A stretch of DNA of 64,000 nt, from positions 558,001-622,000 of the forward strand of contig JAQWRY010000086.1 in assembly GCA_029243485.1 (NCBI GenBank). The letters are read 5' to 3'. Of the stretch, positions 1 to 64,000 are shown piece by piece. The DNA is from Candidatus Binatia bacterium (GTDB taxonomy: Bacteria; Desulfobacterota; Binatia; UBA12015). The position numbers and the translations under genes were made by a program. The notes beneath the pieces were generated by a model that did not search any database, was not told the origin of the DNA, and was given only the letters and a program-made list of their open reading frames with translations. The number at the start of each line of letters is the position of its first letter. The first letter of the stretch is position 1.

Positions 1-1
1 C

Positions 2-208
2 ACCGGTAGGAACTTCGACGAGCTTCTTCGTACGATCGACTCGCTGCAGCTCACATCGAAGCACCAAGTCGCGACGCCGGTGAACTGGAAGCACGGCGAA
101 GACGTGATCATCGTTCCGGCGTTGTCGGACGAGGACGCGAAGAAGAAGTTCCCGGGTGGTTGGGACACCCAGAAGCCGTATCTCCGGGTCGTCAAGCAAC
201 CCGGCTGA
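2..208 (+). CDS. 1-Cys peroxiredoxin, C-terminal part
   Basis: Partial gene entering from the left edge; 68 codons and a TGA stop are visible. The reading includes [16 protein letters not shown], then KKKFPGGW and [10 protein letters not shown], the conserved C-terminal segment of the AhpC/TSA Prx6-type (1-Cys) peroxiredoxins, which reduce peroxides in the cytoplasm. The catalytic Cys lies in the missing N-terminal part, so activity cannot be judged. The [11 protein letters not shown] block is highly characteristic of this subfamily. A terminator-like hairpin follows. Confidence 0.85.
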
Positions 209-222
209 ACCACTTCCATCTA

Positions 223-268
223 GACGAGCGCGCCCTCTGACTTCACAAGAGCGGCGCGCTCGTCGTTT
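223..268 (+). terminator. terminator-like hairpin after peroxiredoxin
   Basis: A perfect 12-bp inverted repeat (GACGAGCGCGCC at 223-234, complement at 253-264) encloses an 18-nt loop and is followed by GTTT. It sits 15 nt after the peroxiredoxin stop and just before the M3 peptidase start. The T-tract is short, so termination may be partial. Confidence 0.55.
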
Positions 269-292
269 CGGCTCATTGCCAACGGGGTACTC

Positions 293-2365
293 GTGGACGC
301 TGATCAGGGCTCGCCCGCCAATCCGCTTCTTTTCACCGGGGGGCTACCGCCCTTCGAATCCATCCAATCCGAGCACGTGGTTCCGGCCATGGCTGCGCTC
401 CTGGCCGAGCTGAACGACGAGCTCGAGCGCGTAGAGCGCAGTGCGACTACGACGTGGGAGAGCACGGTCGAGCCGATCCAGGAGATCGGCGAACGCCTGA
501 GTCGGGCGTGGGGAGTCGTCGGGCATCTGATGGGTGTTCGCAACAGCGACGAGCTCCGGGCCGCGCACGAGCAGGTCCAGCCCGACGTCGTTTCGTTCTC
601 GCTGCGCATGGGCCAGAGCCGTCCGATCTACGAGGGACTACTCGGCCTCCGCGAGGGGCCCGGCTTCGATGCACTCGACGCGACTCGGAAGCGGATTGTA
701 GAGTCCATGCTGCGCGACGCGCGGCACTCCGGCGTCGGTCTCGAGGACGACGAGCGCGACGTGTTCAATGAGATCCAGCGCGCGATGGCGGAGGCGGCGA
801 CGCAGTTCTCGAACAATGTCCTCGACGCGACCAAGGCGTTCTCGCTGACCCTGCGTGCGCCAGAGGAAGTCGACGGGCTTCCGCCGAGTCTTCTGCAGCT
901 TGCCGCGCAAGCAGCCGTTGAAGCCGGGGAAGAGGGCGCGACGCCGGAGGCGGGTCCCTGGCGGATCACGCTCGACTTCCCGAGTTTCGGTCCGTTTGTC
1001 CAGCACAGCCGGCGGCGGGATCTGCGCCAGCAGGTCTACCGCGCGAGCGTTACCCGGGCGAGTGGTGAGGCGACCGACAACACGCCGCTCATCCGGAAGA
1101 TCCTGGAGCTGCGCCACGACGAGGCCGTCTTGTTGGGATTCGAGGACTTCGCGGCGCTGAGTCTCGACAGCAAGATGGCTCCTGACGTTGCGGCGGTGGA
1201 GGGGATGCTCGAGGAGCTCCGCTCCGCTTCGTTCGCCGCGGCCGAGAGTGACCTCGCGGACCTCGCGGCTCTCGCGCGGGAACAGGGTGCGCCCGAAGCG
1301 GACACGCTCGCCCCGTGGGACGTTCCCTTCTGGGCGGAGCGTCTTCGAGAGCAGCGCTATTCCTACACCGACGAGGAGTTGCGACCGTACTTCCCGCTTC
1401 CCAAGGTTCTGGACGGGCTGTTCGCGCTCGCCGAGCGCCTCTTCGGTGTGACGATCGAGGCGGCCGACGGGGACGCGCCGGTTTGGCACTCGGACGTGCG
1501 GTTCTTCCGCGTGCACGAGGGAGGGAAGCCGATCGCGGCGTTCTATCTCGACCCGTTCAGTCGGCCGGCCGAGAAGCGCGGCGGTGCCTGGATGGACGAG
1601 TGCATCGGTCGCGCGCCGGGGCGGGCTCCCGTCGCGTATCTCGTGTGCAACCAGGCGCCGGCGGTCGGCGCGAAGGCGTCTCAGATGACCTTCCGCGAAG
1701 TCGAGACGCTGTTCCACGAATTCGGTCACGGCCTCCAGCACATGCTCACGACGATCGACCAGCCGATGGCGTCGGGCATCCGAAACGTCGAGTGGGATGC
1801 GGTCGAGTTGCCGAGTCAGTTCATGGAGAACTGGTGCTACCACCGAGAGACGCTGCTCGGACTCACGGCGCACGTCGATTCAGGTGCGCAGCTTCCCGAG
1901 GAGCTCTTTTCGAAGATCCTCGCGTCCCGTACATTTCGTTCGGGCTCCGATACGCTTCGGCAGTTGTACTTCAGTTTCGTCGACATGGCGTTGCACCACG
2001 GGTACGACCCGGAAGGAACCGAGTCACCGTTCGACGTGCAGCGAAAGATTGCGAAGCGCACCACGGTGCTTCCACCGATCCCCGAGGACCGGTTCCTCTG
2101 CGCGTTCGGACACATCTTCGCCGGTGGCTACGCTGCGGGGTACTACAGCTACAAATGGGCCGAGGTGTTGTCGGCCGATGCCTTCGGCGCGTTTGAAGAA
2201 GCCGGGCTCGACGATGAGGATGCCGTTCGAGCCACGGGCAAGCGGTACCGCGAGACGGTGTTGGCGCTCGGTGGCAGCCGGCCGCCGATGGAGGTGTTCG
2301 AGGCGTTCCGCGGTCGGGCTCCCAACACGGAGGCGCTGCTGCGGCACTCGGGGCTTGCGTCCTAG
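293..2365 (+). CDS. M3 family oligopeptidase (oligopeptidase A-like)
   Basis: A 690-residue zinc metallopeptidase that should cleave short peptides in the cytoplasm. The zinc motif HEFGH is at residues 475-479, and the third ligand is Glu505 in the VELPSQ segment, matching family M3 (PrlC/OpdA, Dcp, thimet oligopeptidase). Length fits the 680-700 residues usual for oligopeptidase A. The start chosen is GTG at 293, giving MDADQGSPANPLLF, typical of an OpdA N-terminus; no strong Shine-Dalgarno is visible. OpdA and Dcp cannot be separated with certainty, but the length and N-terminus favour OpdA. Confidence 0.9.
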   Translation: MDADQGSPANPLLFTGGLPPFESIQSEHVVPAMAALLAELNDELERVERSATTTWESTVEPIQEIGERLSRAWGVVGHLMGVRNSDELRAAHEQVQPDVVSFSLRMGQSRPIYEGLLGLREGPGFDALDATRKRIVESMLRDARHSGVGLEDDERDVFNEIQRAMAEAATQFSNNVLDATKAFSLTLRAPEEVDGLPPSLLQLAAQAAVEAGEEGATPEAGPWRITLDFPSFGPFVQHSRRRDLRQQVYRASVTRASGEATDNTPLIRKILELRHDEAVLLGFEDFAALSLDSKMAPDVAAVEGMLEELRSASFAAAESDLADLAALAREQGAPEADTLAPWDVPFWAERLREQRYSYTDEELRPYFPLPKVLDGLFALAERLFGVTIEAADGDAPVWHSDVRFFRVHEGGKPIAAFYLDPFSRPAEKRGGAWMDECIGRAPGRAPVAYLVCNQAPAVGAKASQMTFREVETLFHEFGHGLQHMLTTIDQPMASGIRNVEWDAVELPSQFMENWCYHRETLLGLTAHVDSGAQLPEELFSKILASRTFRSGSDTLRQLYFSFVDMALHHGYDPEGTESPFDVQRKIAKRTTVLPPIPEDRFLCAFGHIFAGGYAAGYYSYKWAEVLSADAFGAFEEAGLDDEDAVRATGKRYRETVLALGGSRPPMEVFEAFRGRAPNTEALLRHSGLAS

Positions 2366-2372
2366 TGCGTTA

Positions 2373-3626
2373 CTAGTCGTCTCCCCCGATTGCGCCTCGC
2401 TCTCGTAGATCGGCCACGTCCTGGTCTGAAAGCTCGAGTTCCGTTCGGAGGATTTCGGAAGTGTGCTGGCCGAGGGTCGGCCAGCGCCGAGGGGGTTCGT
2501 CGGAGTGCCCCGAGAGCTTGATCGGATTCCCGACCATCAGCAGGGGGTCTGGGGCATCCGGCCGGGGCACGCGCAGCAGCATGTTGTGGCTCCGGACGTG
2601 AGGGTCGTCCATGAGATCTTCGGTGTCGAAGCAAGGCCCCGCCGCAATTCCTTGTCCGGCGAGCTCGCTCGAAGCCTCGAGCTTCGTTCGGCTCGCGGCC
2701 CAGGCCTCGACGGCGGGACGGACCAACGCATCGAGCTGGTCTCGCCACCCCTGGCGGCTCTCGAAGCGCGGATCCTTCAGCCACTCTTCATGGCCGATCG
2801 CCTTTGCCAACAGCGCGAGGTGATGATCGCGGACGGCTTGCACGACGAAATAGCCATCGGTCGCCGCGAAGCTATCGAAGATGCCCGGCACCTTCCGGCG
2901 CCCTCGAACGCCCATGGACCAGAAGCAGGGTGGGATGTCGGCCATCGCGACCATTGCGTCGAACATCGCGACGTCCACGTGCTGTCCGCGTCCGGTTTGT
3001 TCCCGCTCGCGAAGCGCTGCGAGAAGGCCGATCGTCGCGAAGAGTGAAGTACCGATGTCTCCGAGCGCTCCGGCCGGGCCGATCCGTGGTGCTTCGTCGG
3101 CGGGGCGGCTGTACTCGTAGATCCCACCCATGGCTTCGGCGATCGGCGCGTAGGCGGCCCAGGCCCCGTAGGGAGAATCGAGGAGATTGCCGAACCCTGA
3201 GACGGACACGTACACGAGGCCCGGGTGAAGCGGGGCCAGGTCATCGTACGAGAGACCGAGCCGCTTCATTACGCCGGGTTTGAAATTCTCGCCGACGACG
3301 TCGAAGCGCGGAACGAGCCGCTTCACGAGCGCCACGCCGTCGGGGTTTTTCAGGTCGATCGCCAGGCTCTTCTTGTTGAGCGCGTTGCGCAGGTAGGTCG
3401 CGCCCACCTTGCGGCCGTCGACGTCGTCGAGCGCGGGAAGCGCGCCGCGGCCGGAATCCCCGGTCACCGGGTGCTCGACCTTCACGACCTCGGCACCCAT
3501 GTGCCCGAGGAGCTGGGTGGCGAACGGGAGAGCCTGCATCTGCTCGATGGCGAGAATTCGCAGGCCCGCGAGCGGGCCTTTCCCGTGGGGGCCGGTTTCG
3601 GGCGCTTCCGTTTCTTCATTCGTCAT
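2373..3626 (-). CDS. CaiB/BaiF family CoA-transferase
   Basis: A 417-residue class III CoA-transferase that moves CoA between acyl-CoA and free acid through an aspartyl-CoA thioester. The N-terminal block GLRILAIEQMQALPFATQLL, then GAEVVKVEHP and LKNPDGVALVKRLV, are family hallmarks. The reading frame stays open further upstream, but ATG at 3626 (MTNEETEAPETG) places the domain start normally and avoids overlap with the divergent acyltransferase gene. It ends convergently to the M3 peptidase, 7 nt from its stop. The substrate is not predictable; a second paralogue lies at 47678-48856. Confidence 0.88.
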   Translation of the reverse strand: MTNEETEAPETGPHGKGPLAGLRILAIEQMQALPFATQLLGHMGAEVVKVEHPVTGDSGRGALPALDDVDGRKVGATYLRNALNKKSLAIDLKNPDGVALVKRLVPRFDVVGENFKPGVMKRLGLSYDDLAPLHPGLVYVSVSGFGNLLDSPYGAWAAYAPIAEAMGGIYEYSRPADEAPRIGPAGALGDIGTSLFATIGLLAALREREQTGRGQHVDVAMFDAMVAMADIPPCFWSMGVRGRRKVPGIFDSFAATDGYFVVQAVRDHHLALLAKAIGHEEWLKDPRFESRQGWRDQLDALVRPAVEAWAASRTKLEASSELAGQGIAAGPCFDTEDLMDDPHVRSHNMLLRVPRPDAPDPLLMVGNPIKLSGHSDEPPRRWPTLGQHTSEILRTELELSDQDVADLRERGAIGGDD

Positions 3627-3748
3627 GGGTGGGACTAGCCAGGCCGCCGGGCCCTTGTCCACTGGGCCCCGAGGACTTGTTCCGGGCGGCTCCGATTGCC
3701 AAGTTTCGCCTGGGCCGCCTGGCCCGCTCAACCCATCTGGACCCACCC

Positions 3749-4474
3749 GTGAGACGTGACCACCGACCGTATTGGATGATGCGGGCGACCCTCGCCCTTC
3801 AGCGCTTCTACGCGCGCCACTTCCTGTACCCGCAGGTCGATGCGTTGGGTGAAGGCTGCGAGATCAAGAAGCCGTGGTACGTGCGCATCGACGGGCCCGG
3901 AATCGAGTTCGGTCGGTTCGTTCATCTCTCGGCGTCTTGGGGTCGGCCAATCGAGCTGTGCACGTTCTCGACGGAGTCGGGCACCGGCGAGATGGTCATC
4001 GGGGATCACTGCCTGTTGTCTCCGGGCGTCCGCGTTTCCGCGGCGACGCGGGTCGAGGTCGGGGACGACTGCATGCTCGCCTCCGGTGTCTACTTGACCG
4101 ACGCGGATTGGCACGACGTGCACGATCGCACGCGCGCGCCCGGGCGTTCGGCCCCGATCGTTCTAGGGAACAACGTATGGATCGGCGATGGAGCGATCGT
4201 CTGTAAGGGCGTTCATGTGGGCGAGAACACGGTGGTGGGAGCGGGGTCGGTCGTCGTTTCGGACCTTCCTGCGAACTCGATCGCGGCCGGGAATCCGGCG
4301 CGGGTCGTGCGCCCACTCGGCGAGGAAGAATGCTTGGTGACGCGAGCTTCCTTGTTCCAGCATTCGGCCACCGAGGCGGATCGTAAGAATGCTTTCTTGA
4401 GCTTTTACACCCTGTGCGGGAATACGTTCGGCGGATGGCTCCGCTCGCGACTCTTCCCGTCTGCTGCGGACTGA
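3749..4474 (+). CDS. hexapeptide-repeat acyltransferase (WbbJ/maltose acetyltransferase-like)
   Basis: About 241 residues. The central part has left-handed beta-helix imperfect hexapeptides (IGDHCLLSPGVRVSAATRVE, then VWIGDGAIVCKGVHVGENTV) ending in the NPARVV motif of O-acetyltransferases, which transfer acetyl from acetyl-CoA to sugars or antibiotics. The start is uncertain: GTG at 3749 gives MRRDHRPYW, an N-terminus I recall from related proteins, and ATG at 3776 is the alternative. The open frame extends back to 3629, but those residues overlap the divergent CoA-transferase start and look non-coding. The acceptor is unknown. Confidence 0.8.
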   Translation: MRRDHRPYWMMRATLALQRFYARHFLYPQVDALGEGCEIKKPWYVRIDGPGIEFGRFVHLSASWGRPIELCTFSTESGTGEMVIGDHCLLSPGVRVSAATRVEVGDDCMLASGVYLTDADWHDVHDRTRAPGRSAPIVLGNNVWIGDGAIVCKGVHVGENTVVGAGSVVVSDLPANSIAAGNPARVVRPLGEEECLVTRASLFQHSATEADRKNAFLSFYTLCGNTFGGWLRSRLFPSAAD

Positions 4475-4516
4475 CCTGGCTTACCGTTTCGTTCGCGAGG
4501 AAGCATTATACGGCCG

Positions 4517-5371
4517 ATGCAGAAGCTCGAAGGAAAGGTGGCACTGGTAACCGGCGCGAGTCGGGGGATTGGGCAGGCGATCGCGGAGCTCTTCGCCGCG
4601 GAAGGGGCCCGCGTGGCCTGCGTGGCTCGGACCGCCGACGAGGGCGGGCACAGACTCTTTGATGGGTCGGTCGGCCGCACGGTCGAGAACATTCAGTCAG
4701 CGGGCGGCGAAGCGTTGGCCGTTCCGTGTGATGTGTCCGAGTACGACAACTGTGCGACGGCGGTCGGTCGTGTCCGCGACGAGCTCGGCCCGATCGATGT
4801 GCTCGTGAACAACGCGGCTCTCACGTACTTCATCCCCATTGCGGACTATCCCGTCGGGAAGTGGCTTCGCTCGTTCGCCGTGAACGTTCACGCGCCCTTC
4901 TATCTTTCGCAGCTCGCGCTCGCGGACATGCTCCCGCGGGGAAGCGGCTCGATCGTCAACATCTCGAGCGGCGCTGCGATCGGCCCGGGACGAGCCCCCT
5001 ATCCCACGAGCGTGAGGAAATTTCGTGGCGGCACCCTGTACGGATCGGAGAAGGCGGCACTCGAGCGCCTGACCCAGGGGCTCGCGGCCGAGGTCTATGA
5101 TCAGGGAATCTCGGTGTCGTGCGTCAGCCCGTCTCAGATCGTACCGACGCCTGGGACCGTGCATCACAAGCTTCTGAAGGACGAAGATGATCCACGCGCG
5201 GAGCCCCCGTTGTTGATGGCGAGGGCTGCGTTGCTCCTTGCGACGGAGCCGCAGGACGAGGTCACGGGGCGCGTTACGTACAGCCAAGAGATCCTCAAAG
5301 AGTACGGGTGGATAGACGAGGCGAAGGGGTTGGGCGTGGATGCACCAGGCTCTGGCTTTTCGAAGATTTAG
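4517..5371 (+). CDS. short-chain dehydrogenase/reductase
   Basis: A 284-residue SDR oxidoreductase. The Rossmann motif TGASRGIG is at residues 12-19, followed by an NNA motif and an ISSGAA segment before YGSEK, the YxxxK catalytic pair. An insertion of about ten residues (GRAPYPTSVRKF) lies between the catalytic Ser and Tyr regions, as in a subgroup annotated as hydroxysteroid or fatty-acid-type SDRs. ATG at 4517 is preceded by GAGGAA about 15 nt upstream. Substrate unknown. Confidence 0.87.
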   Translation: MQKLEGKVALVTGASRGIGQAIAELFAAEGARVACVARTADEGGHRLFDGSVGRTVENIQSAGGEALAVPCDVSEYDNCATAVGRVRDELGPIDVLVNNAALTYFIPIADYPVGKWLRSFAVNVHAPFYLSQLALADMLPRGSGSIVNISSGAAIGPGRAPYPTSVRKFRGGTLYGSEKAALERLTQGLAAEVYDQGISVSCVSPSQIVPTPGTVHHKLLKDEDDPRAEPPLLMARAALLLATEPQDEVTGRVTYSQEILKEYGWIDEAKGLGVDAPGSGFSKI

Positions 5372-5489
5372 CCGGCGGCGTCCGTACCGGTGAGTGCGAC
5401 TCGCATGGCAGCGACTTCATCGATCCCGCAATGCGCATCATGGCGAACTACGTGTGCGGTGATCGAAGCAGCCCGGGCGGAAGTGAGAA

Positions 5490-5600
5490 CGTCCACCAGA
5501 CCCGTGCCCAGTTCGGGAAGTTCCCCGCGAAAAAGAGGTCCGGCCAGGTGTCGTTGTCGACATCGGCGCTCGAAGATCCCCAGGTTGAGGCGGACGCGGA
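5490..5600 (-). pseudogene. FG-GAP/VCBS-type calcium-binding repeat remnant
   Basis: Read on the minus strand, this stretch gives SADVDNDTWPDLFFAGNFPN, a good match to the Ca-binding loop of FG-GAP (integrin alpha-like) repeats, DxDxDGxxDL, found in large secreted proteins. No start, no further repeats and no sensible continuation are visible, so it appears to be a fragment of a lost gene. The remaining 240 bases between the SDR and the SnoaL-like gene show nothing else. Confidence 0.4.
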
Positions 5601-5613
5601 CGATCCTTTCGAC

Positions 5614-6051
5614 CTACTTCCAATCCTCCGGAGCCGGATGGACCTTCATGTCCTCCGCCTCCCAGTAGGTGCGGAGTGCGGTGACCTTCCCCGCGTCGTT
5701 CACGCGATAGGTGAAGACGCCGAAGAGCTGGGTCACGAGGCCGTCCTTGAACTGGATGGTGAGCGTGCCGACGTTCGCGCATTCGTTTCCGGAGCAGATC
5801 GAGCTCTGGAGATTGAAGAGCGGTCGGCCCAGCGCGATGTTCGTGTCCCAGAATTTCTCGATCGCAGCTTTGCCCTTGTGGCCCTCGCCGGTCGGATCGA
5901 TCACGGACTTGCCGATCGGGTCCTGCACGATTGCATCGTCGGCGAAATTGTCGACCCACGCCTGCTTGTCACCGTGCGCGACCGCATCGATCGAGCGCCA
6001 GGCGGCGAGGCGGGCGGGGTGTTTCGAATCGGGTCCCGGGAGTTCGGCCAT
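5614..6051 (-). CDS. SnoaL-like / NTF2-fold protein
   Basis: A 145-residue cone-shaped alpha/beta barrel protein of the SnoaL/ketosteroid-isomerase-like superfamily. Typical features are WVDNFADDAIVQDPIG near the N-terminus, then GKAAIEKFWDTNI and a C-terminal sheet with FGVFTYRVND and TALRTYWEAEDM. Family members are small isomerases, cyclases or hydratases, often with steroid- or polyketide-like ligands. ATG at 6051 (MAELPGPDSKHP) has an excellent AAGGAGA Shine-Dalgarno. The open frame beyond it is out-of-frame extension. The stop of the truncated minus-strand gene at 6065 lies 13 nt upstream, suggesting a former operon. Confidence 0.8.
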   Translation of the reverse strand: MAELPGPDSKHPARLAAWRSIDAVAHGDKQAWVDNFADDAIVQDPIGKSVIDPTGEGHKGKAAIEKFWDTNIALGRPLFNLQSSICSGNECANVGTLTIQFKDGLVTQLFGVFTYRVNDAGKVTALRTYWEAEDMKVHPAPEDWK

Positions 6052-6064
6052 GCGTCTCCTTCGC

Positions 6065-6292
6065 CTACTCCACGATCGCGAGCAAGAGAGGCTCCTGCAG
6101 GAACGCGTAGACCGGCACGGCTTCGTCCAGGGTTGAGGGCGGGAACAGGGGCGGCCCGAGCGCTGGTTCCAGCACGCCCTCGGGGACCACAAGGATGCCC
6201 AGCTGGAGTTCCTCGCCTGCGCCGTTCTGCTCGCGGAGGACGGAGAACTGCGTCTCGACGCCGCGTTGTCCACCGGTGGTAGGGCTCCCAAC
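6065..6292 (-). pseudogene. 3'-terminal remnant of an unidentified gene
   Basis: An open minus-strand frame encodes a coding-looking C-terminus (EELQLGILVVPEGVLEP, then AVPVYAFLQEPLLLAIVE) ending in TAG 13 nt before the SnoaL-like start. The codons are GC-rich at third position. No ATG, GTG or TTG start exists in this frame before an upstream TAA at 6365-6367. At about 6290 the sequence becomes better explained by the plus-strand Fis-type remnant. I interpret it as a gene that lost its 5' part. I do not recognise the family. Confidence 0.4.
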
Positions 6293-6489
6293 GCGTCGTA
6301 CCTTCTTATGGGCCCGGGGCCCGTGATGTTCCCGGAGATCAGGCGGGTCGAACGGCGGGCGATTTTAGCGGCGCTGACCGAGGCACGGTGGCGGGTGTCT
6401 GGTCCGCAGGGGCCGCGGTCCTGCTGGAGGTGAAGCCGACGACTCTCGCTTCACGCATGAAGGCGATGGGCATCGAGCGCCCGCGCTAG
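6290..6489 (+). pseudogene. Fis-type HTH tail of a sigma54-dependent regulator, truncated and frameshifted
   Basis: Plus-strand codons give FPEIRRVERRAILAALTEA and RWRVSGPQG; after a one-base shift at about 6420 they continue AAVLLEVKPTTLASRMKAMG and end in TAG at 6487-6489. This is the Fis-like HTH_8 domain that closes bacterial enhancer-binding proteins (WRVSGPxGAAxxLGLKPTTLxxRMKxLGI). The AAA+ and sensor domains are absent, and restoring the frame needs one extra G in the run around 6418-6421. It is a broken fragment, not a functional regulator. Confidence 0.6.
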
Positions 6490-6576
6490 CCTGTCCGAGT
6501 TGCAACCCGTGCGAGACATGTGACGAACGTCTCATGCATAGCGTTGTGCTGGCGGTGTTCTTCGTAGCGTTGGCCT

Positions 6577-7035
6577 GTGGGGACGGGCACGGTGCCATGT
6601 CCTGGGGGGCGCAAGAGGGCGATGTCGCCTCCGGCGAAGGAGGTGGCCTCTTCCCTCGCCCAGGCGGAGGCGGCTGCCCGGGAGCGGCGATACGAGGAGG
6701 CCCTTTGGCTCGTCCACCATGCGCTCTCAATCGATCCCACCGATGCGGACGCCTTCAACCTTCGTGGGTACTGCCTGCGAAAGACGGGCGCTCTCGACGG
6801 CGCTTTCCGGGCATACGGCACTGCTCTGAAGCTCCGCCCGGACTTTCCGGAGGCCCCGGGGTATCTGGCGGAGGCCCATATCGACGCGGCTCTCCGGCTC
6901 GCAGGGAAGCTCGTGAAGGACGGGCCCACCGACGCCGAGGTGCTCGGCGAGGTCGCCCAGGCACTCCGGCGGGCCGCGGCCACGGTCGGGACCGCGGCGG
7001 GTGGCCCCGTCTCGAGCGGGGATGCCGGCTGGTAG
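6577..7035 (+). CDS. TPR protein, probably a frameshifted lipoprotein
   Basis: The frame from GTG 6577 encodes 152 residues with tetratricopeptide helices (YEEALWLVHHALSIDPTDAD and LRGYCLRKTGALDGAFRAYG). A different frame starting at ATG 6534 begins MHSVVLAVFFVALACGDGHG, a classic lipoprotein signal with lipobox VALAC. Removing one G from the six-G run near 6603-6608 joins the two, so the intended protein is probably an exported TPR lipoprotein. As written, only the leaderless frame is open. Either this is a real inactivating indel or a homopolymer error. TPR proteins usually scaffold protein interactions. Confidence 0.6.
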   Translation: MGTGTVPCPGGRKRAMSPPAKEVASSLAQAEAAARERRYEEALWLVHHALSIDPTDADAFNLRGYCLRKTGALDGAFRAYGTALKLRPDFPEAPGYLAEAHIDAALRLAGKLVKDGPTDAEVLGEVAQALRRAAATVGTAAGGPVSSGDAGW

Positions 7036-7137
7036 CCGCTTGGCCGGCCTTGACCGCTCCCGCGTTCTAGCTAGGAACAAGACGTTCCACTCGGAACTCC
7101 AACACGACCCGCAACCGACCAAGAGGGAGGAATCACC

Positions 7138-7740
7138 ATGGCAACGACGTTTGGCCCGCCGGCCCACATGGCCGCGTTCACCGATGTAGACGAGCGCTGG
7201 GGACCCCTGGCCAAGCTCGCTGGACAATGGGCCGGCGACAAGGGCCGCGACTTCTCGTTCTCCTACGGCGAGAACAAGGACACCGAGAACCTCTACCGCG
7301 AAGAGATCACGTTCGATCCCTTCGGTCCGGTCGACAACGGGAAGCAGTCGATGTTCGCGCTCGACTACCGCATGAAGGCCTGGCGCATCGGCGCCGACGA
7401 CTTCTTCCACATGGAAGTCGGCTACTGGCTGTGGGAGCCGAGCACGGGCACGCTGCATCGCTGCTTCATGGTCCCGCGTTCCACGACGATCGTCGCCGAG
7501 GGTAAGGCCGCCGCGGACGCGACGAGCTTCAAGCTTTCCGCGAAGCAGGGTTCGCCGACCAACGGTATCCTGTCGAATTCGTACCTCTACGATGGTGCGG
7601 CGAAGTGCACCGGGTACAACCTCGAAGTCGATCTCTCGGGTGGCAACTACTCGTACAAAGAGGACACGATCCTCGCGATGGCATCCCACGGTGGTGCCGA
7701 GATGCATCACACCGACGAGAACTCGCTGCAGAAGATCTGA
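7138..7740 (+). CDS. nitrobindin/THAP4-like beta-barrel (FABP-like) protein
   Basis: 200 residues with GPLAKLAGQWAGDKG at the N-terminus, then EEITFDPFGPVDNG and LDYRMKAWR. These match the haem-binding-like beta-barrel family of DUF1794/nitrobindin relatives, in which a 10-stranded barrel holds haem or fatty-acid-like ligands. ATG at 7138 has a strong GGGAGGA Shine-Dalgarno 8 nt upstream. I could not identify the proximal haem His with confidence, so ligand binding is inferred only from the fold family. It is followed by a good terminator. Confidence 0.72.
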   Translation: MATTFGPPAHMAAFTDVDERWGPLAKLAGQWAGDKGRDFSFSYGENKDTENLYREEITFDPFGPVDNGKQSMFALDYRMKAWRIGADDFFHMEVGYWLWEPSTGTLHRCFMVPRSTTIVAEGKAAADATSFKLSAKQGSPTNGILSNSYLYDGAAKCTGYNLEVDLSGGNYSYKEDTILAMASHGGAEMHHTDENSLQKI

Positions 7741-7766
7741 GTCGACGACTCAGCGATATTGGGGAC

Positions 7767-7799
7767 ACGGGGCGTTCACGAAAGTGGGCGCCCCGTTTT
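7767..7799 (+). terminator. Rho-independent terminator after the nitrobindin-like gene
   Basis: Stem ACGGGGCG (7767-7774) pairs with CGCCCCGT (7789-7796) around a 14-nt loop and is followed by TTT. It begins 27 nt after the stop at 7740. The last codons of the opposite-strand SGNH remnant run into it. Confidence 0.7.
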
Positions 7800-8386
7800 C
7801 GTTCTGCACGGGGCTCTGTGCACCCATCCTTGCGACACGACAAAGTCGCGCACGGTCCGAGCTGCGATCCGATTCGCTCTCGGTGTGGAGTGATGCCAGC
7901 GGCCACCGGGCAGAGCGGTCTTCAGCGCGTTCGGTGCCCAGCGGTCGATCCCGTCTTGAACGTCGACCCACCGGAGGCCGGCCTCAGTGAGCCATTCCCT
8001 CAGCGCGAGGTAGCGCGAGGGCTTCCCGCGCCGACGGTTCTGCAGGTCGCGGCCGTTCGGGAAGAGCACGATCACCGGTTGCGCGCCGCTCGCAGCCACC
8101 TCCTCGTAGAAGGTCTGCAGAATGGGGCAGGTGACGGCGAAGGTCTCGCTCGTCGCGCCGTAGCTCCCGTCCGGCTGCAGAATCTCGGGCCGCGTCGAGT
8201 CCGACGCTGCGTACGCGAGGTGGCGGAGCAGGCACAGGCTCGGTGGTAGGCACTGTGTGGGGTCGAACCCACCGCGGAACCGTCCGCGGCGTCACCGAAG
8301 TGGGCGGTGACTTCTATGCGAGTCGCGACCCCACCGAGCGCGCCTTCTTCGGTGGACGTGACCTCAATACTGAAACGGCGGCGCAT
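7776..8386 (-). pseudogene. SGNH/GDSL hydrolase-like gene, frameshifted
   Basis: The 3' part in one frame reads AASGAQPVIVLFPNGRDLQ, then WLTEAGLRWVDVQDGIDRW and HHSTPRANRIAARTVRDFV. This is the C-terminal strand, Asp region and catalytic His region of SGNH hydrolases such as AlgX-type acetylation proteins. The frame stays open back to about 8290 (FDPTQCLPPSLCLLRHLAYA) and then meets TGA. A second frame begins at ATG 8386 behind an ideal AGGAGG site (MRRRFSIEVTSTEEGALG) and runs to the same area, so an indel near 8285 splits the gene. There is no signal peptide or GDS motif, so the N-terminal domain may also be lost. Confidence 0.5.
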
Positions 8387-8406
8387 GAGAGTTCGCCTCC
8401 TGACGC

Positions 8407-8967
8407 CTAATTCGTTCCGTCGCTCGCGGCGCGAACAATTTGATCGCCGACCGGTGCCTCGGTCTCGATGCCGGACACTTCCATGATCCGCGCCATGAGC
8501 ATGTAGAAACCAATCGCGATCGTGAGCTCCATGACTTCGCGGTCGGGGCAGTGTGCCTTGAGCGCGGTCAGAGCGTCGTCCGTTGGGCGGACGTCCTTCA
8601 GGACCTCGTCGGTGAAAGCGAGCACCGCGCGTTCCTTGTCTTCGAAGCAGGACGCCGTCGCGTCACCAATCTCGAGGGCGGCGATCTGCTCCTTCGTGCA
8701 GCCTACCATCTCGGCGATCGGAACGTGCTGCACCCATTCGTACTCGGCGCTCGAGAGCTGAGCCACGCGCAGGATCGCGAGCTCACGGAGGTTGCCGGCG
8801 AGTTGCTGGCGACTGAGGATCGTACCTCCGAGTCGCATCATGGGCTCGAAGTTGCGTTCGGCAAGCGTCGAGATTTTGAAGATGTTGAGCGGCTTCGGGA
8901 GCCCGTCGAGTGCCGCGCGGACTTTCGGGTGGAGTTCGTCGAGGTTGGGATAGTCGATGCGTGGCAT
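8407..8967 (-). CDS. carboxymuconolactone decarboxylase/AhpD-like protein
   Basis: 186 residues with an all-helical CMD domain: LAGNLRELAILRVAQLSSAE, then EWVQHVPIAEMVGCTKEQI and the final helix IAIGFYMLMARIMEVSGIE. The AhpD CxxC pair is absent; the equivalent position reads EYEWVQH, as in the non-peroxidatic branch of the family. A strong AGGAGGAA Shine-Dalgarno precedes ATG 8967. Related genes often occur in degradation clusters for aromatic or cyclic compounds. Exact reaction unknown. Confidence 0.82.
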   Translation of the reverse strand: MPRIDYPNLDELHPKVRAALDGLPKPLNIFKISTLAERNFEPMMRLGGTILSRQQLAGNLRELAILRVAQLSSAEYEWVQHVPIAEMVGCTKEQIAALEIGDATASCFEDKERAVLAFTDEVLKDVRPTDDALTALKAHCPDREVMELTIAIGFYMLMARIMEVSGIETEAPVGDQIVRAASDGTN

Positions 8968-8993
8968 GATGGTTCCTCCTGTCGTGCGAGTGG

Positions 8994-9344
8994 TTAGATG
9001 TGCTCAATGGGCTCGCTGCCGTCCCAGGTCTCGGCGTCCATCGTCTCCGTCCAGTAAGCCACGTGCTACAGGCCCTCGTTCCCGGCCATGAGGAAGTCGC
9101 TCCACAGAGACGGCGCCTCGTTGCGCGGCTGGATCCGCTCGATCTGCAATGGGCCGGAGCTCGAAAGGGCGATGCTGATGTCGACGTCGGACTGCGCGCC
9201 GCGATACCGGAAGTCCTCCACCGGGACGCGCTCGATGTAGAAGAAGGGCCCGCCGCCGAGCACTTCCGCCCAGTGCTTCATCGCGGCTTCGATGTAGCGG
9301 ACGACGCAGTCGTTCTGTCGGATTTGGCCGAGATGGCGGCTCAT
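8994..9344 (-). pseudogene. VOC-family (glyoxalase/dioxygenase-like) gene with in-frame stop and deletion
   Basis: The start MSRHLGQIRQNDCVVRYIEA, then FFYIERVPVEDFRYRG and GPLQIERIQPRNEAPS are the first half of a VOC metalloprotein. At 9066-9068 a TAG interrupts NEGL*HVAYW where relatives have Gln (CAG). The frame then stays open through HVAYWTETMD and ETWDGSEPIEHI to TAA at 8994. About 70 residues of the second betaalphabetabetabeta module seem deleted between TETMD and WDGSEP. Stop and deletion together make this a pseudogene. It lies directly upstream of the AhpD-like gene on the same strand, a common pairing. Confidence 0.7.
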
Positions 9345-9463
9345 TGTGGTTTCCCTGACCGGGTCCTAGCACGCCTTGCCCAGCCGGCCAGCCACCCTTT
9401 GCGCGCTTCGCCCCCTATGCTTTGCTCCGCCCGTTACCCACCGAACCTTCACGAGGAGCCACG

Positions 9464-10537
9464 ATGAAAGCAGCAATTCTGACGGAGCTGAACAAGGATC
9501 TTGAGATCCGCGACGACGTCGAGCTGGGTGAGCTCGGCAAGGACGATGTCCACCTAAAGCTCGTTTCGAGCGGCGTGTGTCATTCTGATCTTTCCGCCCA
9601 GAACGGAACGATCCCTTCCGGCACGCCGTGCGTTCTCGGGCATGAGGGCGCGGGCATCGTGCAGGAGGTCGGCGACGGCGTAACGGACCTGAAGGCTGGT
9701 GATCACATCATCGTCTCATTCACTCCGGCCTGCCGGAAATGCCGCGCGTGTCTGCGCGGCGAGTCGAATCTCTGCGAGATGATGGGCGTGATGGCGAGCA
9801 CGCCGCACTTCATCATCGACGGAAACCCGGTAGTGGGCTTCACGGGCTGCGGCACGTTCGCCGAAGAGATGATCATCCCCGAAGCCGCCGCCGTGAAGGT
9901 GGACGACGACATTCCGCTCGACGTCGTCTCTCTCGTCGGTTGTGGCGTCATGACGGGCGTCGGTGCGGCGATCAACACCGCGGACATCCGGCCGGGAACC
10001 TCGGTCGTTGTCTTCGGCGCCGGCGGCGTCGGTATCTCGGCGATTCAGGGTGCGCGCATCGCGGGCGCCGCGGAGATCGTTGCCGTCGACATGATCGACG
10101 CAAAGCTCGAGATGGCCAAGAAGTTCGGTGCGACGCACGCGGTAAAGCCGGAGGATCTCGAGGGCGCCAAGCAGGAGATCACGCGCGGTGAGGGATTCGA
10201 CTACGCTCTGGAGTGCATCGGCAACCCGGCCACGATCCGTGGTAGCTTCGATTCGGTTCGTCGCGGCGGCACGGCCGTCATTGTCGGTGTCGGCAAGCTG
10301 ACCGAGATGGTGCAGTTCAGCGCGTTCGAGCTCTTCTTCAATGAGAAGAACTTGAAGGGCTCGATGTACGGCAGCGCGAACGTCCGCACCGACTTCGATC
10401 GCCTCCTGCGCCTCTGGCGTCAGGGCAAGCTCGATCTCGAGGGCATGATTAGCCGGCGCATCAAGATCGACGACGTGAACGAAGCCTTCCGCGCCATGCA
10501 GGCCGGTGAGGTGATCCGGTCCGTCATCGAATTCTGA
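9464..10537 (+). CDS. zinc-dependent alcohol dehydrogenase (MDR superfamily)
   Basis: 357 residues. Catalytic zinc ligands are Cys39 and His40 (GVCHSD) and GHEGAG at 59-64. The structural zinc loop has four cysteines in ACRKCRACLRGESNLC, and the NAD-binding motif is GAGGVG. This oxidises alcohols or reduces aldehydes with NAD(P). Overall it resembles class III/NDMA-type alcohol dehydrogenases (VGCGVMTGVGAAINTADIRPG). The start is ATG 9464 behind GAGGAG; the in-frame GTG at 9422 is less likely. Substrate not determinable. Confidence 0.92.
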   Translation: MKAAILTELNKDLEIRDDVELGELGKDDVHLKLVSSGVCHSDLSAQNGTIPSGTPCVLGHEGAGIVQEVGDGVTDLKAGDHIIVSFTPACRKCRACLRGESNLCEMMGVMASTPHFIIDGNPVVGFTGCGTFAEEMIIPEAAAVKVDDDIPLDVVSLVGCGVMTGVGAAINTADIRPGTSVVVFGAGGVGISAIQGARIAGAAEIVAVDMIDAKLEMAKKFGATHAVKPEDLEGAKQEITRGEGFDYALECIGNPATIRGSFDSVRRGGTAVIVGVGKLTEMVQFSAFELFFNEKNLKGSMYGSANVRTDFDRLLRLWRQGKLDLEGMISRRIKIDDVNEAFRAMQAGEVIRSVIEF

Positions 10538-10545
10538 GGATCGTT

Positions 10546-10587
10546 CCTTGGGTGGGGCGGGCGGGAGGCCCGCCGCCCCACCCAAGG
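10546..10587 (+). terminator. strong hairpin downstream of the alcohol dehydrogenase
   Basis: CCTTGGGTGGGGCGG at the left pairs with CCGCCCCACCCAAGG at the right, with inner GCGGG/CCCGC pairing, one bulged G and a 3-nt loop. It starts 8 nt after the stop. There is no T-tract, so it may terminate with Rho or protect the mRNA 3' end. It overlaps the apparent start of the next, broken TPR gene. Confidence 0.5.
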
Positions 10588-11165
10588 ACCTCGGCCGCCG
10601 CTTCCAGCCGGCCGCTTTTGGTCGCCCTGCTCTTCGCTGCCGCGACGCTCTCCTTCAGTGCGCCTGGGGTCGCGACCTACACCGACATCGAGCCGTTCGT
10701 TTCCGTGGGCAAGGAGAGCTTCGATCGCCCCCTGGAGTTCGACGACGACCTGAGCCACTTCAAGTGGGCGTGGGCGACGGCCGAGAGCTATCGCCGGATC
10801 GGCGCGGGCTACGAACCGTCGCGCAAGGCGCTGCGGCGATTGGCCGGGTCCGGCGCGATCGACGATCTGGACACCGGGCTTGCTGCGAAGCCCTCTCGAA
10901 ACACGAGCCTCGCGGCCCGCAAGGGACGCTACGACGAAGCGATGAAGCGATGAAGCTCCTCGATCAGGCGCAGCAGGCCGCTTCCGATTACAGCCCCGTC
11001 TATCAGTACCGCTCGAACGTGGCCTTTCTGATGGGCGATAGGGCTGCCGCGATGGTGGCCGTCGAGAAGACGCTCGCCCTCGAGCCGGACAACCCTCTGT
11101 TCAAACGAAACCTAAAGCACCTGAAGGCCGCTTCCGCGCCCAAGCCCGCGGCCGCGAAGTCTTGA
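10552..11165 (+). pseudogene. exported TPR-type protein split by an 8-bp tandem duplication
   Basis: The first frame has a hydrophobic leader (LLVALLFAAATLSFSAPGVA) and then IEPFVSVGKESFDRPLEFDD, ending GRYDEAMKR and TGA at 10951-10953. The next frame continues LLDQAQQAASDYSPVYQYRS and VEKTLALEPDNPLFKRNLKH to TGA at 11165. The break coincides with two copies of AAGCGATG at 10937-10952. Removing one copy restores GRYDEAMKLLDQAQQ, a regular TPR-like helix. The start is unclear (GTG 10552, or a downstream TTG). It precedes the SGNH-MBOAT pair on the same strand. Confidence 0.65.
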
Positions 11166-11214
11166 CGGTGTCGGGGTCTGCTCCACGGGTCGGCGCGTGC
11201 TAGAATGGGCCGCC

Positions 11215-12303
11215 ATGAGTCCCGCCCCCGCTGCGTGTGATGCACGGCGCGCGGCCCGGCGCCGCCTGGGACTGGTCGCCATGGCCGCGGTTGCCTTCGT
11301 CGGCACGACCGTTGTTCTGCGCAGCATCCAGGGGCCTCTGAAAGCCCCCACGCTGCGCGCGCAAGTCGAGGCGTTCCTCGCGGAGAAGGACGACATCGAC
11401 GCGGTCTTCGTGGGATCGAGCCGGGTGCAACGTGGCGTGTCCCCGAGTGTGATCGACGAGCGTGTGTCCACGGCGAAGCACCCGTTTCGTTCGTTCAACC
11501 TCGGCATCGCCGGGATGCGGAGCTTCGAGGCGGATTGGCTGATTCGGCAGGTCCTCGATTCGAAACCCGAGCGCCTTCGCTTTCTCGTGATCGAGGTCCC
11601 GGATTGGGAGCCGGAGTTGGCACCGCGCCATGACTTCACCGAGCGCTACGTCGAATGGCACGACGCCCGTGCGACGTGGCTCGAGCTGCGGGCGATCTGG
11701 CGTCAGGGCGTGTCGATCTGGAGAAGGCTGGAGCTCTCCTGGCGAGCACTCCGCTTCTTCCTCATGCGTTCGTCCAACTACGCGACAGTCTACCGGTTCA
11801 ACTTCGGCGAGGACCCGGTCTGGGAGCGCTTGGTTCTGGGTTGGGGCCAGCTCCAGGGCTACCAGCCGCTGGATGAACATGTCGCGAAGGGCGCTCGGCG
11901 GCGCGCCAAGTTCCTGTCGAATCCGCAGTTGTTCGAAGCGGCCGTGGCGCGTTTGCGGAAGCTGGCTGAGGCCGGCCCGCCGGTCGCCGCAGCGGCGCTC
12001 GAACGCTACGATCGAGGTTCTCTGGAGGACCAGGTGCGCTACGTCGACTCCCGCGGGGTCACTCCGGTGTATCTCGTACCGCCGCTCCTGTATCCGGTCG
12101 CCGATTTTTCCGCACTCGCCCGCGAAGGAGTCATTCCCCATCTCATCGATCTGAAGAACCCGTTGCTTCACCCGGAGCTCTTCGACGCCGACAACCGATT
12201 CGATCGAGAGCACATGAACGAAGAAGGCGCGCGGATGATGAGCGAGAAGATCGCCGAGCAGCTCGCACCGCTGATTCTCCAGCCGACGAAGAAGCGCAAC
12301 TAG
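11215..12303 (+). CDS. membrane-anchored SGNH-fold protein, partner of MBOAT
   Basis: 362 residues. One N-terminal transmembrane segment (LGLVAMAAVAFVGTTVVL) is followed by a periplasmic SGNH fold. The block I motif is FVGSSRVQRG, and near the C-terminus is FDREHMNEEGARMMSE with the DxxH catalytic pair. Such proteins (AlgX/AlgJ, DltD-like or DUF1574-type) receive acetyl groups from an MBOAT partner and pass them to exopolysaccharide. The stop is separated by one base from the MBOAT start, supporting cotranscription. ATG 11215 is preferred over GTG 11197, which would add six residues. Confidence 0.8.
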   Translation: MSPAPAACDARRAARRRLGLVAMAAVAFVGTTVVLRSIQGPLKAPTLRAQVEAFLAEKDDIDAVFVGSSRVQRGVSPSVIDERVSTAKHPFRSFNLGIAGMRSFEADWLIRQVLDSKPERLRFLVIEVPDWEPELAPRHDFTERYVEWHDARATWLELRAIWRQGVSIWRRLELSWRALRFFLMRSSNYATVYRFNFGEDPVWERLVLGWGQLQGYQPLDEHVAKGARRRAKFLSNPQLFEAAVARLRKLAEAGPPVAAAALERYDRGSLEDQVRYVDSRGVTPVYLVPPLLYPVADFSALAREGVIPHLIDLKNPLLHPELFDADNRFDREHMNEEGARMMSEKIAEQLAPLILQPTKKRN

Positions 12304-12304
12304 C

Positions 12305-13687
12305 ATGGTCTTCACCGAGTTCCGCTTCGCCGCTTTTTTCTTGGCGATCTTCGCCGTCCACTGGCTCCTGCCCGGCAATCGATCGCGCAAGCTCTGGTTG
12401 CTGGCCGCGAGCTACTCCTTCTACGCGGCTTGGAATTGGCGCTTCCTGTCGCTTATCGTCGCGTCGACCCTGATCGACTATAGCGTCGGCCGCGGACTCG
12501 AACGGAGCACCGAGCTCTCGAGACGCCGCGGGCTCCTCGCCGTCAGTCTCGTGGGGAACCTCGGGATTCTCGGGTTCTTCAAGTACTACAACTTCTTCGC
12601 GACCTCTGCGGCGGAGTTCACGTCCTGGCTCGGGCTAGGACTGCCGCTTCAGGCGCTCGAGGTCGTGTTGCCGCTCGGGATCAGCTTCTACACCTTCCAG
12701 ACGCTGAGCTACACGGTGGACGTCTATCGGGGGCGGCTGCAGCCGACGCGATCCCTCGCGGACTTCGCGCTGTTCGTGTCCTTCTTCCCGCAACTCGTCG
12801 CCGGCCCGATCGTTCGCGCCATCGACTTTCTGCCGCAGCTCGCAAAGACGCGACGTCTCGCCGACGTCGGGTTCCGGACGCCACTGATGCGTTTCCTTCT
12901 CGGCTACGTGAAGAAGGCGTGCATTGCCGATCAGATCGCCGCGGCGATCGATCCCGTCTTTGCCAACCCGGCCGCCTACGACACGGTGAGCCTCTGGCTG
13001 TCATCGTTGCTCTACAGCCTGCAGATCTACTGTGACTTCTCGGGCTATTCAGACATGGCGATCGCGACGGCTGCGATGGTCGGGTACCACCTCCCCGAGA
13101 ACTTTGGATTCCCGTACCTGGCGAAGACCATCCAGGAATTCTGGCGCCGCTGGCACATCACGCTTACGACGTGGTTCCGCGACTATCTGTACATCCCACT
13201 GGGTGGGAACCGTACGGGCTCGGTTCGCCTCGCGATCAATCTCTGCACGGTCTTCTTGCTGTGCGGCCTCTGGCACGGAGCTGCCTGGACGTTCGTCGTG
13301 TGGGGCATCTACCACGGGGTGTTCTTGACCCTCGAGCGCTTGGTTCCCCTGAAGCGTCTCCCGCCGTTGCTCGGGCACGTGTACGTGTTGCTCGTGGTGA
13401 GCTGCGGCTTCGTGATCTTCCGGTCTGCGGATTTGCCTGCAGCGGGCGTGTTTCTGTCCGGGCTGATCCCGGGAGGGGACGCGGGGCGCTTCGCGGTCTG
13501 GTCGGGGTGGTGGGTTGTGTTGCTCTCGTTTGGGCTGGTGCACGCAGCGTTGTCGCGGTGGCCGCTCGAAACCCCGGTTGCGCGCTTGCCGGCCGGTGTG
13601 TTTGCCCTGGGCTACGGAGTCTTGGTCGCAGTCCTGCTCCCCTGGGCCGCGAACGAGTATGAGCCCTTCATCTACTTTCAGTTCTGA
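12305..13687 (+). CDS. MBOAT-family O-acetyltransferase (AlgI-like)
   Basis: 460 residues of polytopic membrane protein. The N-terminus MVFTEFRFAAFFLAIFAVHW and YSFYAAWNWRF are typical of AlgI/DltB-type MBOATs. FWRRWHITLTTWFRDYLYIP and the signature His in LCGLWHGAAWTF are present. It moves acyl groups across the inner membrane to the SGNH partner encoded immediately upstream. The O-acetylated polymer is unknown because no alginate-type synthase lies nearby. Confident at family level. Confidence 0.92.
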   Translation: MVFTEFRFAAFFLAIFAVHWLLPGNRSRKLWLLAASYSFYAAWNWRFLSLIVASTLIDYSVGRGLERSTELSRRRGLLAVSLVGNLGILGFFKYYNFFATSAAEFTSWLGLGLPLQALEVVLPLGISFYTFQTLSYTVDVYRGRLQPTRSLADFALFVSFFPQLVAGPIVRAIDFLPQLAKTRRLADVGFRTPLMRFLLGYVKKACIADQIAAAIDPVFANPAAYDTVSLWLSSLLYSLQIYCDFSGYSDMAIATAAMVGYHLPENFGFPYLAKTIQEFWRRWHITLTTWFRDYLYIPLGGNRTGSVRLAINLCTVFLLCGLWHGAAWTFVVWGIYHGVFLTLERLVPLKRLPPLLGHVYVLLVVSCGFVIFRSADLPAAGVFLSGLIPGGDAGRFAVWSGWWVVLLSFGLVHAALSRWPLETPVARLPAGVFALGYGVLVAVLLPWAANEYEPFIYFQF

Positions 13688-13696
13688 GGACGATTG

Positions 13697-14563
13697 ATGG
13701 ACGCTACGCAGATCGGCGGACCGATTGTCCTCTTCCTGCTGATGAGCATCGTGGGCCTCGAACTCACGGTTGCCGACTTCCGTCGCGTTGCGCAGAATCC
13801 GGGCGCGGTCGTCGGGGGCACGCTCGCGCAGTTGATCCTGCTACCGCTCATGACGTGGGCCGTGGTCTCCGTCTTCGAACTGGATCCGGTCTTCGGTGCG
13901 GGCGCCGTCCTGGTCGCGGTGGCTCCGGGCGCCGGCATCTCGAACATCTTGACGGCCGTCGCGCGAGCGAACCCCGCGCTTTCGGTCACGCTGACGGCAA
14001 TCGCCTCGGTGCTGGCCGTCGTCACTCTGCCGGCGATCGCCTCCCTGGGTATGCAGGTTTTTCTCGACTCGGGGACCGAGGTCGAGATCCCTGTCGTGAC
14101 CTTGGTCGTCCAGCTCTTCTTCATGCTGCTCGCGCCCATCGCGCTGGGAATGTGGATCCGCGCGCGTCGTCCCGATTGGGCGGATTGGCTCGGCCCCCGG
14201 CTGCAACGGTTCGGCATGGCGGCAATCGTCATCACCGTTGCGGTCGGATTCGCGCTAGCGGAGGAAGAGCAGGTGCAGGTCTCCGCGAGCGCGACGGCGC
14301 TGGTCGCCGCTGCGGTGTGGACCCTCAGCGCGATGGCGATCGGATGGACGACCGCCCGGCTCCTGGGCCTGAATGCCGCCGATCGCTTCACGTTTCTGAT
14401 CGAGTTCTCGGCGAGGAACATCGCGGTCTCGGCGATCGTCGCGATGTCAGGGCTCGGCCGCCTGGACCTGACGTTCTTCAGCGCGGCGTATATGACTGTC
14501 GGCTACCCACTGGCCGTTGGAGCGTCGCTGCTCCGGCGACGTCGCACGCGGGGCGACACCTAG
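13697..14563 (+). CDS. bile acid:sodium symporter (BASS) family transporter
   Basis: 288 residues with nine or ten predicted transmembrane helices. Motifs GLELTVADFRRVAQNPGAVV, then VLVAVAPGAGISNILTAVAR and IEFSARNIAVSAIVAMSG correspond to the sodium and substrate crossover motifs of BASS/SBF proteins. Transport of organic anions with Na+ is expected; substrate unknown. ATG 13697 is preferred over the adjacent in-frame TTG 13694 because GAGGA lies about 7 nt upstream. Convergent with the downstream CsaA-like gene. Confidence 0.85.
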   Translation: MDATQIGGPIVLFLLMSIVGLELTVADFRRVAQNPGAVVGGTLAQLILLPLMTWAVVSVFELDPVFGAGAVLVAVAPGAGISNILTAVARANPALSVTLTAIASVLAVVTLPAIASLGMQVFLDSGTEVEIPVVTLVVQLFFMLLAPIALGMWIRARRPDWADWLGPRLQRFGMAAIVITVAVGFALAEEEQVQVSASATALVAAAVWTLSAMAIGWTTARLLGLNAADRFTFLIEFSARNIAVSAIVAMSGLGRLDLTFFSAAYMTVGYPLAVGASLLRRRRTRGDT

Positions 14564-14582
14564 GGGAACGGGACGGGGCTGT

Positions 14583-14939
14583 TCAGCTGACCCGTGTGCC
14601 GGGCAGGAGCCGCTTCCCGGGTGCAAGCACCGAGAGGCCCGTCTCGTCGCGTCCTGCGAGCAGCATTCCGCAGCTCTCGACGCCGCGTAGCTTCGCCGGC
14701 TTCAGATTCGCCACGACGACGATCTGCTGACCCACCAGAGTCCGCACGTCGTACGTGTCGCGGATGCCTGCGACGAGCTGGCGCTCTTCGGGTTCTCCGA
14801 TGTCGACCTTCAGCACGAGCAGGCGGTCCGCATTGGGATGCGGTTCGGCGCTGCGGATTGTGCCGATGCGAAGATCGACCTTTCCGAAATCGTCGATTGA
14901 GATCTGCTCAGATTCGGTTTTCTCTTCGGTGTCGCTCAT
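14583..14939 (-). CDS. CsaA/MetRS C-terminal-type tRNA-binding protein
   Basis: 118 residues forming a single EMAP-II/Trbp111-like OB fold: DFGKVDLRIGTIRSAEPHPN, then RLLVLKVDIGE and VVVANLKPAKLRGVESCGML. The same domain is the C-terminus of bacterial methionyl-tRNA synthetase and stands alone in CsaA and Trbp111, where it binds tRNA or acts as a secretion chaperone. It is the last gene of the minus-strand ccm cluster, 11 nt after its neighbour. It could be a detached MetRS dimerisation domain. Confidence 0.85.
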   Translation of the reverse strand: MSDTEEKTESEQISIDDFGKVDLRIGTIRSAEPHPNADRLLVLKVDIGEPEERQLVAGIRDTYDVRTLVGQQIVVVANLKPAKLRGVESCGMLLAGRDETGLSVLAPGKRLLPGTRVS

Positions 14940-14950
14940 TGGTTCCTCAA

Positions 14951-15376
14951 TCAGGAGTTGGCGCGGCGACGTCCACGGCCGCTCCCCGCCTTGGGGAACT
15001 TCTTGCCGCAGCTCACGCAGAAGCGTGCGTCGCGTTTGAATCGGTTACCGCACGAGGGGCAGAAGCAGCCGCCGTCGACGGCATGTATCGTCGAGTCGCC
15101 CTCTTGGGCGTCGTCGAGGGCGCTCATCGCGTCGAGGGCGCGTTTCTCGAGATCGGCTCGTAGCGATGCGTGGTCTTCCTGAGAGAGTTTGCCGACCCGC
15201 AGATCGAAGTCGAGTTCTTGAATGGCTTCGAGCGCCGCTTCCTTCTGTTTCTCGAGGGCTGTCGCTTCGGGCAGCGCATCCATCACGCCGGTAGGCGCCG
15301 CTTGCGAGAGAAGGGGCCAAGCGATGTAGATCGCCGAGAGCACCGCGATCAACAATCCGATGCTCGTGATGACCAT
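14951..15376 (-). CDS. CcmI-like membrane protein with zinc ribbon
   Basis: 141 residues. One N-terminal transmembrane helix (MVITSIGLLIAVLSAIYIAW), a helical segment ALEAIQELDFDLRVGKLSQE resembling the cytoplasmic part of CcmI, then a zinc ribbon CPSCGNRF...CVSCGKKF and a basic RGRRR tail. Its ATG (15376) shares one base with the ccmH stop (TGATG). Known CcmI delivers apocytochrome for haem attachment; this short version has a zinc ribbon in place of the TPR domain. A cytochrome c maturation role is inferred from context. Confidence 0.7.
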   Translation of the reverse strand: MVITSIGLLIAVLSAIYIAWPLLSQAAPTGVMDALPEATALEKQKEAALEAIQELDFDLRVGKLSQEDHASLRADLEKRALDAMSALDDAQEGDSTIHAVDGGCFCPSCGNRFKRDARFCVSCGKKFPKAGSGRGRRRANS

Positions 15377-15876
15377 CAGACGTCCCGGTCCCGGAGCTCG
15401 CGCTCGAGGCGCTCGCGAAGCTTGCTCTCGGCGTCGGATGGGGCGGGAGTGACGGGGGGCGTCTCGGAGCGGTCGGAGCGGGTCGCACCGCGCCAGCGCC
15501 ACAACACGACACCGACCGTGAGGCCTCCCAGACCGAGGACCACGAACGGCATCACCCACGCGGCGAGGTTGAATCCCCGCATGGTAGGAGCCGACAGGAC
15601 CACCTCGCCGTATTTCTCTTCGAAGTGGCTCAGGATCTCAGGAAGGTCGCGGCCCTCACCGATCTGTTCCCCGATCTCTTTCTTGAGCGGGATCGCAGAG
15701 CCACAATTCACGTGATTGCAGGAATGGACGGTGAGGCCGCAGCCGCACTGACAGGTGAGGCTCGACTCGACCGCGTTCTGGGTCGGCACCCCGGCGCGTA
15801 CCGGTGCAACGAAGAACGTTCCGACCATCGCGGAGAGCAGGAGCGCCAGGACCCAGATTGGTGCGCAGGTTCTCAA
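15376..15876 (-). CDS. ccmH: cytochrome c maturation protein CcmH
   Basis: 166 residues from a TTG start at 15876 that overlaps the ccmF stop as TTGA. Signal sequence WVLALLLSAMVGTFFVAPVR, then the redox motif SSLTCQCGCGLTVHSCNH (Cys42, 44, 46, 53) and a C-terminal membrane helix (VMPFVVLGLGGLTVGVVLW). CcmH/NrfF proteins reduce the CxxCH cysteines of apocytochrome in the periplasm. The family motif is usually LRCxxCQ; here it is a denser CQCGC form with another Cys at 58. The frame is open further upstream, but that part overlaps ccmF. Confidence 0.82.
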   Translation of the reverse strand: MRTCAPIWVLALLLSAMVGTFFVAPVRAGVPTQNAVESSLTCQCGCGLTVHSCNHVNCGSAIPLKKEIGEQIGEGRDLPEILSHFEEKYGEVVLSAPTMRGFNLAAWVMPFVVLGLGGLTVGVVLWRWRGATRSDRSETPPVTPAPSDAESKLRERLERELRDRDV

Positions 15877-17864
15877 GAAGCCGGTCGCGATCCTGCGGGA
15901 ACCCGCGAGGTCGCCTCCGCGGTACGCTCGGCGTACGAGGGCCACATGCAGACGATGGTTCCGAGGAACAGCACGAAGCCGCCGATCCACATCCACGAGA
16001 TCATCGGGTTCAGGAAGATCTGGAACACGCCCACCTTGGTTTCGGCGTCGTAGGTGCCGAGGACGGTGTAGAGGTCGCCTCCCAGAGTGGACCAGATCGC
16101 GACTTCCGTGGTCGGCTGCTGGGGCTTCTTGTAGAAGCGCTTCTCGGGGAAGACGAAGCCGAGCTGCTCGCCGTCATCGAACACCGCGAGTCGCGCCTTG
16201 CGAATCTCCACGTGTTCGCTGCTCTCGTCTTCGACGCCATCGAAGCGCACTTCGTATCCGCCGACCTCGACCGACTGGCCGATCTCGAGCCCGATCTGCT
16301 TCTCGATCTTGAAGACGGACGAGGCGACGATTCCGATGAAGACCATGACCATTGCGACGTGCACGATGTAGCCGCCGTAGCGGCGGTGGTTCTTGCCGAT
16401 TAATCGCGAGAGCGCCGTCCAGGGTGCCTCGCCCATCATCGCCTGGCGGACGCGCATGCCCTTCCAGAACTCGATGGACACGGTGGCGAGTGCGAACGAC
16501 GCGATCGAGAAGGCGACGATCGCGTAGAAGTTTCCGGCGCCCATCACGAGCGCGATCACGCCCGTCGCGACACCGGCGAATACGGGACCCGCGAAGGCTC
16601 GCTTGAGACTCGACCAACTCGCGCTCCGCCATGCGATGGCCGGGCCGACGCCCATGAGGAATATGAGAGCGAGTCCGAGCGGCGCGTTCACCTGGTTGAA
16701 GAACGGTGGCCCGACGGTGATCTTCACACCGCGCACCCACTCGGAAAGGACCGGGAAGACGGTACCCCAGAACACCGTGAACGCAATTCCCACGAACAGG
16801 AGGTTGTTCAAGAGGAAGGCGGCCTCACGCGAGAAGACCGACTCGAGTTCGTTCTTGCTCTTGAGCATCGGCAGCCGCCACAAGAGCAGCCCGAGCGACA
16901 CGACGAGGATGAAGCCGAGGAAGATCAAGAAGAAGGGGCCCAGGCCCGATTGGGTGAAGGAGTGAACCGAGGAGATGACACCGGAGCGCGTGAGGAACGT
17001 GCCGAAGATGGTCAGGGAGAAGGTGAGGATCACCAACACCATGTTCCAGACCTTCAGCATGTCCTTCTTTTCCTGGATCATGACCGAGTGCAGGTAGGCG
17101 CTCGCCGTGAGCCAGGGCATCAAGGCCGCGTTCTCGACCGGATCCCACGCCCAGTAGCCGCCCCAGCCGAGGACGACGTATGCCCACGCCGCGCCGAACA
17201 GGTTCCCGAGGCTCAGGAAGAACCAGGAGAAGAGCGCCCAGCGGCGGGTCGTGCGGATCCAGGCGGCTCCGAGCTTGCCGGTGGCCAGGGCCGCGACGGC
17301 AAACGCGAACGGCACCGTGGTGGTGACGAACCCGATGTACAGCGCCGGGGGGTGGATCGTCATCCAGTAGTTCTGCAGGAGCGGGTTCAAGTCCGAACCT
17401 TCGCTCGGCGTAAACGGCAGCCGCTCGAACGGATCGGTGACGAACACGAGCAGAGACAGGAAGAAGCCGCCGGTCACCAGCATCGTGGCGGTGACGTAGG
17501 GCATCTGGTCGCGGTTCTTCCGCCGGTTTTGAACCTGCACGACGGCGTTGCAGACCGCGAGAATGAAGGTCCACCAGAGCAGCGAGCCCTTCATCCCGCC
17601 CCACAGCGCCGCTATGGTGTACCAAAGCGGCAAGGTGCTCGAGCTGTAGGAAGCGACGTATTCGACGTTGAAGTCGCGGGTCAGGAGAAGCTGGAGGAGG
17701 GCGATCACGGCGATGCCGGTCAGAGCCGAAAAGGCGTACGCCGCGTGAGTGCCACTGGCGATCAGCTTCTGGTCGCGGCGCAGGCCGCCCAGGATGCTTG
17801 CGGCCGTGCCCCAGATGGCCACGATGAAGCCCAGCACGATGGCCAGGCGTCCAATCTCACTCAT
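15873..17864 (-). CDS. ccmF: cytochrome c haem lyase subunit CcmF
   Basis: 663 residues, normal CcmF length. Multiple transmembrane helices and the WWD haem-handling motif WGGYWAWDPVENAALMPW, followed by TASAYLHSVM. CcmF, with CcmH and CcmI, transfers haem from CcmE to apocytochrome at the periplasmic face. It is cotranscribed between ccmE (24 nt upstream) and ccmH (4-nt overlap). No ccmA, B, C, D or G gene is in the window, so the rest of the system must lie elsewhere. Confidence 0.95.
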   Translation of the reverse strand: MSEIGRLAIVLGFIVAIWGTAASILGGLRRDQKLIASGTHAAYAFSALTGIAVIALLQLLLTRDFNVEYVASYSSSTLPLWYTIAALWGGMKGSLLWWTFILAVCNAVVQVQNRRKNRDQMPYVTATMLVTGGFFLSLLVFVTDPFERLPFTPSEGSDLNPLLQNYWMTIHPPALYIGFVTTTVPFAFAVAALATGKLGAAWIRTTRRWALFSWFFLSLGNLFGAAWAYVVLGWGGYWAWDPVENAALMPWLTASAYLHSVMIQEKKDMLKVWNMVLVILTFSLTIFGTFLTRSGVISSVHSFTQSGLGPFFLIFLGFILVVSLGLLLWRLPMLKSKNELESVFSREAAFLLNNLLFVGIAFTVFWGTVFPVLSEWVRGVKITVGPPFFNQVNAPLGLALIFLMGVGPAIAWRSASWSSLKRAFAGPVFAGVATGVIALVMGAGNFYAIVAFSIASFALATVSIEFWKGMRVRQAMMGEAPWTALSRLIGKNHRRYGGYIVHVAMVMVFIGIVASSVFKIEKQIGLEIGQSVEVGGYEVRFDGVEDESSEHVEIRKARLAVFDDGEQLGFVFPEKRFYKKPQQPTTEVAIWSTLGGDLYTVLGTYDAETKVGVFQIFLNPMISWMWIGGFVLFLGTIVCMWPSYAERTAEATSRVPAGSRPAS

Positions 17865-17888
17865 GTTCGACCCGTCCCGGAGCCGGCG

Positions 17889-18389
17889 TTAGCCGCTCCT
17901 GAGTTGGCCGGATGCGTCGGCCTCGTCACCGTACCCGTCCGGGGTGACTTCCGCCTCGTACTTCGACGGGCACGTCGTGAGAAGAGTTTCGGCAACGAAG
18001 ACCTCGTTCGTGACCTGTCCTTCGACGATGACGTCGCGGCCTTCGGCGAACATGTCGGGGAGGATTCCGTTGTACTTCACCACGAGCGTCGGCGGGATCT
18101 CGACCGGCTCGACCACCGCCACGGGCGTGGCCTCTTCTGCGTCCGCACGAGGCGGGATCGACTGGATCTCGAAAGCGAGATCCAGAGTGCGCGGATTCCA
18201 TTCCACGCTGCCATCGGTGACTCGTCCCGCAAGGCGAAGCTGATGTCCCTCGTGGTCACGCGATTGAGCAGCGTACTCGTCCATGGTGAGGAAGTACGCC
18301 GACGTTTCACGCGCCGCGGTGTAGATGAGGGTGGCGACAGCAGCCACGATCACGAACGAGCCGAGTGCGAACTTCTGCTTTCGGTTCAT
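17889..18389 (-). CDS. ccmE: cytochrome c-type biogenesis protein CcmE, Cys variant
   Basis: 166 residues from ATG 18389 (MNRKQKFALGSFVIVAAVAT), giving one membrane anchor and a periplasmic OB fold: LRLAGRVTDGSVEW and VVKYNGILPDMFAEGRDVIV. In classical CcmE the haem attaches to His in HxxxY. Here the matching position is Cys140 with Tyr144 (LLTTCPSKYEAEV, TGC codon). Cys-type CcmE is described from sulfate reducers and archaea. Haem chaperone function is expected. The open frame upstream of 18389 is not needed. Confidence 0.9.
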   Translation of the reverse strand: MNRKQKFALGSFVIVAAVATLIYTAARETSAYFLTMDEYAAQSRDHEGHQLRLAGRVTDGSVEWNPRTLDLAFEIQSIPPRADAEEATPVAVVEPVEIPPTLVVKYNGILPDMFAEGRDVIVEGQVTNEVFVAETLLTTCPSKYEAEVTPDGYGDEADASGQLRSG

Positions 18390-18448
18390 ACGCTTTCCCT
18401 GAACGCTACCCGATGCCATATGGGGACGCAATCGAGATCTGAGGCACC

Positions 18449-19267
18449 ATGGACCACCTGATCGAACTCTGGAAACCGGCTCTGTTGGGCATTCTCGAAG
18501 GTCTGACGGAATTCGTTCCCGTCTCTTCGACGGGCCATCTGATCATTGCAGGTCACTTCCTTCACTACGGCTCCTCTGAGTTCGAGATCATCATCCAGCT
18601 TGGGGCCATGTTGGCGCTCACCTGGTGTACGAGCGACCGTATTCTCGCCCTATCGGGCAATCTGGGCCTGCGACCGGAGGGGCGCCCCTTCCTGTTCAAG
18701 GTGGGCCTCGCGTTTGTCCCGGCGGCTGCTGTGGGCTTCCTCTTCCACGACATGATCGAGGAGTACTTGTTCCACCCGCAGTTCGTGGCGGCCATGCTGG
18801 TGACCGGAGGGGCGCTGATCCTCCTGATCGACCGCCCGGGGGACCGGGGAGGGCTCGAGGAATTGGAGAAGATGACGTTCGCTCAGGCGCTCGCCATCGG
18901 GTTCGGCCAGTGTCTGGCCCTCATGCCGGGGGTGTCGCGCTCGGGCGCGACGATCGTGACCGGGCTGGTTGCGGGACTCTCGAGGGCGGCGTCGACCGAG
19001 TTCTCGTTCTTCCTGGCCCTACCGACCATGTACGCGGCCTGCTTCTACACGATCTTCAAGGCTCGAGATCACCTCGCCGACGAGCTCGGGCTCGGGATGG
19101 CAGTGGGTCTGACCACCGCCTACATCAGCTCCGTCTTCGTCATCCGGGCGTTCTTGAAGTTCGTTCAAACGAACTCGCTGCGTCCGTTCGGTTGGTACCG
19201 GATCGTGTTTGGGGTGGTGTTACTCGTGTTCTTCGCGCTCACCGGCGCCGGCACTACCCCGGAATGA
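18449..19267 (+). CDS. uppP: undecaprenyl-diphosphatase UppP (BacA)
   Basis: 272 residues, eight-helix membrane enzyme that dephosphorylates undecaprenyl pyrophosphate to recycle the lipid carrier for cell-wall and O-antigen synthesis. Signatures are EGLTEFVPVSSTGH (residues 17-30) and PGVSRSGATI (from residue 160), the two active-site repeats. Length fits the family. It is divergent from ccmE (59-bp gap), and its end overlaps the convergent murF by 14 bp. Confidence 0.95.
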   Translation: MDHLIELWKPALLGILEGLTEFVPVSSTGHLIIAGHFLHYGSSEFEIIIQLGAMLALTWCTSDRILALSGNLGLRPEGRPFLFKVGLAFVPAAAVGFLFHDMIEEYLFHPQFVAAMLVTGGALILLIDRPGDRGGLEELEKMTFAQALAIGFGQCLALMPGVSRSGATIVTGLVAGLSRAASTEFSFFLALPTMYAACFYTIFKARDHLADELGLGMAVGLTTAYISSVFVIRAFLKFVQTNSLRPFGWYRIVFGVVLLVFFALTGAGTTPE

Positions 19268-20642
19268 GGGTGTCGACCATCCGGTCGAGCCCGATGCCGC
19301 GCGAGGCTTTCGCGAGAACCGTAGCCGGCCCACTGTCCGCCAGAACTTCGATCACGAGCTGAGTCGCTTCTGCGGCGTCATCGACGTGCCGCGCGTCGAC
19401 GCCGTGGCCCGCGGCCACTTCGGCGATGCGTTTCGATTCCGGTCCGACGGCGATCAGGACGTCGACTTCTGTCGAGCGATTGCCGATGGCCCTACCGACT
19501 TCTTCGTGGGACGCGGTGGTCGCGTCGCCCAACTCGAGCATGTCGCCGACGACCAGGATCAGCCGCCCGGACCCCGTCGCGAGTGCGGCCGCGGTGTCGA
19601 TCGCGGCGATGCAGGAAGCCGGGTTCGAGTTGTAGCAGTCGTCCAGAACGAGCAGCGGCTTGGAGGCGTGGCGCAGGGGTACGAGGCGATGGTCGGCGGG
19701 ATGTACGTCTTCGAGCCCGGCTTGGATCACGTCGGGCGAGATGCCGAGCTCGGTGGCGATCGCGACCGCGAAGGCGCCCGCCCAGGCGGCGGGCTCGCCG
19801 AGAAGAGGCAGATGCCACTCGCGTTGCTCGTGGCCGGGCCCCGCGAGTCGGAACCGCGATCCGCTGCGTGAGGTGCGCAGATCGCTGAGGCGCCATGTGT
19901 CCTCGGGCCGCCGACCGAGCGGGCAGATGCGCAGACCCGCACGTTCCTGCGCGGCCTTCACCAGATCCGGCTCCGCCGATCCGATGAGCGCGAGGCTGTC
20001 CGGCGCAAGCGAGTCGAGGATCTCGGTCTCCGCGGAGATCACTCCGGCGACGCTTCCGAGCCACTCGAGGTGTTCGGCGAAGGCGGCGGTGATGATCGCG
20101 TGATGCGGTCGCGCCATGCGAGCGAGGCGGCCCAGCTCTCTGGGCTCGCTGGTCCCCAACTCGAGGATCACGAACTGCGTGTCGGGAGGCGTCGCGAGGA
20201 GGGCGAGGGGTGCGCCGACCTGACTATTCGCATTGCCGGGGGTGGCCCAGGTCGTTCCGGCGCGTGCGAAGACTGCGGCGAGCGTCTCTTTCGTAGTCGT
20301 CTTGCCGTTGCTGCCCGCGACGCCGATCACGGTGCCCGTAAGGCGGTCGCGCCACAACGCACCCAGGGCCTGCAGCGCTTTTGTCGTGTCTTCGACCTGG
20401 ATCTGGACGGCGTCGTCCGGCGCACCCGCCGGTCGGTTGACCAGAGCTCCGCCCGCGCCGGTTTCGAAGACGCTGGGGACGAAGTCGTGGCCGTCGACCC
20501 GGGCGCCGGGAAGGGCCGCGAACAGGGAGTCGCGCGGGACGCGGCGCGAGTCGATGGAGATCTCGTGGAACCGTCGGTCGGGGTCGCCCGAAAGGAGGCG
20601 CCCGGCACATGCTTCCGCGATCTGGGCGGCGCTGAGATCCAT
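19254..20642 (-). CDS. murF: UDP-N-acetylmuramoyl-tripeptide--D-alanyl-D-alanine ligase
   Basis: 462 residues of cytoplasmic peptidoglycan synthesis enzyme that adds D-Ala-D-Ala to UDP-MurNAc-tripeptide using ATP. N-terminal domain with SIDSRRVPRDSLFAALPG, then P-loop GVAGSNGKTTTKE (Lys114) and LDDCYNSNPAS of the Mur ligase C-terminal region, all typical of MurF. It stands alone here, away from a dcw cluster, and is convergent with uppP, another cell-wall gene. Confidence 0.94.
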   Translation of the reverse strand: MDLSAAQIAEACAGRLLSGDPDRRFHEISIDSRRVPRDSLFAALPGARVDGHDFVPSVFETGAGGALVNRPAGAPDDAVQIQVEDTTKALQALGALWRDRLTGTVIGVAGSNGKTTTKETLAAVFARAGTTWATPGNANSQVGAPLALLATPPDTQFVILELGTSEPRELGRLARMARPHHAIITAAFAEHLEWLGSVAGVISAETEILDSLAPDSLALIGSAEPDLVKAAQERAGLRICPLGRRPEDTWRLSDLRTSRSGSRFRLAGPGHEQREWHLPLLGEPAAWAGAFAVAIATELGISPDVIQAGLEDVHPADHRLVPLRHASKPLLVLDDCYNSNPASCIAAIDTAAALATGSGRLILVVGDMLELGDATTASHEEVGRAIGNRSTEVDVLIAVGPESKRIAEVAAGHGVDARHVDDAAEATQLVIEVLADSGPATVLAKASRGIGLDRMVDTLIPG

Positions 20643-20790
20643 GGCTGGGTCACGCTCCTAGCCCATGGAGGGAGGGCGGTCGAGGTGGGACGGCCGTTGG
20701 GCCTCTACCCCTCGGGACCACCATGGATCCGATCGCGAGCGATCCCGTCCGTTCGGCCCAGGTTGGGCCGCAGGCGGGTGCTCTGGGCTC

Positions 20791-20831
20791 AGTGGCAATG
20801 ATAGGTACGAATTCTCCACCTTACTGCCACT
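20791..20831 (+). promoter_or_regulatory. inverted repeat in the leader of the LytS-type kinase gene
   Basis: AGTGGCA at 20791-20797 and its exact complement TGCCACT at 20825-20831 flank 27 nt and end 7 nt before the kinase ATG. An inner AGGT/ACCT pair may extend the structure. It could be an operator or an mRNA hairpin that affects translation, since no clear Shine-Dalgarno is present. No function is established. Confidence 0.3.
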
Positions 20832-20838
20832 CATCCAA

Positions 20839-21972
20839 ATGGCCACGACCCCCGATCAACCCAGCAGCCGCATCGGCAGCCAAGCGAAGCTCGTCTTCGG
20901 CACCGCGCTCGCGGTGGGACTCCAGCTCGGATTACTGCAGTCGTACCTGCTCGGCTCCCGCTCTGCGCTGATCGTATCGGTCACCACCAGCTTGATGTTC
21001 GGGGTCGTATCGCTGGCCCTATGGCAGACCGTTTTCCCGAAGATCCGGATGCGATCCCCAGCGGCGCGGTTCGTTATGCAGGCCGTAATTGCTCTCATCG
21101 CGATGACCGCCACGTCCTTTCTGATCGTGAACGGGTTTCTGTTCTTGTCCGAGGGGAAGTCGATGTTCTCGCCGTACCTCGGTGGAGACGTCAGTCTCGT
21201 CATCCCGGCAGCGAGCATCGCCTGGAGCCCGTACATCTACTTTGCGTTCCCGATTGTTCCGGCGGCGCTCCTGGTCGTGGTCGGCTTCAACCAGAGCTGG
21301 TGGCAGATCTTCCTGCTCGAGAAGCGCGAGCATCAGGCGCGTGAATTGGCGGCTCTGGCCCAACTCGAGGCGCTGCGAGCCCAGATCAATCCGCACTTCT
21401 TGTTCAACAGTCTGAACTCGATCTCGCAGCTGATCTCGTCTGACCCCGATCGCGCTGAAGAATGTGTCGGGCGGCTGGCGGAGATCTTCCGGTACCTGCT
21501 GCGCAGTGAGAACCGGTCGTTCGTGACCTTGTCCGACGAGTTGGCCATCGTCGACGCGTATCTAGACATCGAGCGTGCGCGCTTCGGTGCGAAGCTCGTC
21601 GTCGACTTCTCCGTCGCCGACCAGGCGCGCCATCGTTTCGTTCCGACCCTGATCCTGCAGCCGCTGGTCGAGAATGCAGTTCGACACGGCGTTTCGCAGA
21701 AAGTGGGCGGCGGTCGCGTGAGCATCGAGGCAGATCTGCAGGGCGACGATCTTCGCGTCGTCGTTCGCGACACCGGTGTCGGCATGGTCGGTAAGGTCTC
21801 CCACGATTCGGCGGGAGGCGTTGGCCTGCGCAACGTGCACAACCGCCTCGTTCAACTCTTCGGCGACGACTACGCGCCGAGGATCGATAGCGAGTCGGGG
21901 AGTGGGACGGTGGTGACCCTCCGGGTTCCGCTCGTGTCGTCCGAGATTTCGAGTTCGACTGTGGTACACTGA
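20839..21972 (+). CDS. LytS/YehU-type sensor histidine kinase
   Basis: 377 residues. Four or so N-terminal transmembrane helices are followed by a linker and a His_kinase domain with QINPHFLFNSLNSISQLI (phospho-acceptor His186). LQPLVENAVRHGV (N box) and VRDTGVGMVGK (G box) complete the ATPase. This is the signature of LytTR-partner kinases (HPK7/8). Start ATG 20839 is chosen because the frame upstream reads as non-coding. The response regulator begins 4 nt after the stop, so the pair is an operon. Signal sensed is unknown. Confidence 0.88.
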   Translation: MATTPDQPSSRIGSQAKLVFGTALAVGLQLGLLQSYLLGSRSALIVSVTTSLMFGVVSLALWQTVFPKIRMRSPAARFVMQAVIALIAMTATSFLIVNGFLFLSEGKSMFSPYLGGDVSLVIPAASIAWSPYIYFAFPIVPAALLVVVGFNQSWWQIFLLEKREHQARELAALAQLEALRAQINPHFLFNSLNSISQLISSDPDRAEECVGRLAEIFRYLLRSENRSFVTLSDELAIVDAYLDIERARFGAKLVVDFSVADQARHRFVPTLILQPLVENAVRHGVSQKVGGGRVSIEADLQGDDLRVVVRDTGVGMVGKVSHDSAGGVGLRNVHNRLVQLFGDDYAPRIDSESGSGTVVTLRVPLVSSEISSSTVVH

Positions 21973-21975
21973 GCC

Positions 21976-22725
21976 ATGGTTCGGTTGATCGTCGTCGATG
22001 ACGAGAAGCTTGCGCGCGACCGCGTGAAGGGCTTTCTCTCGAAGATGTCGGATGTCGAACTCGTCGCCGAGGCGGAAGACGGCGCGACAGCCATCGAGTT
22101 GATCGAGAAGGAGAATCCCGACCTCGTTCTGCTCGACGTGCAGATGCCCGGCGGTGATGGCTTCAGCGTTCTTCGTGGTTTGAAGGATCCGCCCCACGTC
22201 ATCTTTGCCACTGCCTACGACGAGTATGCGATCAAGGCCTTCGAGGTCGAGGCGATTGATTATCTCCTGAAACCGTTCTCGCAATCGCGACTCGCCGATG
22301 CGATCGAACGGGTTCGGCAGCGTATCGACGAAGGCGCGGCCCGCGCCGACGCAGCTTCACTGGCGCGCCTCGCCGAGCCCCACAAGGTGTATGCGAAGCA
22401 GATCCCGGTGCACACCGCGCGCAAGATTCTCGTGCTGCCGGTGGACGAGATTCTCTGGTTCGCCGTCGAATCACGCCTCGTCTACGCGCACGTCGACGGT
22501 CGCGCGTACATGACCAACTTCACCTTGCGTGAACTCGAAGAGCGCCTCGATCCGGAGATCTTCTTTCGTGCTCACAAGTCGCGCCTCGTAAACCTTGAGC
22601 AGGTCAAGGAGATCGCGCGGTGGTTCGGCGGTCGCTACCGTCTCGTCATGAAGGACGAGCAGTCCAGTCAGGTAGAACTCTCTCGCGTGCAAGCCCGCGA
22701 GCTGCGCGCCCGCCTGGGCTGGTAG
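21976..22725 (+). CDS. LytTR-family response regulator
   Basis: 249 residues. Receiver domain with acidic pair Asp8-Asp9, phospho-acceptor Asp54 (LLDVQMPGGDGF), Thr in FATAYDEYAIKAF and Lys in LLKPF. A LytTR DNA-binding domain follows (ILWFAVESRLVYAHV, then FFRAHKSRLVNLEQVKEI). It should bind paired direct repeats upstream of target genes, typically for cell-surface or exopolysaccharide functions. The partner kinase is directly upstream. Convergent with nhaA. Confidence 0.92.
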   Translation: MVRLIVVDDEKLARDRVKGFLSKMSDVELVAEAEDGATAIELIEKENPDLVLLDVQMPGGDGFSVLRGLKDPPHVIFATAYDEYAIKAFEVEAIDYLLKPFSQSRLADAIERVRQRIDEGAARADAASLARLAEPHKVYAKQIPVHTARKILVLPVDEILWFAVESRLVYAHVDGRAYMTNFTLRELEERLDPEIFFRAHKSRLVNLEQVKEIARWFGGRYRLVMKDEQSSQVELSRVQARELRARLGW

Positions 22726-22735
22726 TCGTCCCGGT

Positions 22736-24091
22736 TCAGTCGCTCGCCGCCGCCTTCGGGAGCGCCCTCCCGAGGATCATCAGGCCGATCGTGGCGGACA
22801 CCAGGGAGCCGGCGAAGATCCCGATCTTCGAGCCGGACACCAGGATGGGATCGGTGAACGCTAGGTTCGTCACGAACAGAGCCATCGTGAAACCGATCCC
22901 GGCGAGGAACCCGGTACCCGCGAGGGCGGCCCAATTGACTCCGGTCGGCAGCACGGCAAATCCGAGCCGGACCGAGAGCCAGGCGAAGAGCGTGATGCCG
23001 ATCGGCTTGCCGACTAAGAGTCCCGTCCCGACAGCGAGCGCGACCATCATGCTCATCTCGTTGCCGAAGACGTTTGAGTCGAAGACGACACCGGCGTTGG
23101 CCAGCGCGAAGACCGGCATGATCACGATCGCGACGAAGCGCTCGAGCTGATGCAGCAGGTAGTCGAGGGGCGACTGGGCGGTCGTGTACATCACCATGAC
23201 GTCGTCGACGACGTGCGCCTTCTTGTGGCCGCCGTAATCTTCCTCGTCCGGCATGTTCACCAGGCCGCGGAACTTGTCGACCACCGAGTCGATGCGCTCG
23301 GAGAAGGACTCGCCCGGCTCCGTACGTGACGTTGCCGGTGTGAGCATACCGAGAAGCACGCCGGCGATCGTTGCGTGCACGCCGGACTCGTGCATGAAGA
23401 ACCAGACGAAGGCGCCGACGAGCCAGTAGGCCGGGAAGGCGCGGACGCCGAGAACGTTCATGAGGAACACGAGTCCGAGAAGGCCGAACGAAATGAACAG
23501 CGCGTTCATGTAAATGGTTTCCGTGTAGAAGACGGCGATGACGGTCACGGCTCCGAGGTCGTCGGCGATCGCGAGGGCGAGCAGGAAGACCTTGAGCGGC
23601 GGAGGGACGCGTTTCCCGAGCACGGCCAGAGCAGCGACCGCAAAGGCGATGTCCGTCGCCATCGGAACGCCCCAGCCGCTCGCGGCGGCCCCCCCCAGGT
23701 GAATCGAGGCGTAGATTCCCGCGGGAACGATCATCCCACCGAGCGCGCCCATGACCGGCAACATTGCGCGCGACAGCTTGGACAATTCGCCGAGCACCAT
23801 TTCTCGCTTGATCTCGAGTCCGACGGTGAAGAAGAAGATCGCCATGAGCCCGTCGTTGACCCAGGCTTCGAGGGGGAGCGAGAGGACGGCTTCTCCGAAG
23901 CCGAAGGACACCGGGGTGCTCCACAGGTGATGATATGACTCGCCCCAGGGCGAGTTCGCCCAGACGAGCGCGAGCACTGTCATGAGGAGCAACAGGATCG
24001 CGCCGGCGCTCTCTAGCTGTGCGAACCGCAGGATGGGGTCCGCGACGATGCCGATCGGGCGGTTGCTCTTCAGTTGAGGGGCGTTGGACAT
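22736..24091 (-). CDS. nhaA: Na+/H+ antiporter NhaA
   Basis: 451 residues, somewhat longer than the 388 residues of the E. coli protein owing to an insertion (about residues 250-290, PDEEDYGGHKKAHVVDD). Conserved segments include NDGLMAIFFFTVGLEIKREM, then MATDIAFAVAALAVLGKRVP and ALAIADDLGAVTVIAVFYT, containing the Asp pair that binds Na+ and the unwound TM4. It exports Na+ for protons to control pH and sodium. The GLVFLMNVLGVRAF region is also typical. Confidence 0.94.
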   Translation of the reverse strand: MSNAPQLKSNRPIGIVADPILRFAQLESAGAILLLLMTVLALVWANSPWGESYHHLWSTPVSFGFGEAVLSLPLEAWVNDGLMAIFFFTVGLEIKREMVLGELSKLSRAMLPVMGALGGMIVPAGIYASIHLGGAAASGWGVPMATDIAFAVAALAVLGKRVPPPLKVFLLALAIADDLGAVTVIAVFYTETIYMNALFISFGLLGLVFLMNVLGVRAFPAYWLVGAFVWFFMHESGVHATIAGVLLGMLTPATSRTEPGESFSERIDSVVDKFRGLVNMPDEEDYGGHKKAHVVDDVMVMYTTAQSPLDYLLHQLERFVAIVIMPVFALANAGVVFDSNVFGNEMSMMVALAVGTGLLVGKPIGITLFAWLSVRLGFAVLPTGVNWAALAGTGFLAGIGFTMALFVTNLAFTDPILVSGSKIGIFAGSLVSATIGLMILGRALPKAAASD

Positions 24092-24118
24092 GGTTGGTCT
24101 CCGGCTAAACGGTCGGGC

Positions 24119-25363
24119 TTACGGCTCAGCGCTGGTCGGGTCGACCGTCGCCATCACCTTTCCGGTGGGCTTGTCGACGAGCTCGACTTTGACGGGGCCT
24201 TCGACGTCGAAGCGTTCCTGGGCTGCCTTCACTCCGTCGGACATCTTCCCCATGTAGCCGATCTTCATGACTTCGGGCATCTGATCCATCGGGAAGTTCG
24301 CCATGAGGACCCGTACCGTGGTCGCGTCCGGCCATTCGATGTCGACGACCTTCGGCCCGGCGATCCGGTGTCCGCGGAAGAGCTGCTCGACGGCGTCTTC
24401 GAAGGTGTCGGCGGGTGCGGCCGCAGCTTGGCCCTGCGGCGGCGCCGTGCCGGGTGCAGCACCCGGCGCGGTGCCGCCGGCCCCAGCTTGGCTCCCGAGC
24501 GCCGCGGCGGCATCGGTGAGGGATAGGTTCTGGTCCTGCGCGATCTCGAGGAGGTCACCGATGCGCTGTTTCACGGCATCGTCGGTCGACCGATCGCGCG
24601 CATTCTCGAGCGCGGCGTGGGATGCCGCGCGGTCTCCGTTCGCGTCGTAGACGACCGCGAGGTTGAAGTGGGCCTGGTAGAACGTCGGGCTCGTTGCGAT
24701 GACGCGCTCGTACTCGGCGATCGCGCGGTCGGGTTGCTCGCTCTGGTAGTAAATCGTCCCGAGGTCGGTCCGCACTTCGGAGTCCGCCGGGGAGGCGGCG
24801 AGATAGCGCTCGTAGTACTTGATGGCGCTTTCTCGGTCCTGGCGATCGTAGGCCAGGTTTCCGAGCCCGCGGAGGCCATCGAGGTCCTTCTCGTCGACGG
24901 AAATGAGGTGTTCGAACGCGTCGTTTGCCTTTGCGGTGTAGCTCTTGTCCAGGCGCGAGGCGCGGTAGTAGACGCCGGCCAGCGTCGTCCACTTCTCCTT
25001 GTCGTCGGGGGTCTTGTCGGCCTCACGCTGTAGGTCGGCCATGTAGGTCTTGATGTCGTCCGGGAGCTCGAGCGGTGGGTGATTCTGGCCGGGCACCCCG
25101 CCAGGTGCCCCGGCGGGAGCGTTCGCCATCACGCCGGGAGCCCGCTCGCCCGGCTTCAGGGGGCGGGCCTGTTCCGGTGCCAAACGGAAGTACAGCCAGA
25201 AGCCACCACCAAGCGCGAGCAGGGCCACCAAGGTGATGATCCCGGCGAGGGGGAGGGGATTCGAGCCGCCCGACGATTTTCCGACGGGCTGGCCGCACGA
25301 GCCGCAGAAGCCGGCGCCGGGTTCGACGGCGGTTCCGCATTCCGGACAGAACTTGATGGACAT
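24119..25363 (-). CDS. zinc-ribbon, membrane-anchored TPR protein
   Basis: 414 residues from ATG 25363. Zinc ribbon CPECGTAVEPGAGFCGSCGQ, one transmembrane helix (LAGIITLVALLALGGGFWLY), a Pro/Ala-rich linker, then at least four TPR-like repeats (YYRASRLDKSYTAKANDAFE; AIKYYERYLAASPADSEVRT; RAIAEYERVIATSPTFYQAH). An Ala/Pro/Gly linker leads to a C-terminal domain (GHRIAGPKVVDIEWPDATTV). The frame is open to 25849, but the zinc ribbon marks the natural start. Probably a scaffold linking cytoplasm and envelope. Function unknown. Confidence 0.8.
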   Translation of the reverse strand: MSIKFCPECGTAVEPGAGFCGSCGQPVGKSSGGSNPLPLAGIITLVALLALGGGFWLYFRLAPEQARPLKPGERAPGVMANAPAGAPGGVPGQNHPPLELPDDIKTYMADLQREADKTPDDKEKWTTLAGVYYRASRLDKSYTAKANDAFEHLISVDEKDLDGLRGLGNLAYDRQDRESAIKYYERYLAASPADSEVRTDLGTIYYQSEQPDRAIAEYERVIATSPTFYQAHFNLAVVYDANGDRAASHAALENARDRSTDDAVKQRIGDLLEIAQDQNLSLTDAAAALGSQAGAGGTAPGAAPGTAPPQGQAAAAPADTFEDAVEQLFRGHRIAGPKVVDIEWPDATTVRVLMANFPMDQMPEVMKIGYMGKMSDGVKAAQERFDVEGPVKVELVDKPTGKVMATVDPTSAEP

Positions 25364-25417
25364 CTGCGCGAAAGTAGCAGGTTTGTCGCTTCGATCGAGA
25401 AGACGTAGGGGTCTTCC

Positions 25418-25999
25418 ATGGCTCGCGGAGTCAGCGCCCCGGGCGCGCCCCGGTGCCCCGGAGACGGGTTCGATTCCCGGTCGGTTCTGCCCGACCTGCT
25501 GACCGGGTCGCGACTGGTGCTCGGGCCGCTGTTTGCGGTGCTCCTGTTCTGGGCACCCACGGGAGCCTTCGTGGTGTCCGGCCTCGCCGCCGCGACGGAC
25601 TTCCTGGATGGGCGGCTCGCTCGGCGCCTCGGCCAGGGGTCGGACCGGGGCGCGGTCCTCGACGTCGTCTGCGACGCGGTTTTCGTCCTCACGGGGCTCA
25701 CGGCGCTCGCGTGGGCCGGCGTGCTGTCTGTGGCGCTGCCGATTGCCGCGGCTCTCTCGCTCCTCGCATTGGCGCGCGTCTGGGGTGGGCGCCGGAGCTC
25801 CGGGGAGGCGCCGACCTCGTCGCGCGGTTGGGCCGATGCGACGGGGCACGTCGCGGGCGTGCTGAACTACGGCGCCGTCTTCGTCGGCGCGGGGTTCGTT
25901 GCGCTCGAAATCCCCCTCTCGTTGATTCGGGCGAGCGAGTTGGTCGCGCTGATCAACGTCGCCCCGATCGGCTTACGCTGGTTCGCTGGGCGCAACTAG
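25418..25999 (+). CDS. CDP-alcohol phosphatidyltransferase family protein
   Basis: 193 residues, integral membrane. The CDP-OH-P transferase signature DG(x2)AR(x8)G(x3)D(x3)D is complete: Asp64-Gly65, Ala68-Arg69, Gly78, Asp82 and Asp86, within TDFLDGRLARRLGQGSDRG. These enzymes join a CDP-linked lipid or alcohol to an alcohol, as PgsA, PssA or choline phosphotransferase do. Relatives with CDP/CMP-aminoethylphosphonate donors exist, interesting given the nucleotidyltransferase at 45201-45920. That link is inference. Start ATG 25418 is plausible; the first 20 residues look weakly coding. Confidence 0.82.
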   Translation: MARGVSAPGAPRCPGDGFDSRSVLPDLLTGSRLVLGPLFAVLLFWAPTGAFVVSGLAAATDFLDGRLARRLGQGSDRGAVLDVVCDAVFVLTGLTALAWAGVLSVALPIAAALSLLALARVWGGRRSSGEAPTSSRGWADATGHVAGVLNYGAVFVGAGFVALEIPLSLIRASELVALINVAPIGLRWFAGRN

Positions 26000-26000
26000 C

Positions 26001-27692
26001 CTAGCGACGAACCAGTAGGAGGCGGGCGCGGCCGCGCGCGCCGGTGCCTTCGCTTCGCAACACGACCTGGCCGTCGGGTACCCGGCCATCGCGCCGCTCG
26101 AACGTGAGCAGATACGTCGCGTCTGCCCGGGACGCATCGTCGCGCGGGATTCGACGTTCGGCGTAGAACAGCGCTCCGTAGTCGAAGCTCCCTTGGTCGA
26201 AGGCGAGCAGCTCGTCTCCGACGATCTCGTTTACCCGGGGCAGAAACGGGGAGAGGGTCCGCACGTTCGCGATCGCGCGTTCGACGGGCGCGACGAGACC
26301 GCCGAATGTAAGAGCCAGCGCGACGACGAGCGGTACACTCGCGCGAAGCCAGTGCGCGCCGGGTGCGTTGGCCGCGGCCAACGCGCTCGTGATCAGGACC
26401 GTCCCGCTGACGATTGCGGTGAGGAGCGCCTGAGACCGGAGGACCGAGAAGGATGCGGCGACTTCGACGGCTTCGTGCGGTCGGAGCCGTGGCAGTACGA
26501 GGGAATCGATGGGTAGTCCGCTCGCAACGACGAGGCCCGTCACCCCGACGATGCCGAGCACGAGGCAGCCGATGAGCCAGCCCCACGACGCGAGTCTCCG
26601 TTGGGCATCACCCTCCGGCCCGGGGCCCAGCACCAGGCCGAACAGCAACGCGGCCGCAGGGTAGGCCGGGAGCAGATAAACCCCGCGCTTGGAATCCGGA
26701 AGGAGGAAAAACGCGAAGACGACGAGAAACCAGACGACGAGAAAGCGCTGCGTGTCGTCGAGCGGTTTTCCGCGCCAAAGCCACCAGGCGACGGCGGGCA
26801 GGCTAAGGCTCCACGGAAACGCGCCCAGGAAGAACTGGCCGAACAGGTAGAACGGCCCGTGCGAATGGCCTGAGCCGAACCGGTCTGCATCGAGGACCCG
26901 GAAGACGTTCTCGCGCAGCGCGTGCGTCTCGATGAACGCGTCGCCCCCGGTCGTCCATGCGGCGGCGTACCAGAGGCCTGTGACGACGAAGACGGCGCCG
27001 ACACCAGGGATCATGTGCAGGTCACGCACCGTCTGCCGGACGTTGCCCACTCGCGTCGTCGTCTGTTCGGGATCGACCGACGTGGCCGACGTGGGGGACG
27101 TGGCAGCGTAAACGAGGATGATGAGGATGGGGAGAAGCAGGCCGATTGGTCCTTTGGTAAGCGTTGCGGCGGCAAGTGCCGCGTAGAACGCGACCGATCT
27201 CGTGCGTGTCACCCCGGATCGATCCATGACCGCGTAGAGGAGTAGCGCGCCGGCGAAGAAGACGGAGAACGTCATGTCGACGCGTGCCGTACGCGCGGCG
27301 CGGAGCCACTCGAAGCTGAACGTGAGCGCGATCGCGGCGAGCCATCCACAGCGAATACGGCTCGCGTTCGCGGCGAAGGCGAACACGGCGAGCGTCATCG
27401 CGACCGCGAGAACCACCGACGGGAGCCGGGTCGAGAGCTCGTTCACCTGGCCGAGTGCGCTCGAACTCGCGAGTCCGAGCCAGTGGAAGAGGGGCGGCTT
27501 CGAAGGCACTTCGTCGCCGTTGCGCATCGGGAGGACGAGCCCGCCGTCGTGCGCCATCTCCCAGACCACCACGGCCTCGCGGGGTTCACCCTTGGTGTAG
27601 AACGGGAGCTCGGCGATGCCGAGAAGATTCGTGAGGCCGGCGAGTACGAGGACCGCAGCCCCGCCCGCCAGCACGACCAGGGTGCGCTTCAT
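26001..27692 (-). CDS. GT39-family (ArnT/PMT-like) membrane glycosyltransferase
   Basis: 563 residues. The first periplasmic loop has FYTKGEPREAVVVWEM, matching the catalytic Asp/Glu-bearing loop of ArnT-like enzymes, then PSKPPLFHWLGL and about eleven transmembrane helices. A C-terminal soluble domain of about 150 residues follows (FLPRVNEIVGDELLAFDQGS). Such enzymes use polyprenyl-phosphate sugars to glycosylate lipid A, proteins or glycans on the periplasmic side. Donor and acceptor are unknown. Convergent with the CDP-alcohol transferase. Confidence 0.87.
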   Translation of the reverse strand: MKRTLVVLAGGAAVLVLAGLTNLLGIAELPFYTKGEPREAVVVWEMAHDGGLVLPMRNGDEVPSKPPLFHWLGLASSSALGQVNELSTRLPSVVLAVAMTLAVFAFAANASRIRCGWLAAIALTFSFEWLRAARTARVDMTFSVFFAGALLLYAVMDRSGVTRTRSVAFYAALAAATLTKGPIGLLLPILIILVYAATSPTSATSVDPEQTTTRVGNVRQTVRDLHMIPGVGAVFVVTGLWYAAAWTTGGDAFIETHALRENVFRVLDADRFGSGHSHGPFYLFGQFFLGAFPWSLSLPAVAWWLWRGKPLDDTQRFLVVWFLVVFAFFLLPDSKRGVYLLPAYPAAALLFGLVLGPGPEGDAQRRLASWGWLIGCLVLGIVGVTGLVVASGLPIDSLVLPRLRPHEAVEVAASFSVLRSQALLTAIVSGTVLITSALAAANAPGAHWLRASVPLVVALALTFGGLVAPVERAIANVRTLSPFLPRVNEIVGDELLAFDQGSFDYGALFYAERRIPRDDASRADATYLLTFERRDGRVPDGQVVLRSEGTGARGRARLLLVRR

Positions 27693-27702
27693 TCAGGCGG
27701 CC

Positions 27703-27986
27703 TCAGCTCCGGCGATCTCGAATGCGAAAGCGTGCGCGGAGGCGCTCGTCCTGGTCCTGCACGGACCCGGGACGCCGGGTCTCGGAGAGGAACTGGAAGA
27801 GCTGATGCAGCGACACGTCGTCTTGTTCTTCCGCCGCGACGCTCCGAGGATCTCGCGCACGAGACGTTCGATCTCGTGTTCGGGGATGACGAGGTCTCCG
27901 CGCCCGAGCGAACCGCTGAAGCTCGCCCCGAACGGTTCGAGTACCTTCCGCAGTCGCTCTCCGAACCTGGGCTCGTCCAGGACCAT
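27703..27986 (-). pseudogene. small unknown gene with an internal frameshift
   Basis: ATG 27986 begins MVLDEPRFGERLRKVLEPFG, then LVIPEHEIERLVREILG, a convincing acidic/basic soluble protein. Near 27850 the coding character switches to another frame reading SVAAEEQDDVSLHQLFQFLS, then TRRPGSVQDQDERLRARFRI and TGA at 27703-27705. A one-base indel is the simplest explanation. Alternatively the uninterrupted frame to 27693 is used, giving an odd Ser-rich tail. No family recognised. It lies between the GT39 and ferredoxin-type genes on the same strand. Confidence 0.45.
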
Positions 27987-28052
27987 CGCGGCGACGCTAT
28001 CACGACCGCCACGCCAAGGGGAGAATCCGATGCGTCGGGGTGCCGCTCTGGA

Positions 28053-28865
28053 TCAGCCGAACATGCCCCGGTCTCGCTGCGGCGCGCCGGCTAGCTCGGA
28101 CCCGCCGCCGCCGCGCATCTCGGCTTTCAGCCCATCGAGCCCGGTCCGAAGCTTCTCTTCGAAGAGGTCTAGCTCGTCTTGGCGGCGCTTCCGGATCTTG
28201 CCGAGCTCGGCGGTCCACGCGTCGTAGAAGCGCGTCACGCGACCCGTGATTGCCTGATACATCGTCGTGTTCGGTACGAACGAACCGCCGCAATGTGGGC
28301 AGTGGAGAACGGTGCCGGGCTTGATGAACTGGAATGGAACCTCGAACTGCCCGCTGCAGCGAAAGCAGTCGAGCGGCACTTCCCAGTCCTGGAGTGCGGG
28401 GACGCTGGCGACGAGGGCATCCTCGGGGCTCATCGCGGCGAATACCGCACCCGCGGCCGGCGCGGTTGCTCCGGCTGCTGCTGCGCCCGGCGCATCCCCC
28501 GCGGGCTCCGCACCCTCGGGGGCCGGCGGGGCCTCCTTGAAGCGCGACGGGAAATCCTCGGGGAAGGTCTCCTCGGGATGGATCTGCTTGGCGCGCTCCA
28601 ACAGGACGGCCTCGGTCTCGGGGATCTTCGGGTCGGGCACGCAGCAATCGACCGGGCAGACGGCCGCGCAGGCCTCCGCGGCGAAGAAGCCCACGCATTC
28701 CGTGCACTTGTCCGGGACGATGTAGAAAAAGTCGTCCGAAATCGCGCCGTATTTGGCCCCGTCCAGCCCGTCGAACTCGACGCCCCCCTGGTAGATCGCG
28801 GTGTTGGGGCACTCCGGCTCGCAGGCGCCGCAGTTGATGCATTCGTCGGTGATGAAGGTGGCCAT
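28053..28865 (-). CDS. 2[4Fe-4S] ferredoxin fused to a zinc-ribbon domain
   Basis: 270 residues from ATG 28865. The first 80 residues are a bacterial ferredoxin: CINCGACEPECPN (CxxCxxCxxxC) and CTECVGFFAAEACAAVCP (CxxCx8CxxxCP, the long-loop Alvin/YfhL-like type). An extra CC pair follows in PVDCCVPDP. After an Ala/Pro-rich linker comes a zinc ribbon (DCFRCSGQFEVPFQ...LHCPHCGGSF) and a charged helical tail that ends MRGGGGSELAG. Ferredoxins shuttle low-potential electrons in the cytoplasm; the ribbon fusion suggests a docking or nucleic-acid-binding role. Partner unknown. Confidence 0.85.
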   Translation of the reverse strand: MATFITDECINCGACEPECPNTAIYQGGVEFDGLDGAKYGAISDDFFYIVPDKCTECVGFFAAEACAAVCPVDCCVPDPKIPETEAVLLERAKQIHPEETFPEDFPSRFKEAPPAPEGAEPAGDAPGAAAAGATAPAAGAVFAAMSPEDALVASVPALQDWEVPLDCFRCSGQFEVPFQFIKPGTVLHCPHCGGSFVPNTTMYQAITGRVTRFYDAWTAELGKIRKRRQDELDLFEEKLRTGLDGLKAEMRGGGGSELAGAPQRDRGMFG

Positions 28866-28996
28866 TTGCGCGAGGTTACCGACGGGCCCGGGAGCATTCA
28901 ATCGAGCATCTTCCCGGGGCCCTGGCCTCGAACCTGGTCCCCAAATCTGCAATTGAGGCCCACCCGCGGCCGGGAAGGCCGCCCTTGGAGGAGAAT

Positions 28997-29842
28997 ATGG
29001 AAGACTACACCAAGTATTTGAACGACGGCGCAGACACTCTGGTCACGCTCGTCACGAATTGGGGCGTCCAGGTGGTCGGCGCGATCGCCGTTCTCATCGT
29101 GGGCCGTTGGGTTGCCGGGCGTCTGCGAAAAGGGGTGGTGCGTGGCCTCGAGCGGGCCGCGATCGACGCAGCGCTCCAGCCGTTCCTCTCGGGTGTCGTC
29201 TACTACCTGGTCATCATCGTCACGCTGGTCGCGGTGCTCGGGTTGTTTGGCATCGAGACGACGTCTCTCATCGCAGTCCTCGGCGGCGCGAGCGTCGGTA
29301 TCAGTCTCGCATGGCAGGGAACGCTCTCGAACTTCGCAGCCGGGATGATGCTGCTGATCTTCCGGCCGTTCCGGCCCGGGCACTACGTGGAGGTCGCCGG
29401 TACCGCGGGGTCGGTCCGGGAGATCGGGATATTCTCGACGGTCCTCGCGACGCCCGACAACGTGCAGATCACCGTTCCCAATTCGTCGATCTTCGGAACG
29501 ATCATCAAGAACTACTCCGCCAACTCGACGCGTCGAAACGACATCGTGATGGGCATCGCGTACACGGACGACATCGGCGTTGCGATGAAGACCATTCAGA
29601 CGGTGGTCGAGGCGGACCCGCGCGTTCTCAAGGAGCCGGCTCCCGTGATCGCCGTGAGCGAGCTCGCGGATTCTTCGGTAAACATCGTCGTCCGACCGTG
29701 GTGCAACGCGACGGACTACGCGGCGCTGCGATCCGATCTCTTGCGCAACCTGAAGGAGCAGCTCGAGGCGGCGGGTTGTTCGATCCCGTTCCCGCAGACC
29801 GACGTCCACCTCTTCCAGGAGAAGGGCGCCGCTGCGAGCTGA
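28997..29842 (+). CDS. MscS-family small-conductance mechanosensitive channel
   Basis: 281 residues, the length of E. coli MscS. TM segments include VVGAIAVLIVGRWVAGRLRK. The pore-lining TM3 is GVSIGL-like: AVLGGASVGISLAWQGTLSN, then FAAGMMLLIFRPFRPGHYVE of the beta domain. It opens under membrane tension to release osmolytes. ATG 28997 sits 6 nt after GGAGGAG; an in-frame TTG at 28985 would overlap the Shine-Dalgarno. A GCGGCC/GGCCGC hairpin lies just upstream. Confidence 0.93.
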   Translation: MEDYTKYLNDGADTLVTLVTNWGVQVVGAIAVLIVGRWVAGRLRKGVVRGLERAAIDAALQPFLSGVVYYLVIIVTLVAVLGLFGIETTSLIAVLGGASVGISLAWQGTLSNFAAGMMLLIFRPFRPGHYVEVAGTAGSVREIGIFSTVLATPDNVQITVPNSSIFGTIIKNYSANSTRRNDIVMGIAYTDDIGVAMKTIQTVVEADPRVLKEPAPVIAVSELADSSVNIVVRPWCNATDYAALRSDLLRNLKEQLEAAGCSIPFPQTDVHLFQEKGAAAS

Positions 29843-29852
29843 CGCCCGTTCT

Positions 29853-31187
29853 TCAGCGCACGTATCCGAGCGAGCGAAGCTCCTCGATGATTTCACCGTC
29901 GAGGTCGCTTCGCGCGACCGGTTTCTTTTCGTCGTCGTTGGTCGCGTAGGTTTCGATCGTCTGCTTCGTGCGGCCGGCTGCGTACTCTTCGGTGAACAGC
30001 TCGGTGAGCGGCCGGCCCCGGTGGTCGCGGGCCTGCGGCAGGTCGAGCGCGTAGAGCAGGGTGGGGAGGATGTCGAAGTGGGTGATCTCCCGCTTGGGTT
30101 GGGCACCCTTGTCGACCTGCGGGCCGGACAGGATGAGCGTGGCATTCTTGCGGTGTCCACCCGAGAGAAAACGCGCCTCGACCGAGTAGTCGTCGGCGCT
30201 TCGCTTCTTCGCGGAGGCGCGGAACCCGTGGTCTGAGAGCAGGATTACGAGGGCGTCTTCATCGATCAGCGGGAGCAGCCGGCCCGCGATCTCATCGACG
30301 TGCCGGTAATACGCCGGGATTACGTCGCCGAGCGCCTCGATCTGTTCGGCGGGGATCTCCCAGCGGTTCTTCTGGAACGGTTCGGGTTCGAACCACTGCC
30401 AGAAGCCGTGCCCGACGTAATCGGTGCCCTGCAGATAGACGGCCAGGACGTCGAGGTCTCGCTTGCGCGCGATCTCGAGCGCGCTGCCCGAATAGATCGA
30501 GTCTCGCCGGAAGATGTTCAGCAGGCGGTTCTGGAGCAGGTAGTGAACGGAGTAGCGCGGGTCGTCCTCGTCCAGGCTCTTCCATTCCCTGTCGAACTCA
30601 TAGGTGGTGAACTTGTCGAGGATCTCGTCCCGGCGGATGTGCGGCACGTGGCGGAGCGGCTTCAAGAGGCCCGGGGGCGTCACATCGTTCTTGAACTGCC
30701 CACGCCAGGCGCGGTCGGAGACCATGAGCCCCACGTCGTTCTCCGCGGGCCAGGTCACCATCCAGCCGACGGTCGCGAGGTCGATGTCTCGTTCGCTCAA
30801 GATGTTCCAGAACGTCGGTCGCTTCCGGTGGCTCGAGTTGACCGGGTCGTCGCCGATCCTGAAGCCGGTGATGCCGTGCACCGTGGGCGGGACGCCGGTT
30901 GCGACGGTGGTCCAGACGACCGGAGACGACGTGCCGACGACGCATTCGATCTCGGTCAAGGTGCCGCGGTCGATCAGCTTCGCCAGGTTCGGCATCGAGC
31001 CGTCGGCGGTCCACCTGCGGACGAGCTCGGGGTCGAGGCCGTCGATGCCGAGAAGCAGAACCTTGGCCTTGCGGGGTCCGTCTTCGCCGTCCGGTGTGGG
31101 CTCGGCGGCGATCGCTCGGGGAGCGACGGTGGCGAGCGCGGCGAGGACCAGGAATGTGAGAAGGGAGTGGAATCGTCGGTGCATCAT
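29853..31187 (-). CDS. secreted alkaline-phosphatase-superfamily phosphodiesterase/phosphatase
   Basis: 444 residues with a signal peptide (LLTFLVLAALATVAPRAIA). The metal-binding start is LLLGIDGLDPELVRRW (Asp49), the nucleophile region VVGTSSPVVWTTVATGVPP (Thr/Ser 86-88), and later LVILLSDHGFRASAKK (DHG metal motif) and GGHRKNATLILSG. This is the type I phosphodiesterase/nucleotide pyrophosphatase group. The ATG overlaps the upstream cytochrome fusion stop as ATGA, so it is translationally coupled to a cytochrome operon. Natural substrate unknown; nucleotides or phospholipid head groups are possible. Confidence 0.87.
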   Translation of the reverse strand: MMHRRFHSLLTFLVLAALATVAPRAIAAEPTPDGEDGPRKAKVLLLGIDGLDPELVRRWTADGSMPNLAKLIDRGTLTEIECVVGTSSPVVWTTVATGVPPTVHGITGFRIGDDPVNSSHRKRPTFWNILSERDIDLATVGWMVTWPAENDVGLMVSDRAWRGQFKNDVTPPGLLKPLRHVPHIRRDEILDKFTTYEFDREWKSLDEDDPRYSVHYLLQNRLLNIFRRDSIYSGSALEIARKRDLDVLAVYLQGTDYVGHGFWQWFEPEPFQKNRWEIPAEQIEALGDVIPAYYRHVDEIAGRLLPLIDEDALVILLSDHGFRASAKKRSADDYSVEARFLSGGHRKNATLILSGPQVDKGAQPKREITHFDILPTLLYALDLPQARDHRGRPLTELFTEEYAAGRTKQTIETYATNDDEKKPVARSDLDGEIIEELRSLGYVR

Positions 31188-32116
31188 TGCAGCGAACGAA
31201 TGTACGCGACGATGTTGATGATCTCACCCTTCGTGAGTTTCTTGCCGTACTTCAGCATGATCTCGGACTTGCCCACGCCCTCGCCGCCTTTTTCAGTGAT
31301 TTCGATCATGAACTCGTCGGTGACCCCGTCCATGGCGCCGGGCGCGGTCCAATCCCGGATCTCGGGCTTCTCTTTCAACATGGGCAGGAGGTAGCCGTCG
31401 CCCTTGCCCTGTATGCCGTGGCACTGCGCACAGCCGTGCTTGTTGTAGAGCGTCTTTCCGGCGGCGGCGTCGCCGGCGGCGTAGGCCGCCTGCGCGAGGA
31501 GGAGAGACGTCGCGCCGGCCACCAGGGCCTTGAACACGCTCTTGGATCCGAGGCGCTCTCGATTCTCAGCTTGTCGTTGGTTCATCACACTCTCCACGTT
31601 CACTCGTAGGTTGGGAAGGTAGGCGTAGAGCGTCGTGAAGTCGGCTCGCGCCATCACGATCGCATCGAGGTCGGTGCGGGCGCGGACGGTGGCGGTGCGC
31701 GGGGCGTCGCTCAGAAGCGCCATCTCTCCGAAGTACTCACCGGCGCCCATGGTTGCGAGAACCTGGTCTTCCCCGTCGGGATCTTCGCGGATGGCTTCGA
31801 CCTCGCCGGTCACGATCACGTAAACGAGATCGCCCGTGTCCCCCTGGCGGAAGACGGTCTCCCCGGCGTCGAAGTGAACCTCCGAAGTGCCGCGCGTGCG
31901 CAGGAAGTCGGTCGCCGCCACGAAGAGGGCGAGCGAGGCGCCCGCGACGATCGCGGCCTGCCCGATGATGAGGAACAGCGAGAGGGTGAGAGCGGTACAG
32001 ATGTTCACCGCGACCAGCGTCAGGATCGCAGCCAGCACGATCAGCACCTTGGAAAGGAGGAGCACGCGTCCGCGCAGGCGCTGGCCGGGGAGGCGTACGA
32101 GATCGGGCGCGTTCAT
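31184..32116 (-). CDS. cyclic-nucleotide-binding domain / cytochrome c fusion
   Basis: 310 residues from ATG 32116. Two N-terminal transmembrane helices (residues 18-70) are followed by a CRP-like cNMP domain (about 78-172) with the phosphate-binding cassette GEYFGEMALLSDAPRTATV, including Glu131 and Arg140. A third hydrophobic segment (KALVAGATSLLLAQAAYA, 196-213) leads to a class I cytochrome c with CAQCHG (Cys229, Cys232, His233) and Met ligand candidates in EIMLKYGKKLTKG. The predicted topology puts the sensor in the cytoplasm and haem in the periplasm. ATGA overlaps link it to both neighbours. The frame is open to 33562, but that extension is antisense to other genes. Confidence 0.82.
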   Translation of the reverse strand: MNAPDLVRLPGQRLRGRVLLLSKVLIVLAAILTLVAVNICTALTLSLFLIIGQAAIVAGASLALFVAATDFLRTRGTSEVHFDAGETVFRQGDTGDLVYVIVTGEVEAIREDPDGEDQVLATMGAGEYFGEMALLSDAPRTATVRARTDLDAIVMARADFTTLYAYLPNLRVNVESVMNQRQAENRERLGSKSVFKALVAGATSLLLAQAAYAAGDAAAGKTLYNKHGCAQCHGIQGKGDGYLLPMLKEKPEIRDWTAPGAMDGVTDEFMIEITEKGGEGVGKSEIMLKYGKKLTKGEIINIVAYIRSLQ

Positions 32117-32817
32117 CCCTCGCCCTTTTCGGGGACGACCTCGACGACGATGTCGGCGAGCTTCGGGTGCGCGGGGCCGTGGCAGACGAGGCACGAGGTC
32201 ACGGGTGCGCCGGTGTCCTCGTCGAGCTGCAGGAGGTTGTCGGAAATGGTCCGGTGAACACCTTGGCCGGATTCCAGGAAGCTCTTTGCGCCCGAATGAC
32301 ACTCCAGGCACGGGCCGTTGGTGTACGGCTGGTAGGTCTCGATCTGCTCGAGTCCGAGCGCCGTCGGGGAGGCCAGGAGCCAGTGGTAGAGGTGGGCGAA
32401 TCCGCGGAACTTCGCTTCCGCCTCGCCCCAGACTCCGTAATCGGCGTGGCAGCGGTAGCAGGGATCGCGAGGGATGTAGCGCTCCGACGAGTGGACCGCC
32501 GCCAGGGTCGTGCTGGAGGAATCCAACATGTCCGCGACGTAAGGGTTCATCGCCGTGTGGCAGGAGTGGCAGAACTCCACGGACTTGGCCTGCTCGATGC
32601 TCGCGAAGGCTCCGAAGAGCATCATGAAGATCGGCAGGATCGTGAGGCCCAGGAAAAGCATGGTGCTCGCGGTCGCAGAGACGCGTCTCGTACTTTCGAG
32701 AATGGAGCCGACGAGGACCAGGACGAGAACGGCGATCGCCAGCGCCGTCGCGACCCAAACGCCGAGGTCGGCGAACCCGCTGGCGCTCTGGAGCGGGACT
32801 TCGATCGTCAGGTCCAT
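32113..32817 (-). CDS. membrane-anchored tetrahaem cytochrome c (NapC/NrfH-like role)
   Basis: 234 residues. Two transmembrane helices (about 18-38 and 51-72) precede a periplasmic domain with four CxxCH haem sites: Cys83-His87 (CHSCH), Cys120-His124 (CYRCH), Cys170-His174 (CLECH) and Cys209-His213 (CLVCH). Tetrahaem quinol dehydrogenases such as NapC/NrfH/CymA pass quinol electrons to periplasmic partners. Here two anchors replace one, and similarity beyond haem motifs is not clear. First gene of the coupled three-gene operon. Confidence 0.85.
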   Translation of the reverse strand: MDLTIEVPLQSASGFADLGVWVATALAIAVLVLVLVGSILESTRRVSATASTMLFLGLTILPIFMMLFGAFASIEQAKSVEFCHSCHTAMNPYVADMLDSSSTTLAAVHSSERYIPRDPCYRCHADYGVWGEAEAKFRGFAHLYHWLLASPTALGLEQIETYQPYTNGPCLECHSGAKSFLESGQGVHRTISDNLLQLDEDTGAPVTSCLVCHGPAHPKLADIVVEVVPEKGEG

Positions 32818-32828
32818 GGTCGTGAGTT

Positions 32829-32888
32829 CCTACCATGTGCGGTCGCCGGGCTGAACGGGCTTGGTCGCCATGCCCGTTGCGTGGTAGG
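32829..32888. promoter_or_regulatory. nested inverted repeats in a divergent cytochrome promoter region
   Basis: The 79-bp gap between the tetrahaem operon (minus) and the monohaem cytochrome (plus) holds an outer 7-bp inverted repeat, CCTACCA (32829-32835) with TGGTAGG (32882-32888), and an inner ACGGGC (32855-32860) with GCCCGT (32872-32877). Both are centred near 32860-32866. They could be an operator shared by the two transcripts. Inferred only from symmetry. Confidence 0.35.
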
Positions 32889-32896
32889 CCGCGCCC

Positions 32897-33304
32897 ATGA
32901 AGCTCCTGCGAGCGGCATCGATCGTCTTCGGGCTTTCTCTGATCGCGCCTTTCCCCTGCCAGGCGGAAGGCGGACCGCATGAGAGCCAGGCGATGTTCCT
33001 GCGCTACTGCGGCAACTGCCATGGACCCGAGGGGACCGGGAATGGTGTCATGTCCGGCTTCTTGAAGAAGAAGCCGGCCGACCTGACCCAGCTCGCGAAG
33101 GCGAACGGCGGTGAGTTCCCGTTCCACAAGACGATGCGCTTCATCGACGGCACGCAGGACGTGAGCGCCCACGGGGATCCGGCCATGCCGGTCTGGGGCG
33201 AGGTCTTCAAAGCGGAGACCCGAGGCTCTCCCACCCAGCAGGCCGAGATCCGCGGCAAGATCCTCCTGATCACCGAGTACGTTCGCTCGATCCAGGAGGA
33301 CTAG
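32897..33304 (+). CDS. periplasmic monohaem cytochrome c
   Basis: 135 residues with a signal peptide (MKLLRAASIVFGLSLIAPFP, ending CQA) and one haem site RYCGNCHGPEGTGNG, the usual class I cytochrome c start. PAMPVWGEVFKAE probably supplies the distal Met ligand (around Met-Pro), as in cbb3 or photosynthetic c-type domains. Divergently transcribed from the tetrahaem/cNMP cytochrome operon and likely its redox partner; that is inference. The final helix ILLITEYVRSIQ is typical. Confidence 0.88.
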   Translation: MKLLRAASIVFGLSLIAPFPCQAEGGPHESQAMFLRYCGNCHGPEGTGNGVMSGFLKKKPADLTQLAKANGGEFPFHKTMRFIDGTQDVSAHGDPAMPVWGEVFKAETRGSPTQQAEIRGKILLITEYVRSIQED

Positions 33305-33356
33305 CCTCGCGGGCCGCAGTGGCACCGCGCTCGGTCGGCTCTTAGAATGCCCCTCT

Positions 33357-34229
33357 GTGAGGCCTGGGGTCGACGTCGTTGTGCCCGTGTTCGAGGCGCG
33401 GGAACACGTGGGGCGCTGCATCGCGAGTGTTCTGCGGCACGCGGGAGGCGACTTTCGTCTCGTGATCGTAGACGACGCGAGCCCCACGCCGGAGCTGCGC
33501 GCCGACCTCGACCGGATTGCGAGCGAGCAGGACCGGGTCGTCCTGCTCCGCAATGACGTCAATCAAGGTTTCGTCGTCAGCGCGAACCGCGGCCTGCGCC
33601 ACGCGGATGGCCGCGACGTCGTGCTGCTCAACAGCGACACCATCGTGACCCGCGGCTTTCTTTCGAAGCTGACCGCCTGCGCCTACGAGGACGACGTCAC
33701 GGGCATCGTTTCCCCTCTCACGAACAACGGAACCGTTTGTAGTGTTCCGCGGTTCATGGAGGACAACGAGATCCCGGCTTCGCTCACCGTGGACCAGTTC
33801 GGAATCTTGATCGAGCGTGCGAGCCGCCGCCGCCGCCCCGACCTCGTGACCGCAGTTGGGTTCTGCATGTTCGTTCGTCACGACTTGATTGCGCGCATCG
33901 GATTTCTCGACGAGGAGAACTTTCCGCGTGGCTACGGTGAAGAGAACGACTACAGCGAGCGCGCGCGCGAGGCGGGGTATCGGATTCGACTCTGCGACGA
34001 CCTGTTCGTCGCGCATAGCGGAAGCGCCTCCTTCGGCGGCGAGACGAGCGAGCGTCAGAAGGCGCACAACGACGTGATCGGCCAGATGTACCCCACGTAT
34101 CATCAGCGGGTGCAGGAGTTCATCCGCGAAAACCCGCTCGCCGATCTGCATCGCGACATTCACTCCGAGTTGGACGGGTGGGAGCGAGCGGGCTTCTTCG
34201 GTCGGAAATTGCGCCTCCTCGGCCTCTGA
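33357..34229 (+). CDS. GT2 family glycosyltransferase
   Basis: 290 residues from GTG 33357 (MRPGVDVVVPVFEAREHVGR). GT-A fold: VIVDDASPTPE, then NRGLRHADGRDVVLLNSDTI with an N-S-D form of the DxD motif, and GYGEENDYSERAREAGYRIR with the ED acceptor motif. Similar to rhamnosyl- and O-antigen transferases. The stop is 7 nt before the GT4 gene, so both likely act on one surface glycan. No other polysaccharide cluster genes adjoin. Confidence 0.87.
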   Translation: MRPGVDVVVPVFEAREHVGRCIASVLRHAGGDFRLVIVDDASPTPELRADLDRIASEQDRVVLLRNDVNQGFVVSANRGLRHADGRDVVLLNSDTIVTRGFLSKLTACAYEDDVTGIVSPLTNNGTVCSVPRFMEDNEIPASLTVDQFGILIERASRRRRPDLVTAVGFCMFVRHDLIARIGFLDEENFPRGYGEENDYSERAREAGYRIRLCDDLFVAHSGSASFGGETSERQKAHNDVIGQMYPTYHQRVQEFIRENPLADLHRDIHSELDGWERAGFFGRKLRLLGL

Positions 34230-34236
34230 GCGACCG

Positions 34237-35544
34237 ATGCGAATCCTTCAGGTCTCCAACGGCTATCCGCATCGTGCCTACGGCGGGGTCGAGCTCCATA
34301 CCTATCGCGTCGTGGGGGCGTTGCGTCAGCGCGGGCACGACGTGTCGGTCTTTACGCGCCTCAGTGACCTCGCGCAGGTGGACGGCTCGATCGTCGACGA
34401 AGAGGTGGACGGCACCCCGGTTCGAAGCGTGGTCAACGACTTCAAGGCCGGAGCGTTTCGCGATCACTACCTGAGTGCGGGCGTGGCGGAGCGGTTTGGG
34501 GAGTACCTGAAGGAAGTCGATCCGGAGATCGTCCACTTCCAGCATTTGATCGGGCTGTCGGCGGATCTGCCAGCGATCGCGCGAGCGCACGGGGCTCGGG
34601 TCGTCGCGAGCGTGTTGGACTACTGGTACGTCTGCCAGCGCGTCATGTTCCAGCATCGAGACGGGACGCGGTGCGGCGGGCCGGCGCACCAGAGCTGTGT
34701 CGACTGTGTCCTCGGCGGATCCGCTCCGGCGCGAGGGTGGTTCGAACGCACCCGCGACCGCCTCCGTACGACGTCGGCGGACGTCGCGGCGATGGGTCCC
34801 GAATCAAATCGTCATCGGTTTCGCGCGTTGCGCGACGCACTCGCGACGTTTGAGCGGATGGATACGTGTGCGGACTTCGTCGTCGAGGAGTTCGCGCGCC
34901 AGGGCATGCCGTTCCCGATCAATCGGACGCGGGTGATCGCCCTGTCGGTCGACCGGGAGGGTTTCCCGCCGCCGACGCCCCCCGCGGATCTGCCGGTTCG
35001 TGAGGAGCGTCCTCTCCGCGTGGGCTTCGTGGGTCACTCCCTTCATCACAAGGGCCCGCACGTTCTCCTCGAAGCGCTTCGCCTGCTGCCCGGGCGGCCG
35101 ATCGAGGTGCAGTTTTGGGGGAAGCGCTGGCCGGATCATTCTTACGACGCGGGCTTTTCCGGGCTCCTAGAAAACGAGCCCCGCGCCGCCCATCGTGGCC
35201 GCTTCGCTGATGGTGAGCTTTCCCGGGTGCTGGGCGACGTCGACGTCCTGTGCGTGCCGTCGACTTGTCTGGAGACGTACGGTCTGGCGACGCGGGAGGC
35301 ATTCGTTGCGGGGCGTCCCGTCGTCACCAGCGACCGCGGGGCCCTGCCCGAATCGGTGCGCGACGGTGTAGATGGTCTGATCTTCCCCGGGGAAGATCCA
35401 TCCGCACTCGCCGCGGCCCTCGCGCGCCTGATCGACGAACCGGCGCTCCTTCCCGCCTTGGCGGCGGGCGCCACCGAGGCGTCGCAACGTGTGAAGTCCA
35501 TGGACCAGTACGCCGCGGAGATCGAGGAGTTCCTCTACCGCTGA
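34237..35544 (+). CDS. GT4 family glycosyltransferase
   Basis: 435 residues, GT-B fold. N-terminal MRILQVSNGYPHRAYGGVEL (acceptor domain loop), middle LRVGFVGHSLHHKGPHVLLE (start of the nucleotide-sugar domain), and CVPSTCLETYGLATREAFVA containing the E-x7-E motif. A cysteine-containing insertion (RCGGPAHQSCVDCVLGGSAP) is typical of a subgroup that works on O-antigen or capsule. It follows the GT2 gene by 7 nt. Sugar specificity unknown. Confidence 0.88.
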   Translation: MRILQVSNGYPHRAYGGVELHTYRVVGALRQRGHDVSVFTRLSDLAQVDGSIVDEEVDGTPVRSVVNDFKAGAFRDHYLSAGVAERFGEYLKEVDPEIVHFQHLIGLSADLPAIARAHGARVVASVLDYWYVCQRVMFQHRDGTRCGGPAHQSCVDCVLGGSAPARGWFERTRDRLRTTSADVAAMGPESNRHRFRALRDALATFERMDTCADFVVEEFARQGMPFPINRTRVIALSVDREGFPPPTPPADLPVREERPLRVGFVGHSLHHKGPHVLLEALRLLPGRPIEVQFWGKRWPDHSYDAGFSGLLENEPRAAHRGRFADGELSRVLGDVDVLCVPSTCLETYGLATREAFVAGRPVVTSDRGALPESVRDGVDGLIFPGEDPSALAAALARLIDEPALLPALAAGATEASQRVKSMDQYAAEIEEFLYR

Positions 35545-35592
35545 CACAGGTCTTGCTGGACTTCTTGTCTTCGGCGGTGGCAGATTCCGACG

Positions 35593-36324
35593 ATGCGTCG
35601 GATAGTCCTTCTCGTCGTGCTCGCTCTCGCGCCGGCGTGTTCTCGCACGACCGTGACGAGCGAGCCGTCGATTCTCGATTCCGTTGCGTGTGTGCGCAAC
35701 GAAGTCGCAGATGAGCGAGCGGGCTTGGATGTGTGGAACGAGACGATGGATCGTTTCGAGCGGGGCGACGCGGAGAACCCAACGGCCTCGACCCCCGTTG
35801 TCTTCGTCGGCAGCTCGAGCATCGTCTTCTGGCAGACGGTGAAGGACGACATGGCACCGCTGCCGGTGCTGAACCGAGGCTTTGGTGGCTCGGCGACGCG
35901 CCAGGCGACGCACAACGTCGAACGGATCGTGCTTCCTTATGATCCCCGTGCGGTCGTTCTGTACGAGGGAGACAATGACCTCGCCTTTGGGATGAGCGCC
36001 GACTGCGTGCTGCTCGACATGCAAGCCTTCGTCGAGAAGGTCCATGCCGGGAAGCCCGGTGTGCCGATTTACATCCTCGCGGTGAAGCCCTCGATTGCGC
36101 GCGCGCATCTCTGGGAAGAGTCGGTCCGAGCCAACGCCCTCATCGCTGCGTTGGCGGAAGAGGATCCGGAGGTCACGTTTATCGACGTGGCAACGCCGAT
36201 GTTCGATGAGGACGGGAAGTTGAACAAAGATCTCTTCGTTGCTGACGGGTTGCACATGAATGCCAAGGGCTACGCGATTTGGACCGAGGCGGTTCGACCG
36301 GTGCTTCTCGCCGATCTGAATTAG
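35593..36324 (+). CDS. GDSL/SGNH acylhydrolase lipoprotein
   Basis: 243 residues with lipoprotein signal (RRIVLLVVLALAPACS, lipobox APAC). Block I is VVFVGSSSIVFWQTV, the third block is ALVLYEGDND-like (RAVVLYEGDNDLAF, Asn), and the catalytic pair is VADGLHMNAKGYAIW (Asp and His). All four SGNH blocks are present. Esterase or lipase action on a membrane or glycan substrate in the periplasm is expected. ATG 35593 lies 48 nt after the GT4 stop. Confidence 0.87.
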   Translation: MRRIVLLVVLALAPACSRTTVTSEPSILDSVACVRNEVADERAGLDVWNETMDRFERGDAENPTASTPVVFVGSSSIVFWQTVKDDMAPLPVLNRGFGGSATRQATHNVERIVLPYDPRAVVLYEGDNDLAFGMSADCVLLDMQAFVEKVHAGKPGVPIYILAVKPSIARAHLWEESVRANALIAALAEEDPEVTFIDVATPMFDEDGKLNKDLFVADGLHMNAKGYAIWTEAVRPVLLADLN

Positions 36325-36333
36325 GAGCGAGCT

Positions 36334-37044
36334 GTGTCGGAATCGAAAGCGGGAGTCTGTGTCGTTACGGGTGTCGGGCCGGGGACGGGAGCGGCGTTGT
36401 GTCGTCGTTTCGCCAAAGGAGGGTACGCCGTTGCGATGCTCGCGCGGTCGGAGGAGCGGCTCCGGGAGCTCGAGTCCGAGGTCGCGGGCAGCCGGGCGTA
36501 CCCTACCGACGTGACGGATCCCGATGCGATCCGCGCGACGTTCGAGAAGATCCGCAAGGAGATGGGACCGATCCAGGTTCTCCTCCACAACGCGGGCAAC
36601 GCGAGCTTCGGTGACTTCTCGACGATCAGCGAGGACCAGTTCGAGGCGGCGTGGCGGATCAACAGCCTCGCTCTGCTCGTGTGTGGCCAAGAAGCGGCCC
36701 GGGACATGGTCGAGCAAGGAAGTGGTGCGATCCTAGTCACGGGTGCCACCGCGTCACTGCGCGGGGGTGAGATGTTCGCGGCCTTCGCGCCCGCCAAGGC
36801 CGCGCAGCGTTCTCTCGCACAGTCGATGGCGCGTCACCTCGGCGCGAAGGGAGTGCACGTCGCGTACGTGGTGGTCGACGGCGTCATCGACATGCCGACG
36901 ACGCGCCAGTTCATGCCGGATCGTCCCGACGAGAAATTCCTCGCACCCGCCTCGATCGCCGAGACGTTCTTTCAGGTCGCTCACCAGGAGAAGTCGGCCT
37001 GGACGTTCGAGCTCGACGTCCGACCGTACGGCGAGAGCTGGTAA
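36334..37044 (+). CDS. SDR-family oxidoreductase lacking the catalytic Tyr
   Basis: 236 residues from GTG 36334, with TAGGAG 10 nt upstream. The cofactor motif is TGVGPGTGAALCRRF and the NNAG position reads HNAGNASFG. The catalytic YxxxK motif is replaced by Phe151-Ala-Pro-Ala-Lys155 (AAFAPAKAAQRS), and the preceding Ser position appears to be Ala/Thr (VTGATASLRGG). A known subgroup shares GATASLRGG with FAxAK. Redox activity by the usual mechanism is doubtful. It directly follows the GDSL lipoprotein gene. Confidence 0.83.
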   Translation: MSESKAGVCVVTGVGPGTGAALCRRFAKGGYAVAMLARSEERLRELESEVAGSRAYPTDVTDPDAIRATFEKIRKEMGPIQVLLHNAGNASFGDFSTISEDQFEAAWRINSLALLVCGQEAARDMVEQGSGAILVTGATASLRGGEMFAAFAPAKAAQRSLAQSMARHLGAKGVHVAYVVVDGVIDMPTTRQFMPDRPDEKFLAPASIAETFFQVAHQEKSAWTFELDVRPYGESW

Positions 37045-37055
37045 GCTGGGGGCTG

Positions 37056-37514
37056 CTAGCTCCCGATGCGCCGGAGCTGGTAGATGTTTTTCGTGATCGC
37101 CACGACCTCGCCGGTTTCGTCCTTGAGTTCGCACTCCCACTCGTAGTCGGCCTTGCCGTCGCGCTCGGCTCGTTCGGCAATTTCGGCGGCGTCCTTCGGA
37201 TCGAGCCGGACCTCGACCGTAATGTCGGTCTTGGCTGGGCGACGGAAGCGGATGCTCATGTCCCTCACGATCGGGTAGAAGCGCGTTGCGTCGAAGGACG
37301 TCGCGAAGATCGCGCCCCCGGGCAGCTCGGCCAACGTGAACAGGGAGCCCGCGTACATGATCTGGACGTGGTTGATGTTCGGTTCGAAGGGCATCTTCAT
37401 TTTCACGTAGCCCTTGTCGATCTCCACGACCTCGATGCCGGTGCGGGCGACGGCGGGGATGCCGGTGGCGAGGGACTTCTTGAGCTTGCCCTTCAATTCT
37501 TCGGTGAGTTCCAT
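37056..37514 (-). CDS. hotdog-fold thioesterase (DUF4442/PaaI-like)
   Basis: 152 residues. A hotdog fold is indicated by IDKGYVKMKMPFEPNINHVQ, then MYAGSLFTLAELPGGAIFAT (central helix) and YPIVRDMSIRFRRPAKTDIT. Most similar to the YiiD C-terminal/DUF4442 group of putative acyl-CoA thioesterases. It is convergent with the SDR. Substrate unknown; a catalytic Asp/Asn in the central helix is not obvious. Confidence 0.78.
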   Translation of the reverse strand: MELTEELKGKLKKSLATGIPAVARTGIEVVEIDKGYVKMKMPFEPNINHVQIMYAGSLFTLAELPGGAIFATSFDATRFYPIVRDMSIRFRRPAKTDITVEVRLDPKDAAEIAERAERDGKADYEWECELKDETGEVVAITKNIYQLRRIGS

Positions 37515-37622
37515 GGATGGATCTTCGCTTCTGGGAGGTTCGCTTTCCAGGGGTCGACGGGACGGGTACCCGCGTAGTACCTAGCTCTTCCTAAACCGCT
37601 CCCGTTCGGGACAGCCCATCGG

Positions 37623-38246
37623 ATGGTTCTCATGAAGATCACGCACCACGCCCTGCTCGTTTCCCTCGCCGTACTGCTCGCTCCGCCCGCTCTGGCGCAA
37701 GAGGAGAAGGCGCCCGAGCCGATTGCCGGGGTTGCCGAGGCACTGCAGGAGGGCGAGGACGGCGCCGAGCCCGAGGCGGAACCGACGCCGGCCGTGAAGA
37801 GCTTCGATTGTGCCGTGGACATCGCCGGGGAGCGGTGCACGGTCCCTCTCAGCGAAGGGGATACGGTCGACGGGGCAGTCGCCTACAAGGCGCACACCGG
37901 CAAATGGGTAGATTTCGGCTGGGGCCCGTTCAACACGGAGGGGCAGGCCCACGGGTGTGACTGGGTTCTTTCCTTCCCCGATCGTCTCGTCGAAGAGCGT
38001 GGTTGCTTCGAAGCCGGCAAGCGGCACGGTCCGTGGGAGACGTGTCGACTTCGTTTGGATCCGAACGGCGGGGGTGTCGGCCCGGCGCCCGCGAAGTGCC
38101 CGACTACCGAGTACGAGATGGGTGTCATCGTCGTGAAGGCGAAGGAGCCCGACCCCGAGCTCGCCGAAGAGGATGCGGACGGCGACGAGGCGGTTGCGCC
38201 CCAGAAGGGTGTGAAGCCCGAGACCGACAAGCCCTCCGATTCGTAG
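37623..38246 (+). CDS. secreted protein with one MORN-like motif
   Basis: 207 residues, or 204 from the second ATG at 37632. A signal peptide (KITHHALLVSLAVLLAPPAL, cleavage near AQA/QEE) is followed by an acidic Pro/Glu linker and a cysteine-containing core (FDCAVDIAGERCTVPLSEGD), then RGCFEAGKRHGPWETCRLRL. The segment GKRHGPWE resembles MORN_2 (YwqK-type) repeats. The C-terminus is acidic and low-complexity. The four or more Cys suggest disulfides in the periplasm. No specific function recognised. Confidence 0.65.
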   Translation: MVLMKITHHALLVSLAVLLAPPALAQEEKAPEPIAGVAEALQEGEDGAEPEAEPTPAVKSFDCAVDIAGERCTVPLSEGDTVDGAVAYKAHTGKWVDFGWGPFNTEGQAHGCDWVLSFPDRLVEERGCFEAGKRHGPWETCRLRLDPNGGGVGPAPAKCPTTEYEMGVIVVKAKEPDPELAEEDADGDEAVAPQKGVKPETDKPSDS

Positions 38247-38299
38247 TTCCTCATCCGTGTTCGCGAGGCGGTTGTGGGCGGCGGTGCTTCCCGCTTAGG

Positions 38300-38514
38300 C
38301 TCGCGCGATGGAAGCGTCCGAGCGGCCCGGGCGCGCGTCTCGCCGCCGAGGAAGTCCTGGAGCGCGCGCGAACGTTCTTCGCCGGCCACGCCGGGGCTGC
38401 ACTGTCGTGCTGCGAGCCCACGCGGACGACGACCTCGCGGCAGCGGCTCGCACCTCGGATCTGAGCGAGCACGCTTCTGAGGGGACGTTGGTTAGTCTCG
38501 CGAATTTCGTTTAG
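38300..38514 (+). pseudogene. possible GNAT acetyltransferase N-terminal remnant
   Basis: Two frames joined by a shift near 38385 read GARLAAEEVLERARTFFAGH and RRGCTVVLRAHADDDLAAAA, then RTSDLSEHASEGTLVSLANF and TAG. This resembles the start of GNAT proteins (RGYTVWVRAHADADLxAA). The remaining acetyl-CoA-binding part is missing. The rest of the 366 bases between the flanking genes shows only a short direct repeat. Confidence 0.35.
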
Positions 38515-38570
38515 TCGCGAGCGCCGAACCTCCCAAACCAAGCCGAAGTTCCACCGCGACTCACCAACCT

Positions 38571-38607
38571 CCCCTCGAGAGGAGCTAACGTCCCCTCGAG
38601 AGGAGCT
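38571..38607 (+). repeat. tandem 16-bp direct repeat carrying Shine-Dalgarno sites
   Basis: CCCCTCGAGAGGAGCT occurs at 38571-38586 and again at 38592-38607, a 21-bp period. Each copy contains AGGAG, and the second copy supplies the ribosome binding site 8 nt before ATG 38613. Probably a local duplication of the leader. Confidence 0.7.
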
Positions 38608-38612
38608 CTGAA

Positions 38613-39018
38613 ATGCAAAAGGTTTACGGGGCCCTGACCGGGCTCGTCTGTGTCTCCTGGGGTGCTTCGGGCATCATGGGTCTGACGGGAGCCGAGCAGA
38701 TCATGGAGGGCCTGGCCGCCCTCGGATATCCGGCCTACGTCGCGACGATTCTGGGTGTCTGGAAGCTCCGGGCGGCGGTGGTGCTGCTCGCGCCCGGTCT
38801 CCCCCTGATCAAAGAATGGTGCTATTCTGGGCTGTTTTTCGACCTCACGGGGGCTCTCGCCTCCCACCTATCTGAACGGGGACGCGCCAGCGGATCTGCT
38901 GCCGCGGCTGATCGTTCTGGCGCTCGTGACCGGGTCCTATGCCCTCCGGCCGGCGGACCGCTGGCTGGTCTGGCGAGGGGCGGACTACCCGGTTGCTGAA
39001 GGTCGGGAGCCCGGGTAG
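38613..39018 (+). pseudogene. DoxX-like small membrane protein with a 3' frameshift
   Basis: The first frame from ATG 38613 reads MQKVYGALTGLVCVSWGASG, then ALGYPAYVATILGVWKLRAA and FDLTGALASHLS, a DoxX/DoxD-like four-helix membrane protein. After about 38871 that frame becomes Arg/Gly/Ala-rich. A second frame continues properly: NGDAPADLLPRLIVLALVTG, then SYALRPADRWLVWRG, ending TAG at 39018. One extra base in TATCTGAACGGGG explains it. As written, the last helix is lost (stop at 38999). Confidence 0.7.
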
Positions 39019-39117
39019 GTTGCCTGGATCGGTGGCCTGCCGCTCGGCGGGCCGACTTCTGCCCAGCACCAGCATCAGGATTGGTGCCCGGGGCCCTGTT
39101 TGAGAGGAAAAAAGCAC

Positions 39118-40050
39118 ATGAAGCTCACGTTTCGTTCGACGGCTATCGCCGCGTGCGCTGGCCTGATGGTCGCTGCGCTGTCGTTTACTCCGGCTGCTGC
39201 CCAGGGGGATCGCAACGCGAAGATCCTCGGAAATCTGAAACTCAACATGCCTCAGCTGGGGGACATGACCCCGGAGATGGGCGCCATCACCCCGAGTGGG
39301 ATCGAAGGCCTCGACCAGGGTTCGTTCACCGTGCGTGGCCGCCCGTACACCTTCCTCGTCACCTCCGACGACAAGAAGCTGTGGCTCCTCCAAGGCGACG
39401 CCATGGACGTGAGTAAGGGTGAGGCAGAGATCAAGGTCGCGCTCGCAAAGCGCGAGGAGGAGAAGAAGAAGGAAGCCGCCGAGCGCACCCAGAAGCTCGC
39501 TGCTTCGCTCGAGGGCCGTCCGTTCCGGGGCAAGGCCGACGCGGAGGTCACGATCGTCGAGTTCTCCGACTTCCAATGCCCGTACTGTACGCGCGGTGCC
39601 AACACGGTCGACCAGATCCTCGAGAAGTACCCGGACGACGTGAAGTTCGTCTTCCAGCACTTCCCGCTGAACTTCCACCCGTGGGCCAAGCCCGCCGCAA
39701 TCGCTGCGAACTGCGCGGGCAACCAGGACCAGGAAGCGTTCTGGGTTCTGCACGACGCCTACTTCAAGAACCAGAAGGCGCTCAAGCCCGAGAACGTCGT
39801 GGCCAACAGCAAGGATTACTTGAAGGGCAGCAAGGTCGACGTTGCTGTCTGGGAGAAGTGCGCGGGCGACACGAACTCGGCCGAGTACAAAGCCGAGGCC
39901 GCCAAGGTCGATGCGGACATGAAGTTCGGCCAGTCCATGGGCGTCTCCGGGACGCCGGGCTTCTTTGTGAACGGCGAGTTCCTGAACGGGGCGCAGCCGA
40001 TCACCGCGTTCGTTCCGCTGATCGAGAAGGCGAAGCAGTCCGGCTCCTGA
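39118..40050 (+). CDS. DsbA-family thioredoxin-fold oxidoreductase
   Basis: 310 residues from ATG 39118 (GAGAGGA upstream). Signal peptide (KLTFRSTAIAACAGLMVAAL, cleavage after AAAQ), then an N-terminal dimerisation-like region, a charged helix (KREEEKKKEAAERTQKL) and a DsbA-type domain with CPYC (Cys154, Cys157) in FSDFQCPYCTRG. The cis-Pro loop is SGTPGFFVNGEFL. Thiol-disulfide oxidase or isomerase in the periplasm, close to BdbD/DsbG-like proteins. It could serve the secreted cysteine-rich proteins or cytochromes encoded nearby. A strong terminator follows. Confidence 0.9.
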   Translation: MKLTFRSTAIAACAGLMVAALSFTPAAAQGDRNAKILGNLKLNMPQLGDMTPEMGAITPSGIEGLDQGSFTVRGRPYTFLVTSDDKKLWLLQGDAMDVSKGEAEIKVALAKREEEKKKEAAERTQKLAASLEGRPFRGKADAEVTIVEFSDFQCPYCTRGANTVDQILEKYPDDVKFVFQHFPLNFHPWAKPAAIAANCAGNQDQEAFWVLHDAYFKNQKALKPENVVANSKDYLKGSKVDVAVWEKCAGDTNSAEYKAEAAKVDADMKFGQSMGVSGTPGFFVNGEFLNGAQPITAFVPLIEKAKQSGS

Positions 40051-40071
40051 TCGGACGCATCTGAAGAAAAT

Positions 40072-40103
40072 GGGGGACGCACTTCGGTGCGTCCCCCATT
40101 TTT
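40072..40103. terminator. bidirectional Rho-independent terminator
   Basis: Perfect stem GGGGGACGCAC (40072-40082), UUCG-type tetraloop TTCG, and GTGCGTCCCCC (40087-40097), followed by ATTTTTG and preceded by GAAAAT. It therefore works from both sides, between the convergent dsbA-like and tetR genes. Confidence 0.93.
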
Positions 40104-40129
40104 GTTTCTGGATCCCGCGGCTCGTGACG

Positions 40130-40765
40130 CTAGCGGTTCGACCGTAGTCCGCGGGTCACCGTGGAGAGCACGCGCAGCCACACGTCGATGGCTTCTTCGC
40201 GCTCGACCTCGCCGGCGCGCACGCGCGCGTGGAGGGTGTTGAGGAGATACAGACCGGCTTCCATTGCCACGTCCGCCTCGAGTTTCGTCATGCCGATGGC
40301 TCGCAGGGGCTGGTGCCAGCGCACGTCGTACTCCTGACGAAACGTCTTTGCGTGGTCTTTGATCTCGCGGCCGAGGTTCGGAGTCGACCGAAGGATGAGG
40401 CCCGCTGGACCCATCAGGTCGAGGCCCTCCCAGATCAAAGCCGTCAGCGCCCGCGAGGCAGGCGGGATCTTGCCTTCCGGAGTTTCGACGAACCCTCGTA
40501 TGCCCTCGTCGATCAGCTCAGCCGAGAGGGCTCCCATCTGCCGGTAGTACTCGGTGAGAACCGCCATGAGGAGATCCTCGCGACGCGGGAAGTACCGGTA
40601 GAAGAGCGTCCGTCCGCAGCCCGCCATCTCGGCGACGCGGGGGACACGGACCGCCTCGACACCTCCCTCGACGATCAGTTGTTGCGCGATCTCGATGAAT
40701 TGCCTCCGTCGGCGTTCGCCGGCGGTCCCAGTTGCGCTTGTCGCTGCGGTGGATTCGTCGGTCAT
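40130..40765 (-). CDS. TetR/AcrR family transcriptional regulator
   Basis: 211 residues. N-terminal HTH: RRRRQFIEIAQQLIVEGGVE, then VRVPRVAEMAGCGRTLFYRY and FPRREDLLMAVL, the standard TetR pattern. The C-terminal helical ligand domain has TALIWEGLDLMGPAGLILRS and LEADVAMEAGLYLLNTLHAR. It should repress target genes until it binds a small ligand. The target is not evident; the 78-bp upstream gap separates it from the LpxL-like gene on the same strand. Confidence 0.88.
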   Translation of the reverse strand: MTDESTAATSATGTAGERRRRQFIEIAQQLIVEGGVEAVRVPRVAEMAGCGRTLFYRYFPRREDLLMAVLTEYYRQMGALSAELIDEGIRGFVETPEGKIPPASRALTALIWEGLDLMGPAGLILRSTPNLGREIKDHAKTFRQEYDVRWHQPLRAIGMTKLEADVAMEAGLYLLNTLHARVRAGEVEREEAIDVWLRVLSTVTRGLRSNR

Positions 40766-40843
40766 GGCGCGTCTCTTCCGATGCTTGACGAATTGTAAGT
40801 CGTCCCCATTCTCTGTCTCGAGGAAAAAGGTTCGATGTCTGGT

Positions 40844-41716
40844 CTATACCTCCGCGGCCTCCGCGAATAGGCAATCAGCGTCGAGCCAGCCCTGCCAGGT
40901 CCAGGGGCGCGTCCGGATCACCCTCTCACAGGTCTGTAGAACGTCCGCCAAGAGAGCTTCCGGTTCCGAGCCGCGAGCGCGGGCATGGAATTCCAGTACG
41001 CGCCGATCGTCTTCGATCCGGCCGTCGTACGGAATCACCGGCGCGTCGTGCTTCGCCGCGAGCCGTAGAAGGCCTACCGGAAGCTGAAGAGGCCGGCCGA
41101 GGAGCGTGGCCGACGTGTGATCGCGAAGCTCGAACGCGGCGGGAGAGACATCGAGGAGGGCTACGACGACTCCACCGTCGCCCAGATGGCGGTCGAGCGC
41201 ACCGCGAGTGCGCGGGCCGGGCTTGATGAACGGTGGGCTCAGGTGCCGCTCGAGGTAGCGCATTCGCATGTTCTGCATCGCCGCGTCGTAACCCTTCAAA
41301 CGCTCGCGCGGAGGAACGTGAAGGAACGTCGGCGTGAACCCCCGCGCGCGAAGGACGTCGAAGACGCGGAAGCCGCCGGAGAAATGGAAGGACGTCACCA
41401 CTGCCGGCCCTGAGGCCGGGAGGTTCTCGGCTCCGACGACCCGCGTCGAAGCCAGGCGGCGGGAGTCGCTCCAGGCCACCGAAGTCACTGCGTCGAGATC
41501 GTCGCAGGCCATCTCGGCCACGAAGGCGTCGCCGGCCGCTGCGGCGAGGTGTTCGTCGCCGAGGAGGTCGCGGGCCTTCTGCGTGACGACGCTGCCGAGC
41601 CATCGCCGACGGTCCCCGCCGAGCACGGGAGTCAGGCGCCGGGTGAGCGCGTACCCGGCCTGACTTGGGAGTATGGCCGCCGCGCGCCGTAGGAGCAGGT
41701 CGGACGATTCAAACAT
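40844..41716 (-). CDS. LpxL/HtrB-like lysophospholipid acyltransferase
   Basis: 290 residues from ATG 41716, overlapping the upstream stop by one base (TGATG). The pattern ENLPASGPAVVTSFHFSGGF, then FLHVPPRERLKGYDAAMQNM and LDVSPAAFELRDHTSATLLG, with PVIPYDGRIEDDRRVLEF, matches late lipid A acyltransferases. The HxxxxD/E motif reads His-Phe-Ser-Gly-Gly-Phe, so the acidic residue is missing at the usual spacing. It may act on a different lipid or be inactive. The frame is open further upstream, but this is out of register with the neighbour gene. Confidence 0.75.
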   Translation of the reverse strand: MFESSDLLLRRAAAILPSQAGYALTRRLTPVLGGDRRRWLGSVVTQKARDLLGDEHLAAAAGDAFVAEMACDDLDAVTSVAWSDSRRLASTRVVGAENLPASGPAVVTSFHFSGGFRVFDVLRARGFTPTFLHVPPRERLKGYDAAMQNMRMRYLERHLSPPFIKPGPRTRGALDRHLGDGGVVVALLDVSPAAFELRDHTSATLLGRPLQLPVGLLRLAAKHDAPVIPYDGRIEDDRRVLEFHARARGSEPEALLADVLQTCERVIRTRPWTWQGWLDADCLFAEAAEV

Positions 41717-42261
41717 CAGGACACCGGTGTGACGACGGTATCGCCGGAGGGCACACGGATTTCGAACACGGTACCGGACTGAGAGAAGCCGCTTCGAGCG
41801 AGAGGTTCGCCGTCTGCCCGAGGTCGCAGCGCGGTGAGGAGGTGGACCGCCGCACCCGAGGCGGACACGCGGAGGGGCGCAAGCGTATCTTCGGTCCCCC
41901 AGGCTACGTCGACCGCGAGGTGAGCCGTCGAGGTTGCCGCGTCCGGGTTCTGATGCCGTGCGAGCGACGTATCGTTCTGGCGCCAACCGTCGTCGCCGCC
42001 GCCGCGCGGTCCCGCGGGAATGGAGAAGCGGCCGTGTGCCTCGCCCCGTTCGATGTCGACCGTGGCCGAGATCTCGCCGAGGTCGATCCCGCTCCCCTTC
42101 GTGACTTCGGCCCCCCTGGCGACGAGGGCGACCTTGTCCTTCCCGCCCAGATCACCGTCGAGAATCACGAGCTTCCGGCCCGCGACCCTGAGATCTGCCG
42201 CGCGGGCCGGGGGCGAGAAGAAAAGGAGGGCGGCTGCGACGTCGACGCGGAGAAACGACAT
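41716..42261 (-). CDS. small secreted protein of unknown function
   Basis: 181 residues with an N-terminal leader (SFLRVDVAAALLFFSPPARA, cleavage near ARA/ADL). The following LRVAGRKLVILDGDLGGKDK and GSGIDLGEISATVDIERGEA resemble secreted proteins found in deltaproteobacterial-type genomes, which often carry many paralogues. No catalytic motif. It overlaps the LpxL-like start, suggesting a shared transcript. Assignment to that family is from memory of the pattern. Confidence 0.6.
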   Translation of the reverse strand: MSFLRVDVAAALLFFSPPARAADLRVAGRKLVILDGDLGGKDKVALVARGAEVTKGSGIDLGEISATVDIERGEAHGRFSIPAGPRGGGDDGWRQNDTSLARHQNPDAATSTAHLAVDVAWGTEDTLAPLRVSASGAAVHLLTALRPRADGEPLARSGFSQSGTVFEIRVPSGDTVVTPVS

Positions 42262-42403
42262 TCCACACAGACTGTAGAACGATCGCCACGGCCGACGGAA
42301 GCCATCGCTGCCGCACCGAAATTTCTATGGCATCCAGGCCGGCTCCTGCGGGCCCCAGAATTAGGGATGGATATGGTGGGCTCGAAACGCAATCGTCTGG
42401 AGC

Positions 42404-42598
42404 GTGAAGACGATATTTGTCTGGACGCTCCAGGTGCTTCTTTCTCTCGTTTTCGCGTCTTCGGCCGAAGCGGATCCCGAGGGTTGTCGTCGCGGTGTCG
42501 CGAAAGCCGCGGCCGTTCATGCGCAGGCGCGGCTGTATGCTCTCGCCCGCTACCCGCGCGGCCGCCTCGCGGAGCTGCTGCGTCACCCAGGCGCTTGA
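42404..42598 (+). CDS. small secreted-protein fragment
   Basis: 64 residues from GTG 42404, with TGGAG just upstream. The leader KTIFVWTLQVLLSLVFASSA is followed by EADPEGCRRGVAKAAAVHAQ and ARLYALARY, which resembles the first helix of small cysteine-containing secreted proteins of this type of organism. It ends early (stop 42596-42598), so it is probably truncated. Divergent from the 41716-42261 gene. Confidence 0.4.
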   Translation: MKTIFVWTLQVLLSLVFASSAEADPEGCRRGVAKAAAVHAQARLYALARYPRGRLAELLRHPGA

Positions 42599-43061
42599 GG
42601 GCGAGCGGGTCATCGACGTGAACGACTCGCCGCGAGCCGAGTTCGATCAAGGAGACGACAAAGCTCGGTCCGAAGAGCACGTCGTGCGCTCGGTCGCAGG
42701 GGCGACCGAGACCCCCTGCGGAGTGAAGTGAAACCTGGCGCCGCAGGCTCTGTCGGACAACTCTCCTCGGTCACCTGGGCCTGTTCGCAAAACGGTTCTG
42801 ACACACGACCCGACGAGCCAGAGGAGCGCATCCGATCGGGTCTCCGCGGCCGGAGGGCGATCCCCGACGGCTGATATCCGGGGCATCTCTCGAAAGGCGC
42901 CCCGCCATGCGCCACTCTCCAAAAACGAGGACCGAGCTCCAGCCGGAGACGAGGCGCCCCGCCCCCGCAGCCTGTCCCGGCCCTTTTGCCCCTCTGGGAC
43001 CACGCAGAACACTTACAAGCGGAGTTGTCATCGGAACTGCCCGACCTCTACAAGGTCTGCC
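42599..43061. other. 463-bp non-coding stretch
   Basis: No frame on either strand looks like a protein; the longest open frames are arginine- and serine-rich shadows. It probably contains the promoter of the phosphonate-type operon that starts at 43062, but no convincing -35/-10 pair could be picked. No PEP mutase coding sequence is present here. Confidence 0.5.
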
Positions 43062-43565
43062 ATGAGTCATTCTGGTGAAACCAAGTTCAAGGGAGCCGAC
43101 TTCGCGGACGCGCTCCAGAGCTCTGGCTTCGATTTCTTCACCGGCGTTCCCTGCTCGCTCATCGGTTCGGTCCTGATCGCGTTGGAAGATCAGGGCTACG
43201 TTCCGGAGACGCGCGAAGACGCGGCCCTCGGCCTCGCGGCGGGTGCTTTCATGGCAGGACGGCGTCCGGTCGTCCTGATGCAGAACTCGGGCCTCGGCGT
43301 CTCGTTGAACGCGATCGGTTCGTTGCAGCAGATATACGAGTTGCCGTGCCTGCTCGTCGTGACGTGGCGCGGGCTCGGAGGGAAGGACGCTCCGGAGCAT
43401 CTGGTGATGGGCAAGGTGATGCCGAATCTCCTCGACGCCTACGAGATCGAATGGCGTTCTCTCGGCGAGCGTTCCCTCGCACAAGACGCGACCTGGGCGC
43501 GCGAGCGCTTCGATGCGAATCAGAAGCCGGTCGCGCTGGTGGTTCCGCCGGGAGTTCTGGGATGA
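43062..43565 (+). CDS. phosphonopyruvate/sulfopyruvate decarboxylase, alpha (PYR) subunit
   Basis: 167 residues, the N-terminal half of a thiamine-diphosphate decarboxylase as a separate protein (ComD-like). Motifs FADALQSSGFDFFTGVPCSL, then EDAALGLAAGAFMAGRRPVV (the conserved Glu that activates ThDP) and QNSGLGVSLNAIGSLQQIYE, and WRGLGGKDAPEHLVMGKVMP. Together with the next gene it should convert phosphonopyruvate to phosphonoacetaldehyde. Sulfopyruvate is the alternative substrate, but the downstream transaminase and nucleotidyltransferase favour phosphonate. Overlaps the next gene as ATGA. Confidence 0.85.
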   Translation: MSHSGETKFKGADFADALQSSGFDFFTGVPCSLIGSVLIALEDQGYVPETREDAALGLAAGAFMAGRRPVVLMQNSGLGVSLNAIGSLQQIYELPCLLVVTWRGLGGKDAPEHLVMGKVMPNLLDAYEIEWRSLGERSLAQDATWARERFDANQKPVALVVPPGVLG

Positions 43566-44137
43566 CCATTCTCACCACGAAAGACGCAGTCGAGGCCGCC
43601 ATGCCGGCTCTGGACGGGTATGCCGTCGTTTGCGCGAACGGGTTCATCTCGCGCTGGGCGTGTTCGGTGAAAGATCGGCCCTCTCACTTCTACATGATCG
43701 GGTCGATGGGCCTCGCGTCTTCGATCGGTCTCGGAATCGCCCTGGCGCAGCCGGAGCAGCCGGTGGCTGTGTTGGATGGCGACGGGAACGTCCTGATGAA
43801 TCTCGGCCAGCTTCCGATGATCGCTGCGTCGAAGCCGAAGCGGTTCTTCCACTTCGTCATCGACAACGGAGTCTACGCGAGCACCGGAAACCAGCCGACG
43901 ATCTCCCGGAGCGTCGCCCTCGAGAAGATCGCGGCCGCGTCCGGCTACGCCCGTGCGGCCCGCGTGAGCGACCGCGCTTCACTTGATCAGAAGGTGGCGG
44001 AGTTCGTCGGCGCCGACGGGCCGAGTTTGCTCCTGGTCGAGACGGTCCCCGAGTCCGGTCCGCCCGCCCCGCGAATCCCGTACACGCCCGAGGAGATGAC
44101 GGCTCGGATGCGCGGCGCCCTCGGAGGGGGCGCGTGA
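43562..44137 (+). CDS. phosphonopyruvate/sulfopyruvate decarboxylase, beta (PP) subunit
   Basis: 191 residues, ComE-like C-terminal half. GSMGLASSIGLGIALAQPEQ, the ThDP-diphosphate motif GDGNVLMNLGQLPMIAASKP (GDG at 73-75) and FFHFVIDNGVYASTG (Asn102) are clear. In most bacterial Ppd enzymes both halves are one chain of about 380 residues; here they are split with an ATGA junction, as in methanogen sulfopyruvate decarboxylase. Start ATG 43562 is set by the overlap. The stop overlaps the aminotransferase GTG. Confidence 0.86.
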   Translation: MTILTTKDAVEAAMPALDGYAVVCANGFISRWACSVKDRPSHFYMIGSMGLASSIGLGIALAQPEQPVAVLDGDGNVLMNLGQLPMIAASKPKRFFHFVIDNGVYASTGNQPTISRSVALEKIAAASGYARAARVSDRASLDQKVAEFVGADGPSLLLVETVPESGPPAPRIPYTPEEMTARMRGALGGGA

Positions 44138-45204
44138 TCCTTCTCAACCCCGGGCCGGTGAACGTGAGCCCGCGGGTCACGCAGGCCATGTCGCGGGGCG
44201 ATCTGTGCCACCGCGAGCCCGAATTCAGCGATCTGCTCGAGGCCGTTCGCTCGAAGCTCATTCGGGCCTTCGCTCCGAAGGGAGACTGGGTGGCCGTGCC
44301 GCTCACCGGCTCGGGAACGCTGGCGCTGGAGGCGGCCGTGAGTTCCTCGGTGGCGGTCGGGCGGAAGATGCTCGTCGTGGTGAACGGCGTCTACGGCGCC
44401 CGAATTCGCGAAATGGCGGAGACGCACGGCGTGGAAACGGTGGTCTTGGAGTCGGCCTGGACCGAGCGGCCGGACCCCGCGGCCGTCGCGGAAGCGCTTC
44501 GGGCCGACTCGGCGATCGAGGTCGTAGCCGTCGTGCATCATGAGACGACGACTGGCCTGCGGAATCCGATCGAGGAGATGGGTCGTGTCGTGCGCGACGC
44601 CGGGCGCGTTTTCCTGGTCGATTCGATCAGCGGGCTCGCCGGGGATCCGATCGACGTGGACGCGTGGGGCGTCGACATCTGTGTCGGGGTTGCGAACAAG
44701 TGCATCCAAGGCGTCCCCGGCATTGGTTTCGTTCTGGCTCGACGCCCGGAGTTGCTCCGGATGGACACGATTCCGCAGCGAACGGTCTACCTCCATTTGC
44801 CGAGGCACTACGCGGCCCACGAGAAGCGAACGGTTCCTTTCACCGCGGCCGTGCAGGCGCTCTACGCGCTCGATGAGGCTCTCGATGAGCTGCTCGAAGA
44901 GACGGTCGCCGGTCGCATCGAACGGTACGAAGCGGCTGCGCGCCAGCTGCGCGCCGGGTTCACCGGGCTCGGATTGGAGATTCTGCTTCCTGAGGAGTGG
45001 CGGTCGAACTCGATCACAACCTTGGGGCTCCCTCCCGGGGTCACCTACGCCGCCCTCCATCGCAGTCTCAAGAACGATGGCTTCGTGATCTACGAAGGGC
45101 AGGGGCATCTGGGCGCGACCGCGTTTCGCGTGGCGAACATGGGCGCCCTCACTCGTGACGATTTCGCGCGGTTTCTCACCGCGCTCGAGAGGGCGGTCGC
45201 GTGA
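44134..45204 (+). CDS. 2-aminoethylphosphonate:pyruvate transaminase-like (PhnW-type)
   Basis: 356 residues, class V (fold type I) PLP aminotransferase. MILLNPGPVNVSPRVTQAMS, then GDLCHREPEFSDLLEAVRSK and LTGSGTLALEAAVSS (PLP phosphate site), and VGVANKCIQGVPG with the PLP Lys189 match the PhnW/AEP transaminase group. It would convert phosphonoacetaldehyde to 2-aminoethylphosphonate. The GTG start (44134) overlaps the preceding stop. Alternatives are alanine-glyoxylate type enzymes, but the context is strong. Confidence 0.86.
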   Translation: MILLNPGPVNVSPRVTQAMSRGDLCHREPEFSDLLEAVRSKLIRAFAPKGDWVAVPLTGSGTLALEAAVSSSVAVGRKMLVVVNGVYGARIREMAETHGVETVVLESAWTERPDPAAVAEALRADSAIEVVAVVHHETTTGLRNPIEEMGRVVRDAGRVFLVDSISGLAGDPIDVDAWGVDICVGVANKCIQGVPGIGFVLARRPELLRMDTIPQRTVYLHLPRHYAAHEKRTVPFTAAVQALYALDEALDELLEETVAGRIERYEAAARQLRAGFTGLGLEILLPEEWRSNSITTLGLPPGVTYAALHRSLKNDGFVIYEGQGHLGATAFRVANMGALTRDDFARFLTALERAVA

Positions 45205-45920
45205 AGCCTGCGGCGATCATATTGGCGGCCGGTGTCGGGAAGCGGTTCGGTGGTGCTCTGGCAGATCAACCGAAGGGTCTGCTGGACGTGGGTGGTGAAA
45301 CACTTCTGGGGCGCCTCGTTCGCCAACTTCGCGCCGCCGGGGTCCGGGAGATCGTGATCGTGGTCGGGTTCGGCGGCGAGCATGTGGTGGCCGCCTTCGG
45401 CGACCAGCCCGGCGTGCGTATTCTGCAGAACCCCGATTTTCGCCGGGGGGCGATCTTGTCGCTCTACACGGCGCGGGATTGGTTGGAACGCTCGGTCCTC
45501 GTCATGGACGCCGACGTCTTCGGGCCCGACGCACTCGTCGCTCGCCTCGTCGATTCCCGTCACGAAAGCTGCTTTCTGCTCGATTCGCGTTCGGAAGCCA
45601 GCGGGGAAGAGCAGATGCTGATGGTGAAGGGCGACCGGGTTCAAGACATCGCCCGGATTCCGCGCGGCGCGTTCGATCGCATGGGAGAGTCGGTTGGCTT
45701 CTTGAAGCTCGGCCCCGCGGCCGCGGCGCGGCTGCGCGAACTGCTGGCCGAGCGGATCGACCGGGGCGAAATCGATCTCGAGCACGAAGAGGTCTATCCG
45801 ACGCTCCTCGTGGAGGTGGAGGTGGGGTTCGAACTGGTCGACGACCTGTCGTGGACCGAGGTCGATTTCCCCGATGACCTGGAACGGGCTCGGAAGATCG
45901 CAGCCGACATCGAGTCCTGA
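45201..45920 (+). CDS. MobA-like nucleotidyltransferase, PntC-type (CTP:aminoethylphosphonate) candidate
   Basis: 239 residues. IILAAGVGKRFGGALADQPK (nucleotide loop LAAG at 8-11, Lys25), then IVIVVGFGGEHVVAAFGDQP and SVLVMDADVFGPDALVARL (metal-binding Asp) and VEVGFELVDDLSWTEVDFPD, typical of phosphocholine/AEP cytidylyltransferases such as LicC and PntC. It should form CMP-aminoethylphosphonate. GTG start overlaps the transaminase stop (GTGA), completing a four-gene coupled operon. Base specificity is inferred. Confidence 0.82.
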   Translation: MKPAAIILAAGVGKRFGGALADQPKGLLDVGGETLLGRLVRQLRAAGVREIVIVVGFGGEHVVAAFGDQPGVRILQNPDFRRGAILSLYTARDWLERSVLVMDADVFGPDALVARLVDSRHESCFLLDSRSEASGEEQMLMVKGDRVQDIARIPRGAFDRMGESVGFLKLGPAAAARLRELLAERIDRGEIDLEHEEVYPTLLVEVEVGFELVDDLSWTEVDFPDDLERARKIAADIES

Positions 45921-45924
45921 GGCT

Positions 45925-46962
45925 TCAGGCCGTCCAGGCGACGGAGCGTCCGTCGAGCCATTTTCGTGGCACGAGGTACGGCCCCTTCAGCGCGCCTCGG
46001 TCCCACGTGCCGAATCCGAGCTGGGTTCCGGGCAGGCCCAGCGCGGCCGGCAAGGCCTTCACTTGCTCGAGGCCGTCCCGCAGGCCGCGTCGTGAGAGCT
46101 CGGGCGCGTGCGCGAGCCCTTCGACGACGAGTGTTGCCAAGTCTGCGTAGAGGACGCCCGTCGGGCCGGCGTCGTCGGCCAGGCCGAGTGCCCTGCGGGC
46201 GTCGCGGAACCCCGGGTTCTCCTCGCTGAAGACGTCGATGTAACACCAGCCCTCGACGGCGGCGTCGTAGGGTGGGCCCGCCCATCCGAACATCCCGCAC
46301 GAGTTGCAGGCGCGCGTGCCCGCAAAATTCCCGGAGCCGAGCGCCGCGGAAACTGCGGGGAGGTCGAGTCCGAGTCCGAGGTAGACGAGGGCATCCGGGG
46401 AAGCCCGGAGCGCGGTGTGCACTGCGTCGGCGGGGTCGCTGCCCGGATCGAGACCGACGGAGTTGGCGACGGGCAGGCCCACCGCCGAACACGCGGATTC
46501 GAAGAAGGTGGCGTAGCGCAAGCCGATCGTCGCTCGTTCGAAGAGCACCGAGACGCGCGCGTGGCCGCCGCGCGAGAGCTGGCGCGCGAGGAGGACGGGC
46601 TCCTCTTCGTGCGATCCGATCTGCAGGTGGAACATGTGCTCGCCGCGCGCCCGTTCGGTTCCGGCGAAGTTCACGGTGGGAAGCGCGTGCGTTTCGGCGA
46701 GGGGGGTCGCGATCAGAGCGTTGTCGCCGATGGCGGGGCCGAGCACTCCGAGGACGTCGCGAGCGGCGAGCTCCGCGAAGGCGTCTTCCACGTCGCGCGC
46801 GGTCCCGCGGGGGAGCCCATCCGCGGTCGCGATGTGAAGCTGGATCGGCTCGTGGAACCGGCCGGTCCGCTTGGTGCGCGACCCGGCGAGTTCGAGCGCA
46901 CGTTCCAGGAGTGGCCGATCGACCCCGTGCGGGGTGTCGTCGAGAACGCCGAGATGAATCAC
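45925..46962 (-). CDS. periplasmic-binding-protein-like (Leu/Ile/Val type) protein without signal peptide
   Basis: 345 residues from GTG 46962 (MIHLGVLDDTPHGVDRPLLE). Type I PBP fold of the branched-chain amino acid/amide ABC family: AARDVLGVLGPAIGDNALIA, then HEEEPVLLARQLSRGGHARV, YLGLGLDLPAVSAALGSGNF and GFGTWDRGALKGPYLVPRKW. No signal sequence or lipobox is visible, and there is no permease gene nearby, so it may be a cytoplasmic ligand sensor. Convergent with the phosphonate-type operon (5-nt gap). Confidence 0.8.
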   Translation of the reverse strand: MIHLGVLDDTPHGVDRPLLERALELAGSRTKRTGRFHEPIQLHIATADGLPRGTARDVEDAFAELAARDVLGVLGPAIGDNALIATPLAETHALPTVNFAGTERARGEHMFHLQIGSHEEEPVLLARQLSRGGHARVSVLFERATIGLRYATFFESACSAVGLPVANSVGLDPGSDPADAVHTALRASPDALVYLGLGLDLPAVSAALGSGNFAGTRACNSCGMFGWAGPPYDAAVEGWCYIDVFSEENPGFRDARRALGLADDAGPTGVLYADLATLVVEGLAHAPELSRRGLRDGLEQVKALPAALGLPGTQLGFGTWDRGALKGPYLVPRKWLDGRSVAWTA

Positions 46963-46969
46963 GGCGCAA

Positions 46970-47620
46970 GCCTATCAGATTGGGCCCGCGCCTCGCGGCC
47001 CAGGGCAGGGTGACGGCGGCTGAGACGCAGAGATTCGCGATCTTCTTCGTCTGCAGCTCGTGGAAATTGATCGAGTCGAAGCTCGAGAGGATCCGGCTCC
47101 TGAAGCAGGTGTAGTCGTTGGCTCCGCAGGTGAGAGTGCCGTCACCGGTTTCGCACGCACCGCTCTCGTACTGGTCGCCAGCCGTGCAGATCTCGCCGTC
47201 TTCGCATGCGGTACCGTCCGCGAGGGCGGGATGGGCGCAGGTGCCCTCGGAGCAGACGTCGTCTGTGCAGTCATCCGCGTCGTCGGGACACGAGCCTCCT
47301 TCGTTGGCGAGCTGAGGGATCTCGACCTCCCCACTCGTTCCTAACGTCGAGTCGAGGACGCCGGCCGTGTCGAGTCGCTGGAGGTTGGCCGGACCGCTGC
47401 CGAACGCGGCGCCGGCGATGACGATGAAGCCGTCGGGCTGAAGCGAGACGGTCTTGAAGTCGTCCGTGGTAAAGTCCGTTCGGCCGCCGATCCCGAACGT
47501 TGTGTCCAGCGCGCCCACTGAGTCGTGACGACACCCGTCCCGCCCCACATGGTGTCGAGAACCCCGCTGGGACTGAAGCCCCCCCTGATGGCTCGCCCTC
47601 CACGCTCCTTTCTGTCAATC
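46970..47620 (-). pseudogene. delta-60 repeat / cysteine-rich secreted-protein remnant
   Basis: Minus-strand reading shows beta-propeller delta-60 (DUF5122) repeats GGFSPSGVLDTMWGGTGVVT and, in another frame, ALDTTFGIGGRTDFTTDDFK and LQPDGFIVIAGAAFG. They are followed by a Cys-rich module CPDDADDCTDDVCSEGTCAH and EICTAGDQYESGACETG. These are common in secreted proteins of Myxococcota and relatives. There is no start, a frameshift near 47540, and no own stop: the frame runs open into the neighbouring gene in a wrong register. Decayed fragment. Confidence 0.6.
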
Positions 47621-47677
47621 TCAAAGCGGGTGCCGCTGCGTGGATGCACGGCACGGATCGCGATCTCGAGGGAGTAA

Positions 47678-48856
47678 ATGGCGTTCACCGGACTCACGGT
47701 CATCGACATCGCCACACTCGCTGCTGCGCCGCAGATCGCGGCGTTTTTCGGGGACTTCGGAGCGCACGTCATCAAGGTGGAGTCCCCGCGCGGGGACCCG
47801 CTTCGTCGCCTCGTCGACGAGGACGGCGTTGCCCTGCAATGGAAGCTTGTCAATCGAAACAAGGAGTGCGTCAGCCTCGATCTGACCAAGCCGGGTGGGC
47901 GCGTACTGCTCGATCGAATGCTCGCTCGCGCCGACGTTCTGGTCTGCGCACATACGGCGCAGCGGCTAAAGCGCTTCGGCCTCGAAGCGGAAGCGTTGCG
48001 CGTGCGCTTCCCACAACTCGTGATGGTGAATCTCACCGCGTACGGGACGACCGGCCCGTGGGCCACGCGGCCGGGTTCCGGAACCCTTGCAGAAGCGACG
48101 GCTGGGTTGGCGGCGCTCACAGGTCCGGAAGGCGCACCGCCCGGCCTCTCGCCGGTCGGCCTCGGCGATACGCTCGGCGTGATGCAGGGAATCATCGCCG
48201 CCCTACTGGGGCTCTACGCGCGGGGGACGACGAGCACCGGGGAGGTGTTCGACGTTGCGATGTACGAGCCTATTCTCGCACTGCTCGGCGGCCGGATCTC
48301 GGCGGCGCAGCGAGCCGGGGCGGACCCGGGTCGGCACGGGAACCGGTTTCCGACCATGGCGCCCCGGAACACCTACGCGACGGGCGACGAGCGATGGGTC
48401 GCGCTGACGGCTGGCACGGATGAGTTGGTGCGACGCGTCTTCACGGTCATCGGGCGGGACGAGTTGATGGAGGATGCACGATTCGCGACGAACCGTGCTC
48501 GCGTCGAGAACGTCGACGCGTTGGACGAAATCATCGGCGCCTGGATCGGCGCCCGGCCGTGTCGCGAAGTCGTCGAGGCGTTCGCCGAGACGAACGTGTC
48601 CCTTGCGGCGGTGGACGGTCCTCTGGGCGTGATCGAGAACCCGCACTTCCAGGCGCGAGAGAGCCTCGCGTCCGTCGAGGATCCCGAGATCGGTAGGGTC
48701 GTGACGCCCGCGCCGTTGCCGCGCCGTATCGAGTCGCCGGGCCAGGTGCGTCATCTCGGCCGCGCCATCGGCGAAGACAACGATGCCGTTTACGGCGACT
48801 GGCTCGGACTTTCGCGAGACGAGCGGGCCGCCCTCGCAGCCGCCGAACTCATCTAG
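47678..48856 (+). CDS. CaiB/BaiF family CoA-transferase
   Basis: 392 residues, class III CoA-transferase. FTGLTVIDIATLAAAPQIAA, then FGAHVIKVESPRGDPLRRLV and NRNKECVSLDLTKPGGRVLL are conserved. LFELNFGD-type Asp nucleophile is in the region around ATAGLAALTGPEGAPPGLSP. GAGGGAGTAA precedes ATG 47678. Unlike the 2373-3626 paralogue it has the shorter standard length. It ends 16 nt before purL, so it may be cotranscribed, but no metabolic link is apparent. Confidence 0.88.
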   Translation: MAFTGLTVIDIATLAAAPQIAAFFGDFGAHVIKVESPRGDPLRRLVDEDGVALQWKLVNRNKECVSLDLTKPGGRVLLDRMLARADVLVCAHTAQRLKRFGLEAEALRVRFPQLVMVNLTAYGTTGPWATRPGSGTLAEATAGLAALTGPEGAPPGLSPVGLGDTLGVMQGIIAALLGLYARGTTSTGEVFDVAMYEPILALLGGRISAAQRAGADPGRHGNRFPTMAPRNTYATGDERWVALTAGTDELVRRVFTVIGRDELMEDARFATNRARVENVDALDEIIGAWIGARPCREVVEAFAETNVSLAAVDGPLGVIENPHFQARESLASVEDPEIGRVVTPAPLPRRIESPGQVRHLGRAIGEDNDAVYGDWLGLSRDERAALAAAELI

Positions 48857-48871
48857 TAGGAAAAGAGTCTC

Positions 48872-51800
48872 ATGCTCGTCCTGCGAGGCGGTCCCGCCCA
48901 ATCCGAGTCGAGACTCGAGAGGACCCTCGCCCGGGTTCAGCGCGACGTCCCCGATTTACAGCGCTTCGACGCCGAGTTCGTGCACTTCGCGGACACCGAC
49001 GGGCCCTTGGACGAACGCGAAACCGAGGTTCTTGAGCAGCTCCTGCGGTACGGGCCCGCCGTCGCGGCGCAACGGCCGGAAGCACCCGGGGGACTGCTCG
49101 TCGTGGTCCCGCGCATCGGCACGATCTCTCCCTGGTCGTCCAAAGCGACCGACATCGCTCGGTCGTGCGGCCTCGCGAAGGTGCGCCGGCTCGAGCGTGG
49201 GATCTCCTACCGGCTCGTCGGCTCCGGTTCGGAGAGCGCCTTGCGAGACATGGTTTCTCCGGCCCTTCACGACCGGATGACCCAATCCGTTCTTCCTTCC
49301 CACGCCGAGGCTGAACGGCTCTTCGACGTGGCCGAGCCGCGGACGTTCGAGAGCGTTCCGCTGCTGACGGTAGGACGAGATGCACTGGTGGCGGCGAACG
49401 CCGAACTCGGCCTCGCGCTCGTCGAAGACGAGATCGACTACCTCGAGAAGAGCTTCCGCGCGCTGGGCCGCGATCCTCACGACGTCGAGCTGATGATGTT
49501 CGCACAGGCGAACTCCGAGCACTGCCGACACAAGATCTTCAATGCGAACTGGGTAATCGATGGAAGGGTCGAGGAGGGTTCCCTCTTCGCGATGATCCGG
49601 AACACGACGGAGAGATCGCCCGACGGCGTACTCTCGGCCTACGTCGACAACTCCTCGGTCGCGGAGGGTAGTACCGCGCGTCGCTTCTTCCCCGATCCGC
49701 AAACCGGCGAATACGGTGCGCACGAAGAGCCGGTGCACTACCTCATGAAGGTCGAGACGCACAATCACCCGACGGCGATCTCGCCCTTTCCTGGTGCGGC
49801 CACAGGTTCCGGCGGCGAGATTCGCGACGAGGGTGCGACCGGGCGCGGTGCGAAACCGAAAGCCGGCCTGACCGGGTTCTCGGTTTCGAACCTTCGTATC
49901 CCGGGCGCGGAGCAGCCCTGGGAGCAGGACTTCGGCCGACCGGCCCGCATCTCGTCGGCGCTCGACATCATGCTCGAGGGGCCGATCGGTGGTGCGGCGT
50001 TCAACAACGAGTTCGGGCGTCCGAACATCTGCGGCTACTTCCGCACGTTCGAAGAGCGGGTCCCCGGTCCGAACGGCGAGGAAGTTCGCGGATATCACAA
50101 ACCCATCATGCTCGCGGGGGGGCTTGGCAACATTCGCGAGGGGGACGTGCACAAGCAGCAGATCCCCGCCGGCTCGCCGCTGGTCGTCCTGGGCGGTCCG
50201 GCGCTTCGCATCGGCCTCGGCGGCGGCGCCGCGTCGTCGATGGCCTCGGGTTCCAGTCGTCAGGATCTCGATTTCGCCTCGGTGCAGCGTGAGAACCCGG
50301 AGATGGAGCGGCGTTGTCAGGAAGTGATCGACCGTTGCTGGGAACTGGGTGAGGAAAACCCGATCCTCTCGGTGCACGACGTCGGGGCGGGAGGCCTCTC
50401 GAACGCGCTGCCGGAGTTGGTGCACGGCAGCGACCGTGGGGGCGTCTTCGAGTTGCGTTACATTCCGAACGACGAACCCGGGATGTCGCCGCTGGAGATC
50501 TGGTGCAACGAAGCGCAGGAGCGATACACCATCGCGCTGTCACGCGACCGGCTCGACGTGTTCGTCAACCTCTGCCGGCGCGAACGGGCGCCGTTCGCGG
50601 TGCTCGGCGAGGCCGTCGACGACGATCTTCTTCGCGTCACCGACCGTCAGTTCGAGAATGCACCGATTGATTTGCCGCTCTCGGTGATTCTCGGGAAGCC
50701 GCCGAAGATGCAGCGCCGGGCGGATCACGTTCCGTTCGACGCGGCTCGATTTACGACCGAAGGGGTCGACGTCCGAGACGCGGCGTTCCGAGTGCTGCGG
50801 CTCCCGACGGTCGGGGACAAGACGTTCTTGATCAGCATCGGCGACCGCACCGTGTCGGGGCAGATCGTGCGCGATCAGATGGTCGGCCCCTGGCAGGTTC
50901 CCGTGGCGGATTCTGCTGTGACAGTGAGTGACTTCGACGGCTATCGCGGCGAGGCGATGGCGGTGGGCGAGCGCACGCCGGTCGCGCTGCTCGCACCGGC
51001 GGCGTCGGCGCGGCTGGCTGTCGGCGAGGCCATCACGAACCTCGTCTCCGCGGGAATCGAGCGGCTGATCGACGTGAACCTCTCGGCGAACTGGATGGCC
51101 CCCGCGGGTCACCCCGGCGAGGACGCGGGACTCTACGACGCCGTGCAGAGCGTGGGACTCGATCTCTGCCCGAAGCTGGGAATTGCGATCCCGGTCGGGA
51201 AGGACTCGATGTCGATGCGCACGGTTTGGCGCGATGGCGATGAAGAGCGAAGCGTCACGGCGCCGCTCTCGTTGATCGTCACCGCCTTCTCGCGTGTGCC
51301 CGATGTCCGCCGCGCGGTCACCCCGGAACTCCGGACCGATTTGGGAGAGACCGATCTTCTCCTGATCGATCTGGGTGCGACCCAGAACCGGCTTGGGGGA
51401 TCGGCGCTCGCGCAGGTCTTCGGGACGGTCGGGGCGGACTCTCCGGATGTGGACGATCCGCTGACCTTGAAGTCGTTCGCCGCTGCGGTCCTCAATTTGA
51501 TCGCCGCACGAGACGTGCTCGCGTACCACGACCGCTCCGACGGGGGGCTCCTTGCGACCGTCGTCGAAATGGCATTCGCGGCGCGCACTGGGCTGGATGT
51601 CGATCTCGCCGGCCTCGGGTCCGATCCGGTCGCCGTGCTCTTTGCAGAAGAACTCGGCGCCGTCCTGCAGGTGAAGAGCGGCGACGCGCCGCGGGTCCTC
51701 GCCACGTTGGAAGCTCGCGGGCTCGCAGGCTTGTGTCATCGAATCGGGACGCTTCGCAGCGACGATCGGGTGATCTTCCACGCGGGCTCCCGTGTCTTGT

Positions 51801-52759
51801 TGGATGAGAAGCGCACGGATCTGCGCGACGCGTGGTCCGAGACGACGCGCCGCATGCAGGCGCTCCGCGACGATCCCGACTGCGCCGAGGAGGAGCACGC
51901 GTCGAGGCTGGACGTGGACGATCCGGGCCTCAACGTGCGCGTTCCGTTCGACCCTGCAGACGCGCCGGCCAACCTGATGAGTACTCGTCCGAAGGTGGCG
52001 ATTCTCCGCGAGCAGGGCGTGAACGGTCACCTGGAAATGGCGGCTGCGTTCGACCGGGCCGGCTTCGCAGCGATCGACGTTCACATGAGCGATCTCGTCG
52101 CCGGACGCACGACGCTGAACGACTTCCGTGGGCTGGTCGCGTGCGGTGGGTTCTCGTACGGCGACGTTCTCGGCGCTGGCGAGGGTTGGGCGAAGTCGAT
52201 TCTCTTCCGCGAAGAGCTTCGCGCGCAGTTCGCATCCTTCTTCGAACGGCCGGACACCTTCTCGCTCGGAGTCTGTAACGGCTGTCAGGCGCTGTCGGCG
52301 CTACGCGAGCTGATCCCCGGGGCGGAACTCTGGCCGCGCTTCGTGCGCAATCGCTCCGAACAGTTCGAAGCGCGACTCGCCCTCGTCCGAGTGGAGGAGA
52401 GCCCCTCGATCTTGTTGCGGGACATGGCCGGCGCACGGCTTCCGATCGCAGTGGCTCACGGCGAGGGGCGCGTCGAGTTCGCTTCCGCGGCGGCACAGTC
52501 GAACGTGGCAGACGGTGGGTTGGTCGCCGCCCGGTTCGTCGACAATCGCGGGATGATCGCCGAGAGCTATCCCGCGAACCCCAACGGCTCTGTCGACGGG
52601 ATCACCGGCCTCACCACCCACGACGGACGCGCGACGATCCTCATGCCGCACCCCGAGCGCGTCTTCCGTACGGTCCAACATTCCTGGCACCCTGCGGAGT
52701 GGGGCGAGGACGGGCCGTGGATGAAGCTCTTTCGCAACGCCCGGACCTGGGTGGGCTAG
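48872..52759 (+). CDS. purL: phosphoribosylformylglycinamidine synthase
   Basis: 1295 residues, the long single-chain PurL of Gram-negative bacteria. It makes FGAM from FGAR, glutamine and ATP in purine synthesis. Domains in order: PurS-like N-terminus, linker with [14 protein letters not shown], two AIR-synthase-like ATP domains ([35 protein letters not shown]-like region near residue 770), and a class I glutamine amidotransferase with nucleophile Cys1135 ([11 protein letters not shown]). [10 protein letters not shown] near the C-terminus holds the triad His. Frame fully intact over 3.9 kb. Confidence 0.97.
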
Positions 52760-52959
52760 CGCCGCGCCTGTCGTTCGCTCTACGCTTCGGCGGGCTGCAT
52801 TGCTTCGGTGCCGACCAGCTTTCGGGATTCGTCCCTGTCGCGCGCGCGGGAAGACCGACAGAAGTCGAGCCGCCGAGAGCGTTTGGATGCACGGAGCCGA
52901 GAGCCTCCTGAGGGCCTCCTTCATCCCCGGCATCGAGGCGACGAGGGATGACCCACTCG

Positions 52960-53168
52960 CCCCTCATGATGAGAGCGAGCACGAATCGAGCGCGGGACGG
53001 GGCCTGTTCGTCGCGTTCAATGACATTGGGACGCCGAGCAAGTGGGGAAGCTGGGGGGCGCGTGAGTATCTCTCACAGCCGCTCGCCGAAGCTCCCAAGG
53101 AACGTGCTCTGGTCGAGAAAGCAGGTGACTCTAGCGCATCGTCCGGAAGCCGTGTCGGGGTTCGCTGA
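52960..53168 (+). pseudogene. C-terminal remnant of an unidentified secreted-type protein
   Basis: The plus frame encodes GRGLFVAFNDIGTPSKWGSW, then GAREYLSQPLAEAPKERALV and EKAG, a clearly coding stretch that ends TGA at 53166-53168. I recall FNDIGTPSKWGSWG-like motifs from tails of large secreted, possibly carbohydrate-active, proteins, but cannot name the family safely. No start or upstream domain exists between purL and here; 52760-52950 is uninformative. Confidence 0.4.
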
Positions 53169-53170
53169 CG

Positions 53171-53371
53171 CGTCAGAGTTGGGATGAGTTGGACGTTCTC
53201 CGCGGCTTTGCCGCGCTCCTGATGATCTTCAATCACGCCGGAGTCGACTGGTACGGCGACAAGCCGTCACGAACGACGATCGAGGGCCTTCTCACGTACC
53301 TCGGCAGCTTTGCTCCGGGCGCCTTCTTCCTGCTCACCGGTCTCGGCGTCACCATCGCCTGCGCGCGCTCC
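53171..53371 (+). pseudogene. N-terminal remnant of a DUF1624/HGSNAT-like membrane acyltransferase
   Basis: Codons from 53171 read RQSWDELDVLRGFAALLMIF, then NHAGVDWYGDK and LTYLGSFAPGAFFLLTGLGV. This is the first helix, with its catalytic-type His in FNHAG, and second helix of heparan-glucosaminide acetyltransferase-like/YeiB-like proteins. After TIACARS the sequence loses coding character (Arg/Ser-rich) and stops at 53479. About 300 residues are missing. No ATG fits; TTG 53189 could start it. Truncated gene between purL and purB. Confidence 0.6.
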
Positions 53372-53479
53372 TGGTGGTTCGGAAGCCGGCGCCGATCCAG
53401 GCTCTCCGTCCGGCGGCTCGGACCTGACCCGGCGATGCAGAAACAGGTGGGCTCGCGGCCCCACGGGGCCTTGAGCTAA

Positions 53480-54865
<1,386 letters not shown>

Positions 54866-54910
54866 AGGCCTGACCCACGATGGCTCATGACGACCTGACG
54901 CCGACCCAAC

Positions 54911-56137
54911 TTGGGACAGGCTCCCAGCCGGACGACGTCTGAGCCGGTCCCGTTGGCGTATCTCTCCCCTCTGACGGCGGACCAGCGCACCACGTTTCTG
55001 GTGGTGTCGCTGCCGCAGCGCACTCTCAAGCGACTCGTCGGTGCCCTCGGGACCGCCCCGAAAGGGACACGGTTGGAGAAGCTGTCGGCGTGGGAGCTCG
55101 CCTGGACGCTGACAGACTTCTACGAGGCGGATGCCGAGGTGGCGGCAGAAGTGGATCGCTCGCTTCTGCGCACCGTTGGGCCGTCCCCTCTCGCGTCGGC
55201 AGTGGCGACGCAGGGGGGAGGAGTCGCTCTCGCGGATCTCGTGCTTCGAGCCGAGGATCCGTTGCGGGATCTCGCGTGGGCCGTCTTGTCGTCCGCCCCG
55301 GAAAGCGCGGCGTCACTTGCGAACGAGCTCGTTGCGATGATCGTGGCAGAGTTCGACGACGCGGAGGAGCGGGCCAAGAAGGACGAAGAAGCGAGCACCG
55401 CGCCCCAAGAGGAAGCCGCAACACCCGACCCCGAAGGCGTGGCGCGTGAGATCGACAAGCAGACCAAGAGCGCGAAGCGAGGGCGTCAACGCGCGCTGAA
55501 GCGGGCCGACGGCATGAAGGGCCGCGTGGCGGAAATCGAGACATCGCTCGCCGACGCGAATCGCGCGCTGAAGGCCGAACGATCTGCTCGGGGCGTGGCC
55601 GAGTCCGACCGAAGACGGGCGGAGAGCGAGCGGGACGAGGCGCGATCTCGCGCCGAGAAGGGAACCGCCGGCGAAGTAGAGCGATTGGCCGCGGAGCTCG
55701 CGGGCGGGGCGCGGCGGCAACGAAGCCTCGAAGAGGATCTTGCTGCCGCCCGTGCGGAAACCGAGGCCTTGTCCGCACGCATTCGCGACTTAGGGGAGCG
55801 GAAGCCGGTCGCCGCCTCGAGCGATGTCGTCTCGTCCCGGCCGGATCCGGCGAATTGGAGCCTGCCAATCTTCACGGGGGAGTTCTACGACTCGATCAAG
55901 GCGTGGGACCGCAGGGTGTTGCGGATTGCGTTCGAGAAGATCGTGAGACTTGCCGAGGACTGGCGCCATCCGAGTCTGCGGGCGATCCCCCTGGAAGGCC
56001 TTCCAGGCCACTACCGGATCCGCATCGCGTCCGACGTCCGGCTGATCTACCGACGGCCCGACGGCGGGCGGCTCGAAATTCTCTCCCTGATCGATCGAGA
56101 AGATCTCACGCGGTACATCCGGACGGCGAAGAGGTAG
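54911..56137 (+). CDS. coiled-coil protein with C-terminal RelE/ParE-like domain
   Basis: 408 residues from TTG 54911, though TTG 54953 is also possible. A helical N-terminal domain ([40 protein letters not shown]) is followed by an acidic linker and a long charged coiled coil (residues about 170-300, [20 protein letters not shown]). The last 90 residues read [20 protein letters not shown], then [20 protein letters not shown] and [20 protein letters not shown], a RelE/ParE toxin-like beta-sheet. No antitoxin is adjacent. It ends 9 nt before uvrA and is likely cotranscribed. Confidence 0.72.
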
Positions 56138-56145
56138 AGGAACGC

Positions 56146-59001
<2,856 letters not shown>

Positions 59002-59038
59002 TTTCCTTCCGTTTCGAGGACCTGTTAGATCAGAGGTC

Positions 59039-59449
59039 GTGGGGAGCAACGGACTGCAGACTTGGGCGGGCCGAATCATCGTTGCTGCGATGATCATCGC
59101 AGGCGCGTGTTCGCAGAATCGGTCCGACGACCCGTTCTCGAACTACGACCCGAGCGATCCGTTCAGCGATCCTTTCTTCGACTCGAGCTTTAAGTCGCCC
59201 GGTTCTCTCGACGAGATTTGGGACGAGCCGTCGCCGAGCGTCGGCTGGCTCTACGACGGCGATGGCGGCCCCGAGCAAGCGTTGGGAGACCACTCGGATC
59301 CGTTCTGGGACGACGAGCCTGGTTCGGGCGACTTCGCCTCGCCCGGCGAGAAGACGTTCTCTGAGAAAGCCCAGGAAGCGAGCATGGCAACGCTCAGCAT
59401 TCTGGTCGGCGCGGGGATGACCGCGCTCCCGTTCCTTCTCGGAACGTGA
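59039..59449 (+). CDS. small lipoprotein, Asp/Ser/Phe-rich
   Basis: 136 residues from GTG 59039. Lipoprotein signal RIIVAAMIIAGACSQ (lipobox AGAC) is followed by a repetitive acidic segment DPFSNYDPSDPFSDPFFDSS, then WLYDGDGGPEQALGDHSDPF and a C-terminal hydrophobic helix (ATLSILVGAGMTALPFLLGT). The DPF/DPS repeats and terminal membrane helix give it an odd double anchoring. No family recognised. It follows uvrA by 37 nt and is convergent with the symporter. Confidence 0.65.
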   Translation: MGSNGLQTWAGRIIVAAMIIAGACSQNRSDDPFSNYDPSDPFSDPFFDSSFKSPGSLDEIWDEPSPSVGWLYDGDGGPEQALGDHSDPFWDDEPGSGDFASPGEKTFSEKAQEASMATLSILVGAGMTALPFLLGT

Positions 59450-59471
59450 GCGCCCGTCCGACGCTGCTGCA

Positions 59472-60890
59472 CTAGATCCGCGCGACGTAGGCGTCGGTTT
59501 CTGCTCGCACGTGGCGAGCGAGGAACAGCATTCCGATCACGTTCGGGAAGGCCATCGACAGCAGCATGATGTCGGAGAAGTCGAGCACATCGTCCACCCG
59601 CAGGACTGGCCCCAGCGCGACGAAGAACACATAGACGATTCGGTACGGTAGGATCCCCGCGCGCCCGAAGAGGAACTCCGTCGCGCGCTCTCCGTAGTAG
59701 CTCCACGAGATCATCGTCGAATAGGCGAACACGAGGACCACGACGACCAGGAGGTACTGCGCGGACGCGTGGAGAGTCCCGAACGCGCGCGCCGTGAGGA
59801 TCGCGCCTTCGGCCCAGCTCATTTGCGTACCGGGGTCGTGCACGCCCGTAATCAGAATCGCGAGTGCCGTCATCGTGCAGACGACGATCGTGTCGATGAA
59901 GGGGCCGAGCATCGCGACGGATCCTTCGCGAATGGGCTCGTCGGTCCGAGCCGCGGCGTGGGCGATCGCGGCGGAGCCGAGGCCGGCCTCGTTCGAAAAC
60001 GCGGCGCGCCGCGTTCCCTGAACGAGGACGCCGAGGAATCCACCAGAGGCCGCTTCGGGCGCGAAGGCTTGCCTGAAGATGTCCAAGAACAGCGCGGGTA
60101 CACGATCTACGTTCACGAGGATGATCACGAGGCAGATCGTCAAGTAGAAAGCACACATGGTTGGAACCATGCGGCCGGTGACTTCGCCGATGCGACGGAT
60201 GCCGCCGAGGATGACGGCCCCGACCAGGACGGCGAAAGTCAAGCCGACGATCCACGCGGCACCGGGAATCGTATCGAGGACCGGCACGACGGACCGCGTG
60301 ATTTCGAACGACATCTTGCCCTGGAACATGTTTCCGGCGCCGAACGACGCAAGCAAGGTGAGCACGGCGAAGAGGATCCCGAGGAAGCTCCCAAGCCAGG
60401 CGAGTTCGGGCCGCTGCTCTCGGATCCCGTCGCGGAGGTACACCATCGGTCCTCCGAGTACGTGCCCGTCGGGTCCGATCTGGCGGTACATCTGCGCAAG
60501 AGAACAGGAGGAAAACTTCAGGCTCATCCCGAAGAACGCGACGAGCCACATCCAGAAGATGGCACCGGGCCCACCTGCGGCGATTGCGACTGCGACGCCG
60601 GCGATGTTGCCGAGTCCTACGGTCGCCGAGAGCGCGGAGGTGAGAGCGCGGAAGTGGGAGATCTCTCCGGGGTCATCGGGATTGTCGAACTTACCGCGCA
60701 CGCAATCGATCCCGTGTCGGAAGAGCCGAAGATTGACGAAGCCGAAACGGAACGTGAAGAAGATGCCGCCCGTCACGAGGAGGATGATGATGAAGGGCAC
60801 TCCGATTCCAAAATCGAAGAAGAGGATCGGAGTGATCCATGCCACGATGACGCCGAAAAGGTCGTCGATGGTGTCCTGCAAAGTTTTCAC
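59472..60890 (-). CDS. AGCS family sodium:alanine symporter
   Basis: 472 residues with about ten transmembrane helices. VTGGIFFTFRFGFVNLRLFR, then VGLGNIAGVAVAIAAGGPGA (the N-terminal unwound helix with GNIAGV) and NEAGLGSAAIAHAAARTDEP (the family signature) identify alanine/glycine:cation symporters such as AlsT/DagA. It imports Ala, Gly or related small amino acids with Na+. It ends 22 nt from the lipoprotein stop. Confidence 0.92.
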   Translation of the reverse strand: MKTLQDTIDDLFGVIVAWITPILFFDFGIGVPFIIILLVTGGIFFTFRFGFVNLRLFRHGIDCVRGKFDNPDDPGEISHFRALTSALSATVGLGNIAGVAVAIAAGGPGAIFWMWLVAFFGMSLKFSSCSLAQMYRQIGPDGHVLGGPMVYLRDGIREQRPELAWLGSFLGILFAVLTLLASFGAGNMFQGKMSFEITRSVVPVLDTIPGAAWIVGLTFAVLVGAVILGGIRRIGEVTGRMVPTMCAFYLTICLVIILVNVDRVPALFLDIFRQAFAPEAASGGFLGVLVQGTRRAAFSNEAGLGSAAIAHAAARTDEPIREGSVAMLGPFIDTIVVCTMTALAILITGVHDPGTQMSWAEGAILTARAFGTLHASAQYLLVVVVLVFAYSTMISWSYYGERATEFLFGRAGILPYRIVYVFFVALGPVLRVDDVLDFSDIMLLSMAFPNVIGMLFLARHVRAETDAYVARI

Positions 60891-60906
60891 CGAGCGTGAG
60901 CTAGGG

Positions 60907-61776
60907 CTATTTCAGCGCGGCTGCAACCCGTCGGCGGAACGCGCGTTGCAAAAGAGTCGTCACCGGCCCGGGGGCCCCCGTTCCGACGGGGGAATCATCG
61001 AGGCGCACGACGGGCATGACTTCGATCACGCTGCCGGTCAGAACGATCTCGTCCGCATCCTCGAGAGGTCCGGCTTGGAGGACTTGTTCGCGGGTCGGGA
61101 GGCCCTCTTTCTCCGCGATCTGCAGCACGACTTCTCGCGTGATGCCGGGGAGGCATCCGGCCGTGACCGGGGGCGTGAGCAAGCGGCCGCGTTTGACGAC
61201 AAAGACGTTGCTCGTCGTCGCTTCGCTCAGCGAGCCGTCTTCTTCCACGTACAGTGCTTCGAAGGCGTCGGCGCGTGCCGCGAGGATTCGGCCCTGAACG
61301 GCCGCTGCGTAGTCGGTGGTCTTGTGCCCGGTCGTGAACCCGTGGCGTCCCTGGCCGAACGGGAGACGGATTACGGAGACACCGTTGATTCGGGCGTCCT
61401 CGAGGCCGGCGGGAACCGGCCGCGGGATGAGAAGGAGTGTAGGGTCGAGCTTGGCGCTCGGTGCGAGTCCTTCGCCTACGCCGCGAGTGATCGTGAGTCG
61501 TACGGCAGCCTCCGTCAGTCGTGCGGCTTCCAGGACCTCGTCGATGGCGCGCCGGAGATCGGTGCGCGGGAACGGGATCGCCAGTCGCTTGAGCGTCGTC
61601 GCGAGGCGTTTCCGATGTTCCCGCCAGCGGAACGGTTTGCCGCGGTAGACCCGAACGGTCTCGAATGCGGCGTCGCCGTAGAGCAGGCCCCGGTCGAAGA
61701 CCGACACCCGGGCACGGGACGCCGGGAGCACCCGGCCGTCCAGCCACACGACCCGTCTTGGGCGCGGGCGACTCAC
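60907..61776 (-). CDS. pabC: aminodeoxychorismate lyase (PabC-like, class IV aminotransferase fold)
   Basis: 289 residues, fold type IV PLP enzyme. FDRGLLYGDAAFETVRVYRG, then GHKTTDYAAAVQGRILAARA with PLP Lys in the HKT-like position, and EATTSNVFVVKRGRLLTPPV and GCLPGITREVVLQIAEKEGL are conserved. Sequence alone cannot separate PabC from branched-chain or D-amino-acid aminotransferases. The ATGA overlap with pabB strongly favours aminodeoxychorismate lyase, which releases p-aminobenzoate for folate. Confidence 0.83.
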   Translation of the reverse strand: MSRPRPRRVVWLDGRVLPASRARVSVFDRGLLYGDAAFETVRVYRGKPFRWREHRKRLATTLKRLAIPFPRTDLRRAIDEVLEAARLTEAAVRLTITRGVGEGLAPSAKLDPTLLLIPRPVPAGLEDARINGVSVIRLPFGQGRHGFTTGHKTTDYAAAVQGRILAARADAFEALYVEEDGSLSEATTSNVFVVKRGRLLTPPVTAGCLPGITREVVLQIAEKEGLPTREQVLQAGPLEDADEIVLTGSVIEVMPVVRLDDSPVGTGAPGPVTTLLQRAFRRRVAAALK

Positions 61777-63212
61777 TCCGACGCCTCAGCCGGCGCGGCG
61801 GGAGGTGCTTCTTCTTCGGACCGGCATCGAGCCTGCGCCTCGAAGAGAGCGGCCGCGACGCCGTGGCCGAGCAGTGCGGTCAGGAACGCGTGCGCCTTCA
61901 ACCAGCACTCGTCGTACTCACGCTGCGCGTCCGAGTCGGCGACGATCCCGCCGCCCGCGTGATAGGAATACGTCCCGTCTCGCGCGATCGCGGTGCGAAT
62001 GGCGATCGAGGAGTCGAAGTCGTCTTCCGCCCGAAACCACACGAGGGCGCCGGTGTAGAGTCCACGTCCGTGCGGTTCGAGTTCGTGGATGACCTCGCTC
62101 GCGCGGATCTTCGGCGCTCCTGTGATGGAACCGCCGGGAAACGTGGCTCGCAGAATCGCGGAAAGATCCGTTCCCGCGCGGAGTCGACCTTCTACGGTCG
62201 ACACGAGGTGATGGAGCGTCTTGAAGGGCTCGAGCCGTAGGAGCGACGTCACGTGGACACTGGCGCGCTCGCAAAGCCGGCCGAGGTCGTTACGCTCGAG
62301 ATCGACGATCATGACGTGCTCGGCTCGCTCCTTCGGATCGGCGCGGAGCTCGGCGCGCAGCGTGTGATCGACGTCGGCCTTCGGGTCGCGACGGCACGTT
62401 CCCTTGATTGGTTCCGTTGCGATGCTGTCGCCGTGTACACGGAGAAAGCGCTCAGGCGAGTTCGAGAGGACGGAGAACCCCTCGCATTCGAGAAACGCGC
62501 CGAACGGAACCGGCTGGGCGGCGCGCAGCGCCAGGTACGCGTCCGCGGCCGGAGCGGAGCTCTCGACCTGGAAGCGTCGCGCCAGATTGACCTGATAGAC
62601 ATCCCCGGCGGCGATGTAATCGAGCGCCGTGGCGACCGCACGCTGGTATTCCGGCCAATCTGGGGACTCGATCAGCCGTGCGTTCGCATGGGTCGGCGTT
62701 CGGATGGGCTGTCGGGTGCCTTCGGTGACGGCGGAGAGGAGAGCTTGCCCGGCGGCTTCACTCGCGGCTTCGATGTGAAGCCGGCAAGGGGCGTCGGGCT
62801 CCTCATGCTGCGGGACGCACGCGAGAACGGCGTCGTATCGGGCCAGGTAAGCGCGCGGGACGTCGTCATCACTCGGTCGCGCTGCGAAATGTGGTTCGAG
62901 CTCGGGGCCGAGCTCGTAGCCGAGGAAGCCCACGGTGCGCGGCGCGCCCGATCCACCGCCGAAGGGGGCAGCTTCCCGCACGAAGTCCGTGAGCGCTTGG
63001 ATGGGGTCTCCATCGACCACCGACGCGCCGTTCGCGTCGGTGCGGTAGGCGCGCCCATCGGCGCCGATCCGTAGTTGCGCCACCGGAGCGTAGCTCATAA
63101 AGGAGGCGCGCTCGCCGAACGCACAATCCAACCAGAAGGATCCTGCCCGTTGGCAGAGGCTTCGGAAGACCTCCGAGGCCGGGGCCGAATTCTTGAGCTC
63201 GACTGACCACAT
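61773..63212 (-). CDS. pabB: aminodeoxychorismate synthase component I
   Basis: 479 residues from ATG 63212 (a GTG at 63245 adds 11). Chorismate-binding domain: YIAAGDVYQVNLARRFQVES, then SNSPERFLRVHGDSIATEPI, KERAEHVMIVDLERNDLGRL and FPGGSITGAPKIRASEVIHE, then YHAGGGIVADSDAQREYDEC. PIKGT (TEPIKGT) marks the PabB/TrpE family, and PabB is favoured by the downstream pabC. It forms 4-amino-4-deoxychorismate. The glutaminase PabA is not in the window. Confidence 0.9.
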   Translation of the reverse strand: MWSVELKNSAPASEVFRSLCQRAGSFWLDCAFGERASFMSYAPVAQLRIGADGRAYRTDANGASVVDGDPIQALTDFVREAAPFGGGSGAPRTVGFLGYELGPELEPHFAARPSDDDVPRAYLARYDAVLACVPQHEEPDAPCRLHIEAASEAAGQALLSAVTEGTRQPIRTPTHANARLIESPDWPEYQRAVATALDYIAAGDVYQVNLARRFQVESSAPAADAYLALRAAQPVPFGAFLECEGFSVLSNSPERFLRVHGDSIATEPIKGTCRRDPKADVDHTLRAELRADPKERAEHVMIVDLERNDLGRLCERASVHVTSLLRLEPFKTLHHLVSTVEGRLRAGTDLSAILRATFPGGSITGAPKIRASEVIHELEPHGRGLYTGALVWFRAEDDFDSSIAIRTAIARDGTYSYHAGGGIVADSDAQREYDECWLKAHAFLTALLGHGVAAALFEAQARCRSEEEAPPAAPAEASE

Positions 63213-63265
63213 GCGGAGCGCCCCGCTCGTGCCGGAGTATGGCACCTCCGTGGGAGACTAGCTCC

Positions 63266-64000
63266 TTGAACGCTTCTGTTCACCTCTTAAACAAGGCTGT
63301 CCGGACGACGATGCGCGTCCGCTCGGAGATCCCCTCGGGCCACTCGTCCGCGGGCATTCTCGGCACGGAGCGCATGGGGGCCGGGACCGTGGTCGAGCCC
63401 TCCGGCCTGGTCCTGACCGCACACTACCTGGTGATCGGGGCCCAGTCGGTCGAAGTCACCCCGCCCGACGGACAGAGCCTCCCGGGGCGCGTCGTGGGCG
63501 TTGACCATTCCAGTGGCCTCGCGGCGGTCGAGGTCGTGGGGGGACGGCTTCCGGGGCTTCCGGTCCGCCAGACGACCGAGTCCGTGGTCGGGGAGGAAGC
63601 ATTCCTGGTCGCGGCGCACGAAGAAGGCCGGCGGGTGAGCAACGGTGTCGTCACGTCGTACGCACCCTTCGAGGCATTCTGGGAGTACATGGTCGATCGC
63701 GCCCTCACGTGTAGCGCTGCAAGCCCGGGACTCGGCGGCGGTCCGCTGGTCGATGCGCGCGGCGAGATGCTCGGGGTAGTTTCGCTCTCCCTTGCCGAGG
63801 TCGGCAAGTTCACTCTGGCCGTACCGGCATGCAGCGCGATGCAGATGATCGAGAGCATCGAGAAGAGCGGCGGCTACACGAATGCGACGCCCCATGCGTG
63901 GATCGGCGTGACGAGTTACCCGGTAGGCGGCAATGTGATCGTTGCGGGCGTCCTGCCCGATAGTCCTGCGGAAGCCGGCGGTGTCGCGCCCGGCGACATC
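63266..64000 (+). CDS. HtrA/DegP-like trypsin-fold protein with PDZ start, catalytic Ser absent (partial)
   Basis: About 245 residues to the window edge, from TTG 63266 (ATG 63311 is an alternative). The protease region has GAGTVVEPSGLVLTAHYLVI (His present) and VGVDHSSGLAAVEVVG (Asp position), but the GNSGGPL motif reads PGLGGGPLVDARGEMLGVVS, with Gly in place of Ser. A PDZ domain begins at HAWIGVTSYPVGGNVIVAGV and LPDSPAEAGGVAPGDI. No signal peptide is visible. Divergent from pabB. Likely a pseudoprotease sensor or scaffold. Confidence 0.75.
   Translation, partial: MNASVHLLNKAVRTTMRVRSEIPSGHSSAGILGTERMGAGTVVEPSGLVLTAHYLVIGAQSVEVTPPDGQSLPGRVVGVDHSSGLAAVEVVGGRLPGLPVRQTTESVVGEEAFLVAAHEEGRRVSNGVVTSYAPFEAFWEYMVDRALTCSAASPGLGGGPLVDARGEMLGVVSLSLAEVGKFTLAVPACSAMQMIESIEKSGGYTNATPHAWIGVTSYPVGGNVIVAGVLPDSPAEAGGVAPGDI

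Follow-up and report, generated by a model that had tools for sequence, protein, structure and literature searches.

Can one bacterial gene join a cyclic-nucleotide sensor to a haem protein, and if so, does a single mature protein carry both? The question is raised by a gene in the window, the whole 64,000-nucleotide stretch of Candidatus Binatia DNA that was analysed here. The original prediction had read this gene as two transmembrane (TM) helices, a cyclic-nucleotide-binding (cNMP) domain, a third membrane helix and a c-type cytochrome in one uninterrupted frame, with the nucleotide domain in the cytoplasm and the haem tethered in the periplasm.

The frame is open over all 310 codons, and the features in and around it are collected in Table 1. 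Kyte-Doolittle analysis placed the two TM helices at residues 19-37 and 48-66, with 19-residue means of 2.76 and 2.25, and hmmscan against Pfam matched residues 80-164 to cNMP_binding (92.8 bits vs a cut-off of 27.5) and residues 217-309 to Cytochrom_C (45.1 bits vs 21.3). The phosphate-binding cassette GEYFGEMALLSDAPRTATV, including Glu E131 and Arg R140, was found in the cNMP domain, and the CAQCH motif of the cytochrome is at residues 229-233. In an alignment of the four fused proteins described below, C229, C232, H233 and M287 are all unchanged, and M287 is likely the distal Met that would be the sixth haem ligand of the cytochrome domain. Both the N-terminal stretch and the stretch after the second helix are rich in Arg, so by the positive-inside rule these stretches and the cNMP domain are expected in the cytoplasm, and the cytochrome must then be periplasmic. 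Thus hydropathy, Pfam and the individual residues bear out the two helices, the cNMP domain with a good cassette and the CAQCH cytochrome, and the topology argues for the predicted layout with the nucleotide domain inside and the haem outside.

Table 1 Features of the fused gene, its neighbours and the related small partner genes (positions are those of the window, or loci where so marked)
Feature	Position	Strand	Basis
Fused gene, 310 aa: two TM helices, cNMP domain, signal-peptide-like segment and monohaem cytochrome c	31184..32116	(-)	Open frame, Pfam matches
Two-TM module, residues about 1-76	31889..32116	(-)	Hydropathy; profile-profile match to small two-TM partners of tetrahaem cytochromes
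cNMP domain, residues about 77-178, cassette residues E131 and R140	31583..31888	(-)	PF00027, E 1.3e-26
Linker and signal-peptide-like segment, residues 179-213, AYA then AGD	31478..31582	(-)	Hydropathy, fast evolution, g4 gene boundary
Cytochrome c domain, residues 214-310, CAQCH haem site, M287	31187..31477	(-)	PF00034, E 2.5e-11
Tetrahaem NrfH/NapC-like cytochrome, two N-terminal hydrophobic segments, four CxxCH	32113..32817	(-)	PF03264
Divergent monohaem cytochrome c with signal peptide	32897..33304	(+)	PF13442, E 3.1e-4, below cut-off
Type I phosphodiesterase/pyrophosphatase-like gene	29853-31187	(-)	PF01663; overlaps the fused gene's stop as ATGA
Small two-TM protein after an NrfH/NapC-like tetrahaem gene	Loci L132, L133, L147-L150, L154, L156-L160, L200-L206		

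Among 98 genomes searched, the whole length of the gene was found as a single frame in the window's genome and in three others of its genus, whose versions are 84, 79 and 68% identical to it and free of internal stops. The four fused genes have 309-312 codons and differ in length by whole codons. Because the frame is common to four genomes and the length differences are whole codons, a sequencing or frameshift artefact was ruled out as the cause of the fusion. The ATG of the window's gene at 32116 overlaps the stop of the upstream tetrahaem gene as ATGA; such an overlap with the tetrahaem gene, as ATGA or GTGA, is present in three of the genus genomes, and in G003 the gene is close by, so the fusion and its linked tetrahaem neighbour recur in 4/4 genomes of the genus. 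In the nearest relatives outside the genus the halves are separate. A second genus of this family (g4), represented by G006 and G010, has them in each of the two genomes as two genes in different frames with an ATGA overlap at the junction, and in an Acidobacteria MAG (L049) the tetrahaem protein, the protein with two TM helices and a cNMP domain (two-TM-cNMP protein) and the cytochrome c are encoded by three genes in the same order as in the window. The view that the halves are always separate genes therefore holds outside the window's genus but fails within it. A midpoint-rooted tree of 16 two-TM-cNMP proteins grouped the four fused genes in one clade (support 96/94) with split genes as nearest neighbours, and the simplest history would be a single merger of two overlapping genes. 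As a widespread architecture the fusion was ruled out for the loci searched: in the best 80 of 450 loci encoding cNMP relatives, where a motif-bearing ORF was present in 79 (all except L071), CxxCH-bearing cNMP ORFs were seen only in three of the window's genus. The fusion is genuine but narrow, limited to one genus within the genomes searched.

What the membrane part of the gene belongs to was seen from its neighbours. A tetrahaem profile, made from an eight-protein alignment, was searched at E 1e-6 in the window's family plus two Acidobacteria genomes (16 genomes in all), at E 1e-40 in 396 genomes of the phylum of another Acidobacteria MAG (L085) and 148 genomes of the window's class, and at E 1e-38 in the phyla of three further loci (phyla of genomes G545, G546 and G549). 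The last search matched 6/345 genomes in the phylum of G545; it matched 0/345 in that of G546 and 0/398 in that of G549, and a search of single genomes at E 1e-20 matched 0/8, these null results being without a positive control. The large searches scored part of the first-look candidates per genome (for example 7 or 8 of up to about 29), so their counts are lower bounds. Altogether 35 distinct loci passed the cut-offs, and in 16 of them a two-TM-cNMP gene lies directly downstream of the tetrahaem gene (four loci in the window's genus, two in g4, six in Acidobacteria including L049 and L085, and four in family f9 of the window's class). A monohaem cytochrome c is not found downstream of the two-TM-cNMP gene in eight of these 16 loci, and in four of them (f9) it is upstream instead.

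No cNMP protein directly follows the tetrahaem gene in the other 19 loci, and all 19 have in that place a two-TM ORF of 63-92 aa, whose start ranges from 57 bases ahead of the tetrahaem gene's end to 31 bases past it, the two genes overlapping by four bases in seven cases. Only five of the 19 small proteins match the two-TM-cNMP profile directly (E <1e-3 among locus ORFs), and Pfam (three proteins) and NCBIfam (two proteins) gave no match. Profile-profile comparison by hhalign of 17 small partners with the TM half of the 16 two-TM-cNMP proteins gave a probability of 97.6% and an E of 3.1e-12 over 65 columns, while the controls (MscS, three NhaA stretches and the tetrahaem protein's own TM segments) stayed below 1%, four of the five controls being single sequences and hence weaker. 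Across the window's class, 29/148 genomes matched the two-TM-cNMP profile at E 1e-22; the match includes the TM part in 10, every one of which carries an adjoining tetrahaem gene, and it starts at column 56 or later in the remaining 19; these counts, too, are lower bounds. Judged by profile similarity and gene position, a two-TM protein is the usual partner of the NrfH/NapC-like tetrahaem cytochrome, and the two-TM part of the fused gene is homologous to this small protein and stands in its place. Apparently a cNMP domain was added to the tetrahaem cytochrome's membrane partner in Binatia and Acidobacteriota, and in one genus a cytochrome c was added too; the order of these gains is what we infer, the tree made here being one of two-TM-cNMP proteins only. 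Since each added domain joins the same membrane subunit, the partner may well touch the electron path. The cNMP-bearing partner of a tetrahaem cytochrome is the stronger novelty here, rather than the fusion. No description of a cNMP-cytochrome fusion, or of a cNMP protein with NapC or tetrahaem cytochromes, was found among the matches listed in the literature by title.

The tetrahaem protein itself passes the PF03264 cut-off (30.5 bits vs 24.1). Its best NCBIfam match is NrfH at 30.4 of the required 134.2, its napC_nirT score is 20.8 of 310.6, and because these scores are far below both cut-offs, we call it NrfH/NapC-like only and take quinol oxidation as an analogy. At E 0.01 no related solved structure was found, and no reductase gene is among the annotated neighbours. 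The natural candidates for its electron acceptor would be the adjoining monohaem cytochromes, and the divergent one has a counterpart in each of the six loci of the window's family that carry this gene cassette (five besides the window). On the other side, the PF01663 gene has a relative after the fused gene in G001, and none was seen beside the G003 gene; this gene was rejected as a cNMP-degrading part, being of the nucleotide pyrophosphatase type, with a signal-peptide-like start and no counterpart seen at G003. Some irregular sequences were also met in related loci. Between haems 2 and 3 the G010 tetrahaem protein (L043:12331-13395) has a QIRTYRRYRK-like motif in three tandem copies, which the other alignment rows lack, the second half of the G010 divergent cytochrome (L043:13102-13647) loses similarity to its relatives as after a frameshift, and in G479 an ORF with nine CxxCH motifs (L166:1-2256) follows the two-TM-cNMP gene.

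Does the added cNMP domain bind a nucleotide? E131 and R140 are both kept in 12 of the 16 two-TM-cNMP proteins (the window's included), a gene for a HAMP and class III cyclase protein directly follows the two-TM-cNMP gene in L085, and class III cyclases give eight matches in the window's genome, as do cNMP domains. From the kept residues and the cyclases, the ligand is probably cAMP or cGMP. The Thr after the cassette Arg resembles that of cGMP-selective kinases, which we do not take to justify a choice between the two nucleotides. Among solved chains, the highest score for the cNMP protein went to a multi-domain protein of Toxoplasma (PCR12), ahead of PKG and PKA types. In the other four of the 16 proteins, all from family f9, one or both of these canonical residues are gone, which shows that the domain can be kept even where they are lost. 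These losses, together with the cNMP-free partners of related tetrahaem proteins in 19/19 further loci, would suit a domain that is a structural or protein-binding module only, with no nucleotide controlling electron flow. We hold this to be unlikely, because the canonical cassette is kept in the majority named above, the cyclase gene adjoins in L085, and no other part of the fused gene evolves as slowly as this domain (dN 0.03-0.15 between pairs).

A cNMP-bearing partner of the tetrahaem cytochrome leaves the question of how the second cytochrome is attached to it. The third hydrophobic segment (residues 193-211) is a real element, with a 19-residue mean of only 1.43 in the window's protein and 1.43-1.56 in the four fused proteins. 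This is below all 32 TM helices of the 16 relatives (1.78-3.09) and inside the range for the signal peptides of 13 free cytochromes (0.96-2.49), and as the two ranges overlap, hydropathy alone cannot prove a signal peptide. Basic residues precede the segment, and AYA, AHA, AHG or ADA stands directly before the haem domain in the four proteins. The junction evolves fast, with dN of 0.32-0.96 between pairs of fused genes against the low values of the cNMP domain, and with 29% identity between the window's gene and that of G003; its dN is lower than dS in five of six pairs, those with a defined dS. This fits a signal peptide, since a signal-transmitting helix would be expected to be better kept. 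An AlphaFold2 model from an 11-row alignment (mean pLDDT 61.6, below 50 for residues 188-213) has the two helices running into the cNMP barrel; it is too weak to interpret beyond these parts and silent on the junction.

The best reading of the third segment is that it is the cytochrome's retained signal peptide, and its description as a membrane helix is doubtful. A retained signal peptide with a signal-peptidase-like site would make the product a polyprotein, and judging from these features it is probably cut into two proteins. By the topology, sensor and haem are on opposite sides of the membrane, but a single mature protein probably does not carry both. The evidence does not support a haem tethered through a membrane helix: the junction has the properties of a cleavable signal peptide, and in the closest relatives beyond the genus the halves are encoded separately.

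The third segment could instead be a signal anchor that leaves the fusion intact, so that one protein senses the nucleotide inside and carries the haem outside. The single open frame in all four genus genomes agrees with this, the two N-terminal helices would keep the protein in the membrane regardless, and the cleavage-like site is weaker in G002 (AHG). Against it are the hydropathy below that of every TM helix compared, the signal-peptidase-like residues ahead of the haem domain in 4/4, the fast evolution of the junction, and the two g4 genomes, each of which encodes the cytochrome as a free protein that has a signal peptide of its own; we think an intact fusion improbable. It is also rather unlikely that the cytochrome is made alone by internal initiation at M178, with full-length and short products coexisting. 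All four fused genes have GGAG-N6-ATG at this codon, followed by the signal-peptide-like stretch; but the split relatives also have M178 and, in part, the GGAG codons (present in G010, absent from G006), so chance may account for the site.

Returning to the cleaved polyprotein, we lean towards an explanation of the whole locus, built on the sequence comparisons above, in which neighbours of the g4 type merged, the product is cleaved and a cyclic nucleotide tunes the flow of electrons from quinol to cytochrome. The fusion would be inserted in the membrane with its cNMP domain on the cytoplasmic side, the retained signal peptide would export the cytochrome, and signal peptidase I would cut. After cleavage, the two-TM-cNMP subunit would remain with the tetrahaem protein in the membrane, and the periplasm would receive an equal amount of cytochrome c. 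The tetrahaem protein would take electrons from quinol and pass them to the cytochrome, and cAMP or cGMP bound to the cytoplasmic domain would shift the two helices and so tune the quinol-to-cytochrome step. An effect of the nucleotide on electron flow would most plausibly act at the tetrahaem protein, the companion of the cNMP part, a pairing that the original prediction did not bring out. The opposite direction, in which the redox state of the tetrahaem complex alters the cNMP domain as a nucleotide sink or a contact for a cytoplasmic partner, is allowed by the same topology and suits a two-TM module encoded beside a redox protein in 35/35 loci, but it is highly improbable, as Pfam recognised no output domain in the cNMP protein and known cNMP domains serve as input modules.

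A cNMP domain was also found at another point of the respiratory chain in two loci of the L085 phylum. An NDH-2-like dehydrogenase with its own C-terminal cNMP domain (L167:1955-3628, Pfam) adjoins a two-TM-cNMP gene, and a second one (L165:9892-11514, Pfam) adjoins a cytochrome c that follows a two-TM-cNMP gene. In L051 and L052, NDH-2-like dehydrogenases with a C-terminal cNMP domain were recognised by motif alone, and many other cNMP-relative loci hold ORFs of 500-600 aa. Among the literature matches listed for cNMP with NDH-2, no such protein was described by title. A different pairing of cNMP domains with multihaem cytochromes was noticed in L079, L092, L105 and L106, where large proteins encoded near genes for 8- or 10-haem cytochromes show, by eye, ferredoxin-like cysteine motifs together with two cNMP domains; those of L079, L092 and L106 have a flavin reductase-like part as well.

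Where cyclic nucleotides control bacterial respiration, the usual account is one of transcription (CRP). Electrons enter the quinone pool through NDH-2, and the tetrahaem protein would drain the pool if it is NrfH-like in function. A wider view, which we offer only tentatively, is that cNMP domains were added separately at the entry to the pool (NDH-2) and at its exit (the two-TM partner), so that cAMP or cGMP would act as an allosteric, not transcriptional, valve on a respiratory branch, and the fused cytochrome would fix the ratio of sensor to acceptor. If this is true, a second messenger would reach electron flow directly and fast, through a cNMP domain carried by the membrane partner of a multihaem cytochrome on the quinol side. 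As there are matched families that have and that lack the cNMP domain, nucleotide control can be tested by comparing them, and the fused gene offers a natural construct in which one operon yields the parts. Published Binatota genomes have the genes for an aerobic chain that includes alternative complex III, and the term "cyclic nucleotide" is absent from the main text of the paper that describes it (PMC8262859).

Several known systems share parts of this arrangement. SthK and the Mesorhizobium Mll3241 channel, both among the matched solved chains, also have TM helices followed by a C-terminal cytoplasmic cNMP domain, but unlike such cyclic-nucleotide-gated channels the fused protein has only two TM helices, and no pore was seen in it. 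The NDH-2 proteins with a C-terminal cNMP domain likewise join this domain to an enzyme that feeds the quinone pool; however, they are pyridine-nucleotide flavoenzymes, whereas the cNMP domain of the window is on a helix pair beside a multihaem cytochrome. With the NapC/NirT/NrfH family (PF03264) the upstream protein shares four CxxCH motifs, a hydrophobic N-terminus and a score over the Pfam cut-off; NapC and NrfH have one N-terminal hydrophobic segment, while the window's tetrahaem protein has two, together with a two-TM partner gene. Bradyrhizobium FbcH is a cytochrome b/c1 polyprotein made from one gene with an internal signal peptide at the junction. The membrane half of our fused gene is a two-TM-cNMP protein, not cytochrome b, and its cleavage is predicted, but like FbcH it joins a membrane protein and a c-type cytochrome in one gene, probably with a signal peptide between them.
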